Source of the DNA: Acetobacterium woodii
GTDB taxonomy: Bacteria; Bacillota; Clostridia; Eubacteriales; Eubacteriaceae
Assembly: GCA_016213825.1 (NCBI GenBank)
Contig: JACQZP010000009.1
Span: 62,001 to 126,000, forward strand
Direction: 5' to 3'
Length of the DNA stretch: 64,000 nucleotides
Shown here: positions 1 through 64,000 of the stretch, piece after piece
Layout: each line of letters begins with the position of its first letter
How positions within the stretch are numbered: position 1 is the first letter of the stretch
Made by a program: the position numbers and the translations under genes
Notes under the pieces: model-generated
Told to the model about the DNA's origin: nothing
Database searches by the model: none
The model's input: the letters and a program-made list of their open reading frames with translations, nothing else

Positions 1-32
1 GCGCATACAACTGATTAACAATTGGTCGGTAC
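1..32. repeat. Partial copy of palindromic element family B
   Basis: The first 32 bases carry one arm of the family B palindrome found complete at 36711-36809 and 38270-38369. The shared core is attaacaattggtcggtac. The other arm would lie outside the window. Confidence 0.6.
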
Positions 33-70
33 GGCAACTCATATCTTGCCCTGTTTAATCAGCTCCAGAT

Positions 71-101
71 AAAACAAAAAGCCAGAGCATTGCCCCGGCT
101 T
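71..101 (-). terminator. Rho-independent terminator after hup
   Basis: Read on the minus strand, a 9-bp stem with two G-U pairs (AGCCGGGGC / GCTCTGGCT) and a 3-base loop is followed by TTTTTGTTTT. It lies just downstream of the HU stop codon. Confidence 0.8.
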
Positions 102-113
102 CTGTAACGTTAC

Positions 114-389
114 TTACTTATTTACTTCATCCTTAAAGCCTTTGCCTGCTTTAAAGCCAGGGGCTTTAGAGGCTGCTATTTCGATGGGCTCTTTTGTTCG
201 TGGGTTAAGACCTGTACGTGCTGCACGTTCTCTAACCTCAAAGGTTCCAAAACCTACCAATGACACCTTGTCTCCATTTTTCAAGGTATCTACCACAGTG
301 TCTAAAAAAGCACCTAATGCCTTTTCTGAATCTTTTTTTGATAAACCCGACTTTTCTGCCATTTGGGCAATTAATTCTGATTTGTTCAT
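114..389 (-). CDS. hup: HU family DNA-binding protein
   Basis: Small basic nucleoid protein that binds and bends DNA as a dimer. From the internal Met (MNKSELIAQ) it has about 91 residues, the usual HU length. It shows the HU features: an N-terminal helical dimerisation part, the VSLVGFGTFEVRERAAR strand region, and the arm reading TGLNPRTKEPIEI before the C-terminal helix. I chose this start, not the ATG 12 bases upstream, because GGAGGA lies at good spacing before it; the upstream ATG is part of that ribosome-binding region. It is followed by its own terminator and preceded by its own promoter, so it is probably a single-gene unit. Confidence 0.95.
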   Translation of the reverse strand: MNKSELIAQMAEKSGLSKKDSEKALGAFLDTVVDTLKNGDKVSLVGFGTFEVRERAARTGLNPRTKEPIEIAASKAPGFKAGKGFKDEVNK

Positions 390-430
390 TTTTTCCTCCA
401 TCTGATAGTTTCCAGTATTCTATGTGTAAT

Positions 431-460
431 ATTATAAGCGTGTTCACCTGCAAATTACAA
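431..460 (-). promoter_or_regulatory. Predicted promoter of hup
   Basis: On the minus strand TTGTAA (455-460) and TATAAT (431-436) are separated by 18 bases, about 40 bases before the HU start. This is a sequence match only. Confidence 0.55.
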
Positions 461-492
461 GTTTTTTTTGCTTTTTTCGTTTTTTTCCACTA

Positions 493-1965
493 TTAAAGCC
501 CTTTTGCCCGGTTCCAAACCTCATCTAATTGATCAAAAGTATAGTCATTTAAAGATTTTTTCTCTTGACTGGCAACTTTTTCCATTTTTTCAAACCGGCC
601 AATGAATTTTTCTGTTGCCTTTCTTAATACCATTTCTGGCTGAAGCTTCAGCAGTCGGGATACATTAACCACTGAAAAAAGTAAATCGCCCAACTCTTCG
701 GCAATTTTTTCCGGGTTATTTTCATCAAGTGCTTCTCTGAGTTCCAGGGTTTCCTCATCGATTTTTTCCAAGGCTGCCTGTGGCTCCTGCCAGTCAAAGC
801 CGACTTTGGCAGCTTTTTTCTGGACCTTGTAGGCCTCCATTAAAGCAGGCAGCGCTCGGGGTAATTTTTTCATCTCGGCCGCCAGTCCCGGGTTTTCAAC
901 CGCTTCTCCCGATTCGCCTTTTTCCAGCCGCTTAATGGCGTCCCAATTAGTTTCCACTTCATCCGGATTAAAGCTGGCCTTATCAATAAAAACATGAGGA
1001 TGCCGTCTGATCATTTTTTCATTAATCCCGCCAATCACCTGGTTTATGTTGAAGCGGCCAGCCTCACTGGCAATTTCGGCATGAAAGACAATCTGAAATA
1101 AAACATCGCCTAATTCTTCAGCCAGGTTTTCCCAATCTTCGTTGTCAATGGCATCCAAAACCTCATAGCTCTCTTCCAACAGATAATTTCGCAAGCTTTC
1201 ATGGGTTTGCGCCTGATCCCAAGAACAACCACCTTCGGCTCGCAGGGTTCTCATCATCTCAATGGTTCCCTGAAATCCCTGGTAAGCGCCATTTTCAGCA
1301 GGAATATAAAGACTGGTCAGATGATTGATGGCATCGATTCGATCCAACTCATAGAGGCAGATTTCCATTGACATTTCTTCATTGGGAATACCTGAATTGA
1401 TCAGCAGAATCACGGTTTTTTCAGGATCATAAATTTCCATTAATTGCAATTTCAGCTCCGACGCCATATGTTGATCATACACCTGAGTGACCAAGACTCC
1501 CACCCGGGGATCCGGCGGGTTTTTGAAAACATCAAAAGCATCCATGATTTTAAGTCCATTGATTGGATCTTCTTCCAGGGTATTGAGGGTCACATCAACA
1601 AAGCTGACGCCCGGATAAATCCGATAGTTGATGCCTTCTGCTTTGGCGGCAACAATCAGTTTTTCAACCGTTTTTTCGCCAAACAAAGGGTTGCCGGGAA
1701 CCGCATAAACCAACTTTTCAGCAGTTTTTGCCGTTTCGATGAGCTTCTTTACGATTTTGTCGTAAACAGCCTCAAACGAGCCTTCTTCCTCATAATAACA
1801 GTCAAAGCTTTCATAGCTGATGCCTTCTTCTTGGATAAAGTTCATTACCGGGTGAATTTTTGTTCTGAAATAATTATGACTGGGGTCTTTTAACAGTTTT
1901 AAAGTTTCCAATGTCATTTGACCTGGACTGCCCGGTCCCAATCCAACAATATCTATTTGGTGCAT
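493..1965 (-). CDS. mazG: YabN-like tetrapyrrole methylase domain fused to MazG NTP pyrophosphohydrolase
   Basis: 490-residue two-part protein. Residues about 1-225 form a SAM-dependent tetrapyrrole (corrin/porphyrin) methylase-type domain starting IVGLGPGSPG, with a PGNPLFGEKTVE loop. Residues about 240-490 carry two MazG units with the metal-binding acidic helices EESYEVLDAI...EELGDVLFQ and DEETLELREA...EELGDLLFS. MazG hydrolyses non-canonical or excess NTPs to NMP and pyrophosphate; the methylase half has no established substrate. The same fusion (YabN) occurs in Bacillus next to a SpoVB/MurJ-like flippase and mfd, as here. Strong AGAAAGGAAA ribosome site. Although the methylase domain recalls the cbi genes in this window, I infer no corrinoid role. 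Confidence 0.93.
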   Translation of the reverse strand: MHQIDIVGLGPGSPGQMTLETLKLLKDPSHNYFRTKIHPVMNFIQEEGISYESFDCYYEEEGSFEAVYDKIVKKLIETAKTAEKLVYAVPGNPLFGEKTVEKLIVAAKAEGINYRIYPGVSFVDVTLNTLEEDPINGLKIMDAFDVFKNPPDPRVGVLVTQVYDQHMASELKLQLMEIYDPEKTVILLINSGIPNEEMSMEICLYELDRIDAINHLTSLYIPAENGAYQGFQGTIEMMRTLRAEGGCSWDQAQTHESLRNYLLEESYEVLDAIDNEDWENLAEELGDVLFQIVFHAEIASEAGRFNINQVIGGINEKMIRRHPHVFIDKASFNPDEVETNWDAIKRLEKGESGEAVENPGLAAEMKKLPRALPALMEAYKVQKKAAKVGFDWQEPQAALEKIDEETLELREALDENNPEKIAEELGDLLFSVVNVSRLLKLQPEMVLRKATEKFIGRFEKMEKVASQEKKSLNDYTFDQLDEVWNRAKGL

Positions 1966-1994
1966 GCGCTTATTTCCTTTCTAAATCTATTTCT

Positions 1995-2048
1995 AAAAGG
2001 TAATTGCGAAAGTGCCGTGAGCTTTGAGCCCAGTTTCACAAATGCCAA
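1995..2048. repeat. Deleted copy of palindromic element family A
   Basis: Carries the left end of family A (aggtaattgcgaaagtgccg, then gagctttgagcccagtttc) followed directly by cacaaatgcc, so the central part found in full copies such as 17252-17428 is missing. It lies in the short gap between the mazG start and the 3' end of the flippase gene. Confidence 0.7.
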
Positions 2049-2055
2049 TCTTTTT

Positions 2056-3687
2056 CTAATGTCTGGTGTGACGTTTCTTGCGGCCTGGAGCAAGTCTCTC
2101 CAGTCGATGAAAAAAGCTCAACAGCGTTCGACTTCCTGGCAATACCTTAATTTCGTCTTCAGTTATCCCTTTTAATAATACCAACATAAATGAATAAATA
2201 AATACTCCGATCATAACCGCGATGATAATGCCCATAAAGCCACCCAATATGGAGGCAATCCCCTTATAGGTAAAAAATACGGCAATCCCCATCACAACGG
2301 CGGAAAGTAATGGCTTAAGCGCGGTGTGGATAAAATCCACTTTAATATGGGTAAACCGCTTCACCGATAAATAATTGGCCACCGTCAGATAGATAAAGGT
2401 GATCATACTGCTGATAACAATTCCCTGAATATTGAAAAAAGGAATTGATAAAAATATCCAACCGGTGATAAAGCGAAGGATAATAGCCACTCCCAGGTTG
2501 ACCAACGGAATCCGAAAGCGGTCGATGGATTGGAGAATACTCTGAAAGGTATTGGAGAGCATCATAAAAATCGTCGCATAGGAGAAGGTACACAAAATAA
2601 ATCCGCCATAGGGCGAGCCCGGAAAAAGCAGATCAAAGATCCCATAAGACAACACTGACAGCCCGATACACGATGGCAACGCCACCAATAAAATAACCCG
2701 GATGGCCAGCACGATTTTCTCATTCACTGCTTTGCGATCATGCATGGCAAACGATTCCGAAATCGCCGGAATCATGGCCACCGCCAGATTACCACTGATA
2801 ATCAGCGGGATGTTGATCAGTTGCTCGGCATTGGTAAAATCGCCAAACATCATGGTAGCTGTTATTCCGTCAATGCCTGCGACCGCAAGACGTGATACAT
2901 AAATAAATGAGTCAACGGTGGAAAACATCGCCACCAGTGCCGAGGTCAAGGTGACCGGGATTGAGATAATTACCAGTCTTTTTAATAAGTCGCGGTTGGA
3001 ACGCTGTCGCTTTCCGGTTCGGCTTTTCAGCAGCCGTTTATTTTTTGTTACAAAGCCACGATAAAGATAAGCCAATAAAATAGCCGCCACTAGACCGCCG
3101 GCAGTCGCGCCAAAAACCGCCCCACCAACACCCAGACCAATGCCATACTGTCCGACAAAGGCCCAACACAAAATCACCCCCAGGAAAACCCGAACAAGCT
3201 GTTCGAGGATCTGGGAAACGGCAGTCGGTGTCATGATCTGAAACCCCTGAAAAAAACCGCGGAACGCCGAAACGAACGAAATAAACAAAGGTGCCAGGGC
3301 AATCGCCACTAACGCCGGATAACTCTCTGCCGTCCAATTGGCGGTCTCAATAATCCATTCTGCTCCGAAAAATAAAAAAAGACTAGATATGCCCCCCAGG
3401 ACACCCAAAATGATAATTGACAGTTTAAAAACCCGATGAGCGGTAGCATATTCTTTTTTGGCAATGCTTTCAGAGACCATTTTTGAAATGGCTACCGGAA
3501 AACCGACGGTGGAAACCATCAGCAGCAGATTATAGATACTGGTAACATTCCCATAAATCCCATTTCCGTAGCTTCCCACCATTTGATATAAGGGAATCTT
3601 GAAGAAGAGGCCCAACAGCCGGGAGATAATCCCCGCTGCTACCAGAATACTGGCACCTTTTAAGTAATTTGATGTTCGTTCTGACAT
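2056..3687 (-). CDS. SpoVB/MurJ-like polysaccharide flippase (MVF/MATE superfamily)
   Basis: 543-residue integral membrane protein with about 14 hydrophobic segments. The N-terminus (MSERTSNYLKGASILVAAG, then the FFKIPLYQMVG region) is typical of the SpoVB/YabM/YtgP branch of polysaccharide and lipid-linked precursor exporters. The family moves lipid-linked sugars, including lipid II in MurJ-type members, across the cytoplasmic membrane. The C-terminal tail is basic. It has an AAAAGAGG ribosome site and the same place beside mazG as Bacillus yabM. Whether it is the essential lipid II flippase or a paralogue cannot be told from sequence alone, and presence of the family does not prove sporulation. 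Confidence 0.9.
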   Translation of the reverse strand: MSERTSNYLKGASILVAAGIISRLLGLFFKIPLYQMVGSYGNGIYGNVTSIYNLLLMVSTVGFPVAISKMVSESIAKKEYATAHRVFKLSIIILGVLGGISSLFLFFGAEWIIETANWTAESYPALVAIALAPLFISFVSAFRGFFQGFQIMTPTAVSQILEQLVRVFLGVILCWAFVGQYGIGLGVGGAVFGATAGGLVAAILLAYLYRGFVTKNKRLLKSRTGKRQRSNRDLLKRLVIISIPVTLTSALVAMFSTVDSFIYVSRLAVAGIDGITATMMFGDFTNAEQLINIPLIISGNLAVAMIPAISESFAMHDRKAVNEKIVLAIRVILLVALPSCIGLSVLSYGIFDLLFPGSPYGGFILCTFSYATIFMMLSNTFQSILQSIDRFRIPLVNLGVAIILRFITGWIFLSIPFFNIQGIVISSMITFIYLTVANYLSVKRFTHIKVDFIHTALKPLLSAVVMGIAVFFTYKGIASILGGFMGIIIAVMIGVFIYSFMLVLLKGITEDEIKVLPGSRTLLSFFHRLERLAPGRKKRHTRH

Positions 3688-3777
3688 AGATAAACCTCTT
3701 TTGTACGTTTATGCAAATCCCTAATGGTGCTTTGCAGATTGTTTTTTATTATATCTCATCAACTATCCATACACAAC

Positions 3778-3806
3778 CAAAAAGCACTGAAATTCAGTGC
3801 TTTTTG
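3778..3806 (-). terminator. Rho-independent terminator after prsA-like gene
   Basis: Near-perfect hairpin (AAAAGCACTGAA / TTCAGTGCTTTT) followed by T residues on the minus strand, just after the stop of the foldase gene at 3827. The A/T symmetry may let it work in both directions. Confidence 0.8.
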
Positions 3807-3826
3807 GGATAAAATTCAAGTTGTAT

Positions 3827-5314
3827 TTAGATTCTATTTTCGTAGACTTTAACGTTAAGTTCTGTTTTCAGCTCTTCTAAATAGGTGTCAGCAGGGGTTG
3901 CAATATCATTGATTTTAACTTTGAATTTGTTCACTAGCTTGGTTTTGAGTTTGTCAAATTCTTCGGTTAATTTTTGACTTTTTAAAGTTTCTGTTATTTC
4001 ATCTTTTTTACTTTCTAAGCTTGGAGTTTCACCCGCTTTTTTATCATAAACATAGATGACATGGTAACCATAATCGGTTTTAACTGGCTCACTGACGGTA
4101 TTTACATCCATTGCAAAAGCGGCATCTGAAAATTCTGTTACCATCGTCGATTTTGTAAATGCACCCAAATCAGCTGCTTCTTTAATCCCGTCGGTATTTT
4201 GGTATTTTGCCATAATCGCATCAAATTCTGCGACTGTTTTGGCATTCTTAGCTTCAGCATAAACCTGATCAGCCAGAGCCTGTTCGGTGGCTAAGATATG
4301 TTTGGCTGAAACCGTACTGGTGTCGTATGATGCTTTATTTTCATCATAATATTTCTTGATTTCGCCATCGGTAACTTTTATCGAACCTTGCAGATCGGCT
4401 TGAACAGCTTTGGAAATTGCTGATGCGGTTCCATCCTGTTTCATAAATTCTTTGAATTGAGCAATGGTCAGGAATTTTGCATCTAGGAATTGCTGTAATG
4501 CTTCATCACCTGGTAACAGATAATTGACAAAGGCCTGCTGCGTTGTTACATAGCTATCAATGTCTTCCTGTTTAGCTGTCAAGTTTTTTTCTTCGGCATA
4601 TTGTGCCAATGCTTTTTGCTCAGCAATGGTATTAAAGATTGTTTCATTTGTTTTCTTCATGGTTGCAGCATCAGTTTTTAGCGCTGCCTGAGTTTGATAA
4701 TAGGTCAGCAGTTCTTCATTGGCCAGACGATAATTGTATAAATCTTTTTTGACTTCCTCTTTGCCAACAGTACCAACCACGGTATTCAGTTCTTTGCTGG
4801 GATCTGCTTTTAAGGTGTTGGTATAATTTGTTTCCATGGTATTCGCATAGCTGTAATCCAACAAGAATTTATTCAAAAACGCTTCAAATGATGTTGCATC
4901 GGTATTATATGTTGCCAATACCTTCGCATATTTATCATCGCCGAGGGTTGTTTTAAGTGATCCCAACATGTTGGTCGCATTCGCAGCAATACCTGTTTCA
5001 TCAACAGTTACCCCATCTTTTTTTGCTTTGGCAGTAAGGGTTTCAACCCGGACCAGATCCTTCAGAATATCTTTTTTTAGTGTTGTTAGCTCTTTATCCG
5101 TTGGGAAGGTCATGCTGCTGGCGTCAAAATACATCTGATAATACGCCATATAATTATTATAATCTTCTTTTAACACGGGCGTTCCGTCAATTTCAGCGAT
5201 CGCCTGTTTCTTATCCTGTTCAGGATTTACCGTGACCAAACTGCAACCTCCGGCAAAAAGACTGACACATATCACGCCTGTCAGAATTAAAGCCATTATT
5301 CGAGATTTTTTCAT
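3827..5314 (-). CDS. prsA: PrsA/SurA-type peptidyl-prolyl isomerase lipoprotein
   Basis: About 495 residues from the chosen start (MKKSRIMALILTGV). The signal peptide ends in the lipobox LFAGGC, so it should be a lipid-anchored protein on the outer face of the membrane. The middle is an alpha-helical SurA-N-like chaperone region. Residues about 330-430 form a PpiC (parvulin) rotamase domain with VSAKHILATEQ, ADLGAFTKSTMVTEF and VKTDYGYHVIYV. A GAGGAG ribosome site precedes this Met; the longer frame upstream would put charged residues before the signal peptide. The family helps secreted proteins fold. It is flanked by its own terminator and lies directly downstream of mfd. Confidence 0.92.
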   Translation of the reverse strand: MKKSRIMALILTGVICVSLFAGGCSLVTVNPEQDKKQAIAEIDGTPVLKEDYNNYMAYYQMYFDASSMTFPTDKELTTLKKDILKDLVRVETLTAKAKKDGVTVDETGIAANATNMLGSLKTTLGDDKYAKVLATYNTDATSFEAFLNKFLLDYSYANTMETNYTNTLKADPSKELNTVVGTVGKEEVKKDLYNYRLANEELLTYYQTQAALKTDAATMKKTNETIFNTIAEQKALAQYAEEKNLTAKQEDIDSYVTTQQAFVNYLLPGDEALQQFLDAKFLTIAQFKEFMKQDGTASAISKAVQADLQGSIKVTDGEIKKYYDENKASYDTSTVSAKHILATEQALADQVYAEAKNAKTVAEFDAIMAKYQNTDGIKEAADLGAFTKSTMVTEFSDAAFAMDVNTVSEPVKTDYGYHVIYVYDKKAGETPSLESKKDEITETLKSQKLTEEFDKLKTKLVNKFKVKINDIATPADTYLEELKTELNVKVYENRI

Positions 5315-5396
5315 TTCTGTAGTTCTCCTCTTCTTTATTAATATCATATAAAATTAAGACCTTGCCTAGTTTAACACAACATCTCTGGTCTTTACC

Positions 5397-8300
5397 TTAA
5401 TTCTTTGATGAAACCAATCGACCAAGAAATTCACTCAAAGCTCTCAAATAGGTCTGATCCTGGTCATGTTTTAAAACAATTCGCCAACGGATCTGATCGC
5501 CTTTTCCAGCGTTGAATTTAATGTTATAGATACCAAACAGTTCCTTCATCAACTCCTGATCAGGAATCGGAATTTCCTTTTCATTGTCAAAGGTGAATAA
5601 TACACTGTTACCTCGTTCCCGGATCTCGGTCATTCCCAGGGACCGGCCCAGATGTTTGATCATCGCCAAAGCCATCAGATTATAAACCCCATCCGGGATT
5701 TCGCCAAAGCGATCCAGCAATTCATCTTCCAGTTCGTCGTAATCGTCTTTTGATTTGACATAGGACAGCTTTTTATAGATATCGTATTTAAGTTCCTCAT
5801 CCGAAATGTAATTCTCAGGAATGTAACTACTGACATTGAGATTAATCAGTAGCTCGCTGGCTGAGAAATCCATTTCTTTACCGAGACGTTCATGGATGGC
5901 CTCATCCAGAATCCGGCAATAAAGCTCATAACCGATGGTAGCCAGATTGCCGGACTGAGCTGCTCCCAGAATATTTCCGGCACCTCTGATTTCCAGATCC
6001 CGGAGGGCAATTTTAAAGCCCGAACCAAAAGCGGTAAAGTCTTTAATGGCCTTTAAGCGCTTCTGGGAAATTTCTGACAGTACCTTAGGTCGATGGGTAA
6101 CATAGGTGTAGCCCTGAACATCGGATCGCCCGACCCGGCCCCGAAGCTGATACAATTGGGAAAGACCCATATAATCGCCATTGTCAATAATCAGGGTGTT
6201 GGCATTTTTAATGTCCAGACCCGATTCAATGATTGTGGTGGTCACCAGCACATCGTACTCCCGTTCTAAAAAGTCTACCATAATATCTTCCAGTTCCTGA
6301 CCGGTCATCCGGCCATGGGCCACCACAATCCGGGATTCGGGAACCAGTTTCTGGATTTTTCGGGATACTTCAAAAATATCGTGGATCCGATTGTGGACAA
6401 AATAGACCTGGCCCTGTCTAGCCAGTTCCCGTTGGACGGCATCTTTGACAATCGCTTCGTTATATTCCATCACATAAGTCAGCACTGGCCGGCGACCGGC
6501 CGGGGGCTCGTCGATGACACTCATGTCCCGAACCCCGATCATGGACATATGTAAGGTTCGGGGAATGGGGGTGGCACTGAGGGTTAGCACATCGACATTT
6601 TCTTTAAGCTGTTTAATCCGTTCCTTATGTCCTACCCCAAACCGTTGTTCCTCATCCACCACCAGCAATCCCAGATCTTTGAAGACGACGTCTTTGGACA
6701 GCAATCTGTGCGTGCCGATGATTAAATCCACCTGACCGGCGGCCAGTTCCTTTAAGGTCTTTTCCTGGTCGGTTTTGGATCGGAACCGGCTGAGCAGACC
6801 AATACTCACCGGATATTTTTTGAAGCGATCCAGGGCGGTCTGGTAATGCTGCTGAGCCAAAATGGTGGTTGGCACCAGAAAGGCTACCTGTTTGCCTTCC
6901 ATCACAGCTTTAAAGATCGCTCGGAGAGCCACCTCGGTTTTACCATACCCGACGTCGCCGCAGAGTAGCCGATCCATCGGTCGGGGGGATTCCATATCTT
7001 CTTTGATCTCATCCACGGCCTGGAGTTGATCATTGGTTTCTTCATGGGGAAAGGAATCTTCAAATTCCTGCTGCCAGGTAGAATCGACGCCAAAGGCATA
7101 GCCTTTGAGGTTTTGTCTTTTGGCATAAAGGGCAATCAATTCGTCGGCCATTTCTTCAACGGCCGCTTTTACCCGGGATTTTGACTTGCTCCAGTCATTG
7201 GTGCCCAATTGGTTGATCTTCGGCTTTTTCTCGCCGGTTCCCACATAAACCTGAATGGCATCCATCTGATCCACTGGACAATAGAACTTGGCATCATTGG
7301 CATATGCAATGACCAGTAAATCTTTGATGGTCTCATCGATTTTCAACTGCTCAATCCCCCGATAGATACCGATTCCATGGGTATCATGGACCACAAAATC
7401 GCCCTGATTCAGTTGGGTGAAGGAATCGATTTTGCGCCCTTTTTGCCGGCGCCGTTTTTTCCCCCGGGTGGATTCTTTGATAATTTCACTTTGATTAATA
7501 CAAATCAGCTTTTCATCCGGCAGTTCAAAACCACCGCTGATTTCGCCAATGACCAGCTGAACCCCTGACACTACCTCATTGGTAAAACGATGAATGTCGG
7601 CTTCCGTTAATAAGTTCTTCAGCTTCTCCAGCCCCACTTCATCCCGGGCTCGCAAATGAATAATGGCGTTGTTTGCCAGTTGTTTTTGAATAAATTCAAT
7701 AAATAAAGGGATCTGTCCAGAAAACGAATCGTTTTCTTTCACGCCTAAATCCAGAGAGATTCCTTTTTTCCCCCGGGAGGTGAATAAGTGAAGCCGTATC
7801 TGGGTTTTTGTTTCCAGCGCTTTTTCAATTTTTGAAAAAGCATAGAATTTATTCTTTTCTTCAGTAAACATCAGCCGTTCATCCATCAGGGTCTGAAAAT
7901 CACTGTGCAGTTTATTGACAAAAACTGCCTGAGACTCTTTAATTCGGGGCGGTTCATCCCAGATAACCAGAGCAGCGCCCAGATAATCCAAGAGCATGCC
8001 CTCCGATTTGACAAACGCAAACAGGGTTTCATCATGACTACTGGGATCTTCGACGATCCGTTCAACTAAGGCGGCATAACCGGGAATATCACCATAAGTT
8101 TTTTCGATTTGCTTCAGCGCTTTACGTCGCTCTGCATCATCTAAAATAATTTCCCGGCCGGGAAGAATCACCACCTGATCAACCGCCTGAATGGACAGCT
8201 GGGTTTGAGGATCAAAGGCGCGCAGGGATTCAATGGTATCTCCAAAAAATTCGATGCGATAAGCTTCGTGGCCAGTTGGGGAAAAAACATCAATAATCCC

Positions 8301-8828
8301 ACCACGATGAGCAAACTGCCCCTTGGCTTCCACCTGCGAAACCGCTTCATAGCCCAGTTCAAATAAACGGTTGGTCAGTTCAATGGGATCCCAGGTGTCA
8401 TCTACTGCCAGCGAAAAGCCAAGTCCCTGAAATTTTTCTCGGGGCAATTGCTTCTTTAGCAGGGTTTCAGCCCCCATGACCACCACCATACTTTGATCCG
8501 ATAAGAGTTTTTCAAATACCGCCAATCGCTGATGATTGATTTCCTGACTGTGAACGTCAGCAAAATAATCATGAATCGGTTCTGCCGGGAAGTACAGCAC
8601 CCGATCGCCCAGTATTTTTCCCAGGTTCTCGGCCGTTTTCTGCGCCTGATAATCGGTTGCAGTGACATAAAGAATCCGGCTCATTTTGTGGCTGAAAATC
8701 AACCCGGCAAGCACTTCTTTAAAGCTGTTATTCACGTTGGAGAGATTAATGATTTCTCCGGCGGAACAATTATTTAGTATGGTTTGAATCGATTCGACCT
8801 GCATCAGGTCCTGATAAAGTAATTCCAT
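5397..8828 (-). CDS. mfd: Transcription-repair coupling factor Mfd
   Basis: About 1143 residues, normal for Mfd. Order: a UvrB-like N-terminal region (damage-module interaction), an RNA polymerase interaction domain starting near IDSFTQLNQGDFVVHDTHGIGIYRG, then a RecG-like translocase with Walker A GDVGYGKTE, DEEQRFG (DExQ box), LSATPIPRTL and the QLRGRVGRSDVQGY motif VI, and a C-terminal TRCF domain. It removes RNA polymerase stalled at lesions and recruits UvrA. I set the start at the second Met (MELLYQDL) because GAAGAGA precedes it, while the Met five codons upstream has no Shine-Dalgarno sequence. Its position between pth and prsA matches many Firmicutes. Confidence 0.96.
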   Translation of the reverse strand: MELLYQDLMQVESIQTILNNCSAGEIINLSNVNNSFKEVLAGLIFSHKMSRILYVTATDYQAQKTAENLGKILGDRVLYFPAEPIHDYFADVHSQEINHQRLAVFEKLLSDQSMVVVMGAETLLKKQLPREKFQGLGFSLAVDDTWDPIELTNRLFELGYEAVSQVEAKGQFAHRGGIIDVFSPTGHEAYRIEFFGDTIESLRAFDPQTQLSIQAVDQVVILPGREIILDDAERRKALKQIEKTYGDIPGYAALVERIVEDPSSHDETLFAFVKSEGMLLDYLGAALVIWDEPPRIKESQAVFVNKLHSDFQTLMDERLMFTEEKNKFYAFSKIEKALETKTQIRLHLFTSRGKKGISLDLGVKENDSFSGQIPLFIEFIQKQLANNAIIHLRARDEVGLEKLKNLLTEADIHRFTNEVVSGVQLVIGEISGGFELPDEKLICINQSEIIKESTRGKKRRRQKGRKIDSFTQLNQGDFVVHDTHGIGIYRGIEQLKIDETIKDLLVIAYANDAKFYCPVDQMDAIQVYVGTGEKKPKINQLGTNDWSKSKSRVKAAVEEMADELIALYAKRQNLKGYAFGVDSTWQQEFEDSFPHEETNDQLQAVDEIKEDMESPRPMDRLLCGDVGYGKTEVALRAIFKAVMEGKQVAFLVPTTILAQQHYQTALDRFKKYPVSIGLLSRFRSKTDQEKTLKELAAGQVDLIIGTHRLLSKDVVFKDLGLLVVDEEQRFGVGHKERIKQLKENVDVLTLSATPIPRTLHMSMIGVRDMSVIDEPPAGRRPVLTYVMEYNEAIVKDAVQRELARQGQVYFVHNRIHDIFEVSRKIQKLVPESRIVVAHGRMTGQELEDIMVDFLEREYDVLVTTTIIESGLDIKNANTLIIDNGDYMGLSQLYQLRGRVGRSDVQGYTYVTHRPKVLSEISQKRLKAIKDFTAFGSGFKIALRDLEIRGAGNILGAAQSGNLATIGYELYCRILDEAIHERLGKEMDFSASELLINLNVSSYIPENYISDEELKYDIYKKLSYVKSKDDYDELEDELLDRFGEIPDGVYNLMALAMIKHLGRSLGMTEIRERGNSVLFTFDNEKEIPIPDQELMKELFGIYNIKFNAGKGDQIRWRIVLKHDQDQTYLRALSEFLGRLVSSKN

Positions 8829-8858
8829 GATCTCTTCTTTCATTTTTAAACACGGATA

Positions 8859-8879
8859 GCCCGGGTTTTAAACCCGGGC
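8859..8879. repeat. Perfect 21-base inverted repeat upstream of mfd
   Basis: Two 10-base arms, GCCCGGGTTT and AAACCCGGGC, around a single T, lying between the pth stop and the mfd ribosome site. There is no T tract after it on either strand, so it is not an ordinary terminator. It could be a processing hairpin or an operator. Confidence 0.6.
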
Positions 8880-8920
8880 CCCTGTTTGTATTCGCTTCTG
8901 CACGTCTATACTGATGTCCT

Positions 8921-9559
8921 TTATTCTGATTTATTCTGATTTTCCTGATCTTCTGGCTTCGGTTCGGTCTTTTTTTCAGGCTTGTCGTCAATCTTTTTCC
9001 GGACATTAATCCGGTTCATGGCCAGATCAATTCCGTCTTTGACAAAAATGTCTACCCCTTTGACCGCATCCATCACCGCATTTTCCATCGCCGGGAATTC
9101 GCTTTTAGGAAAACGTCCCAGCACAAAGTGAACCAATTCCGAACCAATTTTGGGCCGACCAATACCGATCCGAATTCGGGCAAATTCCGGCGATCCTAAA
9201 TGTTGAATAATCGATCGCATACCGTTATGGGTGCCGGCACTGCCCCGCTGCCGAATCCGTACATCCCCGGTAACCAAGTCGATGTCATCATAGATCACCA
9301 ACAAGTTCTCCAGGGGGATATCATAAAAATTCATCAACCCGGCGACGCAGAGACCACTATTGTTCATGTAAGTGGTTGGTTTGGCCAGCATGATCTTTTG
9401 TCCAAATTCACGATAACTGCCGGTTACACCGTTTTGTTCCTTCTTTTTGATGGAGATTCCTTTTTTATCGCTGAGATAATCAAGGGTTTCAAAACCGATA
9501 TTATGCCGGGTTCCATCGTATTCTTTGCCAATATTCCCCAGTCCAACAATCAGATGCAT
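8921..9559 (-). CDS. pth: Peptidyl-tRNA hydrolase
   Basis: 212 residues. Releases tRNA from peptidyl-tRNA that drops off the ribosome. The family signature is clear: GLGNIGKEYDGTRHNIGFE with the catalytic His in TRHNIG (the usual GLGNPG has Ile in place of Pro), then KPTTYMNNSG and IYDDIDL...RQRGSAGTHNGM...IRIGIGRP. The last 25 or so residues are a charged Lys/Glu-rich tail longer than in the E. coli enzyme. Its stop lies about 90 bases before mfd, and its start 9 bases after the prs stop, so prs-pth-mfd is probably one transcript. Confidence 0.95.
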   Translation of the reverse strand: MHLIVGLGNIGKEYDGTRHNIGFETLDYLSDKKGISIKKKEQNGVTGSYREFGQKIMLAKPTTYMNNSGLCVAGLMNFYDIPLENLLVIYDDIDLVTGDVRIRQRGSAGTHNGMRSIIQHLGSPEFARIRIGIGRPKIGSELVHFVLGRFPKSEFPAMENAVMDAVKGVDIFVKDGIDLAMNRINVRKKIDDKPEKKTEPKPEDQENQNKSE

Positions 9560-9567
9560 CTTAGATC

Positions 9568-10527
9568 CTATACGTATCTTCCCACAAAAAGCTTGCTCAG
9601 TGATCGGCCAAAATGGACATAATCAATGGCGCGGCCGAAGAGGGTTCCGGTGGAAAGAATTTTAATTTTTTCGATTTGTTTTTCTTTGGGAATAATTAGT
9701 GTGTTCAGAGTAACCAGTTCTTCAATGGCTGAATCCTGGATGCGCTGGATAGCTGGGCCAGAAAATACCCCGTGACTACAGGCAGCAAACACCGAATTGG
9801 CACCGAGCTCAATGAGGGCATTCGCACCGGAGGTAATGGTTCCGGCGGTATCAATCATATCATCGATCATGATGCAGTTTTTTCCTTTAACATCACCAAT
9901 AACGTTCATAACTGCCGTTTCATTAGGACGGGGACGTTCTTTGTCAATAATCGCAAAGGGACAATTCAAGCTTCTGGCCAGTTTTCGTGATCGCTTAACG
10001 CTACCCACATCTGGGGATACAACAACCATATTTTCTAGTTTTTTATCTTTGTAGTATTCAGTAATTAGAGCGCTGCCTGATAAGTGATCCAGAGGGATAT
10101 CAAAGAAACCCTGAATCTGGTTGGAGTGCAAATCCATGGTGATAACCCGGTCGGCACCGGCGGTGGTTAACAGGTTTGCCACCAGTTTGGCGGTAATCGG
10201 ATCCCGGGATTTTGCCTTACGATCCTGTCGGGCATAGCCATAATATGGGATCACTGCATTAATTCGACCAGCCGAAGCGCGTTTCATGGAATCGATGAGA
10301 ATCAGTAATTCCATTAAATTTTCATTCACCGGGGTGCCCGTAGACTGGATGACAAAAACATCTGCTCCACGAACCGATTCAAAGACATTCACGCCGATTT
10401 CCCCATCACTAAAGGAGACCACCTCAGCGTTACACAGCTGGACTTCTAAATATTCGGCAATTTCCTGCGCCAATGCGATATTCGAGTTCCCAGCAATAAT
10501 CTTAATTCCACTATACTTTCCATCCAT
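9568..10527 (-). CDS. prs: Ribose-phosphate pyrophosphokinase (PRPP synthase)
   Basis: About 319 residues. Makes 5-phosphoribosyl 1-diphosphate from ribose 5-phosphate and ATP for purine, pyrimidine, His, Trp and NAD synthesis. Visible family motifs are FSDGEIGVNVFESVRG, the QDRKAKSRDPITAKLVANLL flexible-loop region, DLHSNQIQGFFD, VSPDVGSVKRSRKLA and the PRPP-binding IMIDDMIDTAGTI. The internal ATG (MDGKYSGIK) is chosen because AAGAGG is only one base from the upstream ATG but ten from this one; the choice is not certain. The gene lies downstream of glmU, the gene order seen in Bacillus (glmU-prs). Confidence 0.95.
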   Translation of the reverse strand: MDGKYSGIKIIAGNSNIALAQEIAEYLEVQLCNAEVVSFSDGEIGVNVFESVRGADVFVIQSTGTPVNENLMELLILIDSMKRASAGRINAVIPYYGYARQDRKAKSRDPITAKLVANLLTTAGADRVITMDLHSNQIQGFFDIPLDHLSGSALITEYYKDKKLENMVVVSPDVGSVKRSRKLARSLNCPFAIIDKERPRPNETAVMNVIGDVKGKNCIMIDDMIDTAGTITSGANALIELGANSVFAACSHGVFSGPAIQRIQDSAIEELVTLNTLIIPKEKQIEKIKILSTGTLFGRAIDYVHFGRSLSKLFVGRYV

Positions 10528-10580
10528 CTGTTTCATACCTCTTCTTAATCTTCTCTATTTTCTATTTTGTTGATGATGTG

Positions 10581-11939
10581 TTACTTTTTTAAATAACCGA
10601 CTTTATTAACCTGTCTTGCTCTGGCAATCGCCAGACTGTCTTCAGGCACATCTTCGGTAATGGTGGAGCCGGCGGCGATATAGGCGCCTTCCTTAACTGT
10701 TACCGGCGCAATCAGATTGGTGTTGCATCCGATAAAGGCATTTTTTTCCACAATGGTTCGATATTTTTTCTTGCCATCGTAATTGACAAAAACGGTGCCG
10801 CAACCCAGGTTTACATTTTCGCCAACGTCACCATCGCCAATATAGGTCAGGTGTGAAGCTTTGGCACCATCTGCCATGGTCGAATTTTTAACTTCGACAA
10901 AATCGCCAACCTTGCAGTGCTTACCAATTTCACTGCCCGGGCGAATATAGGCGTAGGGTCCGACGCTCGTATAATCATCGACACTGCTTTCTAAAATTGT
11001 GGAACTTTGAATCGTTACATTATTCCCAATTTTTGTGTGGACTAACCGACTATTGGCCCCGATCAGACAATCTTCGCCAATAACCGTTTCGCCTTCGAGG
11101 ATGACGCCGGGATAGAGAATGGTATCCTGTCCGACCAGCACCCGATTACCCACATAGGTTGTTGCTGGATCGATCATTGTCACACCGGCATCCATCAGTT
11201 TGCGGTTAATCCGTTTGCGCATCACTACTTCGGCTTCAGCCAGCTGCACCCTTGAATTAATGGCCTGAATATCTTCCGGATCCGGGGTTACATAGGTACC
11301 GGCTGTTTTTCCCATTTTTCTCATAATTTCAATGACATCAGTCAGATAATACTCACCCTGGGAATTATCGGTTTTTAATTCTTGCAAGGCCAGAATAAGC
11401 GCCTGGGCATCAAAACAATACATCCCCGAATTAATTTCTTTGATCTGTTTTTCTTCTGGATTGGCATCCTTTTCTTCCACAATCTTTTGAAGTTCCCCAC
11501 TTCTGTTTTTGATCATTCGACCATAACCAGTCGGTTCATCGAATTTGGCAGTCAAAACCGTTGCCGCATATCCCCCGGTTTCATGGGCTAAAACCAGGCC
11601 TTCAATGGTCTCCGCCCGAATCAGTGGGGCATCCCCAACCAAAACGATCAGGTTACCCTGGAGTTTTTCAAAAAACGGCAGCGCTTGTAATACCGCATGA
11701 CCGGTTCCCAACTGATCTTTCTGATAGTAAGTCTCCAGCTGCGGAGAAAGACTTTCTTTAACCATCTCAGCTTGAAAACCAACAATGACGGCAATGTCCA
11801 AAATCCCTGAATCCCTGCTGGCACCAACCACGTAATCGAGAATATTCTCGCCACATACCTGATGGAGCACTTTCGGTTTTTGTGATCGCATCCGGGTTCC
11901 TTCCCCGGCGGCCAATATGAGTGTTTTTGAATGGTTCAT
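10581..11939 (-). CDS. glmU: Bifunctional GlmU: glucosamine-1-P acetyltransferase / GlcNAc-1-P uridyltransferase
   Basis: About 452 residues. The N-terminal half is a nucleotidyltransferase with LAAGEGTRMRSQKPKVLH, VLVGDAPLI and EKDANPEE. The C-terminal half is a left-handed beta-helix acetyltransferase made of hexapeptide repeats (for example VGPYAYIRPGSEIG, GVNVNLGCGT-type turns) with the YDGKKK region for acetyl transfer. It produces UDP-GlcNAc for peptidoglycan and teichoic acids. The start is the second Met (MNHSKTLIL): GGAG lies six bases before it, whereas the upstream ATG has no ribosome site and overlaps that GGAG. Confidence 0.96.
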   Translation of the reverse strand: MNHSKTLILAAGEGTRMRSQKPKVLHQVCGENILDYVVGASRDSGILDIAVIVGFQAEMVKESLSPQLETYYQKDQLGTGHAVLQALPFFEKLQGNLIVLVGDAPLIRAETIEGLVLAHETGGYAATVLTAKFDEPTGYGRMIKNRSGELQKIVEEKDANPEEKQIKEINSGMYCFDAQALILALQELKTDNSQGEYYLTDVIEIMRKMGKTAGTYVTPDPEDIQAINSRVQLAEAEVVMRKRINRKLMDAGVTMIDPATTYVGNRVLVGQDTILYPGVILEGETVIGEDCLIGANSRLVHTKIGNNVTIQSSTILESSVDDYTSVGPYAYIRPGSEIGKHCKVGDFVEVKNSTMADGAKASHLTYIGDGDVGENVNLGCGTVFVNYDGKKKYRTIVEKNAFIGCNTNLIAPVTVKEGAYIAAGSTITEDVPEDSLAIARARQVNKVGYLKK

Positions 11940-11960
11940 TTTCAACTCCATACATCTATT

Positions 11961-12036
11961 AATTTAGGCATTTGCAAAATTAAAAAACATCGAACAACGG
12001 TTGCTTTGGGTGCAGTTTCGCAATTACCTATCTATT
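11961..12036. repeat. Deleted copy of palindromic element family A
   Basis: Carries the terminal inverted repeats (aggcatttgc ... gcaattacct) and the stretch aacaacggttgctttgggtg found at the right end of the full copy at 17252-17428, but lacks the centre. It is in the opposite orientation to the copy at 1995. Confidence 0.7.
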
Positions 12037-12046
12037 AATTAACAAC

Positions 12047-12075
12047 AAAAAAAGGGAAGCGCTTCCCCTTTTTTT
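12047..12075 (-). terminator. Rho-independent terminator after spoVG
   Basis: GGGAAGC / GCTTCCC hairpin with A-rich and T-rich flanks, 20 bases after the spoVG stop. Stem and flanking A/T tracts are symmetric, so it may also act on plus-strand transcripts. Confidence 0.85.
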
Positions 12076-12094
12076 AACTTTTTCTGTTAAATTT

Positions 12095-12418
12095 TTATTC
12101 TTCTTCGTAATCTACTTCTAGTTCAACTTCTGCTTCTTCTTCATTGGTTACTTGATTATCCTCTGCTATGGCCTTTTCGTAAGCTCGCAGAACACTTTCC
12201 TGCATTTCACGACGGGTACCCATATTTATAGGATGTGCAATATCCTTGAATTCGCCATCCGGCGTTTTTCGACTGGGCATCGCAATAAAAAATCCGCTTT
12301 GTCCCTCAATTACCTTAATATCATGAACAACAAATTGATCATCAAAAGTAACTGAGACAATTGCTCTCATTTTACCCTCTGGATACGTTTTCCGTACTCT
12401 TACGTCCGTTATTTCCAT
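12095..12418 (-). CDS. spoVG: Septation/sporulation regulator SpoVG
   Basis: 107 residues, with the typical beginning [10 protein letters not shown], then [25 protein letters not shown] and the [21 protein letters not shown] motif. SpoVG is a small conserved nucleic-acid-binding regulator of division, capsule and development in Firmicutes; it is widespread in non-sporulating species too. The acidic C-terminal tail is longer than in Bacillus. It has a strong GGGGAGGC ribosome site, its own promoter (12457-12485) and its own terminator, so it is a monocistronic unit placed between purR and glmU as in Bacillus. Confidence 0.96.
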
Positions 12419-12456
12419 CTCGTAAGCCTCCCCTTTGAAATAAAGTCACATGTCTG

Positions 12457-12485
12457 ATTCTACGTATATACTAACACAAATTCAA
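12457..12485 (-). promoter_or_regulatory. Predicted promoter of spoVG
   Basis: TTGAAT and TAGAAT separated by exactly 17 bases on the minus strand, with a short A/T-rich leader ending in GGGGAGG before the spoVG ATG. Confidence 0.65.
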
Positions 12486-12627
12486 CAATATTAAAACAAA
12501 AACCTTAAGTTTTTTCGATTCTTATTATTTTTAAAAAGGGTTTAAAAAAAATAATGAACTTACTCTGTTTAATGTTCTGTTTTATTGTTGCAGTTTGCGT
12601 TTAATATACACTTTTTACTTGGGTTTT

Positions 12628-13431
12628 TCAGCTATCCGAATACAGTGAAACCCGCAAACCGGTTTCCATGTTTTCATCATCCATCCAGATCAGGGGAGTG
12701 AAATCATCAACTAATTTTTCCACTGGGGATCGGGTCACAAAAATAACACAGATTCCCATGACCTGTGCCCCGACTTCTTCCATCAGGTTGGTCATTCCCT
12801 TGGCGGTGCCGCCGCCCTTCATAAAATCATCGATAACCAATACCTTTTTGTCCTTCAAATCGATCCGTCTGCTCAGGTACATGGTCTTGATTTTATTGGA
12901 TGAGCCCGAAATATAATTCACACTGGTGGTCGCCCCTTCGGTGACCCGATTGGAACGCCGGATCAAACCCATTGGTACATTTAAATAGTGAGCCGTTTCC
13001 ATCGCCACCGGGATTCCTTTGGTTTCGGTGGTGACTACATACTCTATACCCATTTCGCCATACTTTGAAGCAATAATCCGACCAATATTTTTAGAATAAC
13101 GGGGATTTGATAAAATATCACTGTAATAGACAAATCCCCCTTGTATTTTTCGTGAGGGCGACTGGAGTTGCTCGGCAATTTCTGTTAAGATGCCAACCTC
13201 TTCCGTTTTGGTAACCTTGGGATGATAGACCACGCCGCCGGAAGCGCCGGAATAGGTTTCAACATAACCAGTACCGGTTAGTTCAATAGCATTTTTGACA
13301 ATCGCCACATCTTCGCAAACGCTTGATTTTCCCGCTTCCAGTAAATCGGTAAAATAATTGTAACTGAAAACTTCATTGGGATGGTCTGACAATATTTTTG
13401 TAATGACACTGATTCTTTCATTTTTTTTCAT
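12628..13431 (-). CDS. purR: Purine operon repressor PurR (Bacillus type)
   Basis: 267 residues. An N-terminal winged-helix DNA-binding domain (MKKNERISVITKIL...) precedes a phosphoribosyltransferase-fold effector domain with the PRPP-binding loop VLVIDDFMKGGGTAKGM. In Bacillus PRPP binding releases PurR from purine operators; the domain is regulatory, not catalytic. The gene is divergent from murC with a 262-base gap. PurR and spoVG adjacency is conserved in Firmicutes. The prs gene 2 kb downstream makes the effector of this repressor, though no PurBox pair was identified by eye. Confidence 0.95.
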   Translation of the reverse strand: MKKNERISVITKILSDHPNEVFSYNYFTDLLEAGKSSVCEDVAIVKNAIELTGTGYVETYSGASGGVVYHPKVTKTEEVGILTEIAEQLQSPSRKIQGGFVYYSDILSNPRYSKNIGRIIASKYGEMGIEYVVTTETKGIPVAMETAHYLNVPMGLIRRSNRVTEGATTSVNYISGSSNKIKTMYLSRRIDLKDKKVLVIDDFMKGGGTAKGMTNLMEEVGAQVMGICVIFVTRSPVEKLVDDFTPLIWMDDENMETGLRVSLYSDS

Positions 13432-13548
13432 TTTCCACCTGTGATGGATTTTATTAAAATCCGAACATTTTTCTCAATAACTATAATATTATTCATATTT
13501 CGGTGAAAGTGCAAGTTTTTTTTAATCTTTACTCGATGGAAACACCTG

Positions 13549-13557
13549 TGTTATAAT
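13549..13557 (+). promoter_or_regulatory. Extended -10 element upstream of murC
   Basis: TGTTATAAT, an extended -10 motif, 137 bases before the murC start. The -35 region is weak. Confidence 0.4.
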
Positions 13558-13693
13558 TCGTCTTAAAGTGTTTTCCCCAATTTGAATGGTATTTTCGATT
13601 ATTTCATGCTCATTTCAAGCCACTTACCAGACACTTTCAGATGATTCATTAAGAAATAATTAAGATTTTATTACCGATAAAGGAGCTGATTAT

Positions 13694-15112
13694 TTGAAAT
13701 CACAACTAGAAAAAAAATTCAACCGACCCATCAATAAATTATTCTTCATTGGAATTGGCGGGAGCAGCATGAGCGGACTTGCGACAATGTCTTTATCCCA
13801 AGGTTTTTCCATTGAAGGTTCTGATATGATTGCCTCATCCTACACCGAAAAGCTGGAATGTCTGGGGATCAAAGTCCACATCGGACACCACTACGAAAAC
13901 ATTCCCCCCGACACCGACTGTGTTGTTTATTCTGCCGCCATCCACGAGGATAATCCCGATATGATTAAAGCGACGGATCTCAACCTTCCCAAAATCGAAC
14001 GTTCGAGTTTTCTGGGTCTTTTTTCCCACATCTTTGATAAAACCATCGCCGTTTCCGGCACCCATGGCAAAACCACTACCTCTTCCATGGTTGCCTGTCT
14101 GCTCCAACATGCTGAGCTGCGGCCAAGCATGAGTATCGGCGGCAAGCTTGATGAATTTGGCGGCAATGCCGTTATTGACGGAAAAGAATTCTTTGTGGTG
14201 GAGGCCTGTGAATATGTGGACAGTTTCCTGACCACTTCCCATTCCATTGGTATTATTACCAATATTGAAGAAGATCATCTGGATTATTTCAAAGGCGGAC
14301 TAAAACAAATCAAGGAATCTTTTACCAATTTTGGCAAAATCCTCCCCGCTAGTGGTCTGATGATTGCCTACGGTGATTCTCAGGACGTGCTGGATGTTGT
14401 TACCGATTTAGCCTGCCCGGTGATCACCTACGGTTTAAATAAAACCAATGACTGGTACCCGGAAAATATTGAATATGACAAGGTTGGGAAACCCAGCTTT
14501 GACGTTTATAAGAATGGTACCTTTTATGGACACTACCAATTGGTGATTCCCGGAGAACACAATGTTCTTAACGCCCTCTCAGCCATTATCTGTGGTGACT
14601 TCCTGGAAATCCCGGTTGCTACTTCCATCAGTGGCCTGGCAAAATTCACCGGCGCCAAACGCCGTTTTGAATTCCGGGGCGAAGTCAACGGCATTAACGT
14701 ATATGAAGATTACGCCCATCATCCAACCGAGTTAAAGGTTGTCGTCGATGCGTGTTTGAATTATGATCATCACAAACTCTGGGTTGTCTTTCAACCCCAT
14801 ACCTATTCCCGAACCTTCTTTTTCTTTGATGACTTTGTGGATGCTTTTGCAAAGGCGGATTACGTTATTCTCAATGACATTTATTCGGATCGGGAAGGCA
14901 ATGACTGGAATATTTATTCTGAAGATCTGCAAAAAGCCATTGAAGAAAAATATGGCATTCCAACGGTTACAATTTCGGCTTTTAGTGATATTGTTGATCA
15001 TCTAACCAGCCATTTATGTGAAAATGATATGGTTTTAGTGGCCGGTTCTCAGACCATCAATCATGTTGCCTTTGATCTGGTGGATAAGTTAAAAGAGATT
15101 CATAATTCTTGA
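13694..15112 (+). CDS. murC: UDP-N-acetylmuramate--L-alanine ligase MurC
   Basis: 472 residues, cytoplasmic Mur ligase adding L-Ala to UDP-MurNAc in peptidoglycan synthesis. The N-terminal Rossmann domain has FIGIGGSSMSGLA, the central ATPase has SGTHGKTTTSSM, and the C-terminal domain has YEDYAHHPTE and VFQPHTYSRT. The start codon is TTG, preceded by AGGAG at the right spacing; no ATG fits better. It is oriented away from purR. Confidence 0.95.
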   Translation: MKSQLEKKFNRPINKLFFIGIGGSSMSGLATMSLSQGFSIEGSDMIASSYTEKLECLGIKVHIGHHYENIPPDTDCVVYSAAIHEDNPDMIKATDLNLPKIERSSFLGLFSHIFDKTIAVSGTHGKTTTSSMVACLLQHAELRPSMSIGGKLDEFGGNAVIDGKEFFVVEACEYVDSFLTTSHSIGIITNIEEDHLDYFKGGLKQIKESFTNFGKILPASGLMIAYGDSQDVLDVVTDLACPVITYGLNKTNDWYPENIEYDKVGKPSFDVYKNGTFYGHYQLVIPGEHNVLNALSAIICGDFLEIPVATSISGLAKFTGAKRRFEFRGEVNGINVYEDYAHHPTELKVVVDACLNYDHHKLWVVFQPHTYSRTFFFFDDFVDAFAKADYVILNDIYSDREGNDWNIYSEDLQKAIEEKYGIPTVTISAFSDIVDHLTSHLCENDMVLVAGSQTINHVAFDLVDKLKEIHNS

Positions 15113-15137
15113 CATTTTTTCCCAATAGGAGTATTCT
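15109..15137 (+). promoter_or_regulatory. Predicted promoter of the DUF4190 gene
   Basis: TTGACA and TATTCT with 17 bases between them. The -35 box overlaps the murC stop codon, so the next gene can be transcribed separately. Confidence 0.65.
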
Positions 15138-15171
15138 AAAGATAGAAATAATTTAACTTTAGGAGGCTAAT

Positions 15172-15459
15172 ATGGAACAGTATAACAATAAGGCCATTGC
15201 TTCCCTTGTGTTGGGAATCGTATCCTTGGTTTGTATCTTTTTGGGCTATTTTACCATTATTGGTATTGTTTGCGCCATTATCGGGTTGATCTTTGCCATT
15301 CAAATCCGCAAAGCCGGAGAATTGGAAGGATTTAAACCAAGTGGCATGGCCACTGCCGGTTTAGTACTCAATATCATTGGTCTCGGATTATGTGCACTGG
15401 CATTTATTGCCTGTGTGGCTTGTGTGGGAATCATCGGCACTGCCGGAATTTACTCCTGA
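15172..15459 (+). CDS. Small DUF4190-type membrane protein
   Basis: 95 residues with two long hydrophobic segments (about 12-48 and 63-92) joined by a short loop with charged residues and the motif GMATAGLVLNIIG. This resembles DUF4190 proteins, small membrane proteins of unknown function. It has a strong AGGAGG ribosome site, its own promoter and its own terminator. The same two-helix unit appears as the C-terminal part of the gene at 16356, so the two proteins flanking the lgt-like gene share a domain. Confidence 0.8.
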   Translation: MEQYNNKAIASLVLGIVSLVCIFLGYFTIIGIVCAIIGLIFAIQIRKAGELEGFKPSGMATAGLVLNIIGLGLCALAFIACVACVGIIGTAGIYS

Positions 15460-15476
15460 GCGACGCAATTTTTAAG

Positions 15477-15501
15477 AAGGACGAGTATTCGTCCTTTTTT
15501 T
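15477..15501 (+). terminator. Rho-independent terminator after DUF4190 gene
   Basis: AAGGACGA / TCGTCCTT stem with a 4-base loop followed by a T tract. Confidence 0.85.
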
Positions 15502-15526
15502 ATATAAAAAATCAAGGGAGCAGAAC

Positions 15527-16297
15527 ATGTATCCAATTATTCATTTTTTAAATTATTCCATTCCAACTTTCGGCATTTTGTTTTTAATTGGAACGGGGGC
15601 GGCTTTTTTGTTGGCACTGATAACCGCTAAAAAGTATGCCATAACCACCATGGATGCCATTTTTTTTGGACTCTTTGGCATCATCGGTGGCATTATTGGT
15701 GCTAAGCTGCTATTTATTGTTGTTGATTTTCCAAATCTGATCGCCCATCCCGAAACTGCGCTGATCCGACTGGCCATGGGTGGGGCCGTTTTCTATGGCG
15801 GTCTGATCGGCGGTATTCTCGGCGGCTTTTTTTATACCCATATTTATAAACTGCATACCATTCAATTTTTTGACATCGCCGTTCCCTGCCTGGCCCTTGC
15901 TCAGGCTTTTGGCCGCATCGGTTGCTTTTTCAATGGTTGCTGTTACGGCATTCCCTATGAAGGATTCGGTGCCGTTCATTACCCGGTGGGTGCCTATCCT
16001 CCCGCTGGTATTGGACTGTTTCCGGCTCAGTTAACCGAATCAGCCTTTCTTTTTATCCTGACCCTGGTTCTGCTGACGGTTTTATGGAAAAGTAAAAGCC
16101 CCGGTTTTACCACTGGTTTCTATCTGATCGGCTATGGCATCTTTCGCTTTATTAATGAATTTTTCCGATCCGATCCCCGGGGGATTGTCGGATTTCTCTC
16201 TACATCTCAGGCCATCAGTCTTATTGTTATTGGTTTTGGTTTGCTTTTTTTGCTTAAAATTCCCCAAAAGCTTTATGAAAAACATTTGAAATATTAG
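15527..16297 (+). CDS. lgt: Prolipoprotein diacylglyceryl transferase family protein (Lgt)
   Basis: 256 residues with about seven membrane segments. Lgt moves the diacylglyceryl group of phosphatidylglycerol to the lipobox Cys of pre-lipoproteins at the membrane. Supporting features are the FYGGLIGGILGG loop and GRIGCFFNGCCYG at about 129-141, which fits the Lgt signature region (canonical GRxGNFxNxExxG), and the C-terminal FRFINEFFR segment. The Cys-containing form of the signature differs from the E. coli enzyme, so a related activity is possible. GGGAG ribosome site. Several lipoproteins in this window (3827, 19394, 57457) are potential substrates. Confidence 0.85.
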   Translation: MYPIIHFLNYSIPTFGILFLIGTGAAFLLALITAKKYAITTMDAIFFGLFGIIGGIIGAKLLFIVVDFPNLIAHPETALIRLAMGGAVFYGGLIGGILGGFFYTHIYKLHTIQFFDIAVPCLALAQAFGRIGCFFNGCCYGIPYEGFGAVHYPVGAYPPAGIGLFPAQLTESAFLFILTLVLLTVLWKSKSPGFTTGFYLIGYGIFRFINEFFRSDPRGIVGFLSTSQAISLIVIGFGLLFLLKIPQKLYEKHLKY

Positions 16298-16355
16298 TTA
16301 TTCAAAAGGCTTTAGGGTATAATTAAGGTATTCAAACTATTTAGGAGGTTTTGTT

Positions 16356-17222
16356 ATGCATATGTATGATGATTATTTGGGAAATGTCTCACCTTATTCT
16401 TCCCAATCTGACAGTTTCTGGGCAATTATGCCTGTAATTATGTCCATTCTTGGTATTATTCTTGTTGTCGCTCTTGTTATTGGGCTTGTCTGCTATGTTT
16501 TTAATGCCATCGGGCTTTACACCATGGCTAAAAACAGAAATATTGAACATGCCTGGTTGGCTTGGATTCCCTTAGCCAGCAGCTATCTCATGGGCGAACT
16601 GATCAACGATGATGTCTCTATCAGTACTTGGCATATTCCCTATGCTAAACTTTTTCTGCCCCTGATGGGACTTGCCTTAACCCTGGTGATGACCATTCTC
16701 GGTTTCATTCCTTATCTTGGGGCCTTTATGGGGATTATCCTTTCACTGGCTTTGGGCTTCTATTATTATGCCGCTCAATTCTGGCTTTATAGTATCTATG
16801 ATAAGGACCACCGGGTGCTTTATCTGGTCCTCAGCATTATCTTCCCTTTCCTGGGACCTATTTTTATCTTCATTATCCGAAATCGTGATGCCTACGATGA
16901 ACGTCATCCTGAGGCCGTCATGGAATCGACATACGATGCCAAATCCATCCTGGCACTTTGTCTGGGGATTTTCTCAATCGTCAGCTTTATTACCTTAATG
17001 GGCAGTGGTCTGATTACCGGCGCCGTTGGTCTGATTTTTGGGATCATCTCCATGAAAGAACTGAAACTCCAGGGCAAACCCACTGGCATGGCAATGGCCG
17101 GCCTAATCTGTTCCATTGTTGGTATCGCTTTTACAGTACTGATGGTCTTTGCCTGTATCCTCTGCATCGGTATCGGTGGCATGGGAATGCTGGGCGGACT
17201 GATGAACGGTATGTACTACTAA
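16356..17222 (+). CDS. Membrane protein with C-terminal DUF4190-like unit
   Basis: 288 residues. Residues about 15-170 have five or so hydrophobic segments and an IEHAWLAWIPLASSYLMG motif common in small uncharacterised Firmicute membrane proteins. After a hydrophilic linker with DERHPEAVME, residues about 195-285 repeat the DUF4190 pattern seen in the 95-residue neighbour at 15172, including GKPTGMAMAGLICSIVG. No catalytic motif was recognised. Ribosome site AGGAGG; a TATAAT at 16318-16323 lies just upstream, so it may be transcribed from its own promoter. Confidence 0.75.
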   Translation: MHMYDDYLGNVSPYSSQSDSFWAIMPVIMSILGIILVVALVIGLVCYVFNAIGLYTMAKNRNIEHAWLAWIPLASSYLMGELINDDVSISTWHIPYAKLFLPLMGLALTLVMTILGFIPYLGAFMGIILSLALGFYYYAAQFWLYSIYDKDHRVLYLVLSIIFPFLGPIFIFIIRNRDAYDERHPEAVMESTYDAKSILALCLGIFSIVSFITLMGSGLITGAVGLIFGIISMKELKLQGKPTGMAMAGLICSIVGIAFTVLMVFACILCIGIGGMGMLGGLMNGMYY

Positions 17223-17251
17223 TCCCTTAAATTTTTCAACAAACATTTCTT

Positions 17252-17428
17252 AATTAGGTAATTGCGAAAGTGCCGTGAGCTTTGTGCCCAGTTTCGCACG
17301 AAACAATTTCTACACTGTACGGCGGACAGTTCGCTGAACTGTTCGCCTACACGTTACGAAATTGTTTGTGGAAACTGCACCCAAAGCAACTGTTGTTCAA
17401 TGTTTTTTAATTTCGCAAATACCTAATT
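17252..17428. repeat. Full-length palindromic element family A (177 bp)
   Basis: Terminal inverted repeats aattaggtaattgcgaaa (17252) and tttcgcaaatacctaatt (ending 17428) differ at one position. Inside, further paired arms follow (gaaacaattt ... aaattgttt and cagttcg ... cgaactg), so the whole element can fold as one long imperfect hairpin. No open reading frame. Other copies lie at 1995, 11961, 32034, 33858, 39405, 42019 and 59159. Confidence 0.85.
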
Positions 17429-17455
17429 TCTTAATAACAGAGAGGTGAATATTAA

Positions 17456-18781
17456 ATGTCGCAGCAACAATACGGCCTGGTTCTTAGTGGCGGCGGTGCC
17501 AAAGGTGCCTTTGAAATGGGTGTTTGGAAGGCCCTCAGAGAGTGTGATTATTCTCTGGGTGCGGTCATTGGCACTTCGGTGGGGGCCCTCAATGCCGCCA
17601 TGATCGCCCAGGATAATTACGATATTGCCATGGAATTCTGGGCCAATCTTACCATTAATCAGGTTCTTGACCTCAATAAAAAAATGACCAACACCTATGT
17701 CGATGAATGGTCTAACGCAAGCTTTGATGTTTTTAGAGATGGTTTTTTGAATATCCTTTTTTCAGACGGCCTTGATATTTCGCCACTGCGCGATAATCTT
17801 ACCAAGTTGATATCCGAAGAAACCATTCGTAGTTCCCCGGTCCGCTTTGGTCTGGTTACTGTCGATATTACCAGCCTCAAACCACGACAATTAATGATTG
17901 AAGATATTCCGGAAGGCCAGCTGATTGACTATCTGCTGGCAAGTGCTGCGCTGCCTATTTTTCAGAAACAGGAAATTGACGGAAAAACCTATATTGATGG
18001 CGGATTTTTTGACAATGTTCCAATTAATTTTATGCTGGAACAGAATTTTAAAGAGATCATCTCGGTTGAATTTCCGGCTCCTGGCATGCGGAAATGGGTT
18101 CGGGATAAAAATGCTGAGATCATTACCGTCAATAACTCCGAATTTCTTGGCGGTATCATGAATTTCGATGCCAAACAAATCGATCAGAATATCAGACTGG
18201 GCTACCTGGATGCTATGAAGGTATTTGGACTCCTGAATGGTAAACACTATTATCTGAATACACAAAAAAGCAATGTTTTTTATCAGAAATTCGTCAGCGC
18301 CCTGGGTCAGCCGCTTTCCAACCAAAAACAATTACAAAAAATGCTGGCGCTGCTCTGCTTACCAGCCGATGCTGGCCAAGATGAAATTTTAAGAGCACTG
18401 GAAAATCTGCTGAAGAAAACCTCATTTAAAAACCAGCCACTTGCTCTTGCGATGCTGGAAATTGCTGGAAAAAGCATGGGTGTATCCCGACTGGAAAACT
18501 ATTCCATTGATTTTTTCATTCAGGCCATTCTAAAAGAGCTGAACCGGCTTTTGGATGAAAATCTCACCCTATTGGACAACCCCAAGATTATCGGAACTTT
18601 TTTGACCCCATCCAATTCCAATTTTTTACGGTATAATTTCATTACCTTTTATATCGTATTTTTGAGTATCCGGGGTGATCTCAGCCCCGAGCGGATGTCG
18701 ACCTTTTTAAGTAAATTTTCACCGGACATCGCCCTTTCTATGATTTCTGTTTTCTATATTCATGAAATTATCAACCACTAA
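17456..18781 (+). CDS. Patatin-like phospholipase
   Basis: 441 residues. The N-terminal 210 residues form a patatin domain with the oxyanion loop SGGGAKGAFEMG (11-22), nucleophile Ser41 in GTSVGALNA and the catalytic Asp181 in DGG, so the Ser-Asp dyad is intact. Family members hydrolyse acyl esters of phospholipids. The remaining 230 residues are helical and not recognised. No signal peptide, so likely cytoplasmic or membrane-associated. GAGGTG ribosome site; ends at a bidirectional terminator. Physiological substrate unknown. Confidence 0.88.
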   Translation: MSQQQYGLVLSGGGAKGAFEMGVWKALRECDYSLGAVIGTSVGALNAAMIAQDNYDIAMEFWANLTINQVLDLNKKMTNTYVDEWSNASFDVFRDGFLNILFSDGLDISPLRDNLTKLISEETIRSSPVRFGLVTVDITSLKPRQLMIEDIPEGQLIDYLLASAALPIFQKQEIDGKTYIDGGFFDNVPINFMLEQNFKEIISVEFPAPGMRKWVRDKNAEIITVNNSEFLGGIMNFDAKQIDQNIRLGYLDAMKVFGLLNGKHYYLNTQKSNVFYQKFVSALGQPLSNQKQLQKMLALLCLPADAGQDEILRALENLLKKTSFKNQPLALAMLEIAGKSMGVSRLENYSIDFFIQAILKELNRLLDENLTLLDNPKIIGTFLTPSNSNFLRYNFITFYIVFLSIRGDLSPERMSTFLSKFSPDIALSMISVFYIHEIINH

Positions 18782-18805
18782 AAAAAGAGCTTTCGCTCTT
18801 TTTTT
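18781..18805. terminator. Bidirectional terminator between convergent genes
   Basis: AAAAAAGAGC / GCTCTTTTTT hairpin with a TTTC loop, between the patatin gene (plus) and the SEC-C gene (minus). A and T tracts on both sides make it usable from both directions. Confidence 0.85.
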
Positions 18806-18810
18806 GTGTG

Positions 18811-19311
18811 CTACTGACCGCAGCACTTTTTATATTTTTTTCCGGAACCGCAGGGACAGGGATCGTTTCGACCAACCTTCACTTCATTTACCACGGTTTT
18901 TGACCGTTTAAATTCTTTTTCCAACTCAACACGTTCGTCTTCCGAAAAGAAATTATCCCACTCTTTTAATGTATATAGCCATTCAGCAGGAACTGCCAGC
19001 ATATTTTTATAAAGCTTGGCAAAGTCAATCTCCAATTTGATTTCAGAATCCAGTTCAATAGACTCCAGTTCAATAGGAGTTATCAGACTGTCACTGATCC
19101 CGTCGATAAATCCCATATATTGGGCGGGGATCATCTTGCTTTCTTTTGCCAGCTCTTCGACCTTGCCTGAAATGGTTGTGATTTTTTCGCCGAGAATCTT
19201 TTGGTATAAGACCTGTTCCTCAGCGCAGTACTTTTCCCAAAACTCATTTTGTTGTTCCTGGGTGCTGCAATTCTCTTCTATGTAGTTTTTCCACGTTTCA
19301 TATAAACTCAT
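18811..19311 (-). CDS. SEC-C motif protein
   Basis: 166 residues. The C-terminus is a canonical SEC-C zinc-binding motif, [19 protein letters not shown], as at the end of SecA. Residues 1-135 are acidic and helical and were not assigned. SEC-C modules bind zinc and can contact ribosomes or SecB; the role of stand-alone carriers is mostly unknown. Ribosome site GAGGAG before the ATG. Convergent with the patatin gene; no operon partner. Confidence 0.85.
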
Positions 19312-19393
19312 TCAATTTCTCCTCATAGTAATCTAGTTTTATTATAGCCTAAAAGCATCGGGAGTTAAACCATTTTCTGACAAACCCTTTAAA

Positions 19394-19720
19394 TTACTTC
19401 ACCAATTCCATCGTAATCGGATTCACAAAGGGTGGCATGCTCATACCAACCTGGTTTTTAATCGTCAGTTTAATCGTCTGACCCTTCGCTGGCACAAAAT
19501 CAAGACTGTCAAATCCCTGCATGTTAACCCGAGCCTGATCGAAATTTTCATTATCCAGCACGGTTACCAACAATTCTGTATCACTGACTTCATCGATGGT
19601 TGCAGTAAAGCTGATGCTGTCTGCCGTTTCATTCGTTGTTGTCTTGGCACTCGGAGTGCATCCCGCAACCAATCCCATTACCAAAAGGACCGTTACCATC
19701 AAACCGATTCGCTTTTTCAT
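19394..19720 (-). CDS. Small putative lipoprotein
   Basis: 108 residues. N-terminus MKKRIGLMVTVLLVMGLVAGC is a lipoprotein signal with lipobox LVAGC. The mature part (about 88 residues) reads like a small beta-rich domain, with FTATIDEVSDTELLVTVLD and a polar C-terminus, as in small OB-type export domains that carry conserved IDE.SDTTLLV patterns. The function is not known. AGGAGA ribosome site. Confidence 0.75.
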   Translation of the reverse strand: MKKRIGLMVTVLLVMGLVAGCTPSAKTTTNETADSISFTATIDEVSDTELLVTVLDNENFDQARVNMQGFDSLDFVPAKGQTIKLTIKNQVGMSMPPFVNPITMELVK

Positions 19721-19874
19721 TTTCTTCTCCTAAACATTTTATTTAATCAAGTATTAATTTATATTAACAGCCCTGCTGTTTTTTATTTAAGAAGTTTTTA
19801 ACCTCTTGTTGATTATAATAGTATTACAGTTTACAATGATTGTATGATAAAAATACATTGAAAGGAATAGCAAC

Positions 19875-20927
19875 TTGAAAAATAACAAACCAAAACAGAC
19901 CAAAACTAAAATTGTAAAAAATAAACCAAATGAGGAATTGGTCTCTGCTCTCATAAAATATTTGAGTTTGGCTTTAGTTGGCGCAGTTATTTTAACTATT
20001 ATTTTTAATCTTTTTCTGTTGCCAATTTTTGACTATAATCCCTGGTTAACTATGTTACTCATAATTATACCCAATATTCTTGTGTTTATTAGTCTCTCTT
20101 ATTTATTCCGAAAAAAATTAAGTTATCTGAAAACTGTGCAAAAGGGTTCTGAACGGGTTGCCGAAGAAAGTTTTGAAGCTTATATTCCACTTCGGGGAAA
20201 TAACGAGCTCACCGATATCGCCAACAATGTAAATCTGATTCATGATTTATATGAAGCCAAAAACAAGGCCGAAGCGCTTGCCAAGATGGAAAACCATCAT
20301 ATTATCACCTCAATATCAAATAAAATCCATGCCCCGTTGACTGGCATTGTTGGTTATCTGGAGCGTATTCAAAACCCTGATGACCATGACTTTGCCAAAA
20401 AAGAAGCCTATTTAAAAACAGCACTGCATAAAACGTATCAGGTCATCAACTTTATTGACGATCTTTTTGAGCACGCTTTTACCGATAATGGTAAAGGCTA
20501 CTATCAGTTTAAAGTCTACAACGGAAAACCCCTGATTCATCAACTGCTTGATTCTTGCAGCAAAGCCATTGAAGAAGCTGGATTTGATGTGGTCCTGGAA
20601 AATTGCATCGAACGTGATTTCACCCTTTGGGTAGATCTGGAGCAACTTCAACGAATTTTTGATTACCTGATCTCCAATATTATTAAGTATGCCGACCCCG
20701 CCAAGCCAGTGGATTTTGGCCTGATTCTCAATAAAAACGAACTCTGTATTATTCTGCGTAACAAAACCATCAGTAACTCGGATAGCTCAGGTAAAACCGT
20801 CATTGATGCCGAGGGTTCCAGTTTGGATTCCTGCCGAAAAATCATCACCCGTCACCAGGGCCGCATCGACTACTATCAGCTTAACCAGTTATTCAAGGTG
20901 GAGCTGATCCTGCCGATCCATCAATAA
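19875..20927 (+). CDS. Sensor-histidine-kinase-like protein with degenerate catalytic motifs
   Basis: 350 residues starting at TTG, with AAAGGA eight bases upstream. Two membrane segments (about 25-50 and 58-78) lead into a HAMP-like segment and a HisKA-like helix at 140-165. Where a kinase has SHELRTPL, this protein reads SNKIHAPL, so the phosphoacceptor His is Asn149. In the ATPase-like domain the N box (YLISNIIKY, Asn268) is kept, but the G1 box DxGxG is absent (LRNKTIS at 294-300) and the G2 glycines read GSSLDS. It is therefore unlikely to be an active kinase. No response regulator gene adjoins it; the next gene is the macA-like gene 308 bases on, after a terminator. Confidence 0.75.
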   Translation: MKNNKPKQTKTKIVKNKPNEELVSALIKYLSLALVGAVILTIIFNLFLLPIFDYNPWLTMLLIIIPNILVFISLSYLFRKKLSYLKTVQKGSERVAEESFEAYIPLRGNNELTDIANNVNLIHDLYEAKNKAEALAKMENHHIITSISNKIHAPLTGIVGYLERIQNPDDHDFAKKEAYLKTALHKTYQVINFIDDLFEHAFTDNGKGYYQFKVYNGKPLIHQLLDSCSKAIEEAGFDVVLENCIERDFTLWVDLEQLQRIFDYLISNIIKYADPAKPVDFGLILNKNELCIILRNKTISNSDSSGKTVIDAEGSSLDSCRKIITRHQGRIDYYQLNQLFKVELILPIHQ

Positions 20928-20942
20928 CGTGTGTACTTCAGG

Positions 20943-20970
20943 ACCCCAATTGGGGTTTTTTTTATTTTTT
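20943..20970 (+). terminator. Rho-independent terminator after the kinase-like gene
   Basis: ACCCCAATTGGGGT perfect palindrome followed by a T-rich tract. Confidence 0.85.
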
Positions 20971-21104
20971 GTCAAAAAGTCTTAAGAATTTAGGTAACCT
21001 GATCTTCATATTTTACGCTTATACTTAAACTATCCGATCGATCATATCAAAAGATCTTAATAAATATAAACCGAACCATTAATAAGTAAAATTAAATAAA
21101 GTGC

Positions 21105-21133
21105 TTGACAATCATCATTACTTGTATTATTGT
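21105..21133 (+). promoter_or_regulatory. Predicted promoter of the macAB-like operon
   Basis: TTGACA and TATTGT with 17 bases between, 103 bases upstream of the macA-like start. The -10 box and most of the spacer lie inside the inverted repeat at 21116-21165. Confidence 0.55.
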
Positions 21134-21165
21134 ATCAAGTGGTTAATACAATAATACAAGTAATG
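21116..21165. repeat. 19-bp inverted repeat overlapping the macAB-like promoter
   Basis: Perfect arms CATTACTTGTATTATTGTA (21116-21134) and its complement (21147-21165) around a 12-base centre. Similarity extends outward (CTTGACAATC versus the complement of GATTGCAAG). It covers the spacer and -10 box of the predicted promoter, so it could be an operator for a dimeric repressor or a hairpin at the start of the mRNA. No regulator gene adjoins it. Confidence 0.75.
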
Positions 21166-21235
21166 ATTGCAAGTAACTATTTTTTAAAATTCTATTATCA
21201 AATTCCAATACCAAAAAGAAATAAAAGGAGACGTT

Positions 21236-22153
21236 ATGAAGAAAAAAGGAATTATTCTATGTGTTGTGATTGGGGTAGCCCTACTGGTTGGCGGGGGTGC
21301 CTATGTTTATGCGAATTCCCAGAAAGCACCTGAGATTTCAGTAAAAACATCCCCCTTGGCCAAGGCCACCCTTCAAAATACGATTTCGGCTACCGGTGTT
21401 GTTGAAAGTTATACCAAGGTCAAAGTCAGCGATACCAGCAATGACAACATTGAAAAACTCTATGTGTCCGTTGGTCAGGCCGTGGCTAAAGGCGACTGGT
21501 TATGCCAATTGTATAACAAAGCGGATGACAGCTACAGCTATGTTAAAGCCTCAACCGGTGGAACGATTACGGCCGTTAATGCCGTTAAAGGGAACCCCGC
21601 CAATGGCGAGCTTTTTACCATTGAAGACACCAACGACCTTAAAGTTCGAGGTAAGGTTAAAGAAGCCGATTTGAATCATATTCATGAAAACATGCCCGTA
21701 CTGGTAAAGGCTGATGCCACCGGGGATAAGGTATTCCCGGGTAACCTGACTAAAATAGCCCCAACTGCAATCAAAAGTGAGGCAACCACCACTGCAACCA
21801 ACAACAAAGCAGAATTTGAAGTTGAGGTTGATCTTCCCAGTGATGCAACCGGATTAAAAATCGGGATGAATACCCGTTTAAGTATCGTCAGTGAAGAGCG
21901 TGCTGATGTTTTCTGTGTTCCTTTTGAAGCACTGGTTGTCGATAGTGCCGGTCAGTCCAGCATTTACATTGCTAAAGAAAACCCCGTCGAACAAGGGTCC
22001 TTTACAGTTGAATCCATTCCCGTAACTACCGGTCTGGAAACTGATTCGTTAATTGAAATCGCTGGTGATCAGCTCAGCGCCGGGATGTCTGTTATTACCC
22101 AACCGCAAACCGTTTCGCCAGGTACGCTTGTTTCTGTGGAAGCTGGGGCATAA
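21236..22153 (+). CDS. HlyD/MacA-like efflux adaptor protein
   Basis: 305 residues with one N-terminal membrane anchor (about 4-26), then a biotinyl-lipoyl-like region (ATLQNTISATGVVESYTKVKVS ... KGDWLCQLYN), then beta-barrel and membrane-proximal domains. The long coiled-coil hairpin of Gram-negative MacA is short or absent, as expected where there is no outer membrane. It is the extracytoplasmic partner of the ATPase and permease that follow directly; the stop codon adjoins the next ATG. AGGAG ribosome site. Substrate unknown: related Firmicute systems export peptides or lipids. Confidence 0.85.
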   Translation: MKKKGIILCVVIGVALLVGGGAYVYANSQKAPEISVKTSPLAKATLQNTISATGVVESYTKVKVSDTSNDNIEKLYVSVGQAVAKGDWLCQLYNKADDSYSYVKASTGGTITAVNAVKGNPANGELFTIEDTNDLKVRGKVKEADLNHIHENMPVLVKADATGDKVFPGNLTKIAPTAIKSEATTTATNNKAEFEVEVDLPSDATGLKIGMNTRLSIVSEERADVFCVPFEALVVDSAGQSSIYIAKENPVEQGSFTVESIPVTTGLETDSLIEIAGDQLSAGMSVITQPQTVSPGTLVSVEAGA

Positions 22154-22885
22154 ATGATGGGCAATAAAATTATCGAAATGCGCGGTATCGTCAAATCCTA
22201 CTATTTGGGAACTCCCAATGAACTGGAAATTCTCCATGGCATTGATCTCGACGTTTACGAGGGCGAATTTCTATCCATTGTCGGCGCTTCCGGTTCCGGC
22301 AAATCCACCTTAATGAATATCCTTGGGGCGTTGGATCGTCCCACTAAAGGCCATTATTATCTGGATCACCTGCCCATGGAAAACGTCAAAGACGATGGTT
22401 TATCACAAATTCGGAACAAAAAAATTGGCTTTGTCTTCCAAACCTTTAATCTCATTCCTCGTTCCACTGCCTTAAAAAACGTCGCCCTGCCGATGCTTTA
22501 CGGTGGGGTATCCCGCAGTGAGCGGTCTCGACGAGCTACCGAATTGCTGCAATTAGTCGAAATGGGCGGTCGTTCCCATCATCGCCCCAATGAATTATCC
22601 GGTGGTCAAAAACAACGGGTGGCGATTGCCCGAGCTATGGCCAACGATCCAGCAATTATTCTGGCCGATGAACCCACCGGCGCATTGGACACCCATACCG
22701 GTCGTCTGGTCATGGATATCTTTCACCGGCTCCATCAGGAACAGGGCAAAACCATTATTCTGATTACTCATAATTCGGAGCTTGCCGAAGAAACCCAGCG
22801 AACCATTCGGCTTCGGGATGGTTCGATTGTCGAAAACCGCAAAAATGGTCATTATCAGTTGGAGGGATGCTATGAATCTGTTTGA
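22154..22885 (+). CDS. MacB/LolD-type ABC transporter ATP-binding protein
   Basis: 243 residues. Walker A GASGSGKST, Q-loop FVFQTFNLIPR, signature LSGGQKQRVAIARA, Walker B ILADEPTGALD and the switch His in LITHNSE are all present, so it should be an active ATPase. The family drives mechanotransmission by FtsX-fold permeases rather than classic import. Its start adjoins the macA-like stop, and its end overlaps the permease start by 14 bases, indicating translational coupling. Confidence 0.93.
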   Translation: MMGNKIIEMRGIVKSYYLGTPNELEILHGIDLDVYEGEFLSIVGASGSGKSTLMNILGALDRPTKGHYYLDHLPMENVKDDGLSQIRNKKIGFVFQTFNLIPRSTALKNVALPMLYGGVSRSERSRRATELLQLVEMGGRSHHRPNELSGGQKQRVAIARAMANDPAIILADEPTGALDTHTGRLVMDIFHRLHQEQGKTIILITHNSELAEETQRTIRLRDGSIVENRKNGHYQLEGCYESV

Positions 22886-24122
22886 AAATATCCGCCTGGC
22901 GTTGGAAGGTTTAAGAGCGAACAAGATGCGGGCCCTGTTAACGATGCTGGGCATCATCATCGGTATCGCGTCAGTTATGGCTATCTCCACTTTGGGTTCG
23001 GCGATGACCGGCTCGGTCACAAAAACCATGGATAAAATCGGCGGGAAAAATATTATGGTTTCCCTGTCGCCCAAAAATTATGATACCCAGTCCACCCTTC
23101 AAGAAGACGATTTGATCACCCAAGAAGAACTTAATGATTTTAGAAGCACCTATACTGATCAGATCAAGGCCATCAGCTTTTCCACCGGCATGGGGTCGGG
23201 TCAACTTAACAGCGGATTTATTCATAAAGACGTTAGCATTACCGGCGCCAGCCCTGATTATGGTCTGGTCAACAATATCAATCTGGTTCAGGGGCGCTTT
23301 ATTAATGAACGGGATATCGATGGGACCCGAAATGTCATCATCATTGATACCACCCTGCGAAACAGCCTGGTTGGTGTCGACGGTGATGTGATTGGTAAAG
23401 AAATCCAAGTGGATACCAAGTCCACCAATGAAACTTACACCGTTATCGGCGTCTACGAAAAACTGGTGATTGATAACCCGTTGTTCTATATGGGCGATGA
23501 TACCCGAATCGAATGCTTTATTCCCATCACCACTGCCAAATCCTTGAATCCAGACACGGCCAATCAGAATGGCTATGAGAACTTTACCATTATGGCCACT
23601 TCCAATACCGACTCAGCGGCCTTCGCCCTGACCACTAAGGATTATTTTATTAAGGGATTAGGCCCCTTATCCGACTATACGATTCAGGCGGAAAGCCTGG
23701 AAGCCATTGCCAGTGAGGCCACTGGGATGCTTTCCACCTTATCTCTGGGGATCTCGGTAATTGCCGGAATCTCCCTATTGGTCGGCGGGATTGGCGTAAT
23801 GAATATCATGCTGGTCTCGGTCACCGAACGAACCAAAGAAATCGGTATTCGTAAAGCTTTAGGGGCTCGTAATTCGGCCATCCGCAGCCAGTTTATCATT
23901 GAGGCGATGATTATTTGTCTGATCGGTGGAATGATCGGCGTCGGACTTGGCTCCGCCCTGGGAATAATGGGCAGCACCCTGATGAAATTCCCAACGAATC
24001 CGCCATTTTTACCGATGATCATTGCGCTCTGCTTCTCCATGGCCATTGGTGTCTTCTTTGGCTTTTATCCAGCCAATAAAGCCGCCAAGCTGGATCCGAT
24101 TGACGCGTTGCGGTATGAATAG
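22872..24122 (+). CDS. MacB-type ABC transporter permease (FtsX fold)
   Basis: 416 residues from the ATG preceded by GGAGGG; the longer frame upstream lies within the ATPase gene. Topology is MacB-like: one N-terminal membrane helix (LTMLGIIIGIASVMAIS), a 240-residue extracytoplasmic MacB_PCD domain, and three C-terminal helices containing GGIGVMNIMLVSVTERTKEIGIRKALGA, shown in parts: GGIGVMNIML and TERTKEIGIRKALGA. It completes a three-gene efflux operon. No TolC is expected in a Gram-positive cell. Confidence 0.92.
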   Translation: MNLFENIRLALEGLRANKMRALLTMLGIIIGIASVMAISTLGSAMTGSVTKTMDKIGGKNIMVSLSPKNYDTQSTLQEDDLITQEELNDFRSTYTDQIKAISFSTGMGSGQLNSGFIHKDVSITGASPDYGLVNNINLVQGRFINERDIDGTRNVIIIDTTLRNSLVGVDGDVIGKEIQVDTKSTNETYTVIGVYEKLVIDNPLFYMGDDTRIECFIPITTAKSLNPDTANQNGYENFTIMATSNTDSAAFALTTKDYFIKGLGPLSDYTIQAESLEAIASEATGMLSTLSLGISVIAGISLLVGGIGVMNIMLVSVTERTKEIGIRKALGARNSAIRSQFIIEAMIICLIGGMIGVGLGSALGIMGSTLMKFPTNPPFLPMIIALCFSMAIGVFFGFYPANKAAKLDPIDALRYE

Positions 24123-24175
24123 ACATCCTGATTCATCAGCATTGCAAATTTCGGCAAATTGCATCTGATAATTTA

Positions 24176-24219
24176 AAAGCTTCATCCAAAGCTTGAATTC
24201 AAGCTTTGGATGAAGCTTT
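24176..24219 (+). terminator. Terminator: 44-base perfect palindrome after the macAB-like operon
   Basis: Two 22-base arms are exact complements (aaagcttcatccaaagcttg followed by aa and the mirror arm) with no unpaired loop, followed by gatttttt. It should end transcription of the efflux operon. The stem is about twice the usual terminator length. Confidence 0.8.
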
Positions 24220-24313
24220 GATTTTTTAATCATTAATTTTATTATCCTGATTTCCTCTTGGGCATCGGTCGAAGTTATGTTGATCTCAGCTCTGAGTGCT
24301 TTAGTGTGGGCTG

Positions 24314-24667
24314 CTAATGATGTTCTACATATTCAACAATCGTCCCATCCAAATGTTTTACCGTCATATTCATGCCCGTTGGAACCGCCTTCAAATCATG
24401 AATAATTGTAGCTCCATTATTTAATAAGAAGTTTCTGAAATCAACGACGGAATCAACTAAAAATGTTGCTTGAGTCTCTCGAAATGGTTTTAACGCTTCA
24501 TTTGATCCAGCTAGGATTAAAATATTGCCGATCTGTGCCAATTCCAGATCTTCTTGAGGATATTTAAATCTCAACTTGCATTTTTCATTCAATATCTTTT
24601 CGTAGAAGTCAATGGATACCTCGATGTCTTCTACATAAAATCGGTTTAACATTTGTTTTATTTTCAT
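24314..24667 (-). CDS. VOC (glyoxalase/bleomycin resistance fold) family protein
   Basis: 117 residues from MKIKQMLNRFYVEDIEVS. The pattern of the VOC fold is visible: VEDIEVSIDFYEKIL, ELAQIGNILILAG, FLVDSVVDFRNFLLNNGA, and a C-terminal NMTVKHLDGTIVEYVEH with a metal-ligand-type Glu. Such proteins bind metals and act on small molecules; this one's substrate is unknown. The start is chosen over the Met eight codons upstream because AAGG precedes it. Monocistronic. Confidence 0.8.
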   Translation of the reverse strand: MKIKQMLNRFYVEDIEVSIDFYEKILNEKCKLRFKYPQEDLELAQIGNILILAGSNEALKPFRETQATFLVDSVVDFRNFLLNNGATIIHDLKAVPTGMNMTVKHLDGTIVEYVEHH

Positions 24668-24768
24668 GATACACCTTACCTCGTTATTCAATTATATGCT
24701 CGAATTCCAAAAATCACAACGAATAATGTGATGCTAACTACATTTTATACAACGATATTGAGTAAAAT

Positions 24769-24939
24769 CTACTCAATTGCAGTAATGATCTGCTTCAGAC
24801 GCTCGGGATATTTCGTATAAAATCGGCTGCATGGCTTCGCCCACACCTGCAAAGGAAGGTTGATCCCGACATCATAAAGACTGAGAATGACAGCCTTATC
24901 ATCCGTCATCACTGTTTGCTTTAAGCAATCGATGCACAT
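24769..24939 (-). pseudogene. Short open frame, possible gene remnant
   Basis: A 56-codon frame (MCIDCLKQTVMTDDKAVILS ... ending ERLKQIITAIE) in an otherwise empty 430-base gap between the VOC gene and the ChW gene. It reads like a normal protein C-terminus (YDVGINLPLQVWAKP then FYTKYPERLKQ), but I see no ribosome site and no family. It could be a small gene, a decayed gene or chance. Confidence 0.3.
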
Positions 24940-24947
24940 CTATGCAC

Positions 24948-24981
24948 AAAGCACTTAACGCAATTACGCATTAAGTGCTTT
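24948..24981 (-). terminator. Hairpin downstream of the ChW-protein gene
   Basis: Perfect 11-bp stem (AAAGCACTTAA / TTAAGTGCTTT) with a 12-base loop, about 120 bases after the ChW gene stop. The T run is only three bases, so termination would be weak. Confidence 0.5.
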
Positions 24982-25098
24982 GTTGTTTACCTCATTTAGA
25001 CTTTATCGATTTTTTTAGATTAATCTTTCATTTTTACCATAATCGTATCGATTCCAGAAATTTTTTCTAATGTGCCAGTTGGTATATCGTGGTTTCTC

Positions 25099-26673
25099 CT
25101 ATCCTACTACGTCTACCTGCGGCGCCCCTGGTTGTTCTGGTTCAGGTATCGGATCCGGCGTTGGTGTTGGAGGAGCAGGCATACTTGGTGGCACCGTAAC
25201 ACCTGGCCCTACGGCAAAGGCACCTGGCCGGGATCCTAAAATTGCGCCATTCGCCAGAATTTGAGCGTAATCAATTAGCCCAAGGCCTGTAATTGATGCG
25301 TTACTGCCTTGTAACAACAGGTTATAAATCTGAGTACTTGGTACGGTCGCCACTAAACAATTCGGTGCTTCAGGTAAGACCGTCAGCTGTTGCACAATTG
25401 CGCCAGGGGCTAAAGCAATCTGACTACCGGGTGTACCAAGCGTCAGTCCACCAACAATTCCACCAAAGGTCAGTGTTGCATTTGAACCAATCGCAACTTC
25501 TAAAGGTGCTCCGGTTGAGCTTCCCGCTGTTGTTACGGTTACGGCATTTGCCGTCGCACCAAGAAGACTCAACTGGTACGCTATGAGCTGGCTGCTCGTA
25601 ATAACAATACTTGTTCGCGGTGCCATTGAAACGCAACCATATACAAATGCCTGAGCGACTGCCGTCGGCCCCATGTTAATCACTGGGTTGGTCGAAATTT
25701 GTCCATCTTCCAGTGCCTGGGTTGTCATTGCTTCGGTCGTTTTTGCTGCTGCTTCGTCACTGATGATCAGATCGCCATTAATCTCCAGATTCTGCAGAGT
25801 AACCCCCGAGGCCTTCACGATCACATCACCATTGATCACCTGGGTGCCGCTGGCTGGCCCATAGATACCGGATGTGCCATAGACCACGGCCGCTTCTTTT
25901 TTGACGAGTTTATCACAGGCCCTCTGAATTGCCGCTGTGGCTGCTTTAATTTCTTTGACGGTGTTGCCTTCAAAGGTGACCGTATGATTTACAACGGCGG
26001 TCTGCAAATCAGCCCAGGTAGTCGGCGTATAATCCTTTTCGGCCAGACCATTTACGGTGGCAATCAGGGCTTTATAGGCTTCCAACTCCGGACTGCTATC
26101 GGTTTTTATAATTTTCACCTGAATGGCTTCCAACCGCAGCCCACTGCCGGTGGTTCCCAATGGATCACCATCCTTTAGCCACTCATCATCCAATAACGGC
26201 TGATTTCCCTCGTTTTGAATATGACCCCGGTACAAAACACTGTAACCGTTGGACGCATTGCTATCAGCATCCAGCAGGATAATTTCAATGGCTTCAATTC
26301 GCAGACTTTCTCCCTGGGTACCGGCAAACTCACCGTTTTTAGCCCAGGTAGTTGGATCGTCCAATTTATAGAGCCAGCCCTTATTCTGAATATGAACATT
26401 ATATCTGATCTGCATCCCTGCCGGCACTGTTCCCGTTAATTTAAACTGGAAACCTTCAACCCGCAGACCTTCTCCCCGGGTTCCCAACTCGGTGGGGCCA
26501 TCAATGTAACTGTTCTCCAATTGGGGTACATTCCCCTTATTTTGAACATGCCCCCGATAAGCAACACCCATTTCCGTCGTTGTTTCCTCTGCAAAGACAC
26601 TGGTGGAAACAATGGCACTCAGAAATAAAGCTAACACCATCATAACTACTTGACCAAAGTAAATTTTCTTCAA
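25099..26673 (-). CDS. Secreted ChW-repeat protein with FIVAR-like region and proline-rich C-terminus
   Basis: About 524 residues from a TTG start. GGGAGAGGGAG precedes that TTG, and it gives a clean signal peptide (MKKIYFGQVVMMVLALFLSA ... VFAEE). The ATG nine codons upstream lacks a ribosome site. Mature residues hold three clostridial hydrophobic W (ChW) repeats with VQNKG/IQNKG/IQNEG and TRGEGLRVEGFQ, TQGESLRIEAIE, TTGSGLRLEAIQ. A FIVAR-like helical segment (near ADLQTAVVNHTV) follows, then a long low-complexity beta-type region rich in Thr, Ala and Gly, and a Pro-rich tail (TPTPDPIPEPEQPG). ChW proteins are extracellular and thought to mediate surface binding. No sortase motif. Confidence 0.85.
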   Translation of the reverse strand: MKKIYFGQVVMMVLALFLSAIVSTSVFAEETTTEMGVAYRGHVQNKGNVPQLENSYIDGPTELGTRGEGLRVEGFQFKLTGTVPAGMQIRYNVHIQNKGWLYKLDDPTTWAKNGEFAGTQGESLRIEAIEIILLDADSNASNGYSVLYRGHIQNEGNQPLLDDEWLKDGDPLGTTGSGLRLEAIQVKIIKTDSSPELEAYKALIATVNGLAEKDYTPTTWADLQTAVVNHTVTFEGNTVKEIKAATAAIQRACDKLVKKEAAVVYGTSGIYGPASGTQVINGDVIVKASGVTLQNLEINGDLIISDEAAAKTTEAMTTQALEDGQISTNPVINMGPTAVAQAFVYGCVSMAPRTSIVITSSQLIAYQLSLLGATANAVTVTTAGSSTGAPLEVAIGSNATLTFGGIVGGLTLGTPGSQIALAPGAIVQQLTVLPEAPNCLVATVPSTQIYNLLLQGSNASITGLGLIDYAQILANGAILGSRPGAFAVGPGVTVPPSMPAPPTPTPDPIPEPEQPGAPQVDVVG

Positions 26674-26740
26674 TTCTCCCTCTCCCACTTTCTTTAGCAT
26701 AACTTTTCACAACTCAAAATCATCTATTTGTTTGGGCTAT

Positions 26741-26769
26741 ATTATAACAGATCTGCTAATTCATGTCTA
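26741..26769 (-). promoter_or_regulatory. Predicted promoter of the ChW-protein gene
   Basis: TAGACA and TATAAT with 17 bases between on the minus strand, with an extended TG motif before the -10 box, about 70 bases upstream of the TTG start. Confidence 0.65.
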
Positions 26770-26945
26770 CCATCAAAAGGTCAAACGCATCTCAAACCCC
26801 AAGGCCGTGTCACTCCTGCCCAGCTTTTTAAACTGAGTAAAACAACCACATCCAATGGCTACGCTTTCAGCCTTTTTATTTGTAGGGATGTGACATTATT
26901 TAATGAGTTGATCCGCACTGGTGTTTTTTAATCACTCATTTAATA

Positions 26946-27638
26946 TTATTTTGTCTTTCGTTTCATGCTGCGAATCCGCACCTTCATTTCCGAATTGACC
27001 AGCCGTGATTCGGTGATTTTCTGTAAGGCTTTATTGTAGGTAAAGTCATCCAGATCATTGGCCTTCAGATAAATCATGGTCATTTCCGGAAAAGCCGTAA
27101 AGCAGCTGGTAATGGCCCAGGCCACTGCCATTTTCACATAATAGTTGTCGCAGTCAATGGCATTGAAATTTCGAAACATCGGCTCCAGATAACGATCTTC
27201 CACGAAATAGCTAATAAACATGACCACCCCAAAACGAATCTGATAAACTTCATTTGACTGGAGATATGGCTGTAAAAACTGCCATACCTCCTTTTTATGG
27301 TCTTTTGTGAATTTCAGACCGGTACAAAAGCTGTCGCAGATTGACCAGTTGTCAATCTTGGGGAGATATGCTTTGATCAGCACCAGCCGTTCTGCCAGTT
27401 CCACATCAATATAACCAATTACCATCCCCTGGAGCAGGGTTTCCTCAAAGCTGTCATCCCGGGCTGTTTCCTGATAGCTCTGCCAATCAGCTTTGGCAAT
27501 TTTTTTGCCGATCTTCCTTAGCGCTGGTAAGCGTACTCCCAGAATATTATCGGTTCCCGGCGTCAAAGAACTGGAAAATTTTCGATATTTTTCATCGGCC
27601 AAAGCCAGCAACTCATCTTTCAAAATATTTTGATCCAT
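26946..27638 (-). CDS. AlkD-like DNA alkylation repair protein
   Basis: 230 residues of the HEAT-like-repeat alkylpurine glycosylase family. Visible features are NILGVRLPALRKIGKKIAK, the IDNWSICDSFCTGL segment (Trp and Asp near the active site cleft), RFGVVMFISYF and KMAVAWAITSCF. AlkD removes cationic N3/N7-alkylated purines without flipping the base. Single gene, preceded by GGGAGA; the neighbours are unrelated. Confidence 0.88.
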   Translation of the reverse strand: MDQNILKDELLALADEKYRKFSSSLTPGTDNILGVRLPALRKIGKKIAKADWQSYQETARDDSFEETLLQGMVIGYIDVELAERLVLIKAYLPKIDNWSICDSFCTGLKFTKDHKKEVWQFLQPYLQSNEVYQIRFGVVMFISYFVEDRYLEPMFRNFNAIDCDNYYVKMAVAWAITSCFTAFPEMTMIYLKANDLDDFTYNKALQKITESRLVNSEMKVRIRSMKRKTK

Positions 27639-27761
27639 CGTATTCTCTCCCTGTTATTCTATATCATTACGAAATTTATAACTATCAAACAGCCGTTGCT
27701 TTGCTGTCGGTTTCCGCAAACCGGCAATGAAACTCAAGACACTTTCTTAATTACTGTCAGC

Positions 27762-27816
27762 TAAAACAAAAGCCCTTCTCAGCAAGCAGTCATGAATTGC
27801 CGCCGAGAATGGGCTT
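27762..27816 (-). terminator. Terminator at the end of the tetrapyrrole supercluster
   Basis: On the minus strand AAGCCCATTCTC pairs with GAGAAGGGCTT (one bulged base) and is followed by TTTGTTTT, just after the cobU stop at 27826. Confidence 0.75.
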
Positions 27817-27825
27817 GTCTGTCAT

Positions 27826-28380
27826 TTATTTTAATTTCATTGGTAAGCCCGCCACCAGCAGATAGGCTTCGTCGGCCCGGCCGGCCACCAGCTGATTCAT
27901 GCGCCCAGCAATGTCCCGAAAATAGCTACCCAGCTTGTAGGCTGGAACCAGACCCAAACCCACTTCGTTGGAGACGATAATCAGGGTTTTATCCTGACAG
28001 ACGTCCAGTAGTTTTTCTACTTCCTGCTTGATCGCCGCTTCAATTTCGCCCACCTTTTCCATGGTGCAGGTGTCATAATCCACTGGAAAGTCCAGCATAT
28101 TGTTGGTGGTCATCACGGTGAGACAGTCAAACAGGACCGTCTCAGCTTGTTGAAAAATAGGATTTTCTGTGATTGTCTCAAAATCCTTATACTGCTCAAT
28201 GGTTCCCCAATGATCCGGCCGCTGGGCCTGATGCTTGGCGATGCGGTCCTTCATGCCATCGTCAAAAGCGATCGCCGTGGCAATGTAAGCCACTGGTTTA
28301 TCTAACTGATGGGCAATGTTTTCGGCATACGTACTCTTGCCGCTGCGAGCACCCCCGGTGACAAATATTAACTGACCCAT
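27826..28380 (-). CDS. cobU: Adenosylcobinamide kinase / adenosylcobinamide-phosphate guanylyltransferase
   Basis: 184 residues. CobU phosphorylates adenosylcobinamide and then forms AdoCbi-GDP for nucleotide loop assembly. P-loop FVTGGARSGKSTYAEN, the RIAKHQAQRP region containing the guanylated His, VLFDCLTVMTTN and VSNEVGLGLVP are visible. It is the last gene of the minus-strand cluster, two bases after the cobD stop, and is followed by a terminator. CobS and CobT, the next enzymes, are not in the window. Confidence 0.95.
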   Translation of the reverse strand: MGQLIFVTGGARSGKSTYAENIAHQLDKPVAYIATAIAFDDGMKDRIAKHQAQRPDHWGTIEQYKDFETITENPIFQQAETVLFDCLTVMTTNNMLDFPVDYDTCTMEKVGEIEAAIKQEVEKLLDVCQDKTLIIVSNEVGLGLVPAYKLGSYFRDIAGRMNQLVAGRADEAYLLVAGLPMKLK

Positions 28381-28382
28381 TT

Positions 28383-29426
28383 CTAACTCCTCCAGTTTTT
28401 AAGAAACGTCAAAAGCTTCGTATTATCGGCTTCTTTTTTAATTGCAATGCGAAAATATGAATGGTCCAGGCCCATAAAATCTTCACAGGTTCGCAGGGAC
28501 ATGCCATCTTTTTCCAAAGCATTCTGCAAATCCGCTACCGTTCCTGTTAACAACCGACAAAGATGAAAATCGGCCCCACTTGGGTAAACCTTAAGGGTTT
28601 TAATTTGACTTAAGGCTGCAAAAACCCGCTGGCGCTCGCCATGTATATAGGTTTTTGTCTGCTTGGCATAGTCTTTTTCATTATAAACTTCGGTAGCTGC
28701 AATCAGCCCCAGCGCATTGATGGTCCAGGGCTCCTTAAAGCTTTCCATTTTTTTGATAATTGGGGCGACCCCAACCCCATAGCCAATTCTTAGCCCGGGT
28801 AGGGCATAGAATTTAGTCAGCGATTTTAAAATAAAGACAGACTGTTTTGCTTCTTTGACTAATGACAGGCTGCTGGTTTCTTCAGAAAAATCCATGAAGG
28901 ATTCATCCAGAAACCAGGTGATTTCTGGAGACGAATGCTCTAACATTTCTCTGATAAAACCCTTAGAATAAACCCGACCAGTAGGGTTGTTAGGATTGCA
29001 TAAAAACACCGCCTGAGGCTTTTCGTTTTTTATGACCGTCGCCAATGATTCTGGGTTAATCGTAAAATTATCTTCCTCGATTAAGACATGATGGACGACA
29101 TCCCAGCCATAAAGCTTTAATGCCCGCTCATATTCATTGAAGGTTGGCTGAACAATCAGCGCTTTTCCCGGCCCCATGCTTCTGGCAAAAAGATAGATCA
29201 GCTCAATGGCGCCATTCCCTAAAATAATATTGTCTGGCAGTACCTTCAAATCATCGGCAATCTTCTGGATGGCTGTAACACCGGTGATCTCCGGATATTT
29301 CACCAGCTCATTGATGCCTGCGATCAGTTTTTCCCGGATTCCCTCAGGAATTCCCAAGGGATTAATATTGACGCTGAAATCCAGCATGCTTTTGTCTTTT
29401 CCCTGATATCCGCCGTGCTTATTCAT
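28383..29426 (-). CDS. cobD: L-threonine-O-3-phosphate decarboxylase
   Basis: About 347 residues. PLP enzyme of the histidinol-phosphate aminotransferase fold that gives (R)-1-aminopropan-2-ol phosphate, the linker of the cobalamin nucleotide loop. MNKHGGYQG and DFSVNINPLGIPEG at the start are typical of CobD. LGNGAIELIYL, FLCNPNNPTGRVY and the PLP lysine in LKSLTKFYALPGLRIGYG follow. The start is the fifth codon of the longest frame because GGAG lies six bases before it. It acts with CbiB, the preceding gene. Confidence 0.93.
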   Translation of the reverse strand: MNKHGGYQGKDKSMLDFSVNINPLGIPEGIREKLIAGINELVKYPEITGVTAIQKIADDLKVLPDNIILGNGAIELIYLFARSMGPGKALIVQPTFNEYERALKLYGWDVVHHVLIEEDNFTINPESLATVIKNEKPQAVFLCNPNNPTGRVYSKGFIREMLEHSSPEITWFLDESFMDFSEETSSLSLVKEAKQSVFILKSLTKFYALPGLRIGYGVGVAPIIKKMESFKEPWTINALGLIAATEVYNEKDYAKQTKTYIHGERQRVFAALSQIKTLKVYPSGADFHLCRLLTGTVADLQNALEKDGMSLRTCEDFMGLDHSYFRIAIKKEADNTKLLTFLKNWRS

Positions 29427-29488
29427 AGTACACTCCATTTATTTTTTTGTTTCTATTTTTTGATCATACTTTTTTCAAATCAGATGTT

Positions 29489-30505
29489 TTACTTAATCGT
29501 ATAAATGAGAACTGCCATTAAGGTACTAAAGATCATCACCACGACCTCACTGCCATACATGATGGTTATGGTTTCCCGGATATCCAGAATTTCCAGGGGC
29601 GTTTTAGCGTCCCCAATAGTGGGCTTTTCCAGAATTTCACCGAAATACTGATTGGTTCCGCCCAGCTGGATACCCAAAAGGCCAGCAACCACTGATTCCG
29701 GGTGTGCCGAGTTGGGACTCTTATGATTCAAACGATCCCGTTTAAAGATACGGCAGCCATCATTAAAGGTGTATCCCAAAAACATCCCGGCAATCAACAT
29801 AAAAACACTACCAATTCGGGCTGGAATCAAATTGACCAGGTCATCGAACTTTGCTGAGGCATAGCCAAAATCTTTATAGGGCTCCTGAACATATCCTACC
29901 ATCGAGTCCAGAGTATTGGTGGCTTTGTAGAGCATCACCAGCATCACCGGGTTCAACCAGGGCACCGGAATCAGGGCGCCCAACAGCATATAGAAAATCG
30001 GTGCCAGCACCCCGTCAATGGTATTTTCAGCGGTGGTTTCCACTGTTGCCCGAATGATTTCTTTTTCTTTGAGTTCCGAGGTATCTCGACCAACGAGATA
30101 ACCCACCTGAACTCGGGAAACTTCAATATCGCCTCCCATTAAGGCGGTCATTACCTTTTGTACTTCAACTGCCAGCGTTTTTGCTGCCAGCGAGGTGACG
30201 ATCAGATAAAGATTAAAGGCGATGTATAAATAGATGTTAATGCTATACAATAGCCATTGCAGCCCAAAGACGATCGCACCAGTCAGACCCAGAACTAAAA
30301 ATAAAAGCAAAAATCCTTTTGCCTTCCGGTGTTTTCCATGATTCAGTTTTTTATTTAAAAAGCCGATGGTTTTACCCATGGCAATGATGGGATGCGGCAA
30401 CCAGGGCGGATCCCCGATCAGCCAATCCAGCAACACGCCAGCAAGGATGAGTAAAAACCAAAAGCCTCCCCCTAAGCCTAGGGGAAGTCCTTCAATTAAA
30501 TTCAC
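29489..30505 (-). CDS. cbiB: Adenosylcobinamide-phosphate synthase CbiB
   Basis: 338 residues, integral membrane protein with several helices. It joins adenosylcobyric acid with aminopropanol phosphate. Motifs typical of CbiB/CobD(Pseudomonas): DWLIGDPPWLPHPIIAMGK, VETTAENTIDGVLAPIFY, NTLDSMVGY and RIGSVFMLIAG. The start codon is GTG and overlaps the cobQ stop (GTGA), indicating translational coupling. Confidence 0.95.
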   Translation of the reverse strand: MNLIEGLPLGLGGGFWFLLILAGVLLDWLIGDPPWLPHPIIAMGKTIGFLNKKLNHGKHRKAKGFLLLFLVLGLTGAIVFGLQWLLYSINIYLYIAFNLYLIVTSLAAKTLAVEVQKVMTALMGGDIEVSRVQVGYLVGRDTSELKEKEIIRATVETTAENTIDGVLAPIFYMLLGALIPVPWLNPVMLVMLYKATNTLDSMVGYVQEPYKDFGYASAKFDDLVNLIPARIGSVFMLIAGMFLGYTFNDGCRIFKRDRLNHKSPNSAHPESVVAGLLGIQLGGTNQYFGEILEKPTIGDAKTPLEILDIRETITIMYGSEVVVMIFSTLMAVLIYTIK

Positions 30506-32004
30506 TTTTCTATGTCTCCAATGATTTCCATTATTTTTTTCATATCCAGATTTGCTTCAACCGTCTCGGCCAGAAGATCATATTGCTCTTCTTTAAACGC
30601 CTTAAAATCAAAAGCGGCTGGGCCAGCTTCGAGATTCTTTTTAACACGAAGGGATTCAATGATCTTTTCCCGTAATCCATCATTATCAAAGATACCATGA
30701 AGATAAGTGCCCATCACGGTGCCATCTTGGGCAATCACCCCATCCACAGTACCATCTTCGAGAATCGCAAAGGGTTTGGCCTGATCCAGCGCTTCGCTGG
30801 TGCCCATATGGATTTCGTAGCCTTCTACTTCCATGTCAATCAGATCCATGCCCATGAAATTTCCCTGAACCTTGCCCGAAGTCCGGACGGTTCGCTTTTC
30901 TTCTTCAATGGTGGTGACGATGTTTAAAAGTCCCAGTCCTTCAATGCTGCCCCGGGTTGATTCAACTTGGAAAGGATCCTTTATTTCTTTGCCCAGCAGC
31001 TGATAGCCGCCACAGATGCCCACAATCGGTACCCCGCAATTATGAATTCGATGGATTTCATCGCCCATTTTGCTGTTGATCACATGACAGGTATCATCAA
31101 TGGTATTTTTGCTGCCGGGAATAACCAATAAATCCGGGTTGGCCAGCTGCAGATCCCGCTGGTTACGGTAGTATTCCACCTTTACATCAGGGTGCATTTC
31201 AAAGGCAGTGCAGTCGGTGAAGTTGGACAGGTGTGGCAGATAGACGACGCCAATGGTGATCAGGCCTTCGGAATTATTATCAAACCGTTCGCTGACGCTG
31301 TCTTCATCGTCAATGACAAAGCGTTTGTAGGGAATGACCCCCAGACAAGGCACATGAACCAGGTCTTCAATCATTTTGATACCGGGCTTTAACAGTTCCA
31401 CATCGCCCCGGAATTTGTTGATAATAAAGCCTTTAATTCGAGCGCGTTCTTCCGGCTGCAGCAGCATAATCGTGCCGTAAATGGATGCAAAAACGCCACC
31501 CTTATCGATGTCGCCGATCAGTACCACCGGCGCATCCACCAATTCAGCCAGACCCATGTTGACGATGTCGTTGTCCCGGAGGTTGATTTCAGCCGGGCTG
31601 CCGGCGCCTTCAATAACAATCACATCTTTGCCCTCAGCCAGTGAGTCATAGGCCGAAACCACAATCTCCACCAGCTTTGGTTTATGGGCGTGATAATCCA
31701 TGGCGTCCATATTAAATTCGGCTTTGCCCATCAGGATTACCTGACAGCCTACATCAGAGTTTGGCTTTAACAGTACCGGGTTCATTTCAACCTGAGGCTC
31801 CATCCGGGCGCACTCAGCCTGAACCACCTGAGCCCGGCCCATTTCCTTGCCATCTTTGGTGATAAACGAATTAAGCGCCATATTCTGGGATTTATAGGGT
31901 GCCACATGATAGCCGTGGTTATCCAATATCCGGCACATGGCAGCAGTGATGAGACTTTTTCCAACTGACGACCCTGTACCCATAAACATAATATTTTTTG
32001 CCAT
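30502..32004 (-). CDS. cbiP: Cobyric acid synthase
   Basis: 500 residues (CbiP, called CobQ in aerobes). Amidates side chains b, d, e and g of adenosylcobyrinic acid a,c-diamide using glutamine and ATP. The N-terminal dethiobiotin-synthetase-like ATPase has MGTGSSVGKSLITAAM. The C-terminal glutaminase has the Cys nucleophile in GICGGYQLLG and a His in MGTYLHGIFDND. AAGGAGAA ribosome site. Upstream lies a 325-base gap filled by the repeat element at 32034-32288. Confidence 0.96.
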   Translation of the reverse strand: MAKNIMFMGTGSSVGKSLITAAMCRILDNHGYHVAPYKSQNMALNSFITKDGKEMGRAQVVQAECARMEPQVEMNPVLLKPNSDVGCQVILMGKAEFNMDAMDYHAHKPKLVEIVVSAYDSLAEGKDVIVIEGAGSPAEINLRDNDIVNMGLAELVDAPVVLIGDIDKGGVFASIYGTIMLLQPEERARIKGFIINKFRGDVELLKPGIKMIEDLVHVPCLGVIPYKRFVIDDEDSVSERFDNNSEGLITIGVVYLPHLSNFTDCTAFEMHPDVKVEYYRNQRDLQLANPDLLVIPGSKNTIDDTCHVINSKMGDEIHRIHNCGVPIVGICGGYQLLGKEIKDPFQVESTRGSIEGLGLLNIVTTIEEEKRTVRTSGKVQGNFMGMDLIDMEVEGYEIHMGTSEALDQAKPFAILEDGTVDGVIAQDGTVMGTYLHGIFDNDGLREKIIESLRVKKNLEAGPAAFDFKAFKEEQYDLLAETVEANLDMKKIMEIIGDIEK

Positions 32005-32033
32005 GTTTTCTCCTTTTTTCTTAACTTTCTGTG

Positions 32034-32288
32034 GTGATTACTAAAGTGCCGTGAGCTTCACGATCAGTTTCGCACGAAACAATTTTTACACTGTACGTCG
32101 GACAGGCTAACGCCTGTTCGCCTACACGTTACACAATTGTTTTCGCGAAGGCAATGAGCCAATCACAAGCTTGCTTGTAGTTGGCGACTGCCCGCGAACA
32201 AGAAGAAATTCGCATCGCGATTTCTTCTTGTTGTGGAAACCGAACGTAAAGCAACTATTGTTCTATTCCTTAATATTCGAAATTGCAA
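32034..32288. repeat. Palindromic element family A with inserted second palindrome (255 bp)
   Basis: The family A pattern (gtgccgtgagcttcacgatc ... acacgaaacaatttttacac ... cgcctacacgttac ... gcaactattgttc) is interrupted after the second arm. About 90 extra bases there include the palindrome aacaagaagaaattcgcatcgcgatttcttcttgtt, given as arms aacaagaagaaat and atttcttcttgtt at 32198-32233. It fills the gap between cbiJ and cbiP. Confidence 0.75.
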
Positions 32289-32329
32289 AAACTCAAAAAC
32301 AACTCTAGCTGGTTTTATTTAGTATAATT

Positions 32330-33094
32330 CTAATGATTTTTCAATGCGCAAACCACGGCGTCTTCGACGGTGCAGACAGACCGGGGATAGGCGACAGCGG
32401 GACGGCGGATGAATAAGATTTTAGCATTGACCTGACGGGCGGCTTCGACCTTTTCACGGATGCCGCCAACGTCGCCGCTGTCTTTGGTAACCACAAAACC
32501 AATGTTATATTCTTTCATGGTGGCCACATTCATTTCCACCGAGAACGGACCCTGAAGGGCCAGGATATGTCGGGGTTTATAGCCCAGGTTTTCGCATTTT
32601 TTTAAAACCCCTGCCGTCGGCAGAACCCGAATATAGGTGCGATCCTTGGGCAGACCGTCAAAGGCTTCCAATTGACGGCTGCCGGTGGTCAGCAGAATAT
32701 TGCGGTCACTTTTTCCCATGGCGCCAATCAGATAATCTCGGGCTTCCTCATAGGTATGATAAGCGACAATATCTGTTCCTTCATCAATATTCGATGGTCT
32801 TTCCAACCGGATATAATCGATATTCATGGCGTCGCAGGCCCAGATGGCATTTTCTGAAATTTCCCGGGCGTAGGGGTGAGTGGCATCAATACAGAGATTG
32901 ATATTATAAATGGTAATGGTTTCCCGCAGGGTGCCGGCATCCAATTGTCCTGAAATCTTTGTCAAAAGGGGGTTTTCCGAGATCTGATCCGCCGCAATAT
33001 TAGTCAGCGACGAATAGCAGACTTCTTTCCCTTCTTCAAGCAGAAGATCGGTTAATAATCGGCTGTCAAGGGTTCCTCCCAATACCAGAATCAA
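32330..33094 (-). CDS. cbiJ: Cobalt-precorrin-6A reductase
   Basis: 254 residues. Reduces (cobalt-)precorrin-6A to 6B with NAD(P)H. CbiJ/CobK features: MILVLGGTLDSRLLTDLL, CIDATHPYAREISENA, LLTTGSRQLEAF, RVLPTAGVLKKCENLG and FVVTKDSGDVGGIREKVEAA. The ATG overlaps the stop of cbiH (ATGA). Confidence 0.95.
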   Translation of the reverse strand: MILVLGGTLDSRLLTDLLLEEGKEVCYSSLTNIAADQISENPLLTKISGQLDAGTLRETITIYNINLCIDATHPYAREISENAIWACDAMNIDYIRLERPSNIDEGTDIVAYHTYEEARDYLIGAMGKSDRNILLTTGSRQLEAFDGLPKDRTYIRVLPTAGVLKKCENLGYKPRHILALQGPFSVEMNVATMKEYNIGFVVTKDSGDVGGIREKVEAARQVNAKILFIRRPAVAYPRSVCTVEDAVVCALKNH

Positions 33095-33828
33095 AGCTGA
33101 TAACCTCTCGGGGTAATCATTTTTAGTTGATCACGGGTCACATAGGTTTTGGAGTTGCCGATTATAACCATGGAAAACATATCAATATCTGCTTCATTCA
33201 TTTTTTTCAGGGTGGTAATGACATAAGACTCGTCTTTTCGCTTGGCATTACGGACAATGCCTACCGGTGTTTCTGGCGCTTTATATTTCAGTAAGATTTC
33301 CTGGGCACTTTCGATATTGTGGGGGCGGCCCTTACTTTTAGGGTTATAGAGGGTGATGATAAAGTCGCCTTCGCCAGCACAGTGAAGACGTTTCTCAATC
33401 ACTGCCCAGTCGGTGAGTAGGTCACTGAGGCTGATGACGGCATAGTCATGCATCAATGGCGCACCCAATGTTGATGCCGCCGCATTGGCTGCTGAAATAC
33501 CAGGAATAATTTCTACTTCCACGTCGCTGTTTTTCGCCTCAACGATTTCCAGCATGATGCCGGCCATCCCGAAAACGCCGGCATCGCCACTGCTGACCAG
33601 ACAGATTTTTTTGCCTTGTTCAGCCAGTTCCAATGCTTTTTCGCAACGGTCAATCTCCCGACGCATCCCGGAAGAAAGCACTTCCTTGTCACCGATCAAA
33701 TCGGCAATAATATCGATATAGGTTTTGTAACCGACAATAATGTCAGCGTCTTCCAGGCTGGCTTTGGCCGCCTCGGTCATATGTTCATACAGTCCGGGAC
33801 CAATCCCTGTGACATAAATTTTGCTCAT
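33091..33828 (-). CDS. cbiH: Cobalt-precorrin-3B C17-methyltransferase
   Basis: About 245 residues from MSKIYVTGIGPG. SAM-dependent tetrapyrrole methylase that methylates C17 with ring contraction. GIGPGLYEHMT, SSGDAGVFGMAGIMLEI, IPGISAANAAASTLGAPL and ITLYNPKSKGRPH identify the CbiH/CobJ branch. AAGGAG precedes this Met; the upstream in-frame Met is seven codons before and lacks a ribosome site. Confidence 0.95.
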   Translation of the reverse strand: MSKIYVTGIGPGLYEHMTEAAKASLEDADIIVGYKTYIDIIADLIGDKEVLSSGMRREIDRCEKALELAEQGKKICLVSSGDAGVFGMAGIMLEIVEAKNSDVEVEIIPGISAANAAASTLGAPLMHDYAVISLSDLLTDWAVIEKRLHCAGEGDFIITLYNPKSKGRPHNIESAQEILLKYKAPETPVGIVRNAKRKDESYVITTLKKMNEADIDMFSMVIIGNSKTYVTRDQLKMITPRGYQL

Positions 33829-33857
33829 TTTTTCTCCTTTGTTTAACAAGGTTTTTT

Positions 33858-33925
33858 ATTTCAATAGTGCCGTGAGCTTCGCTATTTATTACACGAAACA
33901 GACAGCAAAGCAATTATTGTTCTCA
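33858..33925. repeat. Deleted copy of palindromic element family A
   Basis: Contains agtgccgtgagcttcgc, acacgaaaca and gcaaagcaattattgttc in the order of the full copies, but only about 68 bases remain. It lies between cbiG and cbiH. Confidence 0.65.
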
Positions 33926-33936
33926 TTTAAAATTAT

Positions 33937-34992
33937 TTAATTTTCATCCAGCCAGATCGATAAGGTGATCCCGCCCAGTTTCTGTTTTTCCAGCAGGCAT
34001 TTTCCAAAACCGGAAGCCACAAAACCGCAGGGTTCCGAAACAGCATACAGACCGGTCGTTTTAAAAACAAACTCTGATGCTTCAAAACGACTTTGAACCA
34101 TTTGCACCATTTCGTTGGGGATGATGATTTTTTTTGCTTTAAAAAAGGTACAGGCTTCAATAATTCCCGGTTCATCGGCTTTCAGGCCGATGGTGGCCAG
34201 GGATTTGATGCCCTTTTCATTGAGATTCAGCGACGCTAAAGTCTCCTGAATGGCCTGGATGATCCGATCTCCCGGGGTATCCCGGCGACAGCCTACCCCC
34301 AGAACCAACTTCCGGGGAACCAGCTTAACACTGGGAATTGATAGGTCTGCTTTTTTTGTATCCAGGGTTGTCATGATAACGCCCTGATATTTATTCAAAT
34401 CGGTTAAATCGGCCACCGTTTCGATGTTCTGGGGCAGAATAACCGTATCCAAATCGCAGTTTTCCTGATTAAATAAGGCAATCGGATCGCCGTTTAAAAT
34501 CAGGGCGGTTACGTCTTTGGCATCAGTAAAATTATCAATGGTGCAGTTGATTTTCTGGGCCAGCACGTCCACGGCCATGGTTCCTTTAACATCAGTGCCG
34601 GTGGTAATCACCGCCTGGGCACCCAGTCGTTTGGCAACCAGCCGGGCCGCGTCATTGGCGCCACCCAAATGGCCGGATAATAGACTGATCACAAACTCCC
34701 CTTTGGTATCCATCACCAGAATTCCCGGATCGGAAGATTTGTGTTCCAGATGGGGGGCAATCGCCCGAACCACAATACCGGCTGCCATAATGCAGCAGAT
34801 GATCTGGTACTCCCCGATGATGCTGCCCATAAAGGTGGCAATATCGGTATTGATAATTTTTGTGGTTTCATTGGCGTATTTTTCTTTGGTGTAGATCTGA
34901 CATTCCCGGTCATCCAGATATTCTGCCAGCCGGTTTGCCAAAACCATGCCATCCTGGGACAGGGTGACAATGGCCCACTTTTCTGTTTTCAC
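33937..34992 (-). CDS. cbiG: Cobalt-precorrin-5A hydrolase CbiG
   Basis: About 351 residues from a GTG start, five bases after the cbiF stop, with AAGGGG upstream; this gives the usual CbiG opening MKTEKWAIVTLSQDG. The longer frame with ATG would overlap cbiF by up to 80 bases and lacks a ribosome site. CbiG opens the lactone ring and releases acetaldehyde. CbiG-type motifs are CIMAAGIVVRAIAPHLEHK, SLLSGHLGGAND, ITTGTDVKGTMAVD and, in the C-terminal domain, LVLGVGCRRDTPGD. It marks the anaerobic (early-cobalt) route. Confidence 0.92.
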   Translation of the reverse strand: MKTEKWAIVTLSQDGMVLANRLAEYLDDRECQIYTKEKYANETTKIINTDIATFMGSIIGEYQIICCIMAAGIVVRAIAPHLEHKSSDPGILVMDTKGEFVISLLSGHLGGANDAARLVAKRLGAQAVITTGTDVKGTMAVDVLAQKINCTIDNFTDAKDVTALILNGDPIALFNQENCDLDTVILPQNIETVADLTDLNKYQGVIMTTLDTKKADLSIPSVKLVPRKLVLGVGCRRDTPGDRIIQAIQETLASLNLNEKGIKSLATIGLKADEPGIIEACTFFKAKKIIIPNEMVQMVQSRFEASEFVFKTTGLYAVSEPCGFVASGFGKCLLEKQKLGGITLSIWLDEN

Positions 34993-34996
34993 GGTT

Positions 34997-35755
34997 TTAC
35001 TCAACCCCTTGACGGTATTCATGGGTAAAGCTTGGATCATAAAGCTTGGATAAGCTGTATTCGTCTCCCAGGAAATCACCGACTAAGATTTGGGCAGTTT
35101 TGGTAATGTTTTCGTCTTTTACTTTCTGAGCGATGGTTTCCAGGGTTCCCATAACAATTTTCTGATCTTCCCAGGTTGCCCGTTGGATAATGGCAATGGG
35201 TGTGGTCGGCGCATAATGTTTCATTAAGCGAGCCACCACATCGTCGATCATTTGAACTGACAGGAAGATGCACATGGAAGCCCGATGGGATGCCAGGTCT
35301 TCCAGTTTTTCTTTTTCCGGAACTGGAGTTCGGCCTTCTAAGCGGGTTAAAATAACGGTTTGGGATACGTCTGGCAGAGTAAATTCTTTTTTAAGCGCCG
35401 CCGCCGATGCCACAAAGGAGCTAACCCCAGGGATCACATCAAAAGGAATTCCCAATTCATCCAATCGGTCCATCTGTTCCCGGATGGCTCCATAAATGGA
35501 TGGGTCACCGGTATGAACCCGGGCAATTTTTTTACCTTCTTCAGTGCCTCGTTTAATCACGGCAATGACATCGTCTAAAGTCATCGATGCGGAATTAAAA
35601 ATTTCGGCATCCGGTTTGTGTCCGGCAATAATCGCTTTGTTTACTAAAGAACCGGCATAAATAATAATATCTGCTTCATTAACAATTCGTTGACCCTTAA
35701 CGGTAATCAGTTCTGGATCTCCTGGGCCTGCACCCACCATATAGACTGTATTCAT
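34997..35755 (-). CDS. cbiF: Cobalt-precorrin-4 C11-methyltransferase
   Basis: 252 residues, SAM-dependent tetrapyrrole methylase. VGAGPGDPELITVKGQR, IIYAGSLVNKAII, ARVHTGDPSIYGAIREQMD and VIPGVSSFVASAAALKKEFTLP are typical of CbiF/CobM. Strong AGGAGAA ribosome site. Followed almost directly by cbiG, whose substrate is the next-but-one intermediate. Confidence 0.95.
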   Translation of the reverse strand: MNTVYMVGAGPGDPELITVKGQRIVNEADIIIYAGSLVNKAIIAGHKPDAEIFNSASMTLDDVIAVIKRGTEEGKKIARVHTGDPSIYGAIREQMDRLDELGIPFDVIPGVSSFVASAAALKKEFTLPDVSQTVILTRLEGRTPVPEKEKLEDLASHRASMCIFLSVQMIDDVVARLMKHYAPTTPIAIIQRATWEDQKIVMGTLETIAQKVKDENITKTAQILVGDFLGDEYSLSKLYDPSFTHEYRQGVE

Positions 35756-35807
35756 AACTATTTTCTCCTAAACTTTATTTCTAATTTTAGCACTTTTGAT
35801 TCCATTC

Positions 35808-36599
35808 CTACATTTCTGTAACGGGTTGTGCTCTTTTCAAATGATCTAAAAACATATTCTGAATCTCCGGGTATTCTCCCAAACCTTCGAGGATACATTC
35901 GACTTTAAAACGTTCATCCTCCAGGATTGTTTTCCAGGACTCTTCATCATCACTGGCCATATCATTAATGGCATGATCTCCAGCTACCAGCATAAATGGT
36001 GCCAGATAAACCTTTTTATATTTTTTCTCTTTTAAAATCGGAACAATGTTTTCCAGTTCCGGGAATCCTTCAACAGTTCCTACATAGACATCCTCATACC
36101 CTTTCATCTTGAACATATAATCCAGAGCGGGATAGGTTGAATTAGCGTGATGGTCGCTGCCATGGCCCATATAAACCAGGGCTTCGCCCTTTTTGAACTT
36201 AGGCATGTGCTTCATCACTGCATCCACAGTTTCTTCATAATCTTCCACGGTGGTTAACAGCGGCCGTCCCAGGGTCAGGGATTCAAAATCCTTTTCAAAG
36301 TCCTTCAGTTCTTTCAAGGTGATGTCATATTCGTGACCGTTGATAATGTGGGTGGTCTGACAATGGACGTGGGTATATCCGGCGGCTTTGAGTTTTTTGA
36401 GTACTTCCTGGGGAATATCCACATTTTCGTTGTCCCGGTTCTTCAATTTATTGATGATCATCCGGGATGTAAAGGCTCGATAAAAATCATGATCCGGGAA
36501 AGCTTTTTGCAAATGCTTTTCGGTTGCCTCGATGGTTTTTTTTCGGGTCTCAGGGTAAGATGTACCAAAACTGATGACCAGTAACGCTTTTTTCTCCAT
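35808..36599 (-). CDS. cbiK: Sirohydrochlorin cobaltochelatase CbiK
   Basis: 263 residues. Inserts Co2+ into sirohydrochlorin, the committed step of the anaerobic B12 route. MEKKALLVISFGTSYPETR, then YMGHGSDHHANSTYPALDY and LAPFMLVAGDHAINDMASDD contain the metal-binding His residues expected in CbiK. No signal peptide, so cytoplasmic, unlike the periplasmic CbiK homologues of sulfate reducers. Ribosome site TAGGAGAA. Separated from hemL by element family B. Confidence 0.95.
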   Translation of the reverse strand: MEKKALLVISFGTSYPETRKKTIEATEKHLQKAFPDHDFYRAFTSRMIINKLKNRDNENVDIPQEVLKKLKAAGYTHVHCQTTHIINGHEYDITLKELKDFEKDFESLTLGRPLLTTVEDYEETVDAVMKHMPKFKKGEALVYMGHGSDHHANSTYPALDYMFKMKGYEDVYVGTVEGFPELENIVPILKEKKYKKVYLAPFMLVAGDHAINDMASDDEESWKTILEDERFKVECILEGLGEYPEIQNMFLDHLKRAQPVTEM

Positions 36600-36710
36600 T
36601 AAATGGTTCTCCTATTTATGTTATTTGTTATTGTAGAAGTTGGGTTAGCTTTGCTGACGATTCTAAATACTAAACTATTTTGTGTCGGCTAAGGTTTATC
36701 AAATATTACC

Positions 36711-36809
36711 GTACCGACCAATTGTTAATCTGTTGTCTGCTGCAAGCTCGGACAGGCTCTGCCGTGTCCGCCTTGATGCAGACAACATGATATAACAATT
36801 GTCGGTACT
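36711..36809. repeat. Palindromic element family B (copy 1)
   Basis: About 99 bases with terminal inverted repeats gtaccgaccaattgt / acaattgtcggtac and inner arms gttgtctgctgc / tgcagacaac. The centre has ggacaggc ... gtgtccg. A second full copy at 38270-38369 differs at few positions. It lies between cbiK and hemL. Confidence 0.8.
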
Positions 36810-36923
36810 GATTTATTTCCTTCTATACGGTTTCAGGTCGGATCAATTATGTCTATTTCACGGCGCCTAAAAAACAAAGTAATTGGTCTGACAGCAAAGC
36901 CTATTAATGCTTGCATTTTTTAC

Positions 36924-38210
36924 TTATAATTTTTTTAATGCCTGGTAATGATCTTCGATGGTTTTTTCGATGTCCGCTTTGGTATGGGCGGAGGAGAGGA
37001 AAATACCTTCAAACTGGGCTGGGGGCATAAGATTGCCGGCATCCAGCATGGATTTGAAATATTTGGTATAGGCTTTGGTGTCCGAGGTCATGACAGCGGC
37101 ATAGCCATCGATGGGTTGGTCGGTAAAGAAACAACAGGTCATTCCTTTGAAACGGACCATCTGGGCTTTAACACCGGTTTTTTCGATGTTGGCTTTAAAG
37201 CCGGCTTCTAACAGCTTGGCATTTTCTTCCATTTCGGTATAAACTTCCGGGTGATCTCGGAGGTAGGTCAGGGTGTTCAGCCCCATTTTCATAGCGATGG
37301 GGTTTCCTGACAGGGTTCCTGCCTGATAAACGCCGCCTAATGGTGCGACGGTTTCCATGATATCCCGACGTCCGCCATAAGCGCCGACGGGCATGCCACC
37401 ACCGATGATCTTTCCTAAGGTGGTCATGTCCGGCTTAATATCCAGGACTTCCTGGGCTCCGCCATAGGCTAAGCGGAATCCGGTGATGACTTCATCAAAA
37501 ATCAGCACGGTTCCTTCAGTTTCAGTGATATCACGCAGTTCTTTCATGAAATCCAGATCAGGTGGCACCACACCCATGTTGCCGGCCACTGGCTCCACGA
37601 TGACGGCGGCAATTTCGCCGGGGTTTTCGGCAAAGAGCGCTTTGACGCTGGCAATATCATTATAGGTAGCTACTAAGGTATCCTTGGCGGTTCCCGGCGT
37701 CACCCCGGAACTGGTGGGCACTCCAAAGGTCAGGGTGCCGGATCCGGATTTAACCAGCAGTCCGTCAGCATGACCATGGTAGCAGCCTTCAAATTTAATA
37801 ATCTTGTCCCGTCCGGTATAGCCTCTGGCTACCCGCAACGCACTCATGGTGGCTTCGGTGCCGGAGCTGACCATTCGGACCATTTCCATGGACGGATAAG
37901 CTTCGGTAATCAGTTTTGCCACCTCAACCTCAATAGCAGTTGGGGCGCCGAAGCTGGTTCCTTTTTCCAGCGCTTCCTGAATGCCTTCAAAGTAAACCGG
38001 TGAGGCATGGCCTAAAATCAGCGGCCCCCAGGAACAGATATAGTCGGTATACTCGTTGCCGTCCACATCATAAATCTTGGCGCCTTTGCCATGGTCAATA
38101 AAAACCGGGGGCATTTCCACCGATTTAAAAGCCCGCACCGGACTGTTGACGCCACCGGGTATATATTTTTCAGCTTCGATAAATAATTTTTCTGATTTTT
38201 CTCGATTCAT
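36924..38210 (-). CDS. hemL: Glutamate-1-semialdehyde 2,1-aminomutase
   Basis: 428 residues, PLP enzyme making 5-aminolevulinate in the C5 pathway together with HemA. PGGVNSPVRAFKSV, FINSGTEA-type MVSSGTEATMSALRVARG, KFEGCYHGHADGLLVK, IFDEVITGFRLAYGG and the PLP lysine in TTLGKIIGGGMPVGAYGG are clear. GGAGATATT ribosome site. The gene lies in the tetrapyrrole cluster between hemB and cbiK. Confidence 0.97.
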   Translation of the reverse strand: MNREKSEKLFIEAEKYIPGGVNSPVRAFKSVEMPPVFIDHGKGAKIYDVDGNEYTDYICSWGPLILGHASPVYFEGIQEALEKGTSFGAPTAIEVEVAKLITEAYPSMEMVRMVSSGTEATMSALRVARGYTGRDKIIKFEGCYHGHADGLLVKSGSGTLTFGVPTSSGVTPGTAKDTLVATYNDIASVKALFAENPGEIAAVIVEPVAGNMGVVPPDLDFMKELRDITETEGTVLIFDEVITGFRLAYGGAQEVLDIKPDMTTLGKIIGGGMPVGAYGGRRDIMETVAPLGGVYQAGTLSGNPIAMKMGLNTLTYLRDHPEVYTEMEENAKLLEAGFKANIEKTGVKAQMVRFKGMTCCFFTDQPIDGYAAVMTSDTKAYTKYFKSMLDAGNLMPPAQFEGIFLSSAHTKADIEKTIEDHYQALKKL

Positions 38211-38269
38211 AATATCTCCAATAATAATTATTTCACTATCGTGTGAAACTCAGGTGTTCGCACCCTACC

Positions 38270-38369
38270 GTACCGACCAATTGTTAATCTGTTGTCTGCT
38301 GCGGAATCGGACAGGCTATCGCCGTGTTCGCTCCGATGCAGACAACATGATGTAACAATTGTCGGTACT
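38270..38369. repeat. Palindromic element family B (copy 2)
   Basis: About 100 bases, nearly the same as 36711-36809: gtaccgaccaattgttaatc at one end and gtaacaattgtcggtac at the other. It lies between hemL and hemB, so hemL is flanked by two copies in the same orientation. Confidence 0.8.
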
Positions 38370-38415
38370 GCGTTTGTCTTGATCAATAGATTCATGACTT
38401 ATAAATGATTTGCTG

Positions 38416-39381
38416 TCACTGATAATCCTTCAGCATCGCCTGGAGTTCTTTGGCAAAATAGGTGATGATGATGTCTGCGCCAGCTCGTTTGATGCTGATG
38501 AGACTTTCAAAAATCGCCCGGCGATCCATCAGATCGGCATCCACGGCATTTTTGATCATGGCATATTCGCCGCTGACCTGATAGGCGGCCATGGGTAAAT
38601 AGGAAAGCTCCTTGCCTTTGGCAATAATATCCAGATAAGGCATAGCTGGTTTGACCATCACAATATCGGCGCCTTCATCAATGTCCAGAACCATTTCTTT
38701 TAAGGCTTCCCGGGAATTGGCCGAGTCCATCTGATAGCTGCGGCGGTCGCCGAAGGCTGGTGCCGAGTTGGCGGCATCCCGGAAAGGGCCATAAAAGCTG
38801 GAGGCAAATTTGGCTGAATAGGCCATAATCGGAATCGATTCATAACCGGCCCGGTCTAAGGTTTCCCGCATATGATCGATGCGGCCATCCATCATATCCG
38901 AAGGGGCGACCATATCGGCTCCGGCTTCGGCATGACTCAGGGCGGTTCTGCTTAAGGTTTCCAGTGTCTGAGTTCGTCGAATTTCACCACTTTCTTCAAA
39001 AAAACAGCAATGGCCGTCGCTCTTATATTCACATAAACAGACATCGGTAATGACATACATTTGTGGATCAACTTTTTTGATCACCCGAATGGCTTCCTGA
39101 ACCAGACCGTCTTCGACAAAAGCCGGGGTAGCTTCCCCATCTTTCTCATCGGGAACGCCAAACAGTATGACATAACGGATGCCCAGTTCTTTTAGCGCCA
39201 GGGTTTCCGGTCCTAGCATGTCCAAAGACAGATGGTACTGATCTTTCATGGAGCCGATTTCTTTACGCACTCCCTGTCCGTCGACTATAAACAGCGGATA
39301 AACCACATCATTCATGGAAAGCTGGGTTTCTCGGATTAAATTCCGAACCGCCGCATTTTTTCGTAATCGTGTTGGCAACAT
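38416..39381 (-). CDS. hemB: Porphobilinogen synthase (5-aminolevulinate dehydratase)
   Basis: 321 residues. Condenses two 5-aminolevulinates. Zinc-type active site: DVCLCEYKSDGHCC gives the three Cys ligands. The Schiff-base lysines are in MAYSAKFASSFYGPFRDA and IVMVKPAMPYLD. MLPTRLRKNAAVRNLIRET is the usual start. AAGGAGG ribosome site. Confidence 0.97.
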   Translation of the reverse strand: MLPTRLRKNAAVRNLIRETQLSMNDVVYPLFIVDGQGVRKEIGSMKDQYHLSLDMLGPETLALKELGIRYVILFGVPDEKDGEATPAFVEDGLVQEAIRVIKKVDPQMYVITDVCLCEYKSDGHCCFFEESGEIRRTQTLETLSRTALSHAEAGADMVAPSDMMDGRIDHMRETLDRAGYESIPIMAYSAKFASSFYGPFRDAANSAPAFGDRRSYQMDSANSREALKEMVLDIDEGADIVMVKPAMPYLDIIAKGKELSYLPMAAYQVSGEYAMIKNAVDADLMDRRAIFESLISIKRAGADIIITYFAKELQAMLKDYQ

Positions 39382-39404
39382 ATGGTCAACCTCCTTATTT
39401 ACTT

Positions 39405-39571
39405 CTAGATAATTGCAATACTGCCTTGAGCTTTGCTACCTGTTTACATCAAACAATTTTTACACTGTACGGCGTACAGTCTACCGACTGTTCGCCTACA
39501 CGTTACAAAATTGTTTATGAAAACTGGCATCAAAGCAATCATTGTTCGATCCTTACAAATCTGTAATTACT
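39405..39571. repeat. Palindromic element family A (full length)
   Basis: About 165 bases between hemB and the hemC fusion gene. It has ataattgcaatactgccttg at one end, aaacaatttttacactgtac in the first inner arm, cgcctacacgttacaaaatt in the second and gcaatcattgttcgatcc at the other end. Confidence 0.8.
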
Positions 39572-39573
39572 TA

Positions 39574-41991
39574 TTACTTTTCTGCATCCTTTAAAATCGC
39601 ATCCAGCATTCCCTGGATGGTATATGTTTCAGCTTCGATGTCCACATCAATGCCCAGTTCCTGACATTTTTTTGAGGTTTGAGGGCCGATGGACACACAT
39701 TTTGCCGTGTTAATCGCATCAATATGGGCTGCTCCGATTTTTTCAACAAAGAATTCGACAGTGGTGGAGCTGGTAAAGGTAATATAATCAATTTCTTTGT
39801 TATTTAACATTCCCAGCGGATCGACCGTGGCATGATCTTCCCGGATGGTTTCATAGGTTTGCACCTCGTCCACTGGACAGATTTTGGATAATTCTTCAAC
39901 CACATAGATTCGGGCATTTTTTGACCGGGGAATTAATACCCGGCTGTCTTTGTTAAGCAGTGGTGCCAAACCGCTGACCAGTTCTTCACCGACATATTTA
40001 TCCGGTACAAAATCGGCTTGGAGTCCTCGGGCTAAGAGAGCATTTTTGGTTCCTTCCCCAATGGCAGTGATATGAAGATTGCCAAAGGCTCGGGCATCTT
40101 TACCACAGCGGGTCAATGACTCAAAAAAGATTTCGACACCGTTAATGCTGGTAAAAACAATATGGCTGTAGTCGCTCAGGACTTTTACCTTTTCATCACA
40201 GGCCGCTTCATTGATCGCCACAATTTTGATGGTTGGGAATTCGATGGCGTTGCCGCCCAGTTCACTGATTTTTTCAACCATCTGAGAGCTTTGTTCCCGG
40301 GACCGGGTGACAATGATATTTTTTCCAAACAATGGTTTTTCATCAAAGAATCGCAGTTTTTGTCGTTTATTCACGACTTCTCCCACCACAATCAGGCTAG
40401 GCGCCGTAATTTTTGCTTCGGTCGCAATATCGTAGATAGTCTTCAGGTTTCCGGTGACTACTCGCTGATAAGGGGTAGACGCTCGATGAACCACGGCCAC
40501 TGGCATTTCCGGATTCATGCCGTTTTTAACCAGTTCGTCACAGATCTTCTCCAGGTTCTTAACGCCCATTAAAAAGACGATGGTACCCTTGAGCTTGCCC
40601 AATACCGGCCAATCCAGGTCGGATGAACCGTCATAGGCATTGGATTTCAAGTGTCCGGTAATGACGTGAAAGGAGGATACACAATCCCGGTGGGTAATCG
40701 GAATTCCGGCATAGGCCAGGCCGCCGATAACGGAGGTAATCCCGGGGATCACTTCAAAGGGCACGCCGGCATCATAAAGGTCTTCACCTTCTTCGCCGCC
40801 CCGGCCAAAGACATAGGGATCACCGCCTTTTAAGCGCAATACCAGCTTACCTTCCTGGCCTTTTTGGACCAATAAAGCATTAATATCTTCCTGACGCATG
40901 GCATGATTTCCGGCCCGTTTGCCAACGTAGATGATTTCGGCATCGGCTCGGGCATCGTTTAGAAAGCTCTCATTGACCAGGGCATCGTAAACCACCACAT
41001 CGGCCTTGATTAAAATATCTCTGGCTTTTACGGTCAGTAGGCCAGGATCGCCGCAACCGCCGCCGGCCAGATAGACCTTTCCCGGTTTTGTATGCACTGC
41101 TGTATAACATGCTGCTGCTAATTGTTTTCCCAAATTTTCTGCCTCCTCGGGTGATCCTTCAATGGATTGGGTAACCACATGACTGCCGTCTTCCAGACCA
41201 TAAAGTCCGTACAGTACAATGGTATCTTTTTTTATTTCACAAAATGCGCCCACCGGAATGTGACAGCTGCCGTTGAGTGCATTTAAAAAACTTCGTTCTG
41301 CTTCCATCTGAATGATGGTATTTTGATCACTGATGGCTGCCATCAGTTCTTTGACTATTTCATTGTCCTCCCGCACTTCCACCGCCAGGATTCCCTGGGC
41401 GGGTGCCGGGATAAAGGTGTTCTCCGGCAAGGTCACCGTTTGGTAGGCTGAATCTGCCAAGCGACCAATCCGTTTCAGGCCGGCTGCGGCCAGAATGATG
41501 CCATCCAATTGCTGTTCCTGCATTTTTCGAATTCGGGTATCGATGTTGCCGCGAATCCCCACGATTTCCACATCCGGCCGCAGCTTTTGCAGTTGACAGA
41601 TCCGGCGTTTGCTGCCGGTTGCTACGACCGCACCCTTAGGCAAATCATCCAGGGTTGTAATTTGATGGGGTGTCAACAGCACATCACGGGGATCTTCCCG
41701 AACGGTTGGAACTGTCAATACCAAGCCTTCCGGCAATTTTGAAGGCATATCCTTCATGCTATGGATGGCCATATGGATCTCACCGGATAGCAGGGCATCT
41801 TCCAATTCTTTGGTAAACAGTCCCTTATCACCGATTTTATCCAGGGGCTTATCCTGAACCAGATCGCCTTTTGTTTTAATAATGACCATCTCGAAATTTA
41901 TCTGGGGGTGGGCTTTGGCCAGGACATCAATCAGCCACTGGCTTTGGGTTCGGGCCAGCGTACTGCCCCTTGTTCCAACTTTTATATTCAT
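39574..41991 (-). CDS. Trifunctional fusion: HemC - CobA (SUMT) - HemD
   Basis: 805 residues in one uninterrupted frame with three enzymes in pathway-related order. Residues about 1-300: hydroxymethylbilane synthase, starting MNIKVGTRGSTLARTQSQW, with the dipyrromethane-binding Cys in NGSCHIPVGAF. About 305-545: uroporphyrinogen-III C-methyltransferase, with GGGCGDPGLLTVKA, LRLKGGDPYVFGRGGEE, VIPGITSVIGGLAYAGIPITHRD in part and FLMGVKNLEKI. About 555-805: uroporphyrinogen-III synthase, with IIVTRSREQSS and ITFTSSTTVEFFVE. It would turn porphobilinogen into precorrin-2, leaving HemB and Met8 as separate partners. CobA-HemD fusions are common in clostridia; adding HemC is less usual. GGAGATAAG ribosome site. 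Confidence 0.95.
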   Translation of the reverse strand: MNIKVGTRGSTLARTQSQWLIDVLAKAHPQINFEMVIIKTKGDLVQDKPLDKIGDKGLFTKELEDALLSGEIHMAIHSMKDMPSKLPEGLVLTVPTVREDPRDVLLTPHQITTLDDLPKGAVVATGSKRRICQLQKLRPDVEIVGIRGNIDTRIRKMQEQQLDGIILAAAGLKRIGRLADSAYQTVTLPENTFIPAPAQGILAVEVREDNEIVKELMAAISDQNTIIQMEAERSFLNALNGSCHIPVGAFCEIKKDTIVLYGLYGLEDGSHVVTQSIEGSPEEAENLGKQLAAACYTAVHTKPGKVYLAGGGCGDPGLLTVKARDILIKADVVVYDALVNESFLNDARADAEIIYVGKRAGNHAMRQEDINALLVQKGQEGKLVLRLKGGDPYVFGRGGEEGEDLYDAGVPFEVIPGITSVIGGLAYAGIPITHRDCVSSFHVITGHLKSNAYDGSSDLDWPVLGKLKGTIVFLMGVKNLEKICDELVKNGMNPEMPVAVVHRASTPYQRVVTGNLKTIYDIATEAKITAPSLIVVGEVVNKRQKLRFFDEKPLFGKNIIVTRSREQSSQMVEKISELGGNAIEFPTIKIVAINEAACDEKVKVLSDYSHIVFTSINGVEIFFESLTRCGKDARAFGNLHITAIGEGTKNALLARGLQADFVPDKYVGEELVSGLAPLLNKDSRVLIPRSKNARIYVVEELSKICPVDEVQTYETIREDHATVDPLGMLNNKEIDYITFTSSTTVEFFVEKIGAAHIDAINTAKCVSIGPQTSKKCQELGIDVDIEAETYTIQGMLDAILKDAEK

Positions 41992-42018
41992 TTATCTTAT
42001 CTCCAATTCATCTATTGT

Positions 42019-42165
42019 CCGGTAATTGCGAAAGTGCCATGAGCTTCGCTGCCAGTTTACACGAAACAATTTTTACACTGTACGTCGTACAGTTCTACGA
42101 ACTGTTCGCCTACACGTTACAAAATTGTTTGTGAAACAGGCATCAAAGCAATCATTGTTCGTTTG
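42019..42165. repeat. Palindromic element family A (full length)
   Basis: About 147 bases. It starts ccggtaattgcgaaagtgcc, has inner arms aaacaatttt / aaaattgttt and cagttc / gaactg, and ends at the base before the met8-like stop codon. It fills the gap between met8-like and hemC. Confidence 0.8.
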
Positions 42166-42753
42166 TCAGTTATTTCCTAGTTTTGACCTAAGTTCCGCAT
42201 TGGAACACCGGGACAATTCTTTAAGTTTTTCAGTTTTTTCATTCTGCGAGCCGTTTCCGGTTAAAATTGTCTGTCGCAGCGAGCGCAGTAAGGCGGTTTT
42301 TTCAGTATAGCTTTCATCATAGCGGTGAGCCAGCTCGTCAATAATGCTTTTCGTTAAAAAAGGACTGGCTCCTTCAGTACACACCGACAGGGTTAAATCC
42401 CCCCGGCGAATGACGCTGGGAAAAATGAAGTCCGAATCTTCGGGATCATCCACCCGGTTGCACCAAATTTTCAGGGACGCACAGTCCGTTCTGACTTGTT
42501 TATTCAACTCGCGATTGTCTGTTGCCGCTACTGCCAAGTCGATGCCGGTAAGGTATTCCGTTTTGTAAACAGACTGAATCAATGTCAGTTGCTTGTTATC
42601 CGTTTTGATGAGCCCTGCGGAAAAATCGGGGCTCACTGCAATAACCTGCATTCCGTTTTCCAATAATGTTGCAATCCGTCTGGCGGCAACCTTGCCACCG
42701 CCGACAATCAGAGCCTTTTTGTTTTTTAAGTTAAATAGCAGCGGTGTCATCAT
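42166..42753 (-). CDS. Precorrin-2 dehydrogenase (Met8/SirC/CysG-N type)
   Basis: 195 residues. NAD-dependent oxidation of precorrin-2 to sirohydrochlorin, the substrate of CbiK. Rossmann motif ALIVGGGKVAARRIATLL, then AATDNRELNKQV, WCNRVDDPEDSDFIFPSVIRRG in part and TEGASPFLTKSIIDEL identify the family. It may also chelate metal like yeast Met8, which cannot be decided here. Its start overlaps the hemA stop by 23 bases. Confidence 0.93.
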   Translation of the reverse strand: MMTPLLFNLKNKKALIVGGGKVAARRIATLLENGMQVIAVSPDFSAGLIKTDNKQLTLIQSVYKTEYLTGIDLAVAATDNRELNKQVRTDCASLKIWCNRVDDPEDSDFIFPSVIRRGDLTLSVCTEGASPFLTKSIIDELAHRYDESYTEKTALLRSLRQTILTGNGSQNEKTEKLKELSRCSNAELRSKLGNN

Positions 42754-44023
42754 TCTTTTGATCCTCTAGGATGGTTTTCTCCTGGATTCCCGGAAAAAGG
42801 TAAGTCACCGTTTTCTCTATTCCAATAATTTGAGCTTCGTCATCCAGCGATTTGAGTTGTTTAATCGGTGGCATAACCATCTCTCTGAATTTGGATCGGA
42901 TCACCTTGGACAGATAGACCTCTTCCTTTTCTGTCAGATTTAATCGGCCACAGAGGTTTTCAATGGTTTCCTCTGCCAATTGTCGGGAGGTTTCGTTTAG
43001 ATCCCGAACCATGTTATCGACCTTGGCGTGGGTCACCCAAGAAAGCAGTCCATCGATTTCATCCTGAATTTCTTCGGCGATTTTTTCCGCAATCTTGACC
43101 CGATAAGCCATTTTCTCATCCATAATATTTTTAAAATCATCGATGGTGAGCAGTTCTACCTTAGCCAGACTGCCGACCGCCTCTTCCACATCTCGAGGCA
43201 AGGCTAAATCAATAATGGTCAGCGGTTTGCTCAAAGGTTTCATTTCATCAGCTTTCAAAATGACATGGGGGGATGCGGTGGCGGTTATGATCACATCCAT
43301 TTCTGGAATGATGTCATAGCGGTCTTCATAATGGATCATCTGAACGTTTTCATGAATGGACTCGCATTCATGCATATTATGAAAGGTTCGGTTCGTCATG
43401 TAAGGGTTCTGAAAACCTTCTGCCTTCATGTAGCGCAGCGCCAGCACCCCCATTTTCCCCGAACCGATGATCAATATTTTTTTATCCCCATAATCTTCTG
43501 GGTATTCCCGTTTGATATGTTTTACCGCAGTTGAGCTTAAGGATAAGGGCGTTTCGGAAATTTTATAATCAGTTTTCACTTTTTTGGTAAAGGTAATGGC
43601 TTCGCGGAACATTTTCGTCAGATATTTTCCACAACCCTTGATTGCCTGAGATTTTTCCAACGCATCTTTGACCTGCCCCAAAATCTGGTCTTCCCCCAAA
43701 ATCATGGAGTCCAGACCGGTGACGACTTCATAGAGATGAACCATCGCTTCCCGCTCTTTTTTCACAAAAAGATACGGTTCCAGTTCTGCTGATTTTTCAT
43801 TGAGATAAAAGTCTGTTAATATTTTTCCGGCAGCATCTTCATTTCGGGTCGATACATAGATCTCACTACGGTTGCACGTCGACAGAATGATAACTTCAGC
43901 AATGTCATTTTCATCTAAAAGAGTCCTAATGGCCTCATTCAGGGTTCGATGAAGAAACGCTCCTTTTTCCCGAATCTCTAAAGGTGTGTCCTTATGATTA
44001 ATTCCTGCTACTACCAGTTTCAT
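42731..44023 (-). CDS. hemA: Glutamyl-tRNA reductase
   Basis: 430 residues from MKLVVAGINHKDTPLEIREK; GGAGG stands eight bases before this ATG, so the longer frame upstream (inside cbiO) is rejected. It forms glutamate-1-semialdehyde from Glu-tRNA, the first step of tetrapyrrole synthesis. The catalytic Cys is in STCNRSEIYV. GEDQILGQVK, LIIGSGKMGVLALRY and a C-terminal dimerisation helix are present. Its start overlaps the cbiO stop by 26 bases, so ALA supply is tied to the cobalt transporter transcript. Confidence 0.97.
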   Translation of the reverse strand: MKLVVAGINHKDTPLEIREKGAFLHRTLNEAIRTLLDENDIAEVIILSTCNRSEIYVSTRNEDAAGKILTDFYLNEKSAELEPYLFVKKEREAMVHLYEVVTGLDSMILGEDQILGQVKDALEKSQAIKGCGKYLTKMFREAITFTKKVKTDYKISETPLSLSSTAVKHIKREYPEDYGDKKILIIGSGKMGVLALRYMKAEGFQNPYMTNRTFHNMHECESIHENVQMIHYEDRYDIIPEMDVIITATASPHVILKADEMKPLSKPLTIIDLALPRDVEEAVGSLAKVELLTIDDFKNIMDEKMAYRVKIAEKIAEEIQDEIDGLLSWVTHAKVDNMVRDLNETSRQLAEETIENLCGRLNLTEKEEVYLSKVIRSKFREMVMPPIKQLKSLDDEAQIIGIEKTVTYLFPGIQEKTILEDQKNDDTAAI

Positions 44024-44840
44024 CCGCCTGAACCTCCTTTTTTTGAGTCCGTATTGCTTCTTCCAGGGCAGCAATACTGCGAAACCCTTTAATTCCCAAA
44101 CATTGTTCCAATCGGGTCATGGTCGCCTGTTCCAGACTGGCGGTTTCCAGCGCTTTGGTGTCTTTGAAAACTTCAGTGGTTTCACCTTCAACCAGCACCC
44201 CACCATGATGGAGTACATAGGTATAATCACAGAATTCGTAAATAAAATCCATGTCATGGCTGGATAAAATAATCTTAATCCCCTTGGCTAAGGCGCCTTT
44301 GATAATCGCTTTGACCCCCGCCTTGCTTTTTGGGTCTAAACCCAAAGTGGGTTCATCCATCAGAATAATCGCCGGCTCCACTGCCAGAACCCCGGCCATG
44401 GCCACCCGTTTTTTCTGTCCATAACTGAGATAATGAACTGGCCGATCGGCCAAAAGCGAGATCCCGGTGGCTTCCATCGCCGCTTTCACCCGCTGGTCAA
44501 TGACCTCTACGTCCATTCCCATATTTCTCAGGGCAAAAGCCACATCATCATATATTCCTGAATAAAAGACTTGCTTATCCGATTCCTGGATAACCAGCCC
44601 AATTGATTTTCTAAATTCATAGAGATATTTTTTCTTATAGGATAAGGGTTCTTCTTTAAAGAATACTTTTCCCTCAGTTGGCTTGATCAGCCCGATTAAG
44701 GCTGACATCAGCGTAGATTTTCCGGCACCGTTTTCTCCGATGAGGGCGATGCAATTTCCCTTGGTTCCGTCAATGGACACGTTGTTCAAGGCTTTGGTGC
44801 CATCTGGATATTGATAGGTTAAATTTTCTGTTTTAATCAT
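43998..44840 (-). CDS. cbiO: Cobalt ECF transporter ATP-binding protein CbiO
   Basis: 280 residues. Walker A GENGAGKSTLMSALIGL, Q-loop VIQESDKQVF, signature SYGQKKRVAMAGV, Walker B IILMDEPTLGLDP and switch LSSHDMDFIYEF are complete. It is the energising ATPase of the CbiMNQO cobalt uptake system. Overlaps cbiQ by eight bases at its start. Confidence 0.96.
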   Translation of the reverse strand: MIKTENLTYQYPDGTKALNNVSIDGTKGNCIALIGENGAGKSTLMSALIGLIKPTEGKVFFKEEPLSYKKKYLYEFRKSIGLVIQESDKQVFYSGIYDDVAFALRNMGMDVEVIDQRVKAAMEATGISLLADRPVHYLSYGQKKRVAMAGVLAVEPAIILMDEPTLGLDPKSKAGVKAIIKGALAKGIKIILSSHDMDFIYEFCDYTYVLHHGGVLVEGETTEVFKDTKALETASLEQATMTRLEQCLGIKGFRSIAALEEAIRTQKKEVQADETGSSRN

Positions 44841-45534
44841 GTTTATGACCTTTCCTATAGCTCACATGAAAGTCTCCCTGGTATTGCTTTAATTCCAGGG
44901 TTTGTGTCATCTCCTCGTAGCTCTGGATGGCCATGAGAAATAAATTGCTTAACATCATTGCGACGGATTGAATGGCTACTTTAAAACTGCGATAACCAAA
45001 GCGCAGTTCCTGGGCGGTTGCCATCAGTTTTATTTTTTCCCAGTAATCAAAGATGAAGCGATAGGTTAAAATAAATATTTCTAAAAAAGTATTACTGATA
45101 TGGGCTTTTTTCATGACTCCGGCAATTTGCATCACCGGAGTTGTATAAATTAAAAATAGCATACATGAAACACCAGACATGGCTCTGCAAAAAACCAAAC
45201 TGGCCAAAATAAGGTTGGTGGTGGTGATCCCAATGGTAAACTGAAAGAAATTAAATGCAAAGATAAAATCTCCTTCTCCCTGGGAAATCGTAAATAATAA
45301 GGCAATCGCTCCGGGAATGATGAACAGGGAGTCAAAAATCAGCGTGTGCAGATAAATACGCACCGGAATTTTTGCCCACAAGAGGGTACACCCTACCATG
45401 ACACCAAAAACCCCTGCCATATACAGGGGTTCATTGATGAAAAAAACCGAAAGGAGCATGACTAATGAAACCACTACTTTGACAGTAGGATTGGCATTGC
45501 TAAGTTTATTGGTATGGGCAAAACGATCAATCAT
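44833..45534 (-). CDS. cbiQ: Cobalt ECF transporter T component CbiQ
   Basis: 233 residues, mostly hydrophobic with about five helices. It has the coupling-helix region typical of EcfT/CbiQ (MATAQELRFGYRSFKVAIQS), which contains a conserved Ala-Arg type segment contacting CbiO. It starts MIDRFAHTNKLSNANPTVKV, a usual CbiQ N-terminus. Confidence 0.94.
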   Translation of the reverse strand: MIDRFAHTNKLSNANPTVKVVVSLVMLLSVFFINEPLYMAGVFGVMVGCTLLWAKIPVRIYLHTLIFDSLFIIPGAIALLFTISQGEGDFIFAFNFFQFTIGITTTNLILASLVFCRAMSGVSCMLFLIYTTPVMQIAGVMKKAHISNTFLEIFILTYRFIFDYWEKIKLMATAQELRFGYRSFKVAIQSVAMMLSNLFLMAIQSYEEMTQTLELKQYQGDFHVSYRKGHKHD

Positions 45535-45568
45535 GTTAGTCTCCTTCTAAAGATGCTATTAGTATAAT

Positions 45569-45868
45569 CTAGGCTGATTTATCAGCCTTTTCATTTTTTT
45601 TTGACTTTTTATAAAGATAGAAGAAGCAGATTCCCAGTCCGCCAACGCCTAATAGTTGTTGCAGGTGGAATAAGTTTCCTTCCATATCGCCGGGATCAAA
45701 GATATTTTGAAACCAGGGGACATAGTTTTCATCGATTGAGGTAATCGCATTTTTGGCACCATCATCTGCACCGGAAAACTCGGCATTCGGCAAAGCAATC
45801 TGCGGAACTACAATCAGAGCGCCAATGATTAAAATCAGAATAACTTTAGTTATCGGTGAGAGTTTCAT
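45569..45868 (-). CDS. cbiN: Cobalt transport accessory protein CbiN
   Basis: About 99 residues from [13 protein letters not shown], with an N-terminal and a C-terminal membrane helix and an extracytoplasmic loop reading [12 protein letters not shown] and [12 protein letters not shown], both typical of CbiN. CbiN assists cobalt loading of CbiM. AAGGGG lies before this start, which overlaps the cbiM stop by 23 bases; the longer frame would overlap by 60. Confidence 0.93.
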
Positions 45869-46592
45869 TTGAAATAATCCCCTTTTCTTTATATTGGTAG
45901 ATGGCATTGACCACCAGAACGGTTAAAATACCCTCAACAATTGCCAGCGGTATCTGGGTAATGGCAAAGATACTCAAGAATTTGATAACGGATGCGGTTA
46001 CCCCGCCGACAGGATCCGGAAAAGCCAGTCCCAGTTGAACGGATGTGGTCACATAGGTCATCAGATCGCCGATAAATGCTGCTAAAAAGACGGTTAATGC
46101 CTTGGGCACATTGAGTTTTGACAGCCCTTTGTAAATTCCATAAGCTGTAAAAGATCCCACGATTGCCATCGAAAAAGCGTTGGCTCCCAAGGTTGTCAGC
46201 CCGCCATGGGCCAGCAAAAGCGCCTGAAACAGCAAGGCGATGGTACCAACCACCACGGTTGCAAATGGGCCCAGAACAATGGCACCTAAACCGATTCCGG
46301 TCATATGAGATGAACTGCCAGTTACCGATGGCAGCTTAAACGCTGATAAGGCAAAGGTAAACGCTGTTGCAATCGCTAAAAGAACTTTTTGCTCGGGTTT
46401 GTCTTTAAATATTTTGCCAACCTGATACAAACCGAAGGCAATAAACGGCAGGGATAAAACCCACCAAAAGACCGCCCAACCAATAGGCAGAAAACCTTCC
46501 ATAATATGCATGGCATTCACCGGCTGTGATGCCAAAACGACCATAAAAAACACAATGCCTACAATGGTCATGCTTCTTTTTGCTTTTTTCAT
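45846..46592 (-). CDS. cbiM: Cobalt transport substrate-binding membrane protein CbiM
   Basis: About 248 residues. An N-terminal hydrophobic, signal-like segment ends at [12 protein letters not shown]; in CbiM proteins the mature MHIMEG N-terminus takes part in cobalt binding. [19 protein letters not shown] and [20 protein letters not shown] are typical. The start (MKKAKRSM) has GGAGG five bases upstream; the longer frame would use a TTG inside that site. First gene of the supercluster, under the riboswitch at 46800-46965. Confidence 0.95.
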
Positions 46593-46657
46593 TTTTACCT
46601 CCAATTATTTTATATCAACCAGTAAAAAAGAGCGCTACTTAATTTATTCACTGCCCG

Positions 46658-46702
46658 AAAAAAAAACCTTTCACCCACATTACGATGGGAAAAAAGGTTT
46701 TA
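46658..46702 (-). terminator. Attenuator of the cbiM leader
   Basis: On the minus strand AAACCTTTTTTCCCA pairs with TGGGTGAAAGGTTT around an 8-base loop, followed by a run of T. It lies between the riboswitch and the cbiM ribosome site, as in transcription-terminating cobalamin riboswitches. Confidence 0.85.
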
Positions 46703-46799
46703 TCATTACACGTATCCATTGATTCCGATCATGATTACATCAAAGAATCAACTTTTGCTAATGTTACTAACTTCCCTTTTCCCTGGAAGGACACTTTAG

Positions 46800-46965
46800 T
46801 ACATCATTTTAGTAGGTTTCCTGACTTATAGCTTATATTCCCCTTGCCTTCCCAGACAATACGTGCCCAGTGACATAATAAGGAGACTTAACTAATTACA
46901 GTGACCGGATCGTTCTGGATTCTAACCAGATTCCCTCAATGAAAATTATTCATCCTAAATGATTT
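46800..46965 (-). ncRNA. Cobalamin riboswitch upstream of cbiM
   Basis: Minus strand. Conserved cobalamin aptamer blocks occur in order: GAGGGAATCTGG...GAATCC, the box GTCACTGG, CTGGGAAGGC and the 3' B12 box AGTCAGGAAACCTAC. Downstream is the attenuator at 46658-46702. It should repress the supercluster when adenosylcobalamin or another corrinoid is plentiful. Which corrinoid binds cannot be read from sequence alone. Confidence 0.93.
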
Positions 46966-46992
46966 TTTACATTTCTATTTAATTGTGTTTAT

Positions 46993-47020
46993 ATTATAAC
47001 ACGGATATAACAAATGTACA
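46993..47020 (-). promoter_or_regulatory. Predicted promoter of the tetrapyrrole supercluster
   Basis: TGTACA and TATAAT, 16 bases apart on the minus strand, just upstream of the riboswitch. Confidence 0.55.
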
Positions 47021-47188
47021 GGTTTTTTTGAATGCTTTTACTAATGTAAAATTAATTTCTTGATTTGCTTGTTTGCTGATAAAAAGGGGAAATTACACCC
47101 TAAGGTTTGACTAAAATATTTGAATACAAATGGGCAAAACTGATCGCTGACTGTAAATTTTGTTGCTTAATCTCATATCCTATTTAAA

Positions 47189-47235
47189 AATAAGCCTCCG
47201 ACTTTTATAACTAAAAAATCGGGGGCTTATTTTTT
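47189..47235. terminator. Orphan terminator-like hairpin
   Basis: AATAAGCCtCCGA pairs with TCGGgGGCTTATT, with T tracts usable on both strands. No gene ends here: cbiM is transcribed leftward and the GGDEF-EAL gene rightward. The 47.02-47.19 kb stretch before it holds no recognised feature. Confidence 0.7.
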
Positions 47236-47323
47236 AGTTACACTTCTACCCTCGCAATCAGATCCGGAAAATGTTACAATAGAGCAAACTGTTTGTAATC
47301 CTTTAAACCAAAGAGGTAGTGTG

Positions 47324-49363
47324 ATGAACGACATTAAATTTAAGCGAACTATCCCTGCGATGTTCGATTTATTAAACGCCGAGGATGATCCTGCTCAAAT
47401 ACTCTATTATCAAACAATTATCAGTTGCATGTTCGCGTCACCCCTTTTATTTCTTGGCGCCATTGTCAACATCGTCGTTGTTTACTTTTTTTGGGGTAGT
47501 AATTTAACCGAGGTGCTGTTAAACAGCGGGATTTTTTTATTGTTGGGGATCAGCTTTGAATTTATTTCCCGGAAAAAATTAGCGGTCCATTTATTTGATC
47601 ATCTGGCTTCCCTGATGCAATCCATCTGTCTGGCTTTTATCGTCATTCGCTATTACAACATCATTGGTCCGGCAGTATGGTCGGTTTCGTTTGTCATGAT
47701 CGTCCTTTCGCTGATGCGCCTTAAAATAACCATGTTGCAGTATATTGCCGTAACCACCTTTGTCTGCGGTTTATATGTAACCTTTCTGCTACCCACCGAT
47801 GGCTTTCTTTTTAGTCCGGTTTATTTTTTAATCCAAAACATTTTATTCTTTTTTGTTTTCAGTCTGGCCGCTGCCAGCTTTTACCTGAATTTAAATCGTT
47901 ATGATAAGGCTATTGAGCGGCTAAATGCGGTGATTTCTCAAAAAGAAAGAATCGCACTACTTTATAAAAAACTGAATCTGACCAAGAAAACGCTGGCAAC
48001 CCAAAATCAGGAACTGCAGGCATTTAATGAAGAAATACGGAAAAATGAAGAACGCCTTCATTTTCTGGCATATTATGACAGTTTAACCGAACTGCCCAAT
48101 CGAAAAATGATTATGGAACGCTTGCAACTGCTGGTCAAGCTATCTGAAAATGAAAAGTCAAACTTTTTTATTGTTTTCATTGACCTGGATAATTTCAAAA
48201 AAATTAATGATACCATGGGTCATCTTTATGGCGATGACTATTTAAAATACACCGCTATGCGTTTGCAGGAGCTGATCCATGAAGATGATCTCCTGGGCCG
48301 CCTTGGCGGCGATGAATTTGCCCTGATTATCCAACGAAATATCAAAGAAGATGCCGCTTACAGCTACGTCGAAGAGTTAAGAGCCCAACTTTGCGATAAA
48401 ATCAAAACCACCTGTTCCGAATTTCGGGTCAGTGCCAGTTTTGGTATTTCGGTCTTTCCCCAGGATGGCAAAGATCCTACTGAATTATTGAAAAGTGCGG
48501 ATACCTCCATGTATAAAGCCAAAGAGCTGGGACGGAATAATATCCAGTTTTTCAGACCAGATATGAAAGAAGAGATCCTCAACAAGATCCAAATGGAATC
48601 CCGGCTTCTGAAAGCCTATGAGAATAAGGAATTCTTCATTGAATATCAACCGCAATTCAATGCCGAGGACCGCAGCATTCGAGGCTTTGAGGCTCTGATT
48701 CGATGGAACTCTCCCCATTATGGCCTGGTTGCCCCGATGCGTTTCATCCCGTTGGCCGAAGAAATGGGGTTAATTATCGGCATTGGCGAGTGGGTATTGT
48801 TAACGGCCTGCCACAAATTCAAAGAACTGGATGATCGCTTTAACAAGGATCTGTGCATTTCGGTAAATATTTCGGCTGTTCAAATGCGGGACAAAAATTT
48901 TGTTGAGATTATCAAAGATGTTCTTTCGAAAACCAATATTGATCCCAAACAATTGGAATTGGAAATAACCGAATCACTTTTTATTGATGACATGGAAGAA
49001 ACCATTACGATGCTCAACGAAATAAAATCATTGGATGTCCGAATTTCTCTTGACGATTTTGGCACTGGTTTTTCGTCATTGAGTTACTTGAGACGCCTTC
49101 CCATTGATACCTTGAAAATTGATAAATCCTTTATCGATGATCTCTCCGATCAGGATGCTTCCATTCGAATTGTCGGTGATATCATTTCTCTGGGTCATAA
49201 CCTTGATGCCCATATTGTTGCCGAAGGCATTGAAAACAGTACTCAATTGGAATATCTAAAAAACAATAATTGTGATTGTATTCAGGGCTTTATGTTTGGC
49301 AAACCGATGTGTGTTAAAGATGTTGAAACGCTGCTCACCCAAAATGACAATCTCAAAAAATAA
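47324..49363 (+). CDS. GGDEF-EAL cyclic-di-GMP turnover protein with membrane domain
   Basis: 679 residues. Residues about 30-195 hold six or so membrane helices, followed by a coiled-coil-like linker (about 200-245). The GGDEF domain carries an intact GGDEF at about 328-332 with DIDNFKKIND-like FIDLDNFKKINDTMGH. The EAL domain has EALIRW (Glu456), ISVNISAVQM, ELEITESLF, DDFGTGFSS, LKIDKSFID and VAEGIE. Both catalytic sites look complete, so it may make or break c-di-GMP depending on signal. An AGAGGT ribosome site favours the ATG rather than the GTG one codon before. TGTTACAAT at 47272-47280 is a likely extended -10. Confidence 0.93.
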   Translation: MNDIKFKRTIPAMFDLLNAEDDPAQILYYQTIISCMFASPLLFLGAIVNIVVVYFFWGSNLTEVLLNSGIFLLLGISFEFISRKKLAVHLFDHLASLMQSICLAFIVIRYYNIIGPAVWSVSFVMIVLSLMRLKITMLQYIAVTTFVCGLYVTFLLPTDGFLFSPVYFLIQNILFFFVFSLAAASFYLNLNRYDKAIERLNAVISQKERIALLYKKLNLTKKTLATQNQELQAFNEEIRKNEERLHFLAYYDSLTELPNRKMIMERLQLLVKLSENEKSNFFIVFIDLDNFKKINDTMGHLYGDDYLKYTAMRLQELIHEDDLLGRLGGDEFALIIQRNIKEDAAYSYVEELRAQLCDKIKTTCSEFRVSASFGISVFPQDGKDPTELLKSADTSMYKAKELGRNNIQFFRPDMKEEILNKIQMESRLLKAYENKEFFIEYQPQFNAEDRSIRGFEALIRWNSPHYGLVAPMRFIPLAEEMGLIIGIGEWVLLTACHKFKELDDRFNKDLCISVNISAVQMRDKNFVEIIKDVLSKTNIDPKQLELEITESLFIDDMEETITMLNEIKSLDVRISLDDFGTGFSSLSYLRRLPIDTLKIDKSFIDDLSDQDASIRIVGDIISLGHNLDAHIVAEGIENSTQLEYLKNNNCDCIQGFMFGKPMCVKDVETLLTQNDNLKK

Positions 49364-49397
49364 AATCAGCAAGTCAAACCGATTATTAATCAAAATA

Positions 49398-49437
49398 AAA
49401 ACAACAGTAGTCTTTTATGGCTGCTGTTGTTTCTTTC
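49398..49437. terminator. Bidirectional terminator between convergent genes
   Basis: AACAACAGtAG / CTGCTGTTGTT hairpin with T-rich flanks on both strands, between the GGDEF-EAL gene and the MprF-like gene. Confidence 0.8.
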
Positions 49438-49466
49438 GTTGTATTTCTTTATTAAATGCCTGCCGA

Positions 49467-51173
49467 TTATTTTATTTTTTCCCGGTCGATAATTGACTCA
49501 TACACGACCTTCGAAATATTTTTGGGATTTTGAGCCTTGATGATCGCATAGGCATAATGCGGTGAAAAAGGTTTGGGATAATAAGCCAGGTAGCGTTCTT
49601 CCCAATCGGTTGGTGCGTATTTTTCTTTGGCGTGATGGAGTGCCTTAAAATTGTAGGCACTGTTCATGTTGTCATAAATATAGGCAAAGAGTTTTTCATT
49701 GATGGTCATTTTATCTCCAGATGCCACATTGTACAGCGGCGAAAGGCCCATATTGGCAATACGGATCCCCTCATCCCTCATTAGCATAAATGCTTCATAA
49801 ATAATTTTTTCTAGCACCCCCTGGGGGGCGTCACTTTTTCTGCGGGTGACATCAGCAAGATATGCCTGTCCACTCAAATAGGGCAAAAAAACAACAAACC
49901 CCAACATTTTCCCCTGCGCATCCCGTGCATAAAAATATCGCCGATCAAGTGGATTATCCAGGCCGACGCCGCCCAGCATAAATGTCATTTCTGAGGTTGT
50001 TTTGCTTTTTAACCACTCTTCTGATATTTCTAATATTTCTTTTTCTATTTCCAGATTCTGTTGTTTTAGCGGCTGGTATTCCTGAATAATGATTCCTGCT
50101 TTGTTGGCATGATTGATCGCAGCTCGAACTTTTGCAACTTTTCCGCCAGCCAAGTTGTACTCCGAAAGATCAAAGCAGGCGTCTTCTCCGTATTTTACAA
50201 CGCCAAACTGAGCCGTTTTATATAATTCAAGAAAACACTCCGTAACATTGAGCAGCAGTATATCCCAGCCATTTTGTCTGGAAAAAGTCAGCAACTCGGT
50301 TAAAAACTCGAAACCATCATTTTTATGACAGATGATATCGCCACAGCAGACTAAAACCTTACCCACAATGGTATAGGAACAGACCCCTTCCACGTTTTTA
50401 CTGAAAAAATAACGCTTGTCATTTTCAAGCGACAAGTAAGACATCGGATTTTGTCCATGGGCAAGCACTATCTTCCGAACTTTTTCCTTATCATGTTTAT
50501 CATGAATATAGTCATAAACAAGGGGCTTCATCAGTAGCAGCACGGAAGCAAAAATACAAATCCAATTCATGATGATTAACGAGTCGGCATACATCTGACC
50601 CAGGTTATTTTTGATATCCAATACATTGGTATCCATAAAGATTAACAGATTAATTGAATTTAACAATGCATTATAGATGGTATGCACATCATTAATATGT
50701 GCTCGCATAATATATAAACCAAATGAAGCATTGATCAGCAGCAACATAAATGAAATGCCGATAAAGATAAATGCTAATTTTAAAGTAACCCGGTTGGGCA
50801 ACCGGTGAAAGTCCTTATATGAAACTAACAGCACGATTAACACAAACAACTCGATGATCACAATGGGAACCGTAAATCGGTGAAAGTGAACAATTTGCAA
50901 AACCAGTGTCGCCACCAGCACAATCACCTCAATAAGCCAGGCACTGCGGACTCTTTTATACAAGCTATAGGCAAGCAGAAGCATCAGCAGACCCAACATA
51001 AATGATAATATCCCATGGGTTGCCACAACATTAGGATCCACCATATTTTTATAAATATTTTCAAATGCTTTAGCAAATTTTAAAGGCAAAGCCGCAAATA
51101 AGTTCCCAAATCCGATAATTATCACCAGAAAAATAGCAACGTTCTGGATTTGTCTTCTGATAAATATATTCAA
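49467..51173 (-). CDS. MprF-like protein (membrane region plus DUF2156 aminoacyl-phosphatidylglycerol synthase domain)
   Basis: About 568 residues. The first 230 contain six or so membrane helices. The rest is a DUF2156 tandem GNAT-fold domain, with NPMSYLSLENDKRYFF, the VVCCGDIICHK-type strand, KYGEDACFDLSEYNLAGGK and ANMGLSPLYNVASG. MprF transfers Lys or Ala from aminoacyl-tRNA to phosphatidylglycerol, lowering surface charge and giving resistance to cationic peptides. Full MprF has about 840 residues with an N-terminal flippase; here that part is much shorter. Start: AAAGGA is fused to the ATG at 51182 but well spaced from the TTG three codons later, which I prefer. Confidence 0.8.
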   Translation of the reverse strand: MNIFIRRQIQNVAIFLVIIIGFGNLFAALPLKFAKAFENIYKNMVDPNVVATHGILSFMLGLLMLLLAYSLYKRVRSAWLIEVIVLVATLVLQIVHFHRFTVPIVIIELFVLIVLLVSYKDFHRLPNRVTLKLAFIFIGISFMLLLINASFGLYIMRAHINDVHTIYNALLNSINLLIFMDTNVLDIKNNLGQMYADSLIIMNWICIFASVLLLMKPLVYDYIHDKHDKEKVRKIVLAHGQNPMSYLSLENDKRYFFSKNVEGVCSYTIVGKVLVCCGDIICHKNDGFEFLTELLTFSRQNGWDILLLNVTECFLELYKTAQFGVVKYGEDACFDLSEYNLAGGKVAKVRAAINHANKAGIIIQEYQPLKQQNLEIEKEILEISEEWLKSKTTSEMTFMLGGVGLDNPLDRRYFYARDAQGKMLGFVVFLPYLSGQAYLADVTRRKSDAPQGVLEKIIYEAFMLMRDEGIRIANMGLSPLYNVASGDKMTINEKLFAYIYDNMNSAYNFKALHHAKEKYAPTDWEERYLAYYPKPFSPHYAYAIIKAQNPKNISKVVYESIIDREKIK

Positions 51174-51441
51174 GCCTGACATCCTTTCAATTTTTAATTA
51201 AATCAGCTAATTGCGAATTATATAATATCACAATCATTTGTTTTATTCTTGAATTTTATTTTTCTATCAGACTTATTAAAGCAATCTTAATTATTCTGGC
51301 GCTTGCATCATTGTCAGGCGCGCTCATAAATTATCCTACATCATCTTATGCAGTGCCGATGAGCTAACTATAGATTAGCCCATCAACACCACAACGAATA
51401 TGATTGATAACATTCTGTCTCAATTTTTCACTCTTTCACTT

Positions 51442-53433
51442 TTATTTTATCATTTTATAATAGGATTTGGCGGTGAGTAAATAAACCGCCGTATAAACCA
51501 ATGCATAAACGACAACACCGACCAGCGTGCATAAAAAGATGAGGGTCGTGTTGGTGAGTCGGAAAGCCGCCAGCATCTTGGTGATAACCGGGAAGGCAAA
51601 GGCCACATGGACCATGGCACCAGCCAGTGGCAGAAAGAAGACCATCAGAATCTGCTTGCCGATGGTTTTTTTAACCTCGGTTTTGTCCATCCCCACCTTT
51701 TGCATAATTTCAAACCGTTCACTGTCTTCGTAGCCTTCAGAAATCTGTTTAAAATAAATAATCAACACCGTGGCCATCATAAAGAGTGAGCCCAAGAATA
51801 CGCCCAAAAATAAGAAGCCGCCAAAGAATCCATAAAGCTCTGACAATGATTCATAAAGATTTTGGATTTTGATATCCGGACTGCTCTGGGTAACCGCAGA
51901 TCGCATGTTTGCCGAAAATGCATTGGCCTGATCCTCTGTTCCGTTGATATTAAACATCAGCGCATGAAGAGTAGTCTCCGGATCATCATCATTTTTCATT
52001 GCCTGGTAGATCGCTGTCATCACGGCATCATCCTTAACAATCAGGTAATAGACGTGTCCCACGTTCTGGGTTTTTTTAAAGTCCATGGGTATCGATTCCA
52101 GCTCTTCGGTAACCAACAGTTGTTCATCTCCGAAAGCAATCGTTTGTTCCCCATAATTATCCCCCACCGAAAAAACCATCGTTTGATTTGCTGCCAGGCT
52201 CTTGTTTTCACCAGTTAACCGATTATAGTCATCCAAGGGGATAATTACCAGATCCGAGACCGTTTGGTAATACAAGGCATCGGTACTCTCGTCCTCGACC
52301 ATGTCCTTCTTAAAATGGTTTCCTTCTCGAAACGCCCTGAACTTTGCCATATCAAAAGACAGTTCATCAACAATTTCCACGTTCGCCTGAGTTTTTTCCG
52401 CTTCAACGATCTGGTTAATCTCAGCAAAGTCCGTATTCGAAACTTCTCCCACAATACTCACATCCAGGGGATAAAAATCCCGCCGCATACTTTCCTGTCC
52501 AATATATAAAGAAACCGTAGTGGAAAGGGTCACTAATACCATGGTGCTTAAGATGCAGATATTGGCCAGCCCCACGGCATTTTGTTTCATCCGGTAAATC
52601 ATCCCGGACACCGAAATAAAATTCCGGGACTGATAATAAAACTTTTTATTTTTTTTCAAGCGTTTTAACAGCGTAATACTGCCGGAAATAAACAGGGCGT
52701 AGGTTCCAATGATGACAAACACCACCGCTACAAAGAAAAGCAATAGGGCCGTAAGTGGTGTTTTAACGGAAAGGGCAATCCCATAGCCAATCCCCAGTGA
52801 AATAATTCCGATTAGGGTGACAATCCAGGAGGATTTTGGTTCCTTTTCCCCATGTTGCCCGCCTTTTAATAGATCAATCGGGTTGGTTAGTTTGACCTGC
52901 AAAAAATTTGTCAGTAAGGTTAAACCGAAGATGGCCAGAAATACGCCCATCGTAATCAACAAACCATAATAATCAATCTGAAAAGCGAGGGGACTTTTAA
53001 AATGGATGATATTCAAAAGCAACAGAAAAAGCAGTTTCCCGATGAGAATGCCGCCAATCAGTCCCAAAGTTAGACTGATCACTGTTACAAATGCCGTTTC
53101 ATAAAATAACACCCTGGCAATATGCTTCTTTTCCAGTCCTAAAATACTGTACAGACCAAGTTCCTTTTTTCTGCGTTTAATTAAAAAGCTGTTGGTGTAA
53201 AAAAGAAAGATCACCGAAAAAATGCCGATGACAATAATCCCCAGAAAAAGAATGAATTTTAAGTTCGTTGCTCCCGGCATTTGCTCCAGACCCTTATTGC
53301 TATGAATCGAAACCATGGTATAAAAGGCAATGATTGAGCCGATGCACGTAAGAATATAAGGCACATAGGTGTTGCTGTTTTTCTTGAGATTGAGGATTGC
53401 CAGTTTGGGGTAGAATAGTTTATTCAACGTCAT
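51442..53433 (-). CDS. BceB-type ABC transporter permease (FtsX fold)
   Basis: About 663 residues with ten membrane helices in the BceB arrangement: four N-terminal, a pair, a 200-residue extracytoplasmic domain (about 300-510) and the last helices. FYTNSFLIKRRKKELGLYSILGLEKKHI is a typical FtsX coupling region, shown in part as KKELGLYSILGLEK. BceAB systems sense and remove antimicrobial peptides bound to lipid II-cycle intermediates and signal to a partner kinase. The start MTLNKLFYPKLAI overlaps the ATPase stop by 14 bases; the longer frame lies in the ATPase gene. Confidence 0.92.
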   Translation of the reverse strand: MTLNKLFYPKLAILNLKKNSNTYVPYILTCIGSIIAFYTMVSIHSNKGLEQMPGATNLKFILFLGIIVIGIFSVIFLFYTNSFLIKRRKKELGLYSILGLEKKHIARVLFYETAFVTVISLTLGLIGGILIGKLLFLLLLNIIHFKSPLAFQIDYYGLLITMGVFLAIFGLTLLTNFLQVKLTNPIDLLKGGQHGEKEPKSSWIVTLIGIISLGIGYGIALSVKTPLTALLLFFVAVVFVIIGTYALFISGSITLLKRLKKNKKFYYQSRNFISVSGMIYRMKQNAVGLANICILSTMVLVTLSTTVSLYIGQESMRRDFYPLDVSIVGEVSNTDFAEINQIVEAEKTQANVEIVDELSFDMAKFRAFREGNHFKKDMVEDESTDALYYQTVSDLVIIPLDDYNRLTGENKSLAANQTMVFSVGDNYGEQTIAFGDEQLLVTEELESIPMDFKKTQNVGHVYYLIVKDDAVMTAIYQAMKNDDDPETTLHALMFNINGTEDQANAFSANMRSAVTQSSPDIKIQNLYESLSELYGFFGGFLFLGVFLGSLFMMATVLIIYFKQISEGYEDSERFEIMQKVGMDKTEVKKTIGKQILMVFFLPLAGAMVHVAFAFPVITKMLAAFRLTNTTLIFLCTLVGVVVYALVYTAVYLLTAKSYYKMIK

Positions 53434-54187
53434 CACCCCCGGATGCCAGTACCGATAAGGTGTAGGAGATTTTCTGATACATATCATCATTGCTCATCGA
53501 TCCCCGATAGATTTGATTGAAAATTTCACCGTCTTTGATAAATAAAACCCGATTAGCATGACTGGCTGCTGCCACCGAATGGGTAACCATCAGGATCGTC
53601 TGTCCCAGATCATTGATGCCGGAAAAAATCTTTAGCAGATTCATGGCGGCCTTAGAATCCAAGGCCCCGGTGGGTTCATCTGCCAGTACCAGCTTGGGCT
53701 GGGTAATCAGCGCTCGGGCGACAGCGGCTCGCTGTTTTTGCCCCCCCGAAACCTCATAGGGGAATTTTGGGAGAATATCTTCAATTTCTAATCGTTTGGC
53801 CAGCGGTTTGAGTCGACCGTTCATTTCCTCGTAATTTTTCTGGGCTAGCACTAGCGGTAAAAAGATATTATCCTGAAGTGAAAAGGTGTCCAGTAAATTA
53901 AAGTCCTGAAAAACAAAACCCAGATTGTCCCGCCGGAAGGCCGAGATTTCACTGTCCTGAATGGTGACAATATTCTTACCGTCCAAAAATACTTCGCCGC
54001 TGGTGGGTTTATCCAGCGAGGCCAGAATATTGAGCAGGGTGGTTTTACCAGAACCTGATTCCCCCATAATCGCCACATATTCGCCCTGTTCCACCGAGAA
54101 GCTGACATTGGCCAGCGCCTGAACCTGGTTTCCGCCAAACCGGGTGGTATAAATCTTCTTTAAATTCTTAACTTCGAGTAATCGCAT
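53420..54187 (-). CDS. BceA-type ABC transporter ATP-binding protein
   Basis: 255 residues. Walker A GESGSGKTTLLNILA, Q-loop FVFQDFNLLDTFS, signature VSGGQKQRAAVARAL, Walker B LVLADEPTGALDSKA and switch MVTHSVAAASHA are intact. AAGGGAG ribosome site. It pairs with the permease that follows; the kinase and regulator lie 130 bases upstream in the same direction. Confidence 0.94.
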   Translation of the reverse strand: MRLLEVKNLKKIYTTRFGGNQVQALANVSFSVEQGEYVAIMGESGSGKTTLLNILASLDKPTSGEVFLDGKNIVTIQDSEISAFRRDNLGFVFQDFNLLDTFSLQDNIFLPLVLAQKNYEEMNGRLKPLAKRLEIEDILPKFPYEVSGGQKQRAAVARALITQPKLVLADEPTGALDSKAAMNLLKIFSGINDLGQTILMVTHSVAAASHANRVLFIKDGEIFNQIYRGSMSNDDMYQKISYTLSVLASGGDDVE

Positions 54188-54317
54188 TATTTTCTCCCTT
54201 TATGATCTGAAATGTTAGAATTCTCATCTACAACCAAAGTATAGCGAAAAAGAAAATGCCCGGCCATCGCTTTGGCTTACATTTCCGCTGTTAATCTTAC
54301 ACTTTTGTAAGGTTGTC

Positions 54318-55346
54318 TTATAAAGCTTCAAACCGCTGGGTTGATAAATCAATGCTCACTTTTGTGCCCTTCCCAACCTGAGAGGTCACTGTAATGGAAT
54401 GGGATAATTTATTTAACACCTGTTGACACAGATAAAGACCGATACCGGTGGATTTCTTATCCATTCTGCCGTTGTAACCAGTGAAACCCCGGTCAAAAAT
54501 ACGAGCAATATCTTCTGCTCGAATTCCTACTCCGGTATCTTCAATAATCAGAGTTTTCTCTGACCCTTCTTCCAGATAAATGGAGATTCTGCCCTGATTG
54601 GTATATTTCAAGGCATTGGAGATAATCTGCTCCAGCACAAAAACTAACCATTTTTCATCGGTTAGAACCCGGCAATTGATTTCATCCAAATCCAAAGATA
54701 TTTTTTTATTAATAAAAATAATGCCATATTTTTTTACCGCCTGCCTGACCAGATCAGCCAGATCATATTCAAGCAAAGTCAAATCAGCGGACATGCTTTC
54801 CAGTCGCAGATACTGAAGCACCATCTCCACATATTGTTCAATTTTAAATAGTTCCTGCTGATAGGCTCGGGTCTGTTCACTAGCGCCCTCGTCCGTCTGT
54901 AGCAACAACCCCATAGCCGATATCGGGGTTTTGATCTGATGCGCCCAGAGGGTGTAATAATCAATCATATCGGTTTGTCGATTATCAAACTGAGAGATCA
55001 GCTCGGCTCGGTTTTCGGCTAGGTCTCTAACCAAATTCTGATAGTCCCTTTCCAGTAAATTTCGGGACCGGGGTAATTCGCCAACTCCTACCGATGCGGC
55101 ATTGATCAAATCGGACAGACGCAAGTGCTTTTGATAAAACCGCATGAAATCCAGACATGCAAAAACAAAAGCCAAGGCCACTACCAATTCTGAACTATAA
55201 ACGGCGGGCTCCAATGGCAGATGGTACAGGGCATAGACGATCGCAAATACCAACATAAATAAAGCAAAGGCGATCATTACCCTGACCCGGGCTTTTAGGT
55301 AAGCCTTAAAAGCAAATCCAAATGATGTTATCATTTTATCTTCCAT
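54318..55346 (-). CDS. BceS-like intramembrane-sensing histidine kinase
   Basis: About 342 residues from MEDKMITSFGFAFKAY. Two membrane helices near the N-terminus with almost no extracellular loop, as in kinases that sense through their ABC transporter. Phosphoacceptor His136 in WAHQIKTPISAMGL, N box QIISNALKYTNQG, G1 DTGVGIRAEDIARIFDRGF and G2 STGIGLYLCQQV are all present, so it should be active, in contrast to the gene at 19875. AGGGAA precedes this ATG; the longer frame begins at a TTG inside the regulator gene end. Confidence 0.92.
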   Translation of the reverse strand: MEDKMITSFGFAFKAYLKARVRVMIAFALFMLVFAIVYALYHLPLEPAVYSSELVVALAFVFACLDFMRFYQKHLRLSDLINAASVGVGELPRSRNLLERDYQNLVRDLAENRAELISQFDNRQTDMIDYYTLWAHQIKTPISAMGLLLQTDEGASEQTRAYQQELFKIEQYVEMVLQYLRLESMSADLTLLEYDLADLVRQAVKKYGIIFINKKISLDLDEINCRVLTDEKWLVFVLEQIISNALKYTNQGRISIYLEEGSEKTLIIEDTGVGIRAEDIARIFDRGFTGYNGRMDKKSTGIGLYLCQQVLNKLSHSITVTSQVGKGTKVSIDLSTQRFEAL

Positions 55347-55356
55347 TACGTTTCCC

Positions 55357-56031
55357 TTAATCCCCAATTAAATAGCCAATGCCCTTTTTGGTGGCAATAA
55401 ATTCGGTGAGTCCGGCCTCATCCAGCTTTTTGCGAAGTCTGGCAATGTTGACAGTCAATGTATTGTCGTCCACAAAACAATCGCTATCCCAGAGCCGTTT
55501 CATGATTACATCCCGGGACACCACCTTGCCCTTGTTTTCCAGCAGAATCTGGAGGGTTTTAAACTCATTCTTACTCAGTTCCAGTTTCTGGTCATTGAAG
55601 CTAATGCTGGCATCGCCCAAATTGAGAATCGCCCCCTTGTGTTCTAACAGGTTGACCTGTCCCTGAAAGGAATAGGTTCGTCTGAGCAGTGCCTGAATTT
55701 TTGCCACTACCACGGATAAATCAAAGGGCTTGGCAATAAAGTCGTCGCCGCCCATATTCATCGCCATGACGATATTCATGTTATCGCTGGTAGATGAAAT
55801 AAAAATAATCGGCACCTTGGAAATCTTACGGATTTCACTGCACCAGTGGTAGCCATTAAAAAATGGCAGCGAGATATCCAGCAAAATGAGCTGGGGATCA
55901 TAGGCTACAAAGCCATCCATAATATGATGAAAATCTTCAACGACCGCTGCTTCAAGTCCCCATTTGTCCAAGTGATTTTTTAGCGAAGTTGCGATAATTT
56001 GATCATCTTCTACGATTAATATTTTATACAT
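55357..56031 (-). CDS. BceR-like response regulator (OmpR family)
   Basis: 224 residues. Receiver domain with the phosphorylation site Asp52 in LILLDISLPFFNG, acidic pocket VEDDQ and Lys in AKPFDLS. The winged-helix output domain has ELSKNEFKTLQILLENKGKVVSRD in part and the recognition helix near TLTVNIARLRKKLDE. It is the partner of the kinase just downstream and would be expected to activate the bceAB-like genes at 53420 and 51442. An AGGATGG ribosome site precedes the start. Confidence 0.94.
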   Translation of the reverse strand: MYKILIVEDDQIIATSLKNHLDKWGLEAAVVEDFHHIMDGFVAYDPQLILLDISLPFFNGYHWCSEIRKISKVPIIFISSTSDNMNIVMAMNMGGDDFIAKPFDLSVVVAKIQALLRRTYSFQGQVNLLEHKGAILNLGDASISFNDQKLELSKNEFKTLQILLENKGKVVSRDVIMKRLWDSDCFVDDNTLTVNIARLRKKLDEAGLTEFIATKKGIGYLIGD

Positions 56032-56316
56032 GCCAATCCATCCTAACTAACATTATCTGATCTCTGGCAATGCGAAACACGGAGGCTTCGTTGCCTGTTA
56101 AGCACCATTATAAATCAAATCAACTAAATTTCAAAATCCAATGGATTATCGGTTCATATTTTTATAAACTTTGCCCGCTCGACCATATAAAAAGCTGGTT
56201 TATGGGTATAGATTAAATAGAGACACCCATTGATGATACCGATCATCCCTTGCCCACCATTTTTTAAGCTTTTGCAACCAGCGTTTTGATTCCAACCCAG
56301 ACAAGGAGGGTTAAAA

Positions 56317-57384
56317 ATGACTGACCACGAACACCAATCTGACAACAATGAAGTGAAACCAGCTAATGATGAATTAAATTGGGCTGAACTGGAACGAACT
56401 GATGTTGATTCAAGTCAAAACAGTCTGCCTCCGAATACTCCACCGCCAAAAAAAAGCAAAAAAAAATTGATCATCATCCTGACAATTATTGGTGGTGTTC
56501 TGATTCTCGGCACACTTACCTTTTTCCTGTATAATCAGTTTGCCACCGCCAATCTAACCAGTGAAGAAAAAATCGAAAAAACTACAGACCAGGAAGAATT
56601 AAAAAAACTCTATGATGAACTGCTCGACTCCTATGCGACCTCTGGAAAATCCGAAGCTGAGATCCTCGCCCTGCTGGAACGGGCTGCCAAAGAAACCGGC
56701 GATCAGAGCTACATCGAGAACCAGAACAGCTACCTGGTTAAAGCACCCAGCTTTAACCTGGCACCGGGCACCTATGAAGGCATCCAGAATTTGGAAATCA
56801 TCAAGGGCAATGCTGGTGATACGGTTTATTATACCATCGATGGCAGTGTTCCTAATCAGACCTCCACTAAATATACCAGCGCCATTCCCTTGGCTATTGG
56901 CGAAACCACGGTTAGAGCCATAGCAGTGAGTGCTAAAGGTTTTTTCAGCCCAACGGTTGAAGGAAAATATGTCCTGACCACCAGTTCCCAAACCAATACC
57001 CAATCCGTCCTTACCCCGGAAGAGTTTATTAATAAAATATATGGAGTGTGGTATAAAACCGACTATGGCAATTCGTTGTCGATTTCTCAAACGTCCTACA
57101 CTGAGCACATCCCTAAACCGCTTAGCAACGCTACCGGCGATTACATTGTTGTTTCAACCACTGATAACGGCGGTACGATTAAAGTGCTTAATTTCACGGT
57201 TGAAGGTTATAATGCCGGTGATACCCTGATTGAATTTGATTTTGGAACTCCGGGAGATAATCAAATGCGACTCCGCCATGAAGGCAAGCCCTGGTGGGAC
57301 TATGCTGCAGCCGAATCCCTTGGCAGCAATCAGTATCGGATCCCCTTTACATTCGCCGGATCCGATATTATTACCCTTAACTAG
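56317..57384 (+). CDS. Membrane-anchored protein with chitobiase-type C-terminal (CHB_HEX_C) domain
   Basis: 355 residues. A hydrophilic, acidic cytoplasmic part (1-45) ends in a Lys-rich stretch, followed by one membrane helix (about 50-72) and an outside part. A helical region (80-140) follows, then a beta-sandwich of the chitobiase/hexosaminidase C-terminal type at about 145-225: APGTYEGIQNLEI, GDTVYYTIDGSVPNQTSTKY, TTVRAIAVSAKG. The last 120 residues were not assigned. It has no enzyme motif and probably acts as a binding or cell-surface protein. Strong AAGGAGGG ribosome site. Confidence 0.75.
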   Translation: MTDHEHQSDNNEVKPANDELNWAELERTDVDSSQNSLPPNTPPPKKSKKKLIIILTIIGGVLILGTLTFFLYNQFATANLTSEEKIEKTTDQEELKKLYDELLDSYATSGKSEAEILALLERAAKETGDQSYIENQNSYLVKAPSFNLAPGTYEGIQNLEIIKGNAGDTVYYTIDGSVPNQTSTKYTSAIPLAIGETTVRAIAVSAKGFFSPTVEGKYVLTTSSQTNTQSVLTPEEFINKIYGVWYKTDYGNSLSISQTSYTEHIPKPLSNATGDYIVVSTTDNGGTIKVLNFTVEGYNAGDTLIEFDFGTPGDNQMRLRHEGKPWWDYAAAESLGSNQYRIPFTFAGSDIITLN

Positions 57385-57403
57385 ATCACCTCTCCTAAAC
57401 ATT

Positions 57404-57438
57404 AGAAACTCCCAGTCTTTTGCAGACTGGGAGTTTCT
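57404..57438. terminator. Hairpin between convergent genes
   Basis: Perfect 15-bp stem (AGAAACTCCCAGTCT and its complement) with a TTTGC loop, between the stops of two convergent genes. There is no clear T tract on either side, so termination strength is uncertain. Confidence 0.6.
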
Positions 57439-57456
57439 ACGTATCGTCAATTCATT

Positions 57457-58305
57457 TTACTCCACGCTCCAGGCTTCCACATTCGGTACGGTATATTCCT
57501 GTCCGCTATCGGCTGTATAGGTATAGAGGTATTCAACTGTTCCCCAAACCGTTACCATTTGATTTTCAACTAAGGGTTTTTCACCCGAGTTTAATCGATA
57601 ATAGACCTGAACCATCTGATTGGGATCGTCATTTAAATCCATCAGAAAATCACAGAAGTATTGCTGATTTTCATAGTTTTCATAAACCTGATAAATCCGC
57701 CCGGTCATCTTCACTTTTTTGCCGGTTTGATTTTTGGCATTGTCATAAATTTCCGTATAGGTCAACTCCGACGCCTGGGCCTTAAAGGGATCCAGTCGGA
57801 CCTTTCTTTCAGCCAGCGTTTCGTTATAATAACCCATGTTAAACTCACCCTGATAAATCACGTCACCATAATAATTATAAAGGATGCCTTGTCCATCATA
57901 TTTATTGTCAGTATAATTACCTTCATAGACAAGTTGGTTTTCATCCAGATATTCTTTTCCCTGACCGTTTAAAAGATCATCCTGGTAGTTTCCTTCTTGA
58001 ACAAATCCATCTTCCCAGGTGGTTTCGCCTGCTCCCTGAAAATGACCTTTTTCCCATTTGCCATCATAGGTCCAGGCAATCTTATCATCAGTAGCGGATA
58101 CCGTAAATACACCATCACCCTGGGGTAAACCCTGCACCAATTTCCCGGAGTATGTTCCGGTTTCTTGGCCAAATGCCAAAGACAAGGTCATCGCCTGATT
58201 TTTTACTGATTGACCCTTATTGCCAAAAATCCCCGGTATCAGTGAACAGCCTGAAAGGGAAAGCGCTAAGCAAAGGGTTAACAGCAACACCATTATTTTT
58301 TTCAT
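57457..58305 (-). CDS. MORN-repeat lipoprotein
   Basis: About 282 residues. The signal peptide MKKIMVLLLTLCLALSLSGC ends in lipobox LSGC. Residues about 45-165 contain at least four MORN repeats (YSGKLVQGLPQGDGVF, YDGKWEKGHFQGAGET, QEGNYQDDLLNGQGKEY, YEGNYTDNKYDGQGILY). The C-terminal 100 residues, with KKVKMTGRIYQVYENYEN and TVWGTVEYLYTY, look like an OB-fold domain of a type found in small secreted proteins. Surface-anchored; function unknown. The second Met is chosen because AGGTGG is seven bases before it and one base before the first. Confidence 0.8.
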   Translation of the reverse strand: MKKIMVLLLTLCLALSLSGCSLIPGIFGNKGQSVKNQAMTLSLAFGQETGTYSGKLVQGLPQGDGVFTVSATDDKIAWTYDGKWEKGHFQGAGETTWEDGFVQEGNYQDDLLNGQGKEYLDENQLVYEGNYTDNKYDGQGILYNYYGDVIYQGEFNMGYYNETLAERKVRLDPFKAQASELTYTEIYDNAKNQTGKKVKMTGRIYQVYENYENQQYFCDFLMDLNDDPNQMVQVYYRLNSGEKPLVENQMVTVWGTVEYLYTYTADSGQEYTVPNVEAWSVE

Positions 58306-58358
58306 GATCATTCCACCTCTTTTCTTTTTGTCTAAGATTCAGTAAACATCTCACAAAA

Positions 58359-59123
58359 TCAATACTCCCAGCCTCGCTGATTCATTTCTTCAATGGCACT
58401 GGCAACCAGATCCACAAAAATCTCCAGCATCTGTTCCCCTTTTTCAATGCTGGCTTTGGTGGGATCGCCGGTGGCACCGGTGGCGGTGAGTTCTTTGATA
58501 TCCCAGATAATATCCACCTTTTCGTTAATCTTAATAACATTTTCCGGTACTTGAGATACCGCATCTTCCAGCTTGACCAGTTCCGGGCGCAGGGCCATCA
58601 TGATCGAGGTTTCGCCCTCGCCACCATGCCCCAGTCCGTTCCAGACCTCAAAACGGTCGCCCATAATTGGTCCGACCTTTGTCCACCAATCCGGCAGGTA
58701 GAGAAACTTTGCCTCACGATGGCGATTTTTGACCTTATGCGCGGCAATTTCTAGCGCCGGGATATTGCCATCGTGACCATTTAAAATATAAATGTGTTTG
58801 ATCCCGTTGTTAATCAGGCTTTCAAAAATATCCTCAGCAATGGCAATTTCCGTTTCATACCGCAGCGTAATCGACATCGGGTAACGGTTGTAATGGATGG
58901 ATGTCCCAAAAGGCACACAGGGCAGCACCACCACATGATCAAGCTTCTCAGCTACCCGTTTGGCAACCTCGGAGGGCACGAAAAAATCCGGTCCCAGGCA
59001 ACAATGCCAGCCATGACTCTCACAGGACCCAAAGGTCACAATAGCCGTTACCTGATCGGCCTTTTTTAACATCTCCTGGACTTCAAGTGCGGTCATTTCG
59101 TTGAGCATTACCTTTTTCATCAT
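58359..59123 (-). CDS. Creatininase family protein
   Basis: About 254 residues from MMKKVMLNEMTALEVQEML. Creatininase-type amidohydrolases bind two metals; the ligand pattern is visible in FGSCESHGWHCCLGPDFF (Glu-x-His then Asp), LNGHDGN and GHGGEGETS. The family includes creatininase, the F420 and riboflavin biosynthesis amidohydrolase ArfB and MftE, so the substrate is open. The start follows AAAGGA; the longer frame has an unusual 20-residue extension without a ribosome site. Confidence 0.82.
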   Translation of the reverse strand: MMKKVMLNEMTALEVQEMLKKADQVTAIVTFGSCESHGWHCCLGPDFFVPSEVAKRVAEKLDHVVVLPCVPFGTSIHYNRYPMSITLRYETEIAIAEDIFESLINNGIKHIYILNGHDGNIPALEIAAHKVKNRHREAKFLYLPDWWTKVGPIMGDRFEVWNGLGHGGEGETSIMMALRPELVKLEDAVSQVPENVIKINEKVDIIWDIKELTATGATGDPTKASIEKGEQMLEIFVDLVASAIEEMNQRGWEY

Positions 59124-59158
59124 ACAATTCCTTTCAAATAAAATGTTTCTTAGGCTTT

Positions 59159-59296
59159 TTCCCAAGTTCCGTGAACTTTGCATTCAGTTTCACACGAAAC
59201 AATTTTTACACTGCACGTCGTACAGGCTGCCGCCTGTTCGCCTACACGTTACAAAATTGGTTGTGGAAACTCAACTCAAAGTAACTTTCGTTCGAC
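59159..59296. repeat. Palindromic element family A (full length)
   Basis: About 138 bases upstream of the creatininase gene: agttccgtgaactttgc, acacgaaacaatttttacac, cgcctacacgttacaaaatt and ctcaaagtaactttcgttcg in the family order. It is the only complete copy in the 47-60 kb region. Confidence 0.8.
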
Positions 59297-59384
59297 TCTT
59301 TTTAATTTTTTAATCGTCTAAAAATTATTATGATTTATATTTACCCAATTTTTCACCCATCATTTGTTGGAAAAGATAATTTAA

Positions 59385-60098
59385 TTAAATCTGGCCAGCC
59401 GCATCCATCTGTTTGAGTTGATTAAGAAATGCTGCCATCCACTGATTGTCCTGAAGCATGTATTCCGGATGGGATAATACCTCCTCTGGCGACTGCACAT
59501 AAGCCCCGGGAATCATTTCATCGCCGCAATTTGTAATGAGATCTTCAATAATCGGCAAGGTATTCTCTAAATGAAACTGAAACCCAAAGACTCTTTTATT
59601 ATAAACAAAGGCCTGATTTTTGCAGGCCGCACTTTCAGCGATGATGGTTGCCTCCTGGGGCAGGTCGACAAAGGTATCACCATGCCAGTGAAAGACCACT
59701 GGGTTATCGGGAAAAAATGAAAATAATGGTGACTCTTTCGCTTTTTCTGAAAACGTGATCGGGAACCAGCCAATTTCTTTCTGTTTGTTTTGAACCACTT
59801 TCCCGCCAATGATATCGGCAATCAACTGACTGCCCAGGCACATGCCCAGAATCACCTTGTTGGTTTCAATGGCATCTTTGATTAATTTTTTTTCGGCTTT
59901 TAGCCAGGGATATTGATCGTCTTCATAAATGTTCATCGGTCCCCCCATGACCACCAACCAGTCAAATTTGCTCACCTCCGGCAGCGCCTCATTGTTATAC
60001 AATTGTGTCGAAGTGACAATACATTGATTGGCTTTTGCCCATGCTAAAATACTCCCCGGATTTTCAAAGGGGACATGCTGTAAATAGTGAATTCTCAT
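59385..60098 (-). CDS. Class I glutamine amidotransferase-like protein
   Basis: 237 residues. Nucleophile Cys87 in GMCLGSQLIAD and catalytic His in FGFQFHLENTL are present, so the triad looks intact. FHWHGDTFVDLP is common in the GMP-synthase-like branch. These stand-alone proteins often act on gamma-glutamyl compounds, or are of unknown substrate. An extended -10 (TGGTATACT, minus, 60157-60165) suggests its own promoter. Confidence 0.88.
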   Translation of the reverse strand: MRIHYLQHVPFENPGSILAWAKANQCIVTSTQLYNNEALPEVSKFDWLVVMGGPMNIYEDDQYPWLKAEKKLIKDAIETNKVILGMCLGSQLIADIIGGKVVQNKQKEIGWFPITFSEKAKESPLFSFFPDNPVVFHWHGDTFVDLPQEATIIAESAACKNQAFVYNKRVFGFQFHLENTLPIIEDLITNCGDEMIPGAYVQSPEEVLSHPEYMLQDNQWMAAFLNQLKQMDAAGQI

Positions 60099-60156
60099 CT
60101 GCTACCTTCCCATTCTATTATTAATGTCGCTGATCAAACCGATCACCTTTTATCAA

Positions 60157-60165
60157 AGTATACCA
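60157..60165 (-). promoter_or_regulatory. Extended -10 element of the amidotransferase gene
   Basis: TGGTATACT on the minus strand, about 60 bases before the ATG. The -35 region is weak. Confidence 0.4.
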
Positions 60166-60239
60166 TTTTATCCCGATCATTTATAATTATTTCATTTTTA
60201 TTTATCACTTTTTAATAGGATTGCAAAAATTAATCGCAA

Positions 60240-60285
60240 TAAAAAAAGCACATTCAAAACCGAATGCACTTCTTTTATTGCGCCC
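60240..60285. terminator. Terminator-like hairpin in the 60.1-60.9 kb gap
   Basis: On the minus strand AGTGCATTC pairs with GAATGTGCT (two G-U pairs) and is followed by TTTTTTT. On the plus strand AGCACATTC / GAATGCACT is followed by TCTTTT. It lies below the structured region at 60358-60535, so it could end a small RNA from either strand. Confidence 0.7.
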
Positions 60286-60357
60286 AGGTTTTTTTAAACT
60301 TAGACTAAGAATACAGTTTTCTATATAAATGTAAATCAATGAAAGAAAGATAAATCC

Positions 60358-60535
60358 GGGGATGTCACACACCATCCCCGTGAAAGGGTATTAAATACTG
60401 ACTTGGAGATGTCCTTCTATTCGAAGTGATTCTTTTATTTATTGTTGGTCAGGAGAATACCAACCCCAGGCTACACACAATTGCCTAGGTTCGCAGGTGA
60501 TGGCCAATAACATGTCAGTATTAAGCAGGCTCACC
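60358..60535. ncRNA. Unassigned structured RNA candidate
   Basis: About 180 bases without coding potential but with nested inverted repeats. A hairpin at the left end pairs CGGGGATG with CATCCCCG (60358-60380). A long-range stem pairs TTAAATACTGAC (60391) with GTCAGTATTAA (ending 60524). Inner elements pair GTTGGT with ACCAAC, CCAGGC with GCCTAGG (one bulge) and TTATTG with CAATAA. I recognise no Rfam family with confidence; a 6S-like RNA was considered. The strand is undecided: a minus transcript would continue from the riboswitch unit at 60543-60838. A plus promoter could be TTAGAC...TATATA at about 60300-60328. Confidence 0.45.
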
Positions 60536-60542
60536 GAAAACG

Positions 60543-60570
60543 AAAAAATCCTTCTCCAACGGAGAAGGAT
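60543..60570 (-). terminator. Terminator of the orphan cobalamin riboswitch
   Basis: Perfect 10-bp stem ATCCTTCTCC / GGAGAAGGAT with a 3-base loop followed by TTTTTT on the minus strand, 65 bases after the aptamer. Confidence 0.9.
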
Positions 60571-60635
60571 AAAAGAATCATACTTACAAATTTAAATATA
60601 ATGCTCTTACGGTCCTCTAAATCGGAGGTTTGATA

Positions 60636-60800
60636 AGAAATCACTACAAACAGGTCTTCTGGCTCAACAATCAACTTTCCATCTCCCTTCCCGCTAATTT
60701 CTTAACAGTGGCTCTGAGACGGTCATCATGTTTTACAGCTGCGATTACAGCAAAGGATTTACACCTTTTTCCCTTGAATATAGGACAAGTTCACTATTTA
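60636..60800 (-). ncRNA. Orphan cobalamin riboswitch
   Basis: Minus strand. The aptamer blocks are all present in order: GGGAAAAAGGTGTAAATCC, TGCTGTAATCGCAGCTGTAA, GAGCCACTG, GCGGGAAGG and the B12 box GAGCCAGAAGACCTGTTTG. It has its own promoter (60810-60838) and a terminator (60543-60570). It lies downstream of the cbiT stop; the next minus-strand gene (amidotransferase) starts more than 500 bases further on, with a possible promoter of its own. Confidence 0.9.
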
Positions 60801-60809
60801 ATTGTTTTC

Positions 60810-60838
60810 ATTCTACACTAAGAATTTCTCTTTGTCAA
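60810..60838 (-). promoter_or_regulatory. Predicted promoter of the orphan riboswitch
   Basis: Consensus TTGACA (60833-60838) and TAGAAT (60810-60815) with exactly 17 bases between, on the minus strand, 34 bases after the cbiT stop and a few bases before the aptamer. Confidence 0.75.
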
Positions 60839-60871
60839 GCCGCAATTCTGAAAGTGTCACAAGCTTACTGT

Positions 60872-61450
60872 TTACTTCACATCCCCGGTAATAATAAAAA
60901 TCGGGTTGGAAGCCTTCAGCATGGTTAGACCGCCGATACCTTCGCCTCGGCTGATGCCGACCTGAATCAGTTCCACCGCATCAAAATACTGGTTCATCAG
61001 AGTCGTAGCCTGGGCAACGTTCTCCAGGGTAACAAAGTTGGCAATGACCCGGCCGCCGGCTCGAACATTAGCCTTGCACCACTGGAAGAGCCCTTCCATA
61101 TTGCCACCGGAGCCGCCGATGATAACTCGGTCCACCGGCTCTTTGATTTCGGCCAGCGCCTCTGGTGCTTTGCCGGGGATAATCACCACATGGTTGGCGT
61201 TAAAATGGTCTTTATTTTTTTGAACCAGCTCCAGCGCCGTTTCCTTGGCTTCCACGGCATAGACCTTGCCCTGGTCGGCTGCATAGGCTGCTTCCATGGT
61301 GAGCCCGCCGGTACCGGCACCGATATCCACCACCACATCGCCGGGTTCAATCCCCAGCAATGAAATCGTCAGGATGCGGATTTCTCGTTTGGTCATCGGG
61401 GCCTTGCCGCGAATATAGGCGTCGTCTTTGTATCCTGCAATCTTACTCAT
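60872..61450 (-). CDS. cbiT: Cobalt-precorrin-6B C15-methyltransferase (decarboxylating)
   Basis: 192 residues, class I SAM methyltransferase fold, unlike the other cbi methylases. DDAYIRGKAPMTKREIR is the family N-terminus; the SAM-binding motif is VVDIGAGTGGLTMEAAY, followed by AVEAKETAL and VIIGGSGGNMEGLF. It methylates C15 and decarboxylates the C12 acetate. Its start overlaps the cbiE stop by eight bases; in many genomes the two are one protein (CobL). Confidence 0.95.
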   Translation of the reverse strand: MSKIAGYKDDAYIRGKAPMTKREIRILTISLLGIEPGDVVVDIGAGTGGLTMEAAYAADQGKVYAVEAKETALELVQKNKDHFNANHVVIIPGKAPEALAEIKEPVDRVIIGGSGGNMEGLFQWCKANVRAGGRVIANFVTLENVAQATTLMNQYFDAVELIQVGISRGEGIGGLTMLKASNPIFIITGDVK

Positions 61451-62069
61451 TAATTACCACCACTACTGCCAATCCTTCCTCCTGATAGGTCAGGGCTTCT
61501 GCCACGGTTAAGCGGGTTATCTTTTCATTGGGATAGGATAACTCTTCTCCCACGTAAAGAATGCTGTTCTCACAGCCAGCTGTTTGGAGTATCTTGGCAA
61601 TAAACGCGGTATTATTATTTTTATCAGTCAGAATACCCAGCTTTTTATTTTCAGCAAGGGCTGCTGCCAAATCCTGATCCCGACCATGCAGGCTCATCAG
61701 CTTGGCATCCTCCCAGCTGATGGCCAGTTTGGCAAAAAAATACTGCAGCGAACTGATGCCAGGGATACAGACAATGTCCTCCGCCGGAACCACTTTTTTA
61801 GCATAGGTCAGCAGACTATAAAAACCGCTGTCGCCGGAAACAACCAGGGCTGTTTTTCGGCTCTGGTACACCTTGGCAACCTCATCCATCAATTCACTCA
61901 AGGGCGTTCCCTTGCCAATAAAAAGCATTTTTTTACCGCTGGCATCAAAGCTTTCGGCATGGCGGGTGCCACAGAGGATCACCTCCGCCGCTTCAATTTC
62001 TTTTAAGGCAATGGGTAATATATAATCCGGATGTCCCGGACCCAGTCCAATAATTTTTAATGGGTACAT
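61443..62069 (-). CDS. cbiE: Cobalt-precorrin-7 C5-methyltransferase
   Basis: 208 residues. Tetrapyrrole methylase: KIIGLGPGHPDYILPIA, LCGTRHAESF, VVSGDSGFYSLLTYAKK and IPGISSLQYFFAKLAISW. It methylates C5 and works with CbiT. Its start overlaps the cbiD stop by 13 bases. Confidence 0.95.
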   Translation of the reverse strand: MYPLKIIGLGPGHPDYILPIALKEIEAAEVILCGTRHAESFDASGKKMLFIGKGTPLSELMDEVAKVYQSRKTALVVSGDSGFYSLLTYAKKVVPAEDIVCIPGISSLQYFFAKLAISWEDAKLMSLHGRDQDLAAALAENKKLGILTDKNNNTAFIAKILQTAGCENSILYVGEELSYPNEKITRLTVAEALTYQEEGLAVVVVINE

Positions 62070-63202
62070 AATCGTTTCCTCAACTCTTCTGCGTCTTTGC
62101 TTTGTCCTAAAAAGCCATGGATTTTTGAAAACAGCACCACTTCGATTTCAATGGTTCCATAAACCCGATCCGTCACCTTTTTTCGTACGACCTCGGCCAG
62201 ATGGTTAAAATAGTCCGGCAAATTTTCGGCCAGAATAATATCGGTGGCTTCATCGGTTGTTTTGGACGCCATGATTTTTGCCATGGTTTCCCGGGATGCC
62301 CCCAATAGTCCGGCGTGGGCAGTCAGAATCTCCATCCGGCCATCGGCAACACTGCTATGGGTATTAAAAATCCCGCCAGCCAGCTTCACCAACTTGCCCA
62401 GATGGCCGATTAACAGTATTTTATCAAAGCCCATCCGCTCGGCCTCATCCAGCATAAAGCCCATAAAATTGCTGGTCTTCACCAGCACCGTTTCATCCAG
62501 CCCCAGTTCGTCTGAGAAATCTTTCCCATAATTGCCGGGCACAAAGATGATCTCTTTAAAGGCCTTGGCATGCAAAACGGATAGTTCCAGTTTCAATGAA
62601 GCTTTCCAGGCCTCTTCACTCATCGGTTCGACAATTCCGGTAGTGCCGAGGATGGATAAACCGCCTTCAATCCCCAGCTTGGGATTAAAGGTGCGTTTTG
62701 CCAATTCGATTCCCTGAGGAATCGACAGTTCCACCCGCCAGCCGGTGGGCAAATCGGACCGGTGCTTGACGGCGTCAGAATCCAAAACGGTATTAATCGC
62801 CTGGATAATCATTTCTCTGGGGGTGGGATTAATCGCCGGTTCTCCCGGGGGAATGCTGAGTCCCACCGAGGTCACCGTGCCGACGCCAATGCCGGCGGCA
62901 AACTGAATCCCTTCCTGATCGGATGGGGTGATCTTCGAAAAGATCTTGATGCCATTGGTCACATCCGGGTCATCCCCGGCATCTTTGACTACTGAACAGG
63001 AAGCTTCGTTTTTTGAAAAAAGCTGATCATGCAGCACCAGATCCAAGGGCCAGCCCTTGGGCGTATTGATTTCAACCGTATCCCATTTCTGCTGATTTAA
63101 AAACATCAGCAAGGCTGCTTTGGTCGCCGCCGTGGCACAGGAGCCCGTGGTATAACCGTAACGCATTATTTTTCCATTTCTTTCAATGGTTTTATTAAAC
63201 AT
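62057..63202 (-). CDS. cbiD: Cobalt-precorrin-5B C1-methyltransferase CbiD
   Basis: 381 residues. It is the anaerobic-route enzyme that methylates C1. MRYGYTTGSCATAATKAALL at residue 13, VKDAGDDPDVTNG, INPTPREMI, GTTGIVEPMSEEAWKASL, VPGNYGKDF and LIGHLGKLVKLAGGIFNTHS are characteristic. I kept the first Met because GGAGG stands seven bases before it; the Met at residue 13 has only a weak site. Confidence 0.95.
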   Translation of the reverse strand: MFNKTIERNGKIMRYGYTTGSCATAATKAALLMFLNQQKWDTVEINTPKGWPLDLVLHDQLFSKNEASCSVVKDAGDDPDVTNGIKIFSKITPSDQEGIQFAAGIGVGTVTSVGLSIPPGEPAINPTPREMIIQAINTVLDSDAVKHRSDLPTGWRVELSIPQGIELAKRTFNPKLGIEGGLSILGTTGIVEPMSEEAWKASLKLELSVLHAKAFKEIIFVPGNYGKDFSDELGLDETVLVKTSNFMGFMLDEAERMGFDKILLIGHLGKLVKLAGGIFNTHSSVADGRMEILTAHAGLLGASRETMAKIMASKTTDEATDIILAENLPDYFNHLAEVVRKKVTDRVYGTIEIEVVLFSKIHGFLGQSKDAEELRKRLCTH

Positions 63203-63215
63203 CTTGCGACCTCCA

Positions 63216-63956
63216 TTACTGAAGGGGATAATTCTTCTTGATTAACAAGGTTGATAAATAAGGGATCTTGCCTTTTAATACCTCAATATCCCGGACTACC
63301 TGCTGGGTTTCCATGCCGATGTTGGATACCAGCACAAAGCTTTTTTCCAGACCGCGGGCTTCCAGCTCTTCGGCCATCCAGGCATTGTTGGCGGAAATCT
63401 TCATCACCACAATGTTCTGATGAGCATCCAGAATCGCCCGGATTTCTTCCACCGGCTGAGTCATAGCCACAACGCCCAAAGATTCTTCACCCTGGGTCAG
63501 CGGAATATTCAGTTGGGCGCCCAGATTACAGAATGACGGCACCCCGGACAGAGTAATTATTTCAATATTGCGTTTCAATAGATATTCCATTACATAAGAG
63601 TAGGTGCTGAACACCATGGGGTCACCCAGGGTAATAAAGGCGACGTCCTTGCCCTGATTAAGCAACACTTCAATTTCGTCGGCATTTTCTTTCCATTGCT
63701 TTTCCAGTGCTTCCCGTTCCTGAGACAGGGAAATCATTGGAAAATTCATTTCAACAACCTTTGACAGATCAGAAATATGGCTTTTGACAATTTCGAAGGC
63801 CACACTGGTGCTACCCATTTTTTTCACCGGGGTAATCACCACATCACAGGCATCTAAAACCTTGGCGGCTTTAACGGTGAGCAGATCCGGATCTCCGGGT
63901 CCAACCCCGATGCCATAAAAAATTCCTTTTTTTGCTGCACTCATCCCGCTTACCAT
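63216..63956 (-). CDS. cbiL: Cobalt-precorrin-2 C20-methyltransferase
   Basis: 246 residues. GIGVGPGDPDLLTVKAAKVL, ITPVKKMGSTSVAFEIV, AFITLGDPMVFSTYSYVME and LSGVPSFCNLGAQLNIPL identify the CbiL/CobI branch. It adds the C20 methyl that is later lost. The first Met overlaps the stop of the preceding gene by seven bases, with GGGAAGGG next to it; the Met at codon 5 is an alternative start. Confidence 0.93.
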   Translation of the reverse strand: MVSGMSAAKKGIFYGIGVGPGDPDLLTVKAAKVLDACDVVITPVKKMGSTSVAFEIVKSHISDLSKVVEMNFPMISLSQEREALEKQWKENADEIEVLLNQGKDVAFITLGDPMVFSTYSYVMEYLLKRNIEIITLSGVPSFCNLGAQLNIPLTQGEESLGVVAMTQPVEEIRAILDAHQNIVVMKISANNAWMAEELEARGLEKSFVLVSNIGMETQQVVRDIEVLKGKIPYLSTLLIKKNYPLQ

Positions 63957-64000
63957 TCCCTTCCCAATTGATAAAGCATGGCGTTAAGAATAGCTGCCAC
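63950..64000 (-). CDS. cbiC: 3' end of probable cobalt-precorrin-8 methylmutase CbiC (partial)
   Basis: The last 16 codons of a gene entering from the window edge read VAAILNAMLYQLGREW then stop. This fits the C-terminus of CbiC, which ends in an NVAAA-type helix followed by NALLYHL. The position directly before cbiL supports this. Too short to be certain. Confidence 0.6.
   Translation of the reverse strand: MAAILNAMLYQLGREW

Follow-up and report, generated by a model that had tools for sequence, protein, structure and literature searches.

A cobalamin riboswitch ahead of a conserved small RNA in Acetobacterium, with corrinoid-protein genes as probable targets

The closest described systems are EutX of Enterococcus faecalis and Rli55 of Listeria monocytogenes, in which, according to the parts of the sources available, an AdoCbl riboswitch and a terminator stand before a trans-acting non-coding RNA, AdoCbl yields the short form (PMC5821096), and the RNA sequesters the ANTAR regulator EutV via hexaloops with A1 and G4 (PMC5821096, PMC8934654). 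At pocR of Listeria a cobalamin riboswitch drives an antisense RNA, as stated in the available part of that account (PMC9943018). The riboswitch-controlled regulatory RNAs described so far in these partial sources thus act by protein sequestration or as antisense (PMC5821096, PMC9943018). For A. bakii, the accessible portion of one study reports five intergenic transcription starts at cobalamin riboswitches, interpreted there as cis elements (PMC6239172), and among the full-text literature matches listed, a scope outside which most subscription papers fall, none describes a riboswitch-controlled small RNA in Acetobacterium.

The locus presented here lies in a window of 64,000 nucleotides (the whole stretch of DNA that was analysed). 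It shares with EutX and Rli55 the order of riboswitch and terminator before a non-coding RNA, but carries CUCC and GUGUGUGA loops and no conserved ANTAR hexaloop. It also resembles the pocR system, as far as the available account of the latter goes, in that a cobalamin riboswitch is proposed to drive a regulatory RNA; in Listeria the RNA is antisense to a gene on the other strand, whereas the predicted targets in Acetobacterium lie elsewhere and only small frames are found opposite. That a riboswitch stands in front of a conserved small RNA is very well supported. We further propose that this RNA is gated by the riboswitch and rations B12 through loop-loop pairing, an explanation of the whole that we favour with some confidence.

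The riboswitch unit and its neighbours

The initial annotation had described a minus-strand succession of promoter, aptamer and terminator that no gene follows, and each of these elements was confirmed. The unit and its flanking genes comprise the following features.

60872..61450, minus strand: cbiT-like gene, the end of an upstream cobalamin operon; a neighbour, in 12/18 loci
60810..60838, minus strand: promoter, TTGACA (-35), 17-base spacer, TAGAAT (-10); hexamers mostly kept in the genus alignment, spacer variable
60632..60820, minus strand: cobalamin riboswitch aptamer, RF00174
60614..60628, minus strand: P13-like hairpin CCUC-CGAUUUA-GAGG, whose loop GAUUUA complements UAAAUC of the aptamer L5 loop
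60541..60570, minus strand: terminator 1 of the riboswitch, AUCCUUCUCC-GUU-GGAGAAGGAU and a U tract; present in 16 contiguous loci
59385..60098, minus strand: class-I glutamine amidotransferase gene (PF00117); a neighbour, not part of the unit

The name cbiT is our assumption, Pfam itself giving methyltransferase families only, and the labels P13 and L5 on the platform hairpin and the aptamer loop are likewise presumed. The promoter agrees with 11 of 12 consensus positions and scores best among the 15 promoter-like sites that 58500-62500 contains, where shuffles would give 7.7. An Infernal search with RF00174, which the initial annotation had proposed, recovered the aptamer at 81.4 bits (E 1.8e-18; gathering score 31.5), and its description as well conserved is matched by a mean pairwise identity of 0.93 over 15 loci. 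Terminator 1 has a stem of 10 bp (60570-60548) followed by a T tract. The next minus-strand gene, 445 bases past 60543, is the amidotransferase gene as described (start 60098, PF00117), and the further terminator-like hairpin noted in front of it is present at 60282-60235.

The 5' arm of the P13-like hairpin can alternatively pair with terminator 1, forming an antiterminator, and the two forms have near-equal folding energies (-27.4 to -27.9 kcal/mol for the terminator form and -26.4 kcal/mol for the antiterminator form). An L5-L13 complement (UAAAUC/GAUUUA) combined with alternative terminator and antiterminator folds is the usual kind of platform for a B12-OFF switch, suggesting that this riboswitch would act in the OFF direction. 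The arrangement is not due to chance, for other members of the genus have kept the promoter hexamers as well as the aptamer and its platform.

Eight cobalamin riboswitches were found in the same genome (3.94 Mb, 37 contigs). Behind the other seven an open frame begins 65 to 301 bases beyond the aptamer, and by Pfam these frames encode a metal-sensitive repressor, a ThiC family protein, CbiJ, an ABC transporter, CbiM, an anaerobic ribonucleotide reductase and a periplasmic binding protein; unlike these, the 60632-60820 aptamer has no open frame between it and the amidotransferase gene. The second riboswitch of the window (46794-46973, minus strand) is an ordinary one before the CbiM cobalt transporter gene and illustrates the difference from cis-acting riboswitches of the same aptamer family, in that a coding sequence follows there and none at 60632-60820. 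Elsewhere in the genome, NrdD, the anaerobic ribonucleotide reductase, lies directly behind its riboswitch (L007 1501-3182), which would fit a B12-independent stand-in that is off with B12, and the histidine-rich metal-sensitive repressor (PF02583), first behind another riboswitch (L001 1005-1696), is an unusual target.

The conserved RNA beyond the first terminator

A DNA search of 19 Acetobacterium genomes returned the riboswitch together with a separate conserved block beyond its terminator, a structured RNA that the initial annotation had overlooked. Its parts in the window are as follows.

60465..60489, minus strand: spacer hairpin CCUAGGC...GCCUGGG, whose loop region holds another UGUGUG (60479-60474)
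60235..60471, minus strand: conserved small RNA block (covariance model R1) with its own terminator; in 18/19 genus genomes
60444..60464, minus strand: hairpin 1, loop UUCUCCU, complement of AGGAGAA ribosome-binding sites
60390..60414, minus strand: near-invariant core GGACAUCUCCAAGUCAGUAUUUAAU in the genus alignment, with a second CUCC
60357..60380, minus strand: hairpin 3, CGGGGAUG-GUGUGUGA-CAUCCCCG; proposed kissing loop 60372-60365
60235..60282, minus strand: terminator 2, a terminator-like hairpin at the end of the small RNA

Model R1, built from 16 sequences with 60237-60471 among them, finds the small RNA in 18 of the 19 genomes. In an alignment of relatives, as had been suggested initially, promoter, aptamer, terminator, variable spacer and RNA block are contiguous in 16 of the 19. 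The unit is in pieces at contig ends in G006, and the small RNA was not found in G011, which is 87% complete. Outside the genus, 48 genomes of the order, including 21 from the same family, gave no match under stricter filters at which weak matches can be lost. G007 has the RNA block without the aptamer (L026 419-667) and four cobalamin riboswitches elsewhere; because its promoter spacer is shortened, the stem mismatched and the loop changed, we read this copy as decayed, and its use as a natural riboswitch deletion was dropped and given no weight. Over 15 of the 18 loci (two without aptamer and one failing the terminator pattern being excluded), mean pairwise identity is 0.90 for the RNA core and 0.80 for the whole RNA, against 0.56-0.58 for the flanks.

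The initial annotation had offered two readings of the empty stretch, a riboswitch that regulates a small RNA and a riboswitch whose target gene was lost. The 445 bases without a gene would suit the latter; however, the same gene-less arrangement recurs in 16 genomes with a conserved RNA behind it, which supports the small-RNA reading and leaves gene loss with practically no probability.

Conservation extends to the fold of the small RNA. When the structure is taken as hairpins 1, 3 and 4 plus terminator 2, paired cells make up 95.4% overall (shuffles: 90.8%) and 98.6% in hairpin 3, and 13 pairs have changed on both sides against 5.6 +/- 1.7 in shuffles, with two-sided changes at 6 of the 12 pairs of the terminator 2 helix; further pair types, at 31 vs 28.7 in shuffles, are unremarkable in number. 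Three single-stranded motifs are conserved, namely the hairpin-1 loop UUUCUCCU, the core ACAUCUCCAAGUCAG and the hairpin-3 loop GUGUGUGA. A hairpin with a CUCC loop occurs in 15 of 17 folded sequences, and the UGUGUG of hairpin 3 is retained in 17 of 18 copies, the exception being G007. The spacer hairpin with UGUGUG in its loop is found in 10 of the 16 contiguous loci and is missing in the six with a short spacer; its stem is unrelated to that of hairpin 3 although both present UGUGUG. A hairpin with a CUGGCC loop, carried by 13 of 15 aligned relatives (CUGGUC in G009 and G010), is missing from the window's copy at 60260-60330 (minus strand). At gathering score, Rfam 15 matched the whole window at the two cobalamin riboswitches only, leaving the small RNA without a family; low-score matches in 60100-60640 were all under their own gathering scores, and a comparison with phage records gave no match.

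In 15 of 18 loci the amidotransferase gene follows on the same strand, in 13 of them as the immediate neighbour, as might be expected if the block were a second leader in tandem, acting in cis on that gene. Against this, terminator 2 closes the small RNA, another gene intervenes in G008 and G012, in G008 and G018 the unit is followed by a gene of the opposite strand (an ADP-ribosylglycohydrolase in the latter), and G001, G007 and G018 show no amidotransferase gene within the flank examined, so that the gene is separated or unseen in 5 of the 18 loci. We consider a tandem leader very improbable. Upstream, cbiE- and cbiT-like genes are present in 12 of 18 loci. The small RNA stays where neighbouring genes change, and with its own promoter, its own terminator and a conserved structure it has the features of a free-standing unit. 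Promoter, aptamer, two terminators, covarying conserved RNA, presence across the genus and independence of neighbours can all be seen at the level of sequence, and riboswitch and small RNA would lie on one transcript.

A coding role for the block was also considered, as most loci have a frame (MVCDIPEF...) that begins at an ATG within hairpin 3. This frame stops after 8-9 codons in G004, G005, G006 and G015 and runs up to 56 codons elsewhere, no ribosome site was seen before the ATG, and the ATG sits in a stable stem, so a conserved small peptide appears highly improbable. Short frames across the small RNA generally vary in length and end, with early stops in the same four genomes, and a conserved frame behind the aptamer in relatives, which the initial annotation had named as speaking against its small-RNA reading, was not found. 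Opposite the small RNA, where a pocR-type antisense target would lie, only frames of up to 66 codons were found.

The initial annotation had likened the locus to EutX and Rli55. A riboswitch before a conserved non-coding RNA agrees with that comparison, while the working part of those RNAs, a conserved A1-G4 hexaloop, does not recur. None is present in the RNA block of 14 of 16 sequences; in the other two, terminator 2 contains one on a 4-bp stem, as does terminator 1 in the window's sequence. A sponge for an ANTAR regulator would have potential partners, with ANTAR genes in all 19 genomes (two in 8, one in 11) and EutV-type loci in at least seven, the window's included; these are seven of the eight ANTAR genes whose surroundings were read (L088-L094), the eutS-eutP-eutV-eutW names being presumed. 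In the window's genome the locus of this type (L091 276-3154) is on contig C35, which has no cobalamin riboswitch. Yet 11 of the 19 genomes have a single ANTAR gene, and the one such gene that was read, in G007, adjoins a glutamine-synthetase-like gene. The window's genome therefore has a candidate partner in EutV, but judging from its sequence the RNA is without the ANTAR binding motif, and we regard an ANTAR sponge as very unlikely.

CACACA upstream of corrinoid-protein genes

When the RNA core was scanned for duplexes with 174 start regions from the window's genome, the best match was a corrinoid gene (-21.3 kcal/mol), a result without significance because ten shuffled cores and the reversed core reach -17.6 to -24.9 kcal/mol, and the match was not retained. 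Core complementarity to corrinoid UTRs relative to other genes was likewise not significant (p 0.06), nor was it higher in genes with CACACA (p 0.18), and core-derived patterns in the 19 genomes gave no genus-wide conserved target among the matches listed. In one pattern search TACTGAATAGGAG was the sole clear repeated match besides the RNA itself, at 8 corrinoid genes of 5 genomes, all with CACACA upstream but homologues of each other. The first clue came from two corrinoid genes of the core scan that carry hairpins with a CACACA loop upstream of the ribosome site, and the hairpin-3 loop GUGUGUGA is complementary to CACACA.

Corrinoid genes were taken as PF02607 matches in the own genome G000 (30 of its 31 matches), in G010, G013 and G018, and in G023, a genome of another genus without the small RNA. 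UCACAC or CACACA occurs in -130..-15 at 7/30 loci in G000, 11/37 in G010, 7/19 in G013 and 7/26 in G018, that is at 32 of 112 pooled loci (80 being without it), and at 1 of 22 in G023 (p 0.015, a comparison with a single genome lacking the small RNA). The motif was noticed post hoc in G000 and replicated in the three other genomes, of which G010 is a near relative. Its density in -130..-15 is 2.3-3.2 per kb in the four genomes vs 0-0.27 per kb in other bins, and 0.4 vs 0-0.76 per kb in G023. Other genes have it in 6 of 353 cases (Fisher 3e-16), in a background partly chosen by SD-like patterns and with two corrinoid genes among its six positives; in a background unselected for ribosome-site patterns CACACA occurs in 2 of 180 (p 6e-13).

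Control words were found at 4 (reverse complement), 18 (plain reversal, which shares ACACAC), 3 (GAGAGA type) and 0 (CTCTCT type) of the 112 loci, and the rarity of the reverse complement indicates a strand-specific signal. Paralogy among corrinoid genes is a caveat on these counts; after removal of similar upstream regions the motif is at 16 of 74 loci vs 1.6 after dinucleotide shuffling, where the highest count among 1000 runs was 7, and at 1 of 22 vs 0.44 expected in G023. CACACAA is the commonest 7-mer in -130..-15 after ribosome-site words, A+T-rich words being set aside.

The 35 CACACA sites form 22 sequence clusters, 21 of them outside G023. A strong stem lies directly around CACACA in 7 of the 21 (14 being without one), against 0.36 in shuffles and 0.8 with flanks exchanged; two of the seven (L104, L260) look related. 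The stems are unrelated between operons (e.g. GTAACTGG/CCAGTTAC, TCTTTG/CAAAGA and ATTGCTGCG/CGTGGTGAT), and among orthologues of one gene (G000, G009 and G010 vs G016 and G017) the stem is altered with pairing kept and the loop unchanged, with four double changes by hand count. Across 771 kb of overlapping sequence, comprising the window and the loci as far as L230, strong hairpins with a CACACA loop that lie outside corrinoid upstream regions were found antisense to the small RNA's own unit and in L076 and L143. At gathering score, Rfam 15 gave no match to the CACACA hairpins of seven target loci.

Measured at 16 loci, the distance from the start of the motif to the corrinoid start codon downstream is 33-103 nt, and in 10 of these loci the preceding frame ends like a methyltetrahydrofolate:corrinoid methyltransferase, which NCBIfam confirms for L114, the only one tested. 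Seven corrinoid proteins tested resemble MtgC/MtbC types at scores below the NCBIfam cut-offs. Corrinoid upstream regions in L117 and L299 (genomes with the small RNA) and L295 (G023) share a palindrome-like ACATGTACACACATGT, perhaps a separate operator.

A second site accompanies the first. AGGAGAA is found in the ribosome-site region of 42 of 109 corrinoid genes (the 112 minus 3 in which no start codon was found), against 24 of 368 other genes, a background partly selected by SD patterns, and 1 of 21 in G023; against an unselected background (14/180) p is 3e-10. Among corrinoid genes it goes together with CACACA (20/32 vs 22/77, p 0.001), and GGAGG does not (4/32 vs 21/77). Sites complementary to the small RNA, CACACA as well as AGGAGAA, are thus enriched at the candidate targets, as expected of a trans-acting RNA. 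Hairpin 3 of the small RNA is preceded on its 5' side by the CUCC loops, and CACACA in the mRNA is followed on its 3' side by the ribosome site, an order that fits antiparallel pairing. A duplex of just the loops comes to -7.4 to -8.2 kcal/mol.

Some factor other than the small RNA, whether an RNA-binding protein, a nuclease or a different RNA, could instead recognise the CACACA hairpins, with the riboswitch still controlling the small RNA and the small RNA having different targets. Enrichment and hairpins stand without reference to the small RNA, and by our estimate a given hexamer would find a chance match within a 230-nt RNA in about 5% of cases. However, the matching loop is near-invariant and stably exposed, these genes also have ribosome sites that fit a second loop, the order of the sites is antiparallel, and G023, without the small RNA, is nearly without the motif. 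We consider such a factor unlikely, and a corrinoid target class addressed by loop-loop pairing probable. Because UGUGUG hardly varies within the genus, co-variation with the targets cannot be followed.

A proposed route from cobalamin to corrinoid-protein genes

We posit a free-standing transcription unit in which the cobalamin riboswitch controls the small RNA. With B12 bound, the P13 hairpin would form and terminator 1 would end the transcript at about 260 nt; at low B12 the antiterminator would let polymerase reach terminator 2, giving a predicted transcript of about 565 nt and with it the small RNA. From the CACACA enrichment and hairpin setting, which are read directly from the genomes, we infer pairing and regulation: the hairpin-3 loop would kiss CACACA hairpin loops some 30-100 nt upstream of corrinoid-protein starts, and the 5' CUCC loops would pair with the AGGAGAA ribosome sites downstream. 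Corrinoid methyltransferase systems would thereby be held back, leaving scarce B12 for essential use. Whether this amounts to a genus-wide, RNA-only regulon for B12 rationing, in which one small RNA would silence many corrinoid methyltransferase operons via CACACA loops on unrelated stems, is evenly balanced on the sequence evidence.

Small RNAs of the RyhB type are made when a cofactor is scarce and repress its users, RyhB itself being under a protein repressor. The cofactor-sparing logic proposed here is similar, the difference being that a riboswitch would gate the Acetobacterium RNA directly. If correct, a single riboswitch employs a base-pairing RNA to restrain an entire class of users of the vitamin that it senses, as a riboswitch counterpart of iron sparing. 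The central carbon pathway of acetogens depends on corrinoids, and with 31 corrinoid-domain matches in the genome, the division of scarce B12 becomes a testable question. Also among the loci surveyed is an MttB-family frame (L130 1501-2970) that contains one TGA and one TAA and is probably a broken copy.
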